IMG/VR virus record: IMGVR_UViG_3300021170_000084
Location: 1-20,355 of that record
DNA length: 20,355 nt
Source of the DNA: a virus
Direction: 5' to 3' (one strand)
This document shows positions 1 to 20,355 of the stretch, one piece after another (the stretch's first letter is position 1; each line of letters opens with the position of its first letter). A program made the translations under genes and the position numbers. The notes beneath the pieces were generated by a model. That model was not told the origin of the DNA. It made no database searches and saw only the letters and a program-made list of their open reading frames with translations.

Positions 1-508
1 TAGCGGGTTTGGCGCGATAGGCGTCATGCTCTTCTTTGCTGAACACGACGACTGGATTGACAGGATCGGTGTTGTCAACGACGAGTGGATACTCTTTGCG
101 TTCATAGCCGGGCACAGCCACGTAGCCCTTCTCGCTATCATGAACATGTGGCCCCGTGACAATCTGTTCATGCGCATCGAATGGAACCGGCTTGATTTCC
201 ACAGTTCCATCGAGATTTTGCACAACACTTCCGCCGTCCGGGCTCCACGTTCCCGGCCCAACTCCAGCAGGAACGCTTTGCTTCCAATCCATGCCTGGAG
301 CGTCTTCGAGGAGACGCAGATTGACCAGCGTGCCACTCACAACGCGAACGATGACAGCCGGGCAGTCGGCTTTCTTCGTGTCTTCATACTTGTACACAAC
401 GATTTGACCGAGTTTGGGCTTCGCAATTGCACTCAGAGCGACTACCGGCTTCGCGGCCGGAATCGCCACTGCTTCTTCGGGTACAACGACCTTCGGTGCT
501 GTTGCCAT
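1..508 (-). CDS. Hypothetical virion-module protein, cut by left edge
   Basis: This open reading frame starts at ATG 508 and runs off the left edge, leaving 169 codons with no stop seen. A strong ribosome site (GGGAGG, about 6 bases upstream) fixes the start. The N-terminus is rich in Ala, Val and Pro (residues 1-30). A compact region follows with a KPKLGQIVVYKY-like beta strand, a GTLVNLRLL strand and a W-x-T-S/V-P type segment. This resembles small accessory proteins found after coat genes in many phages, often with a 'vocal' pattern of bulk hydrophobic strands, but I do not recognise a named family. It is the last gene seen in the head operon, 60 bases after the signal-peptide protein. Function unknown; a head or neck accessory role is inferred from position only. 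Confidence 0.8.
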   Translation of the reverse strand, partial: MATAPKVVVPEEAVAIPAAKPVVALSAIAKPKLGQIVVYKYEDTKKADCPAVIVRVVSGTLVNLRLLEDAPGMDWKQSVPAGVGPGTWSPDGGSVVQNLDGTVEIKPVPFDAHEQIVTGPHVHDSEKGYVAVPGYERKEYPLVVDNTDPVNPVVVFSKEEHDAYRAKPA

Positions 509-535
509 AATTTTCCTCCCTTTGAAGTGAAGCGA

Positions 536-555
536 GGCCCGCTCGAAAGCAGGCC
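536..555 (-). other. Small intergenic hairpin
   Basis: Positions 536-542 and 549-555 pair on the minus-strand transcript as a 7-bp GC-rich stem (one G-U pair) with a 6-base loop. It sits between the stop of the signal-peptide gene and the next ribosome site. No U-run follows, so it is a weak terminator candidate at best. An mRNA-stabilising 3' hairpin is equally possible. Confidence 0.3.
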
Positions 556-568
556 CCGGAAAGTGTGA

Positions 569-1411
569 TTAGGTGAGTGACGAAGGAACCCACTTCGACA
601 AGCTGGACGACCATGTAAACGTGAAGGTATGTCCCGCCGTGCCGGTTCCCGCTGTCATAATGTTTCCAGCCGCTGTCCACGTCCATGTGGATCCCGCGGC
701 CGAAATCACCGTGAAGGAACAACCGCCGACGGCCGTAGCATTGCAGCCGACCGGTTGCGTCCAGTTCACGATTGCCGCTGAACCGCTCACGACAAATAGC
801 GGACCGGTAGGCAAATTGGCGCCAGCCCCAGAAACCACCGAAGCAGTTTGCGCGGAGGAATCAATCGCCCAAGGATTCTGAAACCCCGGTACCCATGTGC
901 CTGTGAGTGAGGAGCACAGCCACTGCGCCCCTGTCAGCACATTGACCCACGGAGTTGCGGGTGTATTGGCCGCAGTACAAGCACCGCCAAGCGGAGGGTC
1001 TTGGTTAAAGAACCCGTTTGGCATGGGGTTCCCGCCGTTGGCCGTGTTGTAAACCGGCGCGACAAGTACCATGTCTCCATTCGGATGCGGACTGGCCTGG
1101 GTGCCCAGGTATCCGCGCAATCCGCAAGTTATTTTGCTTGTGGTGTTGACGGTGAGTACCCCGAAGGCTTCACGGCCAACATAGAAGACGCTTACCGGAG
1201 TTCCAGGCAGCGTAGGTGCACTGATGCCTGTTACGGAGGCAAGCGTCATGCAGTTGTCGATTGTCGGTGAGGTTCCAGCATATAGTGCTGGTCCGTTCAC
1301 CGACGAGGCGAGAGTGGTCATGGTAAGCGCGGTCTGAGCTTGCGAAATTCCACAGAAAGCCAAGACCGCAGCGAGGGTGAGAATTGCTTTTTTGATGTGT
1401 TGGATGTTCAT
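569..1411 (-). CDS. Signal-peptide-bearing protein in head operon
   Basis: 280 aa. The preferred start is ATG 1411, which has AAGGAG at good spacing and lies 10 bases after the coat stop. A longer frame reaches 1480 but lacks a ribosome site. Residues 1-26 form a classic Sec signal peptide: basic n-region (HIKK), hydrophobic core (ILTLAAVLAF) and an Ala-Gln-Ala-Gln cleavage-like end. There is no lipobox. The rest is rich in Gly, Ala, Ser and Thr with scattered cysteines. It ends in a beta-rich stretch (TWTWTAAGN ... FTFTWSSSLSKWVPS) like the C-terminal parts of some phage decoration or fibre proteins. A secretion signal is odd for a virion gene. It may be a surface, decoration or host-modifying protein. 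Function is not established. Confidence 0.8.
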   Translation of the reverse strand: MNIQHIKKAILTLAAVLAFCGISQAQTALTMTTLASSVNGPALYAGTSPTIDNCMTLASVTGISAPTLPGTPVSVFYVGREAFGVLTVNTTSKITCGLRGYLGTQASPHPNGDMVLVAPVYNTANGGNPMPNGFFNQDPPLGGACTAANTPATPWVNVLTGAQWLCSSLTGTWVPGFQNPWAIDSSAQTASVVSGAGANLPTGPLFVVSGSAAIVNWTQPVGCNATAVGGCSFTVISAAGSTWTWTAAGNIMTAGTGTAGHTFTFTWSSSLSKWVPSSLT

Positions 1412-1421
1412 GTTTTTCTCC

Positions 1422-2690
1422 TTAGCTCGCAATTCTGCAAGCCCCCTGCGGATATTTTGTGAGCCAGCCACCCAGGACATCGAGCCTCAACAGCAGCCGG
1501 TCTGTGTTGATGTCGGGCTGACCCCAAGTGCGGATCGCGAGGCCAAGTTCCTTGTCTGCCGCCATCTCCATGATGTGTTGGTTTTCGTACGTTTCAAGGT
1601 CCGCGCACGCAAACGTGAACGCTTCAGGGTGGAAAGCAAGCCCACGTACCGACTGCACAGCGGTTGCACCGTTGACGGTAATCGCTGCGCCGTTTGCCGG
1701 TGAAACATCAACAGTCTGATACGGACCAGCAAGGACAATGCCGTCGCCATCGACACAGCCAATCGGGATGGTTGCGTTACCGGCACCATCGGAAGTGACG
1801 TTTGCGGTCACAACAAATTGCCGCAAGTCCCCTGTCGATTGCCGAGTTAGTGGATTGATGCGATGCACGCCGGCGAAGGTGATGATGTCGCCGACGCGTA
1901 GCAGGTTTACGATGCTGTTCGACCAAGTGTTTGTGATGATTGAACTGCCGACTTGCCCAGCGCCATTCACGACTCCCGCCCCGCCCTGCGTCCCGGTTGT
2001 AAACACGGGAGCGTTTTGGGTCATGAACCATGAAAAGCCGAGGCCCTTGGCGACCAGGCCCTTGAAGTAATCTTCCTTGCCGCCTTCTCCTGGAGCGAGT
2101 GAGCGCATGAAGCCGATGCTGGCCGTTCCCGCAGCGTTCGCGATCAAGCCTTGCAGTGCCGGAAAGATAATGCGCTGCATTTTTGGGCTGATGTGCACGG
2201 TCAAATCATCTTCATCAATCGGAAAACCCTCATCCGCCAAGATCTGCAGGGCGTTTAGATACGTGTCCGCAGTGTTGGGGGTGGTTCCAGGCGTTCCGAC
2301 TTCCGCTGGTACATCGACAAAACGCTGCATGCCGTCATAGTCGATGTCGTTGGCGATTTGCACGATGGCTGGCTTCGTGACGCGATTTGTAAAATCATCA
2401 AGCGACAAAGCCATATCCGAAGAAGTGAATCCGCGTGCTTGCTGGTACTGCTTGTTCAGGATTAACGGAACGGATCTTTCCATGTAGTCCTGAAGCTGAA
2501 TGCCTTGCCCTGCGGTGCTGACGGCTCGGGCGGGTTTTCGAATATTCAGCAAATAGCCGATCTTCGCTCCTGCACGCCCAAACTTATCGTCATACTCTCT
2601 TGAAACCTTTTTCGTGAAGGAGATGGAGTTTTCGAGAACCATGAGGTTCTTGTAACTGATCTCCTGATTGGTCAGTAAAACGTTGGACAT
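1422..2690 (-). CDS. Major capsid protein, P22 coat family
   Basis: 422 aa, close to the 430 aa of P22 gp5. It forms the icosahedral head shell around the scaffold. The N-terminus (SNVLLTNQEISYKNLMVLEN) and the pattern of a long N-arm, an R-G-F-T-S-S-D-M segment near residue 90 and a TVHISPKMQ-type strand near 165 fit the P22 coat family (HK97 fold). A beta-rich inserted stretch around residues 225-345 would match the extra I-domain typical of this family. The start ATG 2690 has AGGAG at good spacing. The gene lies 16 bases after the scaffold gene and directly before the signal-peptide protein, the usual portal-scaffold-coat order. Family assignment is from sequence pattern and gene context, without a search. 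Confidence 0.9.
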   Translation of the reverse strand: MSNVLLTNQEISYKNLMVLENSISFTKKVSREYDDKFGRAGAKIGYLLNIRKPARAVSTAGQGIQLQDYMERSVPLILNKQYQQARGFTSSDMALSLDDFTNRVTKPAIVQIANDIDYDGMQRFVDVPAEVGTPGTTPNTADTYLNALQILADEGFPIDEDDLTVHISPKMQRIIFPALQGLIANAAGTASIGFMRSLAPGEGGKEDYFKGLVAKGLGFSWFMTQNAPVFTTGTQGGAGVVNGAGQVGSSIITNTWSNSIVNLLRVGDIITFAGVHRINPLTRQSTGDLRQFVVTANVTSDGAGNATIPIGCVDGDGIVLAGPYQTVDVSPANGAAITVNGATAVQSVRGLAFHPEAFTFACADLETYENQHIMEMAADKELGLAIRTWGQPDINTDRLLLRLDVLGGWLTKYPQGACRIAS

Positions 2691-2706
2691 AGATTAGTCT
2701 CCTGTT

Positions 2707-3645
2707 TTATCTCCCCATGCGCTGCGCGGCCTTGAAGGCTTTGTAATTTCCTTTTTCTGCCGCTGCGCGAGATGTGAGAGGCGATGTGGTAGCCGCAGTC
2801 GATACCGGCCTTACCGGGGCAGGTACCTTGGGCTTTGGTTTGAGGTTTGCTCCACCGTTAGCATCGCTGGTTGATGGCGAGCCAGTCTTCAGCCTCGATG
2901 AGAGGCGACCAACTTCCATAACGGCAGAGAGTGGCGACATCTCCGCTAGCTTTCGCGCGTAATCAGGATGCTTGCCAAGGTAGTAAGCCACCTCAGCGCC
3001 GTTTTCCTGTTCTACGATTGCCAGCGTCACTGCTTGGTGCATGGGAATATCCTGGTTAACGACTTCTTCCCAGTCGTCGTGCTCTTCCTTGAATTCCTCG
3101 ACCTGGGAGCGATAGTTGTTTTGAATTTCCGTGAGGCGCTCGCGTTCCGCGCGTTCGGCATTTTCGCGTTGCTCTTTCGTCGCGCGCGTCTTGTAGCCCC
3201 AATCAAGCAAAGCGTCTTCGTATTCCTGGTCGGTTTGGTAGTCCGCGCGTGCCGGGCGCGGGTTCTCATCTTTCTTTTCGGGTTTGGCCTTGCCTTCAAG
3301 AGCATCGAGACGCTGCTTCAGTTCGGCGTTTTCTTTTGCGAGCTTGTCAGTTGCGCGTTGAATCTTGCGCTGCGTGCGCGTGAGTTTTGGTTGGGGCTGT
3401 CGTCCCTGTTCATCTTCCTCGTCTTCGGACTCCTCGGCCTTTTTGGTAGCAGCCTTACCCTCTTGAGCTTCCTGCCATTCGGTGTGGGCGGCTTCAAATT
3501 CTTCCTCGGTGGCGAACGTATCGCGTTCGGGCTCGGCTGCCGGTTCCGGCTTGTCGATTTCGTAGCCGTTCTTTTCGAGCACATCCTGAATGTCTTTGTC
3601 TGTGGCCCCTATGCTTCCTGACTTCATTACGATTCCTGTTGGCAT
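2707..3645 (-). CDS. Capsid scaffolding protein
   Basis: 312 aa, about the size of P22 scaffold (303 aa). It guides coat assembly and is lost on maturation. The protein is extremely charged. An acidic run (EESEDEEDE, near residue 72) is followed by a likely coiled coil at about 88-125 (QRKIQRATDKLAKENAELK) and a long Glu/Arg-rich helix to about 195. The tail ends in a basic helix (YKAFKAAQRMGR), as expected for the coat-binding end of P22-like scaffolds. Start ATG 3645 has GGAGG four bases upstream and follows the portal stop by 10 bases. Sequence identity in this class is low, so the call relies on composition, size and position between portal and coat. Confidence 0.85.
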   Translation of the reverse strand: MPTGIVMKSGSIGATDKDIQDVLEKNGYEIDKPEPAAEPERDTFATEEEFEAAHTEWQEAQEGKAATKKAEESEDEEDEQGRQPQPKLTRTQRKIQRATDKLAKENAELKQRLDALEGKAKPEKKDENPRPARADYQTDQEYEDALLDWGYKTRATKEQRENAERAERERLTEIQNNYRSQVEEFKEEHDDWEEVVNQDIPMHQAVTLAIVEQENGAEVAYYLGKHPDYARKLAEMSPLSAVMEVGRLSSRLKTGSPSTSDANGGANLKPKPKVPAPVRPVSTAATTSPLTSRAAAEKGNYKAFKAAQRMGR

Positions 3646-3655
3646 GTTTCCTCCG

Positions 3656-5836
3656 TTAAATTGGCTTCACCGGGGCGGTAGGCGCCGCCGGCGTGATGGG
3701 CTGTACCTTTGGTTCAACGCTTCCGGGAAGTTCTGGGGTCTGCGGCGCATCGCCTGCTTCGTCCTCAACGGTCATCGACTCATGCAGGAGTTGCATCCGG
3801 TGACTGATGGTGTCGAGTTCGGCTTGCATGGCTGCCTTGCCAGCCTCGGCATTCGATTTAATCAGCGCTTCGATCATTCCGGCCTGCGCCTGTATGTTCG
3901 CGACGCGCTCACGAGATTCCAGTTCAAGGCGCTTCGTGCGAATCGTGTCTGTCGCCCGCGCTAATTCCGCAACCATTTGGTTATGCTGTTGACCAAGTTG
4001 CTGGAGTTGCGCTTGCAGCGTGGCGAGCTGGTTCTGTGGGTCGGTATCGTCCTGATCGGCAAGCCCTGGAGGCAATGCTTTCTTCAATCGGTTAGCCAGC
4101 GCCTCTGATCCAGGCCAGTCCATGCTCTTAACCATCAAATCACCGATGATCATGAACAATTCAGGCTTGGCAGTAACAAGGCTCATCATCGCTTTCGCCG
4201 CTTCTTGTCGCGCGGTGCGATAGCTCGGGCCAGCCGATAGCGTTACGTCGTAGTTTCCTGTCCCAATGTCATAAATCTTGTCGAGTGCGGGAGGACTGAG
4301 TAGTTCTTGCGCTTCGGTCGGGTCGCTATGTACGGAGTTGAACAGCACGGCGTGCTTGACCGAATCATCGGGATTGATGATGCGCTGGACACGCGCGCTG
4401 GTGATCAAATGCGGGAAATCATCGAGTAGAATCTTTCCTTGCCAGCGAATGGCGCGATTTAGATTGTCGGAATAGTTGACTGTGCCCGTGTCAGAGGCTT
4501 GCTGACGCGACAGAACAGCGACGCCGGATTCAATCTGCGGACCTTGCTCACCGAGCCCAGGTTCATAAATGCCCAGGACCGACTTAAGATCGTAATCAGC
4601 CTGCTGCGCAAGGGCTGATAGCGCTTGAATCGGCGGCTCATGACCGGCTCGCGTCGGTGGAGGCAGTGGCCTACCTTCTCCGTCATATGCCTTGAAGTAC
4701 AGAAACGGATAATTCTTGCGATTGGCCTGCCGATATTCTTCTTCGTGGTTGCCGAGAGAACCTTCTGGCACATATAGCGGGTCCTTGGGAGCGAGCGCAA
4801 CCATCTCCGCCGCTGCCGTGATGTTATAGTTGTACATCCGCTGCGGGTCGATGGCATCGTGCACGATTCCAGCCTTGTAAATCTTCCCGTTCACATTCAG
4901 CTTCGTGCCATTCAGTTCAATGATGGGGATGTATTTCCCGGTCCACTCATAACGTTCGAGCACTTCCATCGCGTTGTGCTGCGCGCATTTCACGGTGCGC
5001 GCTAGGACTTCGCGTTCGTCTTCGACGTGATCGTCTTCTGTGAGGTCGCCTTCATATTTCGAGCTTCCATCACTCAGTAGACACAAATTTTTGCGTTCCA
5101 GTTCGAGCCACCAGTATTCAGCGATGCGGATACCGTCCTTGGTCACCCATCCGGGCGCATTGTTGCCGACACCGTTCAAGGAACTGAGTGTTGCAATCGT
5201 GGATCGCGGATACTTTTCCTTGTACTGATCCATGTGCATGTCTTCGATGCAGTGGCACCATAGCGGATCCGTGCCGTCTGCTGCGCGGATTGGCGACATG
5301 AACACCGAAAAGGGATTGTCGATGGGGGCTATCCTGGGCTCCTGGGCGAAGGAATCCCGCGAGCCTGGCTTATCACTCAAGTATTCGTGATTGATGCGCC
5401 AGTACGACCAGCCAATGCGCAGCATGAAATCATAGGCGCAGTCGTAAGTCGTGTCCGCAAAGCTCGCCACCTCGATATGCCGCAAGGCGCCTTGAAAGAT
5501 TTGCGCTATTTCAGGGTCTGAACCTGAGCCAACCGGATCAACCAGCATGGCCGGTCTGTGTTGTCGTTCTTCCCCGGTGTACTGCCGCAAGAATGTCGGG
5601 ATGCGGTTGACCGTAAGGACGGGGCGCCCTTCAATCTCGCGCTGGGACTTGATAGCGGGATTCCACTGCGTTTCCCCGATGGAGAAGCGCAAGGCGTCAA
5701 GCCCTCTCTCGCGGACTTCGGATTCCGTTTCCTCGGTGAGCGTGAAACGCTTGAGCGAAGTCTCGATCAGCTTGCGTTCATTCTCGGCCGAGGACTTCCG
5801 TTTGCTCTTGGATTTTTGTGCTGTTGCTGTGGGCAT
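3656..5836 (-). CDS. Portal protein, P22 family
   Basis: 726 aa, almost exactly the P22 portal length (725 aa). It forms the dodecameric DNA channel at one head vertex and docks the terminase. Visible family features include an early F-S-I-G-E-T-Q-W-N-P motif (near 51-60), RPVLTVNRI (70-78), a FMLRIGWSYWR segment (about 162-172) and a TAAAEMVALAPK helix. The C-terminal region is Gln- and Ala-rich and helical (about residues 600-690), followed by a Pro-rich tail, resembling the barrel helix of P22 portals. ATG 5836 is the only start near the N-terminus, but it has no good ribosome site: its upstream bases are the U-rich tail of a terminator-like hairpin (5843-5880). This suggests initiation depends on upstream transcription or on an unusual mechanism. 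Confidence 0.9.
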   Translation of the reverse strand: MPTATAQKSKSKRKSSAENERKLIETSLKRFTLTEETESEVRERGLDALRFSIGETQWNPAIKSQREIEGRPVLTVNRIPTFLRQYTGEERQHRPAMLVDPVGSGSDPEIAQIFQGALRHIEVASFADTTYDCAYDFMLRIGWSYWRINHEYLSDKPGSRDSFAQEPRIAPIDNPFSVFMSPIRAADGTDPLWCHCIEDMHMDQYKEKYPRSTIATLSSLNGVGNNAPGWVTKDGIRIAEYWWLELERKNLCLLSDGSSKYEGDLTEDDHVEDEREVLARTVKCAQHNAMEVLERYEWTGKYIPIIELNGTKLNVNGKIYKAGIVHDAIDPQRMYNYNITAAAEMVALAPKDPLYVPEGSLGNHEEEYRQANRKNYPFLYFKAYDGEGRPLPPPTRAGHEPPIQALSALAQQADYDLKSVLGIYEPGLGEQGPQIESGVAVLSRQQASDTGTVNYSDNLNRAIRWQGKILLDDFPHLITSARVQRIINPDDSVKHAVLFNSVHSDPTEAQELLSPPALDKIYDIGTGNYDVTLSAGPSYRTARQEAAKAMMSLVTAKPELFMIIGDLMVKSMDWPGSEALANRLKKALPPGLADQDDTDPQNQLATLQAQLQQLGQQHNQMVAELARATDTIRTKRLELESRERVANIQAQAGMIEALIKSNAEAGKAAMQAELDTISHRMQLLHESMTVEDEAGDAPQTPELPGSVEPKVQPITPAAPTAPVKPI

Positions 5837-5842
5837 AAGAAA

Positions 5843-5880
5843 AAGGCCAGCGCAGAGGATTGCTCCTCGACACTGGCCTT
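5843..5880 (-). terminator. Intrinsic-terminator-like hairpin before portal
   Basis: On the minus strand, 5873-5880 pairs with 5843-5850 (8 perfect bp, AAGGCCAG with CTGGCCTT). An upper stem of 5 bp (5864-5868 with 5855-5859) is capped by a GCAA loop. The 3' arm runs into TTTTTCTT and then the portal ATG. Shape and U-run fit a rho-independent terminator reading leftward. It separates the small-gene and GroES block from portal, scaffold and coat. Confidence 0.75.
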
Positions 5881-5907
5881 CGGATGTTCCGATCAGCCTG
5901 AAGCGTA

Positions 5908-6138
5908 TTAGCTAAACTTTACTTTGGTTGTTACTACTTCTGCCATCATGGGTTGGCCATTTTGGATTTCTAGCTTCTCAATCCGTCCGAAGCCGAGATT
6001 CTTGCAGAACTGTACGAACTCGATCCACTGGGACGAGATGGCGGGCTCGCGCCCTACAGGCTTTCTGCAATCAATTCGCTCGCTGGTCTCAAACTCGGAC
6101 ATTGGCATCCTGTTGACGCTGCTGAATTTGGAAGGCAT
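5908..6138 (-). CDS. Small phage protein of unknown function
   Basis: Up to 76 aa. ATG 6138 directly abuts the stop of the GroES-like gene, which suggests translational coupling. A second start at ATG 6102 (64 aa) has AGGA five bases upstream and may be the true one. The conserved-looking core is ISSQWIEFVQFCKNLGFGRIEKLEIQNGQP split over residues 34-63, a helix followed by two strands. I have the impression of similar small proteins near phage head genes, but I cannot name a family. It is the last gene before the terminator-like hairpin and the portal. Function unknown. Confidence 0.7.
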   Translation of the reverse strand: MPSKFSSVNRMPMSEFETSERIDCRKPVGREPAISSQWIEFVQFCKNLGFGRIEKLEIQNGQPMMAEVVTTKVKFS

Positions 6139-6630
6139 TTACGCGAGAACCACCCGGCAATCTGCTTCTTGACACAGCGCAATCTCTTCGCCCCATCCCG
6201 CTTCGAGTGAACTCCAGTCATGCCAGCGCCCAATAATCACTTCATCGCCCACGCGCACCATCATTGGCTGACGATGGCCGGCAATGTATTCCCACTCGCC
6301 GCCAGTCGATTGCTGAATACCATTTTCGTCCGGGCACCAGAGAACGCCCGTCTTCCGCCATGCGCCATCGATCCATTTGCCCGGACCCGCTTTCAGGATC
6401 ACGCCTCTACGCGATGATGTCTCCAGCGCTGCAATCTCTGGCCGCAGAATAAGCGAGTTGTTCCGTTCTCGGAACAGACGCACAAGGATGCGATCATTGC
6501 GTGGCGTCCATTCGGTCGTGAATTGCTGACAACCGGGAGTCGTATGCCAGCCGCCATCGCCGTGATGTGGGCTGACGTAGGTTTCACTGGGATTGTTGCG
6601 AGCTTTAATTTCTTGCTTTGTGAGGGGCAT
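6139..6630 (-). CDS. GroES-like co-chaperonin
   Basis: 163 aa from ATG 6630; a GTG at 6666 in frame would add 12 residues but neither has a strong ribosome site. Residues 45-52 (NDRILVRL) match the first GroES strand. A loop with the hydrophobic triplet LIL (60-62) corresponds to the GroEL-binding mobile loop (IVL in E. coli). RRGVILKAGPGK (74-85), VRVGDEVIIGRW (125-136) and a C-terminal EADCRVVLA (155-163) complete the Cpn10 pattern. It is longer than bacterial GroES (about 97 aa) because of a 44-residue N-terminal extension and an insert near 86-120. Phage GroES analogues such as T4 gp31 partner with host GroEL to fold the coat. Location between terminase and portal fits that role. No GroEL gene is present. 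Confidence 0.8.
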   Translation of the reverse strand: MPLTKQEIKARNNPSETYVSPHHGDGGWHTTPGCQQFTTEWTPRNDRILVRLFRERNNSLILRPEIAALETSSRRGVILKAGPGKWIDGAWRKTGVLWCPDENGIQQSTGGEWEYIAGHRQPMMVRVGDEVIIGRWHDWSSLEAGWGEEIALCQEADCRVVLA

Positions 6631-6760
6631 TGTTAGGTTTCCACCAAAGCGGATTGGTACTGCCACGGTAAATAAAGAATCTGATATCCGCGCATCTTAT
6701 AGGTCGCGACCAGTACTCTAAGCGGGCCATTGCCTCTTCGTGAACCTCCTCCAGATTCAA
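6605..6760 (-). CDS. Small ORF with probable TTG start
   Basis: 51 aa. The TTG at 6760 overlaps the previous stop as TTGA and has GGAG five bases upstream. An ATG at 6730 would give 41 aa but has poorer spacing. The peptide begins with an acidic helix (NLEEVHEEAMARLEYW) and ends with a Trp/Pro-rich tail. It overlaps the GroES-like start by 26 bases. No family recognised. Junction and ribosome site are the main support. Confidence 0.5.
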   Translation of the reverse strand: MNLEEVHEEAMARLEYWSRPIRCADIRFFIYRGSTNPLWWKPNNAPHKARN

Positions 6761-6930
6761 GCCAACTCCGCGAGTGAAGATGTAGCCTTTTCGTGCTTGC
6801 GCTGCATGGTCCTGCCCTTGGAGGTTTCGCGACTACCCTTCATTGCCCCAATTTTGTTCATGATCTTGTACGGGATCTTGCTCTTCTCGCCGTACTGCTT
6901 TTTCAGCTTGGCTTCAAGGAAGGCTGGCAT
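6757..6930 (-). CDS. Small basic phage protein
   Basis: 57 aa, starting at ATG 6930 inside a TAATG overlap with the previous gene. It is basic and helical: an N-terminal FLEAKLKKQYG segment, then IPYKIMNKIGAMKG and a KGRTMQRKHEKA tail. The pattern with 'IPY..MN..G' and a late K-G-x-x-M-x-x-K-H resembles short conserved phage proteins I cannot name. It is sandwiched between terminase and head genes, so a packaging or head accessory role is possible but unproven. Confidence 0.75.
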   Translation of the reverse strand: MPAFLEAKLKKQYGEKSKIPYKIMNKIGAMKGSRETSKGRTMQRKHEKATSSLAELA

Positions 6931-7178
6931 TACTCTTCCTCCGCTTCGCCGTCCGTCGCCTGCCCGTGCGGCAAGCCAGCGTGCCTCGCGATATGCCCGG
7001 CCGCCCGCGCGCCCTCCCCTTTACCGAATGTGTACGATTTCGGCTCGTGCGCATAGCCCTCATAGTGATGCGTCACAACGTGCCCGCCATCCATCGCGCG
7101 CTTGATTTCAAGGCGCGCTACAACTTTCGGGCCGCTCTTGTTCTTTTTTCCTTCGACTTCGACCACGCTGCTTGCCAT
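6930..7178 (-). CDS. Small phage protein, possible DNA/RNA binding
   Basis: 82 aa from ATG 7178 with GAGGTGAG at good spacing; the ribosome site overlaps the end of the preceding 37-aa ORF. The N-terminus is Lys-rich, followed by a central beta segment (MDGGHVVTHHYEGYAHEPKSYTFGKGEG) and an Ala/His helix (ARAAGHIARHAG), ending in an acidic tail (DGEAEEE). No family recognised. It belongs to the tight run of small genes after the large terminase. Confidence 0.8.
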   Translation of the reverse strand: MASSVVEVEGKKNKSGPKVVARLEIKRAMDGGHVVTHHYEGYAHEPKSYTFGKGEGARAAGHIARHAGLPHGQATDGEAEEE

Positions 7179-7184
7179 TGTGTC

Positions 7185-7298
7185 TCACCTCATAAATAGA
7201 AATCTGTACAGCCAATACAGGCCCAGTTTGTGCGCCATCTTACGCCGCCTGTACTCTTCACGAAAATCTGTGGAATCTTTGATGAATGGAAAGCGCAT
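7185..7298 (-). CDS. Tiny basic ORF coupled to terminase
   Basis: 37 aa. ATG 7298 overlaps the large-terminase stop as TGATG, and a GGTGG lies upstream. The frame can be extended upstream to 7433, but that would sit fully inside the terminase frame, so I prefer the short form. The peptide is basic (FREEYRRRKMAHK) and ends with an aromatic-rich stretch (LGLYWLYRFLFMR). It may be a membrane-touching or protein-binding peptide. Function unknown. Confidence 0.6.
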   Translation of the reverse strand: MRFPFIKDSTDFREEYRRRKMAHKLGLYWLYRFLFMR

Positions 7299-8647
7299 CA
7301 CGTCATCCACCCGCCGGCGCCACCATGCGTCGGCAAAGAGTGCGGCAGGCTCGCGCGCGATTCTTCTGGCTTTTGCAATTCCTTGATCGCTACAGCCAAG
7401 GTCCTGAAAGCGTCCGCATCGTGTGAAGCCCAATCGTGAAGCGGCTCGCGCTTGAACGCTCCCAAATGCTCGTCATGCTCATACCGATAGTGCCGCAAGC
7501 TCTGGATCCCATCCGCGCACTTCTCGCGATCAAACCAGCAGCGCCCAAAGATGGCGCGCGTGGCTGCAATTCCGTCGGCCATACTCAACCTCGGTGTGCA
7601 GCGCACCTTGTCCTTACCGAAAACCAGCTTCAATTGCTCCTCAATGCTGCGACCTGTTCCAAGTTCGTGCGCCTTGCCATCATGCGGCAGCCAGTGCGTG
7701 CCGTAAACGTAAGGGCGTTCCTGAAGCTGCTTCACGTAGTACTGCAGCGCCTGCAGCGATCCGCTCAAGTGATCGATGATACGAAACTCAAATGGCATCG
7801 ACTGCGCGAACCAGATGCTCGTGTTATCACCGAAGCCCAGGTCCCAGAAGGTATGCACGGGCTGAATCGCATCATAGGGAACGCGCATGAGGCGGCCTTC
7901 TTTTTCAGCCGCTAGCAATTCCGCTCGATAGATCGCGCCTTCAACCGCCTGCTTGCACGTTCCACCGTAGACGTGATCGTAGGCTGCTCCGTCGCGCGCC
8001 CTCAAATCTTCCATTTCTCTCAGTAGCACATCTGGAATCCAGGGATTGTCGGCCCAGTTGATTCGCACAACGCAGGCATTCGATGGAGGATTGACCACGA
8101 AGCGTTGATAGGTCTCATCGCTTTCCAGTTCTGGATTGAATGAAATCCAAATCTCGCTCGATTCTTTACGGATCGTCGGTATCAGCACGTTCCAAGAATG
8201 CTTGCTGACCGTCTGCGCTTCCTCGACCCAAACGACGTCACACGCCTCGTAGGATTTGATGTTGCCGACGTTCTGTCGAATGCCAGCGAATATAAATTCC
8301 GTGCCATTCGTGCCGATAATGGTTGACTTGAGCACGGTGTAGCGACCCGACAGACCAAGTTCCATGATCTGATCGCTCAGCAGTTTGTGCACCGAGTCTT
8401 GAATCGACTTCTGCGTCTCGCGAGCACAGAGAATGCGCATCTGTTTTTGCACGCCCAGGATTAAGAGCGCTCTCGCAAAGCCCCATGACTTCGCACCACC
8501 CCGACCGCCGTAGGCGCATTTATATCTGTGCGGCTCGAACAGGAATTCCAGCTTTTCTGGAAACTGCGCCTCGATTTTATTTGCTGTTGGCTTTGACAAG
8601 TTTAACCGTGACTTCCAGTGGAGCGCCGTCGGCCCCGGTGAGCTCAT
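7298..8647 (-). CDS. terL: Terminase large subunit (PBSX type)
   Basis: 449 aa. This ATPase-nuclease pumps and cuts phage DNA at the portal. The N-terminal ATPase has a Walker A-like GGRGGAKSW (47-55) and a Walker B followed by the catalytic acid, DVVWVEEA (137-144). A coupling-type segment ISFNPE follows at 168-173. The C-terminal RNase H-like nuclease has Asp residues in FWDLGFGD (D269), LPHD (D323) and SHDADAF (D410, D412). These fit the Terminase_3 / PBSX family. ATG 8647 has AAGGA five bases upstream and overlaps the small terminase by 71 bases. Codons continue to a TGATG junction with the next tiny gene. Confidence 0.95.
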   Translation of the reverse strand: MSSPGPTALHWKSRLNLSKPTANKIEAQFPEKLEFLFEPHRYKCAYGGRGGAKSWGFARALLILGVQKQMRILCARETQKSIQDSVHKLLSDQIMELGLSGRYTVLKSTIIGTNGTEFIFAGIRQNVGNIKSYEACDVVWVEEAQTVSKHSWNVLIPTIRKESSEIWISFNPELESDETYQRFVVNPPSNACVVRINWADNPWIPDVLLREMEDLRARDGAAYDHVYGGTCKQAVEGAIYRAELLAAEKEGRLMRVPYDAIQPVHTFWDLGFGDNTSIWFAQSMPFEFRIIDHLSGSLQALQYYVKQLQERPYVYGTHWLPHDGKAHELGTGRSIEEQLKLVFGKDKVRCTPRLSMADGIAATRAIFGRCWFDREKCADGIQSLRHYRYEHDEHLGAFKREPLHDWASHDADAFRTLAVAIKELQKPEESRASLPHSLPTHGGAGGWMT

Positions 8648-8963
8648 GCGTTTCCTTCACCTTGCCGTATGCGCGATCTGCTAATTCCTTGAACACATAA
8701 GCGTTGCCCTTCAGTAGCGCAGCGCCCAAGGCTTTGTAAGCTGCCTCGTCGTTCTGTTCGAGGATCGCGCGTGCGATGATGCGAGCAAAATCAACTTTTG
8801 GTTTGCCGCCCGGATTGCCGGATTGCCCTTTGCGATAAGGCTTTAGATTGGCAATGGAGTTGGGGTGTTTACCGCGCAGTATTTTCTTTGAAGATTTCTC
8901 TGCAGTCAGTGGCTTTTGTCGCGCCTCTTTGGCTTCTTCGATAGATTCAGCCGTGCGCCTCAC
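8577..8963 (-). CDS. Putative terminase small subunit (DUF5681-like)
   Basis: 128 aa from GTG 8963, which overlaps the previous stop as GTGA. Residues 43-56 hold the YRKGQSGNPGGKPK pattern typical of DUF5681 proteins. These are often found directly before large terminases and are thought to be the DNA-recognising small subunit. The N-terminal 40 residues are basic. The middle is helical (ARIIARAILEQNDEAAYKAL), followed by an acidic/beta tail. The function is inferred from the motif and from its position immediately upstream of, and overlapping, terL. Confidence 0.75.
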   Translation of the reverse strand: MRRTAESIEEAKEARQKPLTAEKSSKKILRGKHPNSIANLKPYRKGQSGNPGGKPKVDFARIIARAILEQNDEAAYKALGAALLKGNAYVFKELADRAYGKVKETHELTGADGAPLEVTVKLVKANSK

Positions 8964-9367
8964 GCCTCACCGTACAGTTTCAGCCGGCATGCGCAAGCCT
9001 CTGGCGTCTCCATCAATTCCGAATGCCTCTTGCCATCATGCTCAAAAACAAATGAGCCGGGCAAGAATCGGCGCAGATTTGTGGGCACCAACATTTCAGC
9101 GAGCGGCCGCAGGTCCGCGAAAGAACGGAACGTATATTCGCGTCCAGTGAAGAGATAGTTTCGAGGAGTTGTTTGCTTGGCGAGTCCGGCCAGCAACAGT
9201 TCGTCACGCTCAGCCCGAGCAATGTGCTTTCTGCTGCCGTCAGGATAGGTTAACAGGTAATTTTTGGAGATAGGAATACTCGCAGGAACTGCGATACAGC
9301 GGTATGGCGAGCCTGCCGCTGACAGGAAAGCCAGTCGGACGCGATTATGTAGTGAGTCAATCGGCAA
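8960..9367 (-). CDS. Hypothetical protein before small terminase
   Basis: 135 aa if started at TTG 9367, the only near-canonical start after an in-frame stop at about 9380; no clear ribosome site is visible. The conserved-looking part begins around residue 34 (ISKNYLLTYPDGSRKHIARAE) and continues with a LFTGREYTFRSFADLRPL segment. Short strands alternate with a helix (ERDELLLAGLAK). The stop overlaps the small-terminase GTG, so the two are likely translationally coupled. No family recognised. Confidence 0.65.
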   Translation of the reverse strand: MPIDSLHNRVRLAFLSAAGSPYRCIAVPASIPISKNYLLTYPDGSRKHIARAERDELLLAGLAKQTTPRNYLFTGREYTFRSFADLRPLAEMLVPTNLRRFLPGSFVFEHDGKRHSELMETPEACACRLKLYGEA

Positions 9368-9445
9368 TGCAAATGATTTTTATGAGAAGAGTTCTTGGGT
9401 GGTGCTAGCGCGGATCGTTTGATTGCTTTACCTGTGGCAACCCGT

Positions 9446-9622
9446 CTACTTGTGAGCATCTGCCTCGCGCTCCCACTGAAGAACCTGTGTGCAGGCTCTG
9501 CAGTAGCGTTGATATTGCGACATAGCGTGAGCGTCCCACGTTTCACCGCAATGTGGGCACGTACACCGAATCAAAAAGTTTCCGTCGCTTCGATATTCAT
9601 AGGAAGGCTTATCGAGACTCAT
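9446..9622 (-). CDS. Small zinc-ribbon protein
   Basis: 58 aa from ATG 9622 with an excellent GGAGGGGAG site; a TTG at 9667 in frame is less likely. Two CxxC knuckles, CTCPHCGETW (20-29) and YCRAC (41-45), form a probable four-Cys zinc ribbon. The rest is polar. Such single ribbons are common phage early proteins and can bind nucleic acid or protein partners. The gene is separated from the next gene by 78 bases in which I see no clear promoter. Confidence 0.75.
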   Translation of the reverse strand: MSLDKPSYEYRSDGNFLIRCTCPHCGETWDAHAMSQYQRYCRACTQVLQWEREADAHK

Positions 9623-9699
9623 TCTCCCCTCCACCGATTCCCGTACGCACGGGCGTGAACTAAGCAACGGTCATTTTTGCGAATGATGAACTCTCGCCT

Positions 9700-9810
9700 T
9701 CAGGGACTCTCTACCAGGTCACGGTAAGAGCACCACGCCCGCTCGTGCGTAATGTCTAACACGAGATTTAGTTGAAGCCATTGGTTGTGTTTATAAGTAT
9801 CAAACGTCAT
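9700..9810 (-). CDS. Tiny ORF coupled by ATGA
   Basis: 36 aa. ATG 9810 overlaps the preceding stop as ATGA, and AGGA lies about nine bases upstream. The peptide (HNQWLQLNLVLDITHERAW in the middle) looks like a compact helix-strand unit. The ATGA junction is the main support. No family recognised; 77 bases without a gene follow before the zinc-ribbon start. Confidence 0.55.
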   Translation of the reverse strand: MTFDTYKHNQWLQLNLVLDITHERAWCSYRDLVESP

Positions 9811-9992
9811 TTCTCTGTTCCTTTCTGCCGCTCCGCGACTCGCTCTAGGATGGCGGGTGGGGCGAGGGCGAGAATGCGGTCCTTTAGGCCTAGATTGCCC
9901 GGATGAGATGGTCTATCAGAGAAGTCGTGAGCTAATTCAGCCGCAGCTTTTATGGCATCTGCAAACCCGCGATCATATTCACTGTTTTGCAT
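9807..9992 (-). CDS. Small helical phage protein
   Basis: 61 aa from ATG 9992 with GAGG four bases upstream. It contains YDRGFADAIKAAAELAHD (6-23), a helix pattern seen in many short phage proteins, then a polar loop and a second helix (ILERVAERQKG). It overlaps the end of the HNH ORF by 14 bases and hands over to the next tiny ORF by ATGA. Function unknown. Confidence 0.7.
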   Translation of the reverse strand: MQNSEYDRGFADAIKAAAELAHDFSDRPSHPGNLGLKDRILALAPPAILERVAERQKGTEK

Positions 9993-10479
9993 TTAACCTC
10001 GCCTGTCCCGCCTCTCTTTTCTTTTTCCGCCACCGCTGGCATCTGGCCCTACGGCATATCCGACAAATTCTTACCCGCTTTCCATATGAACCGATGGCTG
10101 TAGTATCGAATGGATGACCGTTCGCGCAGGTTTTCTTGCGGGCCAAATTTGCAATAGGAGACGTGCCACGCAGAATATTCACTGCCCCTGTGACTACTTC
10201 TAAATGGTTCGGATTAATGCAAGACCTGTTACGACAAAGGTGATCCGGCTCCAATCCTTTCGGTATTGCATACTTGAGAAGTTCATGTGCAAACGCGTGA
10301 GCTGGACGGTGACGCCGAGACCCTACGAAGAATCTTCCGTACCCTTTACATAGAGCACCCTTCCACAGCCAGCACGGTCCCAGTTCTGGGCGCAACGCTG
10401 GAATCGGCCCGTTAAAATCAACCTTGCTCCAAAAGCGGTAGTGCAAGTTTTCTAGCGCTGTCTTTTGACGGGGTGTCAT
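9979..10479 (-). CDS. HNH endonuclease (HNH_3 type)
   Basis: 166 aa from ATG 10479 with GGGAG seven bases upstream, overlapping the previous stop. The order RFWSKVD (15-21), CWLWKGA (36-42), GYGRF (46-50), PDHLCRNRSCINPNHLEVVT (78-97) and N-x-x-RG (101-105) is that of HNH_3 homing endonucleases. The catalytic set is likely D79/H80 with N91/H92 and N101. A C-terminal zinc-knuckle-like part (CANGHPFD, CRICRRARC) follows. These enzymes cut DNA and spread as selfish genes in phage genomes. It lies between small genes and overlaps both. Confidence 0.88.
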   Translation of the reverse strand: MTPRQKTALENLHYRFWSKVDFNGPIPALRPELGPCWLWKGALCKGYGRFFVGSRRHRPAHAFAHELLKYAIPKGLEPDHLCRNRSCINPNHLEVVTGAVNILRGTSPIANLARKKTCANGHPFDTTAIGSYGKRVRICRICRRARCQRWRKKKREAGQARLNAKQ

Positions 10480-10757
10480 TTAGACTCTCCCAAGGACATA
10501 ATCTCGCTTCGATGGATATAACCCTCTTCGTCGCACTTGTCGCAAATTCGCCGCAGCGTCTCCTGCACGATGGCGGCGGAATGGTAGACAATAAGAGGCG
10601 TAACAAGTTCTACAATCAGTCGTTTAACTTCAGAAACAATCTGACTTTCAGGTGGATCGTAAATAGACAGCTCGTTAAGATACTCGCCCCATATTTTCTC
10701 AGCGCACTCCTCCGCCAGCTTCCTCTCGCTGGACTCGGGCGTCACGGGGTTGGTCAC
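10476..10757 (-). CDS. Hypothetical helical protein
   Basis: 93 aa. I choose GTG 10757 because it overlaps the previous stop as GTGA and has GGAGG five bases upstream; an open frame extends to 10832 without such support. The protein is helical (SERKLAEECAEKIWGEYLNE, then SEVKRLIVELVTPLIVYHS) with a late CDKC pair (residues 72-75 approximately). The first residues (TNPVTPESSERKLAEECAE) resemble the start of the preceding 69-aa protein, so the two may be diverged duplicates. Function unknown. Confidence 0.7.
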   Translation of the reverse strand: MTNPVTPESSERKLAEECAEKIWGEYLNELSIYDPPESQIVSEVKRLIVELVTPLIVYHSAAIVQETLRRICDKCDEEGYIHRSEIMSLGESK

Positions 10758-10963
10758 GACTTCCTCCGCACTTCTTCTTCCGCAAACATAAATAGTGCTT
10801 CCATGATCTCTTCGCGATATCTGGCGCGGCAATGAGGGGCGTGGCGAATCGTTTCCGCCTCAGCAGCAGTAGGGGTGCGGATTCTGCAGGTACAAGGAAG
10901 CACTTGCTCCGCTTTTTCACGGGCGCGGCTCAGGCGGTCGGGCGTCACTTGGTCATTTGCCAT
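10754..10963 (-). CDS. Small protein translated from a hairpin-buried start
   Basis: 69 aa from ATG 10963, with AGGAG six bases upstream. It has a helical N-terminus (TPDRLSRAREKAEQVL), a CTC pair, a PTAAEAETIRHAPHC segment and a C-terminal acidic/basic helix. The first 13 codons form one arm of a 39-bp perfect inverted repeat. On the mRNA, the ribosome site lies in the 15-base loop and the start codon sits at the top of the stem. Translation is therefore likely to depend on unfolding or on ribosome loading at the loop. Function unknown. Confidence 0.75.
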   Translation of the reverse strand: MANDQVTPDRLSRAREKAEQVLPCTCRIRTPTAAEAETIRHAPHCRARYREEIMEALFMFAEEEVRRKS

Positions 10964-11016
10964 CTTCGGCTCCTGGTTGGCAAATGACCAAGTGACGCCC
11001 GACCGCCTGAGCCGCG
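10924..11016. repeat. 39-bp perfect inverted repeat
   Basis: Arms 10924-10962 and 10978-11016 are perfect reverse complements of 39 bp, separated by 15 bases (10963-10977). One arm encodes the first codons of the 69-aa gene; the other lies in the gap after the DpdA-like gene. The ribosome site AGGAG (10970-10974) is in the loop. No U-run follows, so it is not a usual terminator. Confidence 0.97.
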
Positions 11017-11027
11017 AACCCGTCTAC

Positions 11028-11762
11028 TCACAATAATTCTATAAGGTGACTCTGATAAAGGCTCTTTCGTCCCACGGCGTTTTTGAATGCCATCGCGTTG
11101 CGCCAGTCGTTTGCTCCGGTTTTCTGCCGACGAGCTGCAAAACTCCACGCCATCGAGTCCGCCGATTCCAAGAGCGCTCGGATTGTGCCGTTGGCGAGTG
11201 CCGTGGTTTTTAGACCGAAACCGTGTAATCGAAGATCTGGCCGTTCCGTCTTTATCGCAATCAGAACATCGAGAATCAGGCACGGGTTAGCGTTGCGCTT
11301 GCAGATGGAGCCAACCCCAACCCAGGCGCCTTTCGCCAGCCGAGCGCCGTACTGCCGCACGTGAGAAACGTAATCATCCGGCTCATATCCTTGGAGCACT
11401 GGCATGATGTAACAGCCCGTTTCACACCGTAACAGACCGTCATACCTCTCAATAGTTAGGCGCTGGTGGTCGGCCACCGTGAGTCCTGTTTTCGCCAGCA
11501 TCATTGGCTCGCACATATAGTCCTGAGAGACTGCCGCTAGCAGGTTCCCATTGCCCTTCCATCGCTTGATCTGCTCGGCGTACTCTTCCACTGGATGCGG
11601 GTATCCTCCGTAAGTCTTGATAGTCGTAAACGCCTGGGAATCCATGATCCAATCGCGCACAGAGAATGGCCCTTTCCTTTTGCGCAAGCGCCCGACTGAC
11701 ACAAAAGCAGATTCGAAGTGCTTCGCGTCCGATGGTTGATGTAAGCCGATAAAGAATTTCAT
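11028..11762 (-). CDS. DpdA/TGT-like base-exchange enzyme
   Basis: 244 aa from ATG 11762; the ribosome site is weak. The sequence fits the TGT-like TIM-barrel family that includes DpdA proteins, which swap guanine in DNA for a 7-deazaguanine. Visible sites: MDSQAFT with D41 (compare the DSGGFQ of tRNA-guanine transglycosylase), SQDYMCEP with D81, PVLQGYEP with Q124, VGVGS (148-152), HGFGLKT (180-186) and SADSMAWSFAAR (200-211), where D202 lies where the TGT nucleophile would be. The start MKFFIGLHQPSDAKHF is like phage DpdA-type proteins. It is short for the family. A role in DNA hypermodification against host restriction is inferred; a non-DNA substrate cannot be excluded. It follows the cupin gene and precedes the inverted repeat. 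Confidence 0.72.
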   Translation of the reverse strand: MKFFIGLHQPSDAKHFESAFVSVGRLRKRKGPFSVRDWIMDSQAFTTIKTYGGYPHPVEEYAEQIKRWKGNGNLLAAVSQDYMCEPMMLAKTGLTVADHQRLTIERYDGLLRCETGCYIMPVLQGYEPDDYVSHVRQYGARLAKGAWVGVGSICKRNANPCLILDVLIAIKTERPDLRLHGFGLKTTALANGTIRALLESADSMAWSFAARRQKTGANDWRNAMAFKNAVGRKSLYQSHLIELL

Positions 11763-11853
11763 GGTTTTGAACTTTTTCAGGTGCCTCTAACAACTCCCCG
11801 TCACAGGAACGGGCTTGACTCACAACGACTGCTCATTTCCAGCGAAGCTGCCA

Positions 11854-11922
11854 CTAAAGACTTTCACTTTCCGGCTCCTGTCTCGTGCGCTGGTGGGCCT
11901 GTGTGGGCGCGTTGTCAGTCAT
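11854..11922 (-). CDS. Possible 22-aa peptide gene
   Basis: ATG 11922 overlaps the cupin stop as ATGA and has GGAGG six bases upstream, which is an excellent initiation context. The peptide is polar (NAPTQAHQRTRQEPESESL). It may be a leader that passes ribosomes toward the DpdA-like gene, whose own ribosome site is weak, or just a short by-product. The remaining 91 bases before that gene show nothing I can name. Confidence 0.35.
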   Translation of the reverse strand: MTDNAPTQAHQRTRQEPESESL

Positions 11923-12311
11923 CGAATGCCTCCACAAAAACGGTTCCAAGCTCTCACGACCATCGCGAGCGGCCAGCTCACCGGACTCCGCAAGATCGCA
12001 ATCTTCCGAATGTACTTCGGTACATTCCACGTTGCTTCGCTATTGGCATGGAAATAAATGAAGTCCCCCGGCTCGACGTGCCGCTGTCTCCCATGAGGAT
12101 CCGTCAGAAATGCTTCGCCATCCACGAAGATCGCAAATTCTTCTTTAAAATATCGCCACTTGAACCTCGCTGCTTTGCACTGCCAGACGACAACCCAAGC
12201 GAGGTGGTCTTTCGACTTGTAGAGAACCCTGGAACGTGTTTCGCCGTCTCCGCTTTCAAGCCACTCGGCGGGTATCGTGGAGAGTTCCATTTGGTCGAGA
12301 ACCTTGTTCAT
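11919..12311 (-). CDS. Cupin-fold protein
   Basis: 130 aa from ATG 12311 with GAGGGGG seven bases upstream. Residues 55-97 read as a cupin barrel of the Cupin_3 type: FKEEFAIFVDGEAFLTD, then HVEPGDFIYFHAN and ATWNV. The usual metal-binding HxH of motif 1 is absent, and only H88 is near motif 2, so catalysis by a standard metal site is doubtful. A sugar, nucleotide or small-ligand-binding role is possible. It sits between the VRR-NUC nuclease and the DpdA-like gene, which suggests a modification-related role, but this is inference. Confidence 0.75.
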   Translation of the reverse strand: MNKVLDQMELSTIPAEWLESGDGETRSRVLYKSKDHLAWVVVWQCKAARFKWRYFKEEFAIFVDGEAFLTDPHGRQRHVEPGDFIYFHANSEATWNVPKYIRKIAILRSPVSWPLAMVVRAWNRFCGGIR

Positions 12312-12318
12312 CGCCCCC

Positions 12319-12636
12319 TCACAGAATCGCCGTCACGTCCTCCAGCGAAAACGCCACGATGTAACTGCCGCCCGCCGCTATCAATCTGGAGCCAAACTCA
12401 TCCTGTGCCGCAGACAGCTTCCCGCGTGGTCCCTTTACCTCGATGCCCACGATATTCCCATTCACCACAGCAAATATGTCCGGGCTGCCAACTACCCCAA
12501 ACCGCATAAATCTAGCTTTGCCCTTGTAGATAGACCGCATGGCGCCCGTGTTGGAACGCCAGCAGAAAATCCCCTTGATCGTCAGATATTGCAGGATCTG
12601 GCTTTGCACTTCGTGCTCGCTGGGCTGCCGTTTCAC
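12319..12636 (-). CDS. VRR-NUC domain nuclease
   Basis: 105 aa from GTG 12636 (GTGA overlap with the previous stop, GGGAG upstream). It is a single VRR-NUC domain, a PD-(D/E)xK nuclease fold. Visible residues are E7 and Q11 in the first helix, the WRSNTGA turn (26-32), GSPDIF with D53, IEVKG with E66 and K68, and Q78 after KLSAAQ. The end (AGGSYIVAFSLEDV) is typical. In phages these stand-alone nucleases lie near replication genes and may resolve branched DNA, related to the nuclease domain of FAN1. The exact substrate is not known here. Confidence 0.88.
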   Translation of the reverse strand: MKRQPSEHEVQSQILQYLTIKGIFCWRSNTGAMRSIYKGKARFMRFGVVGSPDIFAVVNGNIVGIEVKGPRGKLSAAQDEFGSRLIAAGGSYIVAFSLEDVTAIL

Positions 12637-13292
12637 TTGCCGGCTCCCGGCGCGTCTGGATATTTCTTTTTGAAGTCGTTCAGTTGCTTCTGCCGCCTGC
12701 GCTCAATCTCCGCATCCGGTCCTTTAGCCTTGCTCTCGGGCTGTATGGTTTTAGCCTTGGCAATCAGCGCTAGTTTCTTCCTCGCCTCGTCCCACGTCAT
12801 CGGCTGGCTATCCTTTTCCGGCCAATGCTGCGGCCACGACATAACTTTCTGATCCGCGCTCGCAGGAACTATTTTCACTTTCTTGCGTCCGTGCTGATCC
12901 ATCCAGATATGCAGATTGCTGTTCGCAGTGAACGATTCGTACCAATCTTTTACCGGAACGAAATCAGCTCCAATATCCGACGACGCGCTACCGTTGAACT
13001 CCTCTTCCGGCATTCGTTTTATGATGTCCGGTATGCGCGGCATGAAATCGCATTCGTGGAGGCATCTCGGAAAGGAAACCTCCAGCCGTTCCGGTTCGTA
13101 ACCCCTCAAACCTTCAATGTAGATTTTTTGTTCCGCGTCCGTGAGGTCCGCCCGGAAGTGTACGTTCAGGAGCGTTACCCACTTGGCGATGATCTGTACC
13201 GATGCCGTACTCTTTGGCGATTCGGACGGCTGATTCCATTGCTCGATTGACTCTTTGTTCGCTTTTGGTTCCTGCATTTTTCGGTACCTCAT
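12633..13292 (-). CDS. Putative replication accessory protein
   Basis: 219 aa from ATG 13292; ATG 13277 with GAGG upstream is an alternative. After a polar leader, residues about 32-95 form a helical domain: IIAKWVTLLNVHFR, LTDAEQKIYIEGL, ERLEVSFPRCLHE, FMPRIPDIIKRMPEE. This spacing of 'a helix, F..P..(P)DI' is reminiscent of helicase-loader or replisome-organiser proteins (G39P/DnaT-like). The C-terminal half is Lys/Glu-rich and disordered-looking. Its first 179 bases overlap the upstream gene in another frame. It precedes the nuclease gene. Function as a helicase loader is a suggestion, not shown. Confidence 0.7.
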   Translation of the reverse strand: MRYRKMQEPKANKESIEQWNQPSESPKSTASVQIIAKWVTLLNVHFRADLTDAEQKIYIEGLRGYEPERLEVSFPRCLHECDFMPRIPDIIKRMPEEEFNGSASSDIGADFVPVKDWYESFTANSNLHIWMDQHGRKKVKIVPASADQKVMSWPQHWPEKDSQPMTWDEARKKLALIAKAKTIQPESKAKGPDAEIERRRQKQLNDFKKKYPDAPGAGK

Positions 13293-13509
13293 CTTCCCAG
13301 CGGCGATATTTGAGAAACCGTTCCGGGTCGGGCACGAATTGCATGTCCTGCCACTGATCTGTCAACTTCCATCGCTCTATCCCGGCCAAAATGTCCGAAA
13401 TCGTGAAATCCTTCAGCCTGTGCCACTCTTTTAAGGCCAAAATCTTTTTAACGCGCTTGGGATAAGCGTCCCAAAAAAGGTCGAAATATAAATTCCCCGT
13501 CCGTTTCAT
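13114..13509 (-). CDS. Replisome-organiser-like protein
   Basis: 131 aa from ATG 13509 with GAGGGG five bases upstream (an in-frame GTG at 13515 is less likely). The first 75 residues show the pattern LYFDLFWDAYPKRVKK, LKEWHRL, ILAGIERWK, QWQDMQFVPDPERFL and RRWEDEVP. This matches the C-terminal domain often found in phage replication and DnaT/helicase-loader proteins. The final 58 residues are basic and overlap the next gene. It lacks a recognisable N-terminal DNA-binding domain, so it may be a split or minimal form. It probably works with the following gene in replication start. Confidence 0.72.
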   Translation of the reverse strand: MKRTGNLYFDLFWDAYPKRVKKILALKEWHRLKDFTISDILAGIERWKLTDQWQDMQFVPDPERFLKYRRWEDEVPKNAGTKSEQRVNRAMESAVRIAKEYGIGTDHRQVGNAPERTLPGGPHGRGTKNLH

Positions 13510-13518
13510 AAGCACCCC

Positions 13519-13599
13519 TCAGTGCCTTTGCTTATTTACTTCGTCATTCTGCTTTTTGAGCCACCTTTCAAGTTCTTCTTCTGTGATTCTGATCTTCAT
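13519..13599 (-). CDS. 26-aa peptide gene
   Basis: ATG 13599 has AAGGG five bases upstream, and the stop leads straight into the ribosome site of the next gene. The peptide is a single charged helix (KIRITEEELERWLKKQ). The start and spacing support translation; no function can be given. Confidence 0.55.
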   Translation of the reverse strand: MKIRITEEELERWLKKQNDEVNKQRH

Positions 13600-13626
13600 A
13601 AAACCCTTGATGAAGGCTGTTCGGGC

Positions 13627-13655
13627 GCAGGAAACCTTAACCGTCAGTTTCCTGC
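13627..13655. repeat. 9-bp perfect hairpin
   Basis: Arms 13627-13635 (GCAGGAAAC) and 13647-13655 pair perfectly around an 11-base loop. It lies in a gap between very small ORFs, just upstream of the 26-aa gene. Neither strand has a U-run after it, so it is not a clear terminator. It may be an RNA-processing or protein-binding site. Confidence 0.7.
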
Positions 13656-13671
13656 AAACAAACCCCCGAAG

Positions 13672-13767
13672 TTAGGCGTCCGTATGCTTGGGCACTCTTC
13701 CCACAAGTTCCGTTTGGCCGCTTACGCGGTTGGTCGGCTTTTTAACGATACGCTTGCGGACGCGCAC
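13672..13767 (-). CDS. Possible 31-aa basic peptide
   Basis: GTG 13767 opens a 31-codon frame after a stop. The N-terminus is strongly basic (RVRKRIVKKPTNR). A GAGA-like site lies 8-9 bases upstream. The peptide could be real, as small basic peptides are common in this genome, but the frame is short and overlaps a competing frame. Confidence 0.35.
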   Translation of the reverse strand: MRVRKRIVKKPTNRVSGQTELVGRVPKHTDA

Positions 13768-14093
13768 AGAAATTTCTCTGTGTCATCGGACCAGTTTTCT
13801 TTACATCTCAACCGCAGAGCACTGTCGCAGGTGTTTGGCCTGCCGTGGTTGCTGTGGTTCTGGCCCGATAAGATGCAGCGTCTTTCCCGCATCGTGCTCC
13901 TCGCACTGCTTTTGACTTTTACTCAGTACGACCTCGCCTCTAGGTTCAAAGACGGGTCAACAAAACTACGTTTCAAACTCATTCCGACGCAGCTCCCATC
14001 CAAGCCCATGGCCTACTCGGGTGGCACCGAGAGAGGGAACCAAGTTCTGGCCGGGTTGCTCAACCCGTTTCCCCCACTTGCTTCGCCCGAGCG
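13675..14093 (-). other. Unresolved stretch of competing tiny ORFs
   Basis: About 420 bases hold no gene of confident size. Competing minus-strand frames are: 13923-13982 (19 aa, ATG), 13801-13926 (41 aa, needs a CTG start), 13722-13892 (56 aa, ATG with GAGGAG four bases upstream), and a TTG frame of about 53 aa that ends just before 13960. A 298-codon plus-strand frame is open across the same DNA but has no ribosome site. Decay, a frameshift or a cluster of micro-proteins are all possible. Confidence 0.6.
13801..13926 (-). CDS. Possible 41-aa Cys/His peptide with CTG start
   Basis: The frame opens after a stop at 13957-13959 and has no ATG, GTG or TTG. A CTG at 13926 overlaps the preceding 19-aa ORF stop as CTGA and has GCGAGG five bases upstream. 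The peptide holds QCEEHDAGKTLHLIG and later HLRQC, a C-x2-H / H-x3-C spacing that could bind zinc. A frameshift joining it to the 19-aa ORF upstream is another reading. Confidence 0.3.
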   Translation of the reverse strand: MSKSQKQCEEHDAGKTLHLIGPEPQQPRQAKHLRQCSAVEM

Positions 14094-14258
14094 TCAGGCA
14101 GTGCCAACTCGTTTCCCACTCTTCCAAGCCGTTCTTTTTCTCAGCTCCTCAGCCCTGGCGGCCGCTGGACCTGTCCTCGATTCACGCCAGGCGGCTTGCG
14201 GGCTAATATGGTTCTCGCGCTTTAGAGCTTCCAGCCGTTCTCGCTCAGGAGCGGTCAT
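14094..14258 (-). CDS. Small basic helical protein
   Basis: 54 aa. ATG 14258 overlaps the LAGLIDADG stop as ATGA, with AAAGAG just upstream. The sequence is one long charged helix (PERERLEALKRENHISPQ, then AARAEELRKRTAWK) with a basic end. It could bind nucleic acid. No family recognised. Confidence 0.6.
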   Translation of the reverse strand: MTAPERERLEALKRENHISPQAAWRESRTGPAAARAEELRKRTAWKSGKRVGTA

Positions 14259-14743
14259 AACTCTTTCAGGGAATATTGAATCGGCGGTGGAACGTACTGG
14301 CGAATACCGATTCCTAACTCAAATCTTGATTTCTTTGGTGCGCCGGCGTGCCATCCCTTTCGCATATTGTTTGGAGGCTTGCCTAATGGGCGAAATGCAT
14401 ACTGCATTAAGGCCTTAAGTGCTTGTGTTCTTTTTTCATCGGAAAGAAATGGCCAGATAGGCTTGAGAAAAGTAATGCATTTGTCCCATCCATACACACG
14501 CAGTTTCCAGATCGTCCTCGACGGACGCATCTTGCCTTCTTGCGGTTTGCCTATTCTCACAACCTCGTGAAATCTATTCAGGGTGCGCGGGTTGACCTGG
14601 CTGATAGAAACTTCAACGCTGTAATGGTCCCTATAAGCCCGATAGAAAGTGCATCCCTCGCCATCGAAAAAGCCAGCAGCCCAAGCTCTTTCTAAGTTTC
14701 GGCGATTGGGTTGTACTCGTTCGGTTTCATGTTGAATGTCCAA
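14255..14743 (-). CDS. LAGLIDADG-type homing endonuclease
   Basis: 162 aa. The start is TTG 14743, supported by a perfect AGGAGG (14751-14756) seven bases upstream. Residues 20-30 (AWAAGFFDGEG) are the LAGLIDADG motif with acid residues D27 and E29. Later strands (YSVEVSISQ, TIWKLRVYGWDKCITFL) and a helix with LKALMQYA fit the fold. One motif means it would act as a dimer. It is free-standing, not in an intron, and overlaps the DUF6745-like gene by 52 bases and the next gene by ATGA. Confidence 0.85.
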   Translation of the reverse strand: MDIQHETERVQPNRRNLERAWAAGFFDGEGCTFYRAYRDHYSVEVSISQVNPRTLNRFHEVVRIGKPQEGKMRPSRTIWKLRVYGWDKCITFLKPIWPFLSDEKRTQALKALMQYAFRPLGKPPNNMRKGWHAGAPKKSRFELGIGIRQYVPPPIQYSLKEL

Positions 14744-15945
14744 GAAATTGCCTCCTGCACATTGTTTATCTGTGGCGGAATTCTCAAAAAATACATGCGC
14801 CCCGTAGAAGGATCGGTCACCCGCACGGCCCGCAAAACTCGTTCAGGATCTCCGGGCAAATCGACAGAGAACAAAATTCCACGATCATGCTTGTGAATCT
14901 CTTTGGCTTTAGCATCCGCGATGAAGCGGTCCATGCCAACGCGCTCAATCATCACGCGACGGATTTCGGCGTTTTCCTCGGCCAAGATTTCTTTTGCGGT
15001 GATGGTTTCAGGTTGTTCGATGATTCGCTGCGGAACAATTACGCCGTGCCACGCCCAAATACCCCACTTGTCGCTGTAGCCACAGGCTTGGCCCTTGTCG
15101 GAATGTAGCCGTCCTTGCGCATCAACTTCGACAATTGTGTGTCGATCAGAAACAAACACAATCCCGTCGTACGGAAACCACCAATGCAGATTTCTTGATT
15201 GCTCAAGCCATAGATCGAGAAGCTTTTCATCTTCAGGCGAGTACTCGACTCCAATCTCGGATGCGAATTTATAGAACACTTCCCAGCAGCACCAATGCGC
15301 TCCCGCGAAGCGGTTGCCGAGCTGCGAGTCGAGCTGCGAGCGGAGCTGCGAGTAGAGCTGCGAGTAGAGCTGCGAGTCGAGCTGCGAGCCGAGCTGCGAG
15401 CGGAGCTGCGAGTAGAGCTGCGAGTAGAGCTGCGAGTAGAGCTGCGAGCGGAGCTGCGAGCGGAGCTGCGAGTAGAGCTGCGAGTAGAGCTGCGAGTAGA
15501 GCTGCGAGTCGAGCTGCGAGCCGAGCTGCGAGCGGAGCTGCGAGTAGAGCTGCGAGTAGAGCTGCGAGTAGAGCTGCGAGCGGAGCTGCGAGCGGAGCTG
15601 CGAGTAGAGCTGCGAGTAGAGCTGCGAGCCGAGCTGCGAGTCGAGCTGCGAGCCGAGCTGCGAGCCGAGCTGCGAGCCGAGCTGCGAGCGGAGCTGCGAG
15701 TAGAGCTGCGAGTCCTTAGCCAGACATTTCAAAGCCCCCCAAGCTAGTACGCAGATCATCGGCGAACTGAAATAAAAAATTGTCGGCTTCGGTTTTCCGA
15801 TGCGGCCGTAGAATTCGCCAATAATTTTCTCAGCCGCAGATTTGTCGATAGGCTGGGTGCTGCGTCCAATTCCCAGCCACTCCTCGTAAACCTCGGCAAG
15901 CCGCAACTCTTGCCGAGGCGTCATCTTTGTTATTTTCTTTGACAT
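14692..15945 (-). CDS. DUF6745-like protein with X-S-Q-L repeat array
   Basis: 417 aa from ATG 15945 (GAGG five bases upstream). Residues 1-77 are a mixed helical region. Residues 78-209 are 33 tandem copies of the four-residue unit X-S-Q-L, where X is only Tyr, Arg, Gly or Asp. Residues 210-417 match my recollection of DUF6745 proteins: WCCWEVFYKFASEIG, RLHSDKGQA, WGIWAWHGVIVP, AEENAEIRRVMIERVG and a closing PSTGRMYFLRIP. Related proteins with D-Q-x-R/W type four-residue repeats exist in actinobacteria, but no function is known to me. A period of four would put Leu along one face of a helix. It forms a pair with the His-rich gene before it. Phage role unknown. Confidence 0.85.
   Translation of the reverse strand: MSKKITKMTPRQELRLAEVYEEWLGIGRSTQPIDKSAAEKIIGEFYGRIGKPKPTIFYFSSPMICVLAWGALKCLAKDSQLYSQLRSQLGSQLGSQLGSQLDSQLGSQLYSQLYSQLRSQLRSQLYSQLYSQLYSQLRSQLGSQLDSQLYSQLYSQLYSQLRSQLRSQLYSQLYSQLYSQLRSQLGSQLDSQLYSQLYSQLRSQLDSQLGNRFAGAHWCCWEVFYKFASEIGVEYSPEDEKLLDLWLEQSRNLHWWFPYDGIVFVSDRHTIVEVDAQGRLHSDKGQACGYSDKWGIWAWHGVIVPQRIIEQPETITAKEILAEENAEIRRVMIERVGMDRFIADAKAKEIHKHDRGILFSVDLPGDPERVLRAVRVTDPSTGRMYFLRIPPQINNVQEAISWTFNMKPNEYNPIAET
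15319..15714. repeat. 33 x 12-bp tandem array
   Basis: Thirty-three units of 12 bp. Ten bases (GAGCTGCGAG on the plus strand) are identical in every unit; only two vary, and only as ta, cg, cc or tc. In minus-strand codons these give Tyr (TAC), Arg (CGC), Gly (GGC) and Asp (GAC). A higher-order 11-unit (132-bp) block is repeated almost exactly: units 11-21 and 22-32 share the order R R Y Y Y R G D Y Y, differing only in the last unit. Confidence 0.98.
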
Positions 15946-15952
15946 TTAGACC

Positions 15953-16261
15953 TCAGTCCGCGACGTTCCGGATCGCCTCCGGGCTGTACTCGCGTTGACG
16001 GATTACTTCATAATCCCCGGTTGGCAGAAACAGAGTGTTGTGTTCTTCATGAATGATCGACACGCCACCTTCCGCCGTGACCGAGAGGTACATCTTGTCG
16101 CCTACTTCGAGCACTTCCCCGGCCTCAACGTCTGCCAGCCGGTGGATGTGCCCCGTTGCCTCGCCTTCGAGAATGTGACCGTTTATGCGCTTCTTGAAGT
16201 CACACTCCGGAATGGTGTCGATCTTTCGGAACAAAACGTCGCCCTGCCTCCAAGTTTTCAT
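15953..16261 (-). CDS. Conserved small protein paired with DUF6745 gene
   Basis: 102 aa from ATG 16261 with a perfect GGAG site. Motifs in order are RQGDVLF (5-11), GEATGHIHR (33-41), a YLSVT strand, HEEH (71-74), LPTGDYEV and QREYSPEAIRNVAD (89-102). The several His residues may bind a metal. I associate proteins with this ending (a 'REYSPEAIR' tail) with genes next to DUF6745 proteins, but I cannot name a function. Eight bases separate its stop from the next start, so the two are likely made together. Confidence 0.8.
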   Translation of the reverse strand: MKTWRQGDVLFRKIDTIPECDFKKRINGHILEGEATGHIHRLADVEAGEVLEVGDKMYLSVTAEGGVSIIHEEHNTLFLPTGDYEVIRQREYSPEAIRNVAD

Positions 16262-16318
16262 TTCTTCTCCTTTTTTGATTTCAGACTTTCACTGCCTGCT
16301 TGCCAAATTGAGGGAAGA

Positions 16319-16570
16319 TCAAGTGCGCTTGTGACGCCTCTCGTGATGCCACCGCCTGTGCGCTGCAAGCGAGGCTGCATTTTTGAATGGCCCTGTCACG
16401 CCACCCCGCTCGCCGCAAATATCACAGACGAGCCGATGACCATTGCCGTTCGTTTCCACTCGCAGGAACTGCAACCCCATTTCGCCACCCCCCGGCGTCA
16501 AAAGAGTGAGAGTGTTGCCCTGCTGCAGCTTTTCTATCTCGGCCTGTTCAAGTACCACGATTTGTTTCAT
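16319..16570 (-). CDS. Zinc-finger protein
   Basis: 83 aa from ATG 16570 with GGAGG nine bases upstream. The N-terminal half (QIVVLEQAEIEKLQQG, then TLLTPGGGE) is a small domain of unknown type. Residues 47-75 form a C2H2-like finger: LVCDICGE, a glycine-rich loop, SLAAHRRWHH. The tail is basic. It may be a transcription regulator or nucleic-acid binder. It lies between the ERF gene and the DUF6745 pair. Confidence 0.75.
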   Translation of the reverse strand: MKQIVVLEQAEIEKLQQGNTLTLLTPGGGEMGLQFLRVETNGNGHRLVCDICGERGGVTGPFKNAASLAAHRRWHHERRHKRT

Positions 16571-16607
16571 GCGTCTTATCCTCCAACTGGATTTGAACTT
16601 TTGCGGC

Positions 16608-17663
16608 TCAATAACTTTCCGTCGATGGCTCTAGATATTCCTGCTCGGGCTCCAGAGTCCCTTCGTACAATGCTTTCTGATCGGCCTCGTAGTCGTGCCC
16701 GTTCAAGCGCTTAATTCCCTCGATGTTGAAAAACTTATCGTTTTGCTTTATGAGAAAATCTGCAGGCTTGCCCTTGTTCGCAAGGATCAAATCCCACAGC
16801 GGTTTCATGGACTCTTTGCCTACATGCTCGAAGCACGACAGTTTTTTGCCTCCCCACATGACAGACAGAAACGACCCCTTCTTGCCCTTGATGATTTCGG
16901 CTGAGTCGATGATGGGATCAATAGACAGTGGCGGGATGACTGCCTTTGTCACGCCATTCGTGGGCGCATTGCCCATGAGAATAAAACCGACATCGTGCTT
17001 TTTGCAGAAGTCCTGAAAGTTGAAGGCGAGAGACGCTTTCATGCAGAATGCGCCGTTAACCGTCCTGATTTGGAAGAACGCGCGATCATCGGCAGTCATG
17101 TTCGAGCGCACCACGGCCAGACCGTTGCCGGAAAGGGCTACCAGGGTGTCTCCGACAGGTGTCAAGATGACGTTGTACTCGGTGTCCTGTTTTGACTTGG
17201 CCTCGTGCTCGGCTAGCTTGCGTTGTGCCACTTCCTGCGCAGCTTGCTTGCTACCCACACCAGAGGCAAGATTTGCGTCGTCATCCTCCCCGGCCACTCC
17301 CACTGCGGCTTGATAGGCGTACCTCCGAGCGTACGTGAATGCCGATCCGCACGACTGGGCATCGAAGCGGTTGCCATGCATGAGTGCCGGCAGCATGTAG
17401 GTGCTTTCAATGAATTGACCAGACTTGTGCGCCAGGATGGTTTCTATCCCCGCTTGCTGTTCCGCCACGCTAGATATGGGGAACTGAACGACGGCAAGGC
17501 CATTCTTTGACAGAGAGGGCTGCGTAGCGCGAATGACGGATGCCATGTCCGCATACTTCGATTTGTAGGCCGGATTGGAACTGTCTTTCAGGACAGGATC
17601 AAATTCGATCTGAGCTGCGGACAGTGCGGAAATTAGTTCGCCAATACTTTCAGAGCGCACCAT
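16608..17663 (-). CDS. erf: ERF-family single-strand annealing protein
   Basis: 351 aa from ATG 17663 with AAAGGTGG six bases upstream; a longer frame to 17723 has no ribosome site. The ERF core (1-140) is clear: NPAYKSKYADMASVI (30-44), LSKNGLAVVQ (51-60), GSAFTYARRYAYQAAVG (106-122) and EDDDAN (126-131). These proteins anneal single strands in phage recombination, as P22 Erf does. The C-terminal 200 residues are a separate region without a family I know. The gene follows a small zinc ribbon and precedes the zinc-finger gene. Confidence 0.92.
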   Translation of the reverse strand: MVRSESIGELISALSAAQIEFDPVLKDSSNPAYKSKYADMASVIRATQPSLSKNGLAVVQFPISSVAEQQAGIETILAHKSGQFIESTYMLPALMHGNRFDAQSCGSAFTYARRYAYQAAVGVAGEDDDANLASGVGSKQAAQEVAQRKLAEHEAKSKQDTEYNVILTPVGDTLVALSGNGLAVVRSNMTADDRAFFQIRTVNGAFCMKASLAFNFQDFCKKHDVGFILMGNAPTNGVTKAVIPPLSIDPIIDSAEIIKGKKGSFLSVMWGGKKLSCFEHVGKESMKPLWDLILANKGKPADFLIKQNDKFFNIEGIKRLNGHDYEADQKALYEGTLEPEQEYLEPSTESY

Positions 17664-17686
17664 GGAAATCCACCTTTCGTTTAAAC

Positions 17687-17848
17687 TTATTCCTTTGGAA
17701 CCGCAGCCATCAGCCCGCCGCAATCCGGCTCCGGGCAGCCGATGGCTCCATCTCCGTCAACGTCAGGCTCGCAATCGCCCAGGCGAAGCGTTTTCAGGCA
17801 CATGCTGCAGACCATCTTCACGTCTTCGATTCTTGTGAGTTCGCCCAT
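17687..17848 (-). CDS. Small zinc-ribbon protein
   Basis: 53 aa, ATG 17848 with AGGA four to five bases upstream. Cysteines occur as CSMC (14-17) and GCPEPDC (37-43), plus an extra Cys at 26, flanking an acidic turn (EPDVDGDG), so a zinc ribbon is likely. It overlaps the preceding basic ORF by 86 bases in another frame and lies 23 bases before the ERF gene. Function unknown. Confidence 0.7.
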   Translation of the reverse strand: MGELTRIEDVKMVCSMCLKTLRLGDCEPDVDGDGAIGCPEPDCGGLMAAVPKE

Positions 17849-17966
17849 GTCGTCCTATCGAATCCAAAACAGCCTTCAACCGTTCGTGGTGACGCCTGGA
17901 TCTTTCAATGTTTCGCTTGCGCTGAGCTTCGCCTCGCGGCGTTAACTTTCTGCTCTCGTCCTTCAC
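17763..17966 (-). CDS. Small basic protein
   Basis: 67 aa from GTG 17966, with a GGGG site seven bases upstream (TTG 17984 is another option). It is very basic, with a helix RGEAQRKRNIERSRRHHERL (at about 11-30), so nucleic-acid binding is possible. The last third overlaps the zinc-ribbon gene in another frame. Support is moderate: the start is not strong and no family is recognised. Confidence 0.5.
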   Translation of the reverse strand: MKDESRKLTPRGEAQRKRNIERSRRHHERLKAVLDSIGRHGRTHKNRRREDGLQHVPENASPGRLRA

Positions 17967-17990
17967 GGCAAATCCCCGGTACAAACGTGC

Positions 17991-18188
17991 TTACTGTTGG
18001 CCCCAAGCCATCACGGCCAGCCATACCGCCGCGCCAAAAATCAACGCAAAAAACAAGGTGAGCCCAAGCGCCTTCCGCAATCGTCGCCTCTTGTCGAGTT
18101 TGTATTCCCGGCGCGCGTGTGCGTGCATCGCCTGCGCAATAAACAGGCGCTCCTGTTCTGCTTCACCGTTCCAGGATTCGCTTCTCAT
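17991..18188 (-). CDS. Small membrane protein (paralogue A)
   Basis: 65 aa from ATG 18188, with GGAG eight bases upstream. The N-terminal half is a charged helix ([19 protein letters not shown]). The C-terminal half is one membrane segment ([21 protein letters not shown]), preceded by an RRRLRK positive patch, so an N-in orientation is expected. The arrangement and the '[13 protein letters not shown]' helix match the protein at 19824-19997. The start overlaps the HNH ORF end by 26 bases. It may be a membrane-anchored regulator or holin-like; the latter is not supported by position. Confidence 0.75.
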
Positions 18189-18945
18189 AACACTCGCTCC
18201 GCTTACGTGCTTTCATTCCCATTCCCCGCTTGCGCTTATTTGTCGCTTGCTGTTCCCTCGTGGCCCATCGGCAGTTACTCGGTTCGTAATTGCCGTCATT
18301 GTTTATTCTGTCGATTGAGAATTCAGAGATCTGCCCATGTCTGCCTTCCGGACGCGGCCCCATGTCCTCGTAGAAAGCTTCAAAACTCTTGGTCCATCGC
18401 TCACAAACTGAAATCCCGCGACCGCCGTAATCTTCGTAGCGGGAGTCATTTCTGTTGTGGCACCTGGCACGCATGGCTTGCCACGCTTTATACTCACTGG
18501 AATGAGTCATCCGATGCGTACTATGAGCTTCATTAGAAACTTCGCGTTGTAGACATCCACAACTTTTCGATAATCCACTACGCAAGCTGCATCCATTTAT
18601 ATTCTTATCTTTGCCGCAATCACATTTGCACAGCCAAGTAATTGTGTTGTGACGTGTTCTTCCAGATTCGCGAATGACAAGCAGTCGTCCAAACCTTTTC
18701 CCCGTAATATCAATTTTAGGCGACACTCTGCGGATCACCCTACAAGCTTCTCGTTGTAGGCATCCGCAACTTCTGGTGCGTCCTCGACGCAAGTTAGTTC
18801 CAATTATTTCCCTTTCGGTCCCGCAATCGCATCTGCATAGCCAATACCAACGCTCCGACTTGACTGTCAGTGGGCGAACGGCCAACAGCCGTCCAAATCT
18901 CTTGCCGGTAATGTCAATCCTCTGACACACCTTGCGGCTATTCAT
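18163..18945 (-). CDS. HNH-type endonuclease with doubled zinc finger
   Basis: 260 aa from ATG 18945 (GGAG eight bases upstream; ATGA overlap with the previous stop). Residues 8-65 and 78-135 are two copies of a zinc-finger module: [12 protein letters not shown], then WLCRCDCG or WLCKCDCG, then SCGCLQRE. The C-terminal part has [14 protein letters not shown] (151-164), [12 protein letters not shown] (173-184), FYEDMGPRP (191-199) and a final [20 protein letters not shown] (210-229) nuclease motif. This pattern is common in phage homing-type endonucleases, but the usual form has one finger. Short direct repeats flank the ORF. It overlaps the next gene's start. Confidence 0.85.
18191..18201. 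repeat. Direct repeat, downstream copy, flanking HNH ORF
   Basis: CACTCGCTCCG (plus strand) at 18191-18201 is an exact match to 18948-18958. Both copies contain the ribosome site (GGAG) of the gene that follows. The two copies bracket the HNH ORF at 18163-18945. Confidence 0.9.
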
Positions 18946-19178
18946 CGCACTCGCTCCGTTTCATCAAATGCGGCATCAATGCGGATCGCCAGTTTCATGG
19001 CCTTGTTCGGTGCGGGCTGGCCGTAGCCGTAAGGGTCGTCAACCACGTCCATTTGCCCATCCAGAAACTCGCGGCAGTCCTGCAGGATTTCCAGCAGCGT
19101 TTCCCGCTGATTGCGTAGTTCAAGAGTTGTCTTGATCAGCTTTTCCAGCGCTTGCGTTGTTTCGGTGAAAGTGTTCAT
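18942..19178 (-). CDS. Small coiled-coil protein
   Basis: 78 aa from ATG 19178 with GGAGG seven bases upstream; a longer frame to 19220 is not needed. It begins inside a TAATG overlap. Residues 3-35 are a likely coiled coil ([20 protein letters not shown]), followed by an acidic loop ([10 protein letters not shown]) and a second helix ([18 protein letters not shown]). The stop overlaps the HNH start as ATGA. No family recognised. Confidence 0.75.
18948..18958. repeat. Direct repeat, upstream copy, flanking HNH ORF
   Basis: Second copy of the 11-bp sequence at 18191-18201. It covers the last codons of the coiled-coil gene and the ribosome site of the HNH ORF. Confidence 0.9.
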
Positions 19179-19351
19179 TACGCCGCCTCCATCGCGTCTT
19201 CTCTGGCGATTTCGATACATGATTCATGGCCGTACTCCATGGGATCATCGTCGCTAAGCTCGGCCACTAGTTCACCCGCCCTTATTGCATTTCCGCAGTA
19301 GCTGCAAAACTCGCCGTTCTCGAAAGATGGCGCGCGGAAGAAAGGTTGCAT
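19178..19351 (-). CDS. Small treble-clef/zinc-binding protein
   Basis: 57 aa from ATG 19351 with GGAGG seven bases upstream and a stop that overlaps the next start as TAATG. Residues 16-19 (CSYC) and a later HESC (42-45) give a Cys-x2-Cys / His-x2-Cys zinc site. Between them lies an acidic strand (LVAELSDDDP). The C-terminal helix is acidic. The pattern is like small phage PARP-type or treble-clef zinc proteins. It is overlapped by the tail of the HNH ORF, so part of that tail is likely a by-product. Confidence 0.75.
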   Translation of the reverse strand: MQPFFRAPSFENGEFCSYCGNAIRAGELVAELSDDDPMEYGHESCIEIAREDAMEAA

Positions 19352-19824
19352 TTAGAATCCTCCAATGATTTCCAGCGACTACGAAATTCTCTGGCGTGAG
19401 GGTGCTTTCTTTTGTAATAAGCGCGCGTCCTGTTCCTTACGCATGCCAGACACGCACGCCATCCGGTTTTAGGGTTAACCCAAAGGTTTTCACCGGATAA
19501 TGGATGACCATGCATGCACGCAACTTTCCGTGCGTTCACAGCCGTTATGGAATTACCCCTCATGTTATTAGTTCTCGCGGTTACGGCTTCCAAGTGATCA
19601 GGGTTTACGCACAAACGATTGCTGCACAGGTGATCAAGCTGAAGATCCTTTGGAATAGGACCTTTATGCAATTCATAGCTGAAGCGATGGACACGCACCT
19701 TTCTCAATGCGATCTGGATGCTTCCGTATCCACTGACAAATTTATGGCCAGTCCAATTCCAGCAACCGGAGGTTTTCTCCACGTAGCGCCAAAATCGATA
19801 TAGCGGAGTGCCTTTGCGTGACAT
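19282..19824 (-). CDS. HNH endonuclease (HNH_3 type)
   Basis: 180 aa from ATG 19824 with GGAGG upstream, in a TAATG overlap. The order RFWRYVE (10-16), CWNWTG (21-26), SGYGSIQ (31-37), VHRFSYELHKGPIP (45-58), LDHLCSNRLCVNPDHLEAVT (63-82) and N-x-M-RG (87-90) fits the HNH_3 family. Catalytic residues are likely D64/H65, N74/H77 and N86 or N87. A zinc-knuckle part (CMHGHPLS, CLAC) follows. The last 30 or so residues run out of frame across the next gene's ribosome site and start, suggesting the ORF extends past its original end. Confidence 0.87.
   Translation of the reverse strand: MSRKGTPLYRFWRYVEKTSGCWNWTGHKFVSGYGSIQIALRKVRVHRFSYELHKGPIPKDLQLDHLCSNRLCVNPDHLEAVTARTNNMRGNSITAVNARKVACMHGHPLSGENLWVNPKTGWRACLACVRNRTRAYYKRKHPHAREFRSRWKSLEDSKCNLSSARHLSRTASFAATAEMQ
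19356..19365. repeat. Direct repeat, downstream copy, at HNH ORF
   Basis: AATCCTCCAA at 19356-19365 equals 19828-19837. Each copy is the ribosome site of the gene after it, and a nearby TAA is also shared. Confidence 0.8.
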
Positions 19825-19997
19825 TAAAATCCTCCAAACAAAAGCAGGGTCACGCAGATCAGCCCAATGCCAACCACGAGAAGGACAGTGCAGCGGTCAT
19901 CGCGCCTGTACTCGTACTCGCGCTCGCGCTGGTTGTAGTGGTGCATGGCCTCGGCAATTAACTCGCGTTCACGTAGCTCGAATTCGGTCACGATCAT
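19824..19997 (-). CDS. Small membrane protein (paralogue B)
   Basis: 57 aa from ATG 19997 with AGGAGG five bases upstream; the start overlaps the previous stop as ATGA. The N-terminus is a charged helix (ELRERELIAEAMHHYNQRE), followed by a YEYRRDDR patch and one membrane segment (TVLLVVGIGLICVTLLLFGG). The layout and the 'IAEAMHHYNQRE' helix match the 65-aa protein at 17991-18188. The last codons (GGA GGA TTT TAA) also form the ribosome site for the HNH ORF. Confidence 0.8.
   Translation of the reverse strand: MIVTEFELRERELIAEAMHHYNQREREYEYRRDDRCTVLLVVGIGLICVTLLLFGGF
19828..19837. repeat. Direct repeat, upstream copy, at HNH ORF
   Basis: Second copy of the 10-bp sequence at 19356-19365. It lies in the final codons of the membrane-protein gene. 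Confidence 0.8.
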
Positions 19998-20245
19998 GCT
20001 GTCCTCCTGTTTTTCCGTGATGAGCCGTGCTCTGCGGTGCGCGGCTGTGCTAGGAAATCTGTTTCACTTTTTTCCCTGGTGAGTGACTGTGAGTAACCGT
20101 GAGCATGAGTTGCGCGGCGTTCGTGGACCGCTTCCTCCGGGTCATGCTTCAATCCCACTGTCAGCAAATGAACGATCTGCGCCCCCGGAGTGCGGCGTCT
20201 CCGAGAGGCACGCGCCCTGATCTCGCTGCCCAGATTAAGCGGCAG
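19994..20245 (-). CDS. Ribbon-helix-helix-like ORF, start uncertain
   Basis: 83 aa if read from CTG 20245. The frame opens after a stop at 20252-20254 and contains no ATG, GTG or TTG before the conserved part. Residues 1-32 (LPLNLGSEIRARA, then TPGAQIVHLLTVGL) fit an Arc/MetJ-type ribbon-helix-helix DNA-binding domain. The remaining 50 residues are polar and His/Arg-rich. The ATGA overlap of its stop with the next start supports translation of this frame. It overlaps the end of the XRE-type gene by 11 bases. Start codon unresolved: CTG initiation, coupling, or a frameshift from the previous gene are possible. Confidence 0.5.
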   Translation of the reverse strand: MPLNLGSEIRARASRRRRTPGAQIVHLLTVGLKHDPEEAVHERRATHAHGYSQSLTREKSETDFLAQPRTAEHGSSRKNRRTA

Positions 20246-20355
20246 CCATTTCTAGGAGTTGGCCGATCTTCTTCTCTACCTTGTAGCGGTTGAGTTCGCT
20301 TAGTTCTGCGCCATGCTCAACATACGACAAGGATGCTCGGCTGATTCCAAGAAAT
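20235..20355 (-). CDS. XRE-type HTH regulator, C-terminal fragment
   Basis: Only the last 39 residues are in the window; the gene runs off the right edge. FLGISRASLSYVEHG is the recognition-helix region of a Cro/C1-type helix-turn-helix (the SxxxxSxxE-like pattern). A helix (LNRYKVEKKIGQLLEMAAA) follows. It is the first gene transcribed here and may control the downstream early genes. Partial sequence limits certainty. Confidence 0.65.
   Translation of the reverse strand, partial: FLGISRASLSYVEHGAELSELNRYKVEKKIGQLLEMAAA

Follow-up and report, generated by a model that had tools for sequence, protein, structure and literature searches.

The idea of template-switch mutation came first from phage T4 and yeast. 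Both E. coli and phage T4 are known to show the mechanism (PMC7202029), and perfect hairpins can arise by one template-switch event (PMC8794818). For great apes, in which such events have been catalogued, the copied segment has a median length of 12 nt and a maximum of 128 nt, and the length of the locus is left unchanged in 5.5% of events (PMC7954356). Here, we describe a phage locus at which a long, perfect inverted repeat can be set beside a near-identical relative that lacks it. We consider it likely that the repeat arose recently by one template switch during replication, that the relative represents the state before the event, and that the 69-aa gene starting on the repeat is probably silenced. 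The locus lies in a window of 20,355 nt, by which we mean the whole stretch of DNA analysed (IMG/VR virus record IMGVR_UViG_3300021170_000084, positions 1 to 20,355).

A ribosome site displayed on a 39-bp stem

The genes of the window include those for P22-type packaging and head functions (Terminase_3, P22 portal, and P22 coat) and for an ERF annealing protein, as judged by Pfam and PHROG. On the minus strand, a DpdA-family gene (11028 to 11762; Pfam PF23859, E = 1.3e-38; PHROG 1279, E = 9.7e-66) is followed by the repeat, by the 69-aa ORF (10754 to 10963), and by a 93-aa ORF (10476 to 10757). For the 69-aa ORF, AGGAG lies 6 nt ahead of the ATG, and the codon score is best in its own frame; searches of viral and genome contigs, phage records, Pfam, and PHROGs yielded no homologue of its protein except in one relative, where the protein is identical. 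The GTG start of the 93-aa ORF, also on the minus strand, overlaps the stop codon of the 69-aa ORF in GTGA, and from this arrangement the two ORFs are possibly translationally coupled.

Several other features of the neighborhood deserve mention in their own right. DpdA stands for deoxypurine in DNA protein A, a family name that points to 7-deazaguanine DNA modification, here in the company of P22-type head and packaging genes. An HNH endonuclease-like ORF (9979 to 10479, minus strand; Pfam HNH_3, PHROG 826) lies three genes downstream of the DpdA gene, and a similar-looking ORF is present at 19282 to 19824 on the minus strand. The sequence AGTAGACGGGTT occurs twice, at 9439 to 9450 and at 11017 to 11028, in both cases at the end of a minus-strand gene, a recurrence that shuffling did not place beyond chance. 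A tandem array with 12-bp and 60-bp periods (15319 to 15713), comprising about 33 copies of GAGCTGCGAGTA, lies within a minus-strand ORF (14692 to 15945) and encodes SQLYSQLRSQL-type repeats.

The arms of the inverted repeat (10924 to 10962 and 10978 to 11016) are complementary at 39 of 39 positions and are separated by 15 nt. From loop to start, the minus strand reads AACCAGGAGCCGAAGATGGCA. The loop itself (10963 to 10977) consists of AACCAGGAGCCGAAG with the A of the start codon (10963) at its end and contains AGGAG; the ATG (10963 to 10961) follows 6 nt later and is split, its A being the last base of the loop and its TG the first bases of the stem. The coding arm (10924 to 10962, minus strand) comprises codons 1 to 13 of the 69-aa ORF, starting from the T of ATG, while the non-coding arm (10978 to 11016) occupies the gap after the DpdA-like gene, the end of which (11028) is separated from the repeat by 11 nt. 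An earlier note on this DNA had claimed perfect 39-bp arms around a 15-base loop, with AGGAG in the loop and the ATG at the top of the stem, and had assigned one arm to the N terminus of the 69-aa protein and the other to the gap behind the DpdA-like gene; all of this was borne out.

The number of perfect 39-bp repeats expected by chance in the window, for loops of at most 60 nt, is about 4e-18. A search of 378 kb, composed of the window and related loci with some of the contigs overlapping, for perfect inverted repeats with arms of at least 15 nt and loops of at most 60 nt found this one alone. The longest arms were of 18 nt in lambda, Pseudomonas phage H66, Sinorhizobium phage phiLM21, a Microcystis phage, and two cave-spring phages, and across all the related and reference phage DNA analyzed, approximately 0.6 Mb, the 39-bp repeat is unique.

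Two alleles and the event that would join them

The relative, IMGVR_UViG_3300050821_002337, overlaps window positions 11468 to 1, i.e., 11,468 bp, and is collinear with it. Since 11 kb at such identity would normally collapse in one assembly, the two contigs probably derive from separate samples. Over the entire overlap, there are only two differences: a synonymous SNP (G/T at 10521, GGG/GGT), which is the sole difference outside the repeat, and a 32-nt block at 10982 to 11013. In this block the window carries the exact reverse complement of 10927 to 10958, whereas the relative carries an unrelated 32-mer of the same length. The two versions agree at 8 of 32 positions, which is the chance level, and all 24 differences are accounted for by one reverse-complement copy of 10927 to 10958. 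The coding arm, loop, AGGAG, and ATG are common to both records, and the non-coding arm is absent from the relative. Inversion of the loop was ruled out, as its orientation is the same in both alleles.

The copied block is bounded by two microhomologies, both of which are present in both alleles: an inner TGGC (10978 to 10981, plus strand), which pairs with GCCA at 10959 to 10962, and an outer GCG (11014 to 11016, plus strand), which matches CGC at 10924 to 10926. The two alleles, the exact templating, the microhomologies, and the unchanged length and loop can all be read directly from the records. The relative's 32-mer has no above-chance match elsewhere in either contig and no other exact occurrence in viral contigs; on these grounds, the notion that it was itself copied from elsewhere was rejected. 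A 21-mer spanning the ribosome site, which could have marked a conserved element, was found in no contig but the one relative.

By parsimony from one relative, and without an outgroup, the palindromic allele would be the derived one, because the window's sequence can be obtained from the relative's by one templated event, whereas the reverse would be an untemplated, same-length replacement of 32 nt, and because the relative's 32-mer has no known source. The earlier note had suggested a recent origin by template switching, to be checked by looking for the non-coding arm in related phage genomes; the absence of that arm from the one near-identical relative, with a same-length unrelated block in its place, strongly supports the suggestion.

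In the simplest version of the event, a nascent plus strand that had been copied through 10981 would fold back, its 3' end TGGC pairing with GCCA across the 15-nt loop, and would copy itself for 32 nt (10958 to 10927) before regaining its proper template in register at GCG (11014 to 11016). The scar would be identical if a nascent minus strand had instead switched to the second parental strand, so that either strand may have been the nascent one; the plus-strand version is what we infer. In both versions the non-coding gap would be overwritten, while its length would be unchanged and protein sequences would be untouched. The unchanged length is partly explained by the return triplet: in the 60 nt on each side, the relative has GCG in register and at one other place, -34. 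Points that weigh against a template-switch origin are the short pre-event microhomologies (4 bp and 3 bp), the unchanged length, and a copy longer than the great-ape median.

Artefact and function as alternatives

The alternative that survives best, although we judge it unlikely, is that the strand switch took place in vitro (during multiple displacement amplification, PCR, or library end repair) or that the repeat was introduced by graph resolution, in which case the real phage would have the relative's sequence. Among chimeras of multiple displacement amplification, 85% are inverted, and most have complementary junctions of 2 to 21 nt (PMC1855051), so an in vitro version of the event has to be taken seriously. 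However, a single fold-back cannot yield both junctions together with the original spacing. An amplification or library chimera would be recognized by a single junction, an intervening deletion, and presence in a minority of reads; the first two are contradicted by the two junctions and unchanged spacing found here, and an artefact of this form needs two switches in one molecule, then fixed as consensus. A library hairpin would be expected to end at the outer arm, where it would have 3 nt in common with the true flank, presumably too few for an assembler to join. That no similar scar, i.e., no further perfect repeat with arms of at least 15 nt, was seen in the 378 kb of these contigs also weighs against an artefact. 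The earlier note had looked to relatives for evidence of an assembly fold-back; synteny is intact on both sides in the relative, which argues against a simple fold-back.

Less probable still is a functional reading, in which an older hairpin serves the 69-aa gene as a translational or RNase III switch and was lost in the relative. A switch would be in keeping with the hairpin's location between two genes and with the exposure of AGGAG in the loop, but loss in the relative would require an untemplated swap for an unrelated block of identical length. A stem kept for a long time would usually show one-sided or compensating changes, and none are present. In addition, the window has no match to a known RNA family (Rfam, covariance models at the gathering score), and no tRNA was found. 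None of the 12 more distant DpdA neighborhoods inspected carries the 69-aa gene, which makes them uninformative for comparison of the gap and neutral on whether the element is functional. We give equally little credence to a variant in which template switching serves as a heritable off-switch, the allele being kept in the population because it pays, in certain conditions, to silence the 69-aa gene; if true, a one-step, same-length mutation would put a ribosome site on a long stem with the proteins unaltered. The GC-rich stem in the intergenic gap that separates the DpdA-like gene from the 69-aa ORF might suggest a bidirectional intrinsic terminator, an idea that can practically be dismissed: neither arm is followed by a T run (AACCCGTC and CCCGTGAA flank the repeat), one arm encodes protein, and a scan limited to loops of 3 to 8 nt found no terminator-like sites.

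Predicted consequences and likeness to known mutation systems

As the earlier note had proposed, the mRNA was folded: the repeat is predicted to form a hairpin of -86.6 kcal/mol. To free the 30S footprint, from about -18 to +16 relative to the start, is predicted to require 33.3 kcal/mol, compared with 9.5 kcal/mol in the relative, in support of the strong effect on translation that had been claimed. For the segment from AGGAG to ATG alone, the predicted values are 5.9 and 5.5 kcal/mol, respectively. In this model the SD sequence would be exposed, yet the full 30S footprint would be blocked. Strongly reduced expression of the 69-aa gene would be the likeliest effect, and translation of the coupled 93-aa ORF would perhaps be cut too. 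Ribosomes ending the DpdA gene would halt 11 nt before the stem and would melt its base only. A 39-bp stem is long enough for RNase III; any cleavage in its 3' side would fall in codons 1 to 13, cutting the gene off from its start. The ribosome site would have come to lie atop the stem as a by-product of the template switch, and the hairpin is probably a tolerated or slightly harmful mutational scar, not a selected regulator.

If a template switch is indeed the origin, the two records form a natural pair in which a single event replaced 32 nt and left a start codon covered by a 39-bp stem, the rest of the 11.4 kb differing by one silent base. Phage populations could then acquire strong RNA structure at a ribosome site in a single step, and a repeat of this kind in a virus catalogue would not have to be either a regulatory element or an error of assembly.

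Among known systems, the chimeras of multiple displacement amplification (Lasken and Stockwell 2007, PMC1855051) resemble this locus in their microhomology-primed switch to a nearby complementary strand and their inverted product, but they have one junction and an intervening deletion, whereas here there are two junctions, collinear flanks, and unchanged spacing. In quasipalindrome-associated mutation (Ripley 1982; E. coli reporters, PMC7202029), a snapped-back nascent strand likewise copies the opposite arm, and the repeat is made perfect with the register unchanged; the difference is that the locus before the event would have offered only 4 bp and 3 bp around 32 nt matching at chance (8/32). 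The four-point model (Walker et al. 2021, PMC7954356; Monttinen and Loytynoja 2022, PMC8794818) also describes a multi-base cluster explained by one nearby reverse-complement copy, and under it, too, a single event yields a perfect stem and leaves the loop in place. Its data are from apes or RNA genes, whereas the present case is from a phage, its 32-nt copy exceeds the ape median of 12, and its unchanged length is uncommon among great-ape events (5.5%). The mechanism is already known; the before-and-after pair is unusually clean.

What the first reader, a model, noticed from the sequence alone, without database searches (positions are those of the whole stretch)
15319..15714. 33-unit 12-bp array with only two variable bases per unit
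Ten of 12 bases never change, including synonymous sites, while two bases take just four states that encode Tyr, Arg, Gly or Asp. An 11-unit block is repeated nearly exactly. This points to recent expansion by recombination or slippage, with a restricted choice at the variable residue. The protein would carry a 132-residue X-S-Q-L rod or solenoid whose surface may be a recognition code.
Basis: partly seen in the sequence, partly recalled or inferred. Interest (0 to 1): 0.72.

Follow-up and report, generated by a model that had tools for sequence, protein, structure and literature searches.

The report
Rewritable four-residue repeats in phage protein
A phage gene carries 33 near-identical four-residue repeats that differ at one residue only; dozens of related phages rewrite the same segment quickly while keeping the same small set of residue types, much like an unrelated mycobacteriophage protein whose repeat number tunes it against bacterial antiviral defence.

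Summary
Window 15319-15714 holds 33 exact 12-bp units on the minus strand, encoding X-S-Q-L with X = Tyr, Arg, Gly or Asp. They lie inside a 417-residue phage protein whose C-terminus is Pfam DUF6745 (E=7e-42). The array is one of a family: 69 deduplicated DUF6745 arrays of 10 or more units sit at the same place, with different core codons and order. Variation is confined to X (and often residue 2); four-fold synonymous sites are nearly invariant. Basic, acidic and aromatic residues recur in almost every array through different codons, which indicates selection at the protein level. Mycobacterium abscessus prophages with essentially identical flanks carry 20, 47 and 63 units in different order. 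Cellular relatives without DNA repeats can keep the period of four. Some lake phages carry the array as separate small genes beside an array-free DUF6745 gene. A small beta-rich partner gene is adjacent in 72 of 80 assessable cases. The nearest known case, Tweety gp54, has non-homologous flanks and the same layout, and is reported to be a counter-defence protein tuned by repeat number. I propose that this protein works in the same way (not shown). The recognition-code idea has no support here.

The parts
14692..15945 (-). 417-aa phage protein: N-terminal domain, tetrapeptide array, DUF6745 C-terminal domain
   Evidence: ORF; Pfam DUF6745 E=6.8e-42; AlphaFold2 pLDDT about 90 for residues 10-70 and 220-290
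15319..15714 (-). 33-unit, 12-bp array encoding (Y/R/G/D)-S-Q-L, residues 78-209
15343..15618 (-). units 9-31: a 12-unit block repeated exactly with offset 11 units (units 9-20 at 15475-15618 and units 20-31 at 15343-15486)
   Evidence: none of 2000 shuffles reach it
15715..15945 (-). conserved N-terminal domain upstream of the array, residues 1-77
   Evidence: conserved in relatives; confident AlphaFold2 fold
14695..15237 (-). DUF6745 domain, residues 237-417
15953..16261 (-). adjacent small 'QGDV' gene (102 aa, PHROG 27831), the conserved partner of DUF6745; predicted all-beta
   Evidence: PHROG E=1.3e-11; near 72 of 80 assessable DUF6745 ORFs; AlphaFold2 pLDDT 86

Best explanation
This is an accessory phage protein in which a flexible or helical tetrapeptide segment joins two conserved domains. 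The segment is expanded, shortened and reordered by recombination or replication slippage between identical 12-bp units. Selection keeps the period of four with a hydrophobic fourth residue, and keeps a mixture of aromatic, basic, glycine and acidic residues at the variable places. I propose that, as in mycobacteriophage Tweety gp54, the array is a quickly adjustable part that sets spacing or binding specificity towards a changing host or prophage defence factor, probably together with the adjacent small QGDV protein. Shown here: the array, its turnover, the residue alphabet, the ancestral period of four, the partner gene and its accessory status. Inferred: counter-defence role, physical interaction with the partner, and the molecular target.
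For: DUF6745 domain. 69 deduplicated arrays at the same position with core codons fixed within each array and different between arrays; mean diversity per base 0.617 at base 1, 0.204 at base 2 and 0.307 at base 5, against 0.020 at four-fold sites, 93% of which are invariant. In 62 arrays, basic residues occur in 62, acidic in 61 and aromatic in 58. Where residue 2 is Ser, acid sits at X (21 of 23); elsewhere acid sits at residue 2 in 39 of 39 and at X in only 7 of 39. M. abscessus prophages: 500 bp upstream 100% and 560 bp downstream 99.8-100% identical, arrays of 47, 20 and 63 units sharing only the end units. L027 and L040: flanks 98.2-98.6%, 20 against 33 units. Period-4 peak in the array-free cellular linkers of Nostoc and Hwanghaeella. 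Split version in L126 and relatives. Partner gene. Module missing from sister M. abscessus prophages that share the neighbouring genes. Precedent: Tweety gp54 repeat-number mutants escape the Phrann and MichelleMyBell prophage defences (PMC9262239, PMC8549241).
Against: No functional datum exists for any DUF6745 protein; no held paper mentions the name. Tweety gp54 is not homologous in its flanks, so the function is argued by analogy only. DUF6745 also occurs in bacteria, with the partner gene and next to STM4011-4015 clusters, where a counter-defence role is not obvious. Five lake contigs share an unchanged array. Assembly of such repeats is error-prone.
Confidence: 0.42

Rival explanations
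1. Composition-constrained scaffold: the array is a multivalent low-complexity or helical spacer (aromatic and Arg 'stickers', Gly/Ser/Gln spacers) that self-associates or holds the two domains apart; only overall composition and period matter, and order drifts neutrally through unit slippage.
For: Order is essentially free while composition is kept; positive and negative charge per unit correlate (r=0.44); the array is modelled with very low confidence; some phage members have no array (L036, L048).
Against: Strict period of four kept even where the DNA is not repetitive suggests a defined structure; separate multi-copy array genes are hard to explain as a spacer.
Confidence: 0.3
2. Escape variation: the array is itself what a host defence sensor recognises, and it varies to avoid recognition.
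For: Fast turnover with constant flanks; variation limited to one or two positions per unit.
Against: An escape target would rather be lost, and the module is readily absent from sister prophages; retention of the same residue classes argues for a positive function.
Confidence: 0.12
3. Recognition code: each unit reads one element (for example a nucleotide) of an ordered target, as in TALE or PUF repeats.
For: Four states in the window; one or two variable residues in an otherwise fixed unit.
Against: No mapping of the four letters to bases matches the rest of the window better than shuffles (22 of 33 against 20-22); most other arrays use three residues at X and two at residue 2 rather than four states; order changes freely in prophages of one species.
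Confidence: 0.06
4. Ordinary slippage product or assembly artefact without function.
For: Metagenomic short-read contig; many arrays lie at contig ends.
Against: Variation at X with none at four-fold sites, and the same residue classes reached by different codons in many lineages; isolate prophages show it too.
Confidence: 0.1

Closest known systems
Mycobacteriophage Tweety gp54 (with Che8 gp57, PMC gp51)
   Same: 12-bp unit and tetrapeptide array between conserved N- and C-terminal flanks; variation limited to a few first and second codon bases; unit number and composition differ between phages with near-identical flanks; gene absent from some relatives; non-structural region of a temperate phage (PMC2884959)
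   Different: Core is Ala-Ala-(Gly/Trp/Gln)-(Ser/Tyr), with no hydrophobic fourth residue; flanks show no significant similarity to DUF6745, its N-terminal domain or the QGDV partner
DUF6745 (PF20530) proteins of Streptomyces, Deinococcus and Nostoc plasmids and Microcystis phage LMM01
   Same: Same C-terminal domain (shortened in the Deinococcus copy) and, in Streptomyces and Deinococcus, the same small partner gene
   Different: The three cellular copies read here have no 12-bp array; the linker is short or non-repetitive
Bordetella phage BMP-1 bbp36 variable region 2
   Same: Tandem repeat of variable copy number in a dispensable phage gene (as described in PMC2884959)
   Different: 24-bp element; sequence not compared here
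Diversity-generating retroelements
   Same: Targeted variability in a phage protein
   Different: No reverse transcriptase found in the window or five relatives; only a few states per site, shuffled as whole units

Membership tests
DUF6745 (PF20530) | Match to the Pfam profile above its gathering score | tested here: met
   143.5 bits against 27; residues 237-417
DUF6745 (PF20530) | Known biochemical function | not testable with these tools
   None described; no held paper contains the name
Tweety gp54-type counter-defence protein | 12-bp/tetrapeptide array between conserved N and C parts | tested here: met
Tweety gp54-type counter-defence protein | Homologous flanking domains | tested here: not met
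   No significant HMM match of gp54 to the DUF6745 or N-terminal profile, nor of its neighbours to the QGDV profile
Tweety gp54-type counter-defence protein | Array length and order differ between phages with near-identical flanks | tested here: met
   M. abscessus prophages and L027/L040
Tweety gp54-type counter-defence protein | Repeat-number mutants overcome a prophage defence | not testable with these tools
   Reported for Tweety (PMC9262239); no data for this family
Diversity-generating retroelement variable protein | Reverse transcriptase nearby | tested here: not met
   No PF00078 match in the window or in five related contigs, some of them fragments
TALE/PUF-like coded repeat protein | Repeat letters correspond to an ordered target | tested here: inconclusive
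   Own window searched only; no match above shuffles

The most novel reading that the evidence does not exclude
A general, independently invented way for phages to build quickly adjustable binding proteins: a period-four rod whose outward residues come from a fixed alphabet (aromatic, basic, glycine, acidic) and are reshuffled as 12-bp cassettes, either inside a carrier protein (DUF6745, Tweety gp54) or as a set of separate small array proteins beside an array-free carrier, to match changing host or prophage defences.
Probability: 0.22. Interest if true: 0.88.

Novelty: new variant of a known kind. Interest (0 to 1): 0.64.

Why it matters
The only tetrapeptide-array phage protein with a reported phenotype that I found, Tweety gp54, has been treated as an oddity of mycobacteriophages. 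Finding the same layout on unrelated domains in phages from many metagenomes, with an alphabet of residue types reached through different codons, turns it into a class that can be tested. If arrays tune counter-defence, phages hold a fast, heritable adjustment dial without a dedicated mutagenesis enzyme. The M. abscessus prophages and the split lake phages are natural test sets.

Tried and rejected
Recognition code against own genome: no match above shuffles. Diversity-generating retroelement: no reverse transcriptase. Known defence families: PADLOC gave only low-complexity matches of the array region. Fold of the DUF6745 model: no PDB match with E<=0.001 by Foldseek, VIA-align Z up to 3.1; BFVD found only other DUF6745 and uncharacterised phage proteins. 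QGDV partner fold: no PDB match with E<=0.001, VIA-align Z up to 2.8. Sequence against the PDB: nothing below E 0.024. A low-complexity protein query against the phage collection found nothing, as expected with the filter on. Genomes of Pseudomonadota: only 3 of 299 carry the family. Standalone non-array small genes in L126, L197, L198 and L207 showed no significant period of four. Antisense open frames over the array are a trivial result of a 12-bp unit without stops.

Full report
WHAT IS THERE. The array at 15319-15714 is exact: 33 units of 12 bp, read on the minus strand as NNC TCG CAG CTC, giving X-S-Q-L with X = Tyr 14, Arg 8, Gly 6, Asp 5. It is residues 78-209 of a 417-residue ORF. The window is a 20-kb virus record with a terminase, P22-like portal and coat proteins, and an Erf-type annealing protein. 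Units 9-20 and 20-31 are identical (offset 11 units; longest block 12 against a shuffle mean of 4.3, 0 of 2000 shuffles reach it), so a multi-unit duplication has happened.

THE CARRIER. Residues 237-417 match Pfam DUF6745 at 143.5 bits (cut-off 27). AlphaFold2 gives confident N- and C-terminal folds and low confidence (about 40-47) for the array, which is therefore of unknown structure. Structure searches gave no function.

RELATIVES. Scans of viral contigs with the protein, with a family alignment and with single members and one DNA pattern scan brought in about a hundred distinct DUF6745 loci. 79 of 110 deduplicated entries carry an array between the same two domains. Each array has its own core: SQL, DQL/GQL, ASV/DSV, SSL, DSL/ASL. 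Within an array the codons of the core are identical; between arrays they differ (Ser AGC or TCG, Leu CTC, TTG or CTG, Val GTC or GTG). This is what rapid homogenisation of units within each array plus selection on the protein would give.

SELECTION AT THE VARIABLE RESIDUE. Over 69 arrays of 10 or more units the mean diversity per base is 0.617 at base 1, 0.204 at base 2 and 0.307 at base 5, but between 0.003 and 0.066 elsewhere and 0.020 at four-fold degenerate sites, 93% of which are invariant. If X varied neutrally, synonymous sites should vary at least as much. X is mainly Gly, Arg, Trp, Asp, Tyr and Glu. The same classes are reached through different codons: Trp TGG or Tyr TAC; Arg AGG, CGG or CGC; Glu GAG or Asp GAC. 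In 62 arrays of 15 or more units, basic residues occur in all, acidic in 61 and aromatic in 58. If residue 2 is Ser, acid is at X (21 of 23); otherwise acid is at residue 2 (39 of 39) and at X in only 7 of 39. The arrays are not phylogenetically independent, so I give no formal p-value.

TURNOVER. Three M. abscessus prophages identical over 500 bp upstream and 99.8-100% over 560 bp downstream have 47, 20 and 63 units; a fourth is cut at a contig end. Two of them (47 and 20 units) share the first six and last four units; the interior differs. Strain genomes in the source study of prophiGD102-1 were sequenced with MiSeq and in some cases Nanopore reads (PMC8092301), so this is not only a metagenome effect, although assembly error is not excluded for each. 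L027 and L040 (flanks 98.2-98.6%) have 20 and 33 units in different order. In contrast, five lake contigs are identical over 2.1 kb including arrays, and a sixth has lost one cassette. Change is fast relative to point mutation but not in every generation.

THE PERIOD OF FOUR IS OLDER THAN THE DNA REPEAT. In an unbiased sliding scan, the array-free DUF6745 proteins of Nostoc (residues 70-109) and Hwanghaeella (164-203) have their strongest period-4.0 hydrophobic signal in this linker (0 of 500 shuffles reach it); the Streptomyces protein does not. So the tetrad probably reflects a structure, and the phage DNA arrays look like expansions of it.

SPLIT FORM. In L126 and about a dozen related loci, several identical over the region, the DUF6745 gene has no array, and one to six separate small ORFs of the form MK(E/Q)IN(S/I)QL-(XSQL)n lie near it, each with its own order. 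Array and DUF6745 therefore occur both fused and side by side, which suggests that they act together.

PARTNER AND ACCESSORY STATUS. A gene of about 100-125 residues with conserved QGDV, GH-H and H--H motifs (window 15953-16261, PHROG 27831) lies within 1.5 kb on the same strand of 72 of 80 assessable DUF6745 ORFs, including Streptomyces, Deinococcus and Hwanghaeella. It is predicted as an all-beta protein (pLDDT 86) with no clear PDB relative. In prophiGD102-1 the pair lies between replication and regulatory genes; sister prophages such as prophiGD22-1 have the following gene directly after the replication gene block, without the pair.

MECHANISM. The only similar protein with a reported phenotype that I found is Tweety gp54: 12-bp units coding AA(G/W/Q)(S/Y), 48, 26 or 15 copies in Tweety, Che8 and PMC, absent from Llij, and thought to show selection for variation (PMC2884959). 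Mutants with more or fewer repeats overcome the Phrann gp29/gp30 or MichelleMyBell prophage defences (reviews PMC9262239 and PMC8549241; the primary paper was not held). Its flanks are unrelated to DUF6745. I therefore infer convergence on one design: two fixed domains and a slippage-prone period-four segment whose length and surface can be tuned. Counter-defence for DUF6745 is an inference by analogy (0.42). A composition-only scaffold is the main rival (0.3).

LIMITS. Array counts in metagenomic contigs may be wrong; no expression or functional data exist; the array structure is unknown; the search pulled more members of a few subfamilies than of others.

Noticed in passing
L126 2685-7908 (-), L185-L196: Clusters of one to six standalone tetrapeptide-array genes beside an array-free DUF6745 gene in lake phages; cassettes differ in number and order between relatives.
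   Followed up: yes
L207 3706-8066 (+): A 340-kb phage contig has more than a dozen small (about 55-70 aa) similar-looking but diverged ORFs around its DUF6745 and QGDV genes, possibly a non-repetitive form of the split system.
   Followed up: partly
L054 1-4658, L055 6345-11468: Bacterial DUF6745 genes in Streptomyces and Deinococcus lie next to STM4011-STM4015 family genes (radical SAM proteins and others).
   Followed up: no
L055 5359-6366 (+): The Deinococcus DUF6745 protein has a leucine-rich-repeat-like N-terminal half in place of the phage N-terminal domain and array.
   Followed up: no
window 9979-10479, 14255-14743, 18163-18945, 19282-19824 (-): Several HNH-like endonuclease ORFs scattered through the window, one directly downstream of the array gene; only 14255-14743 was tested (PHROG 5046, HNH endonuclease), the others judged by eye.
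   Followed up: no
L063 775-2139 (+): A Pseudomonadota genome (G293) carries a 29-unit array with mainly Arg/Trp at X and Asp/Gly at residue 2, perhaps in a prophage.
   Followed up: no
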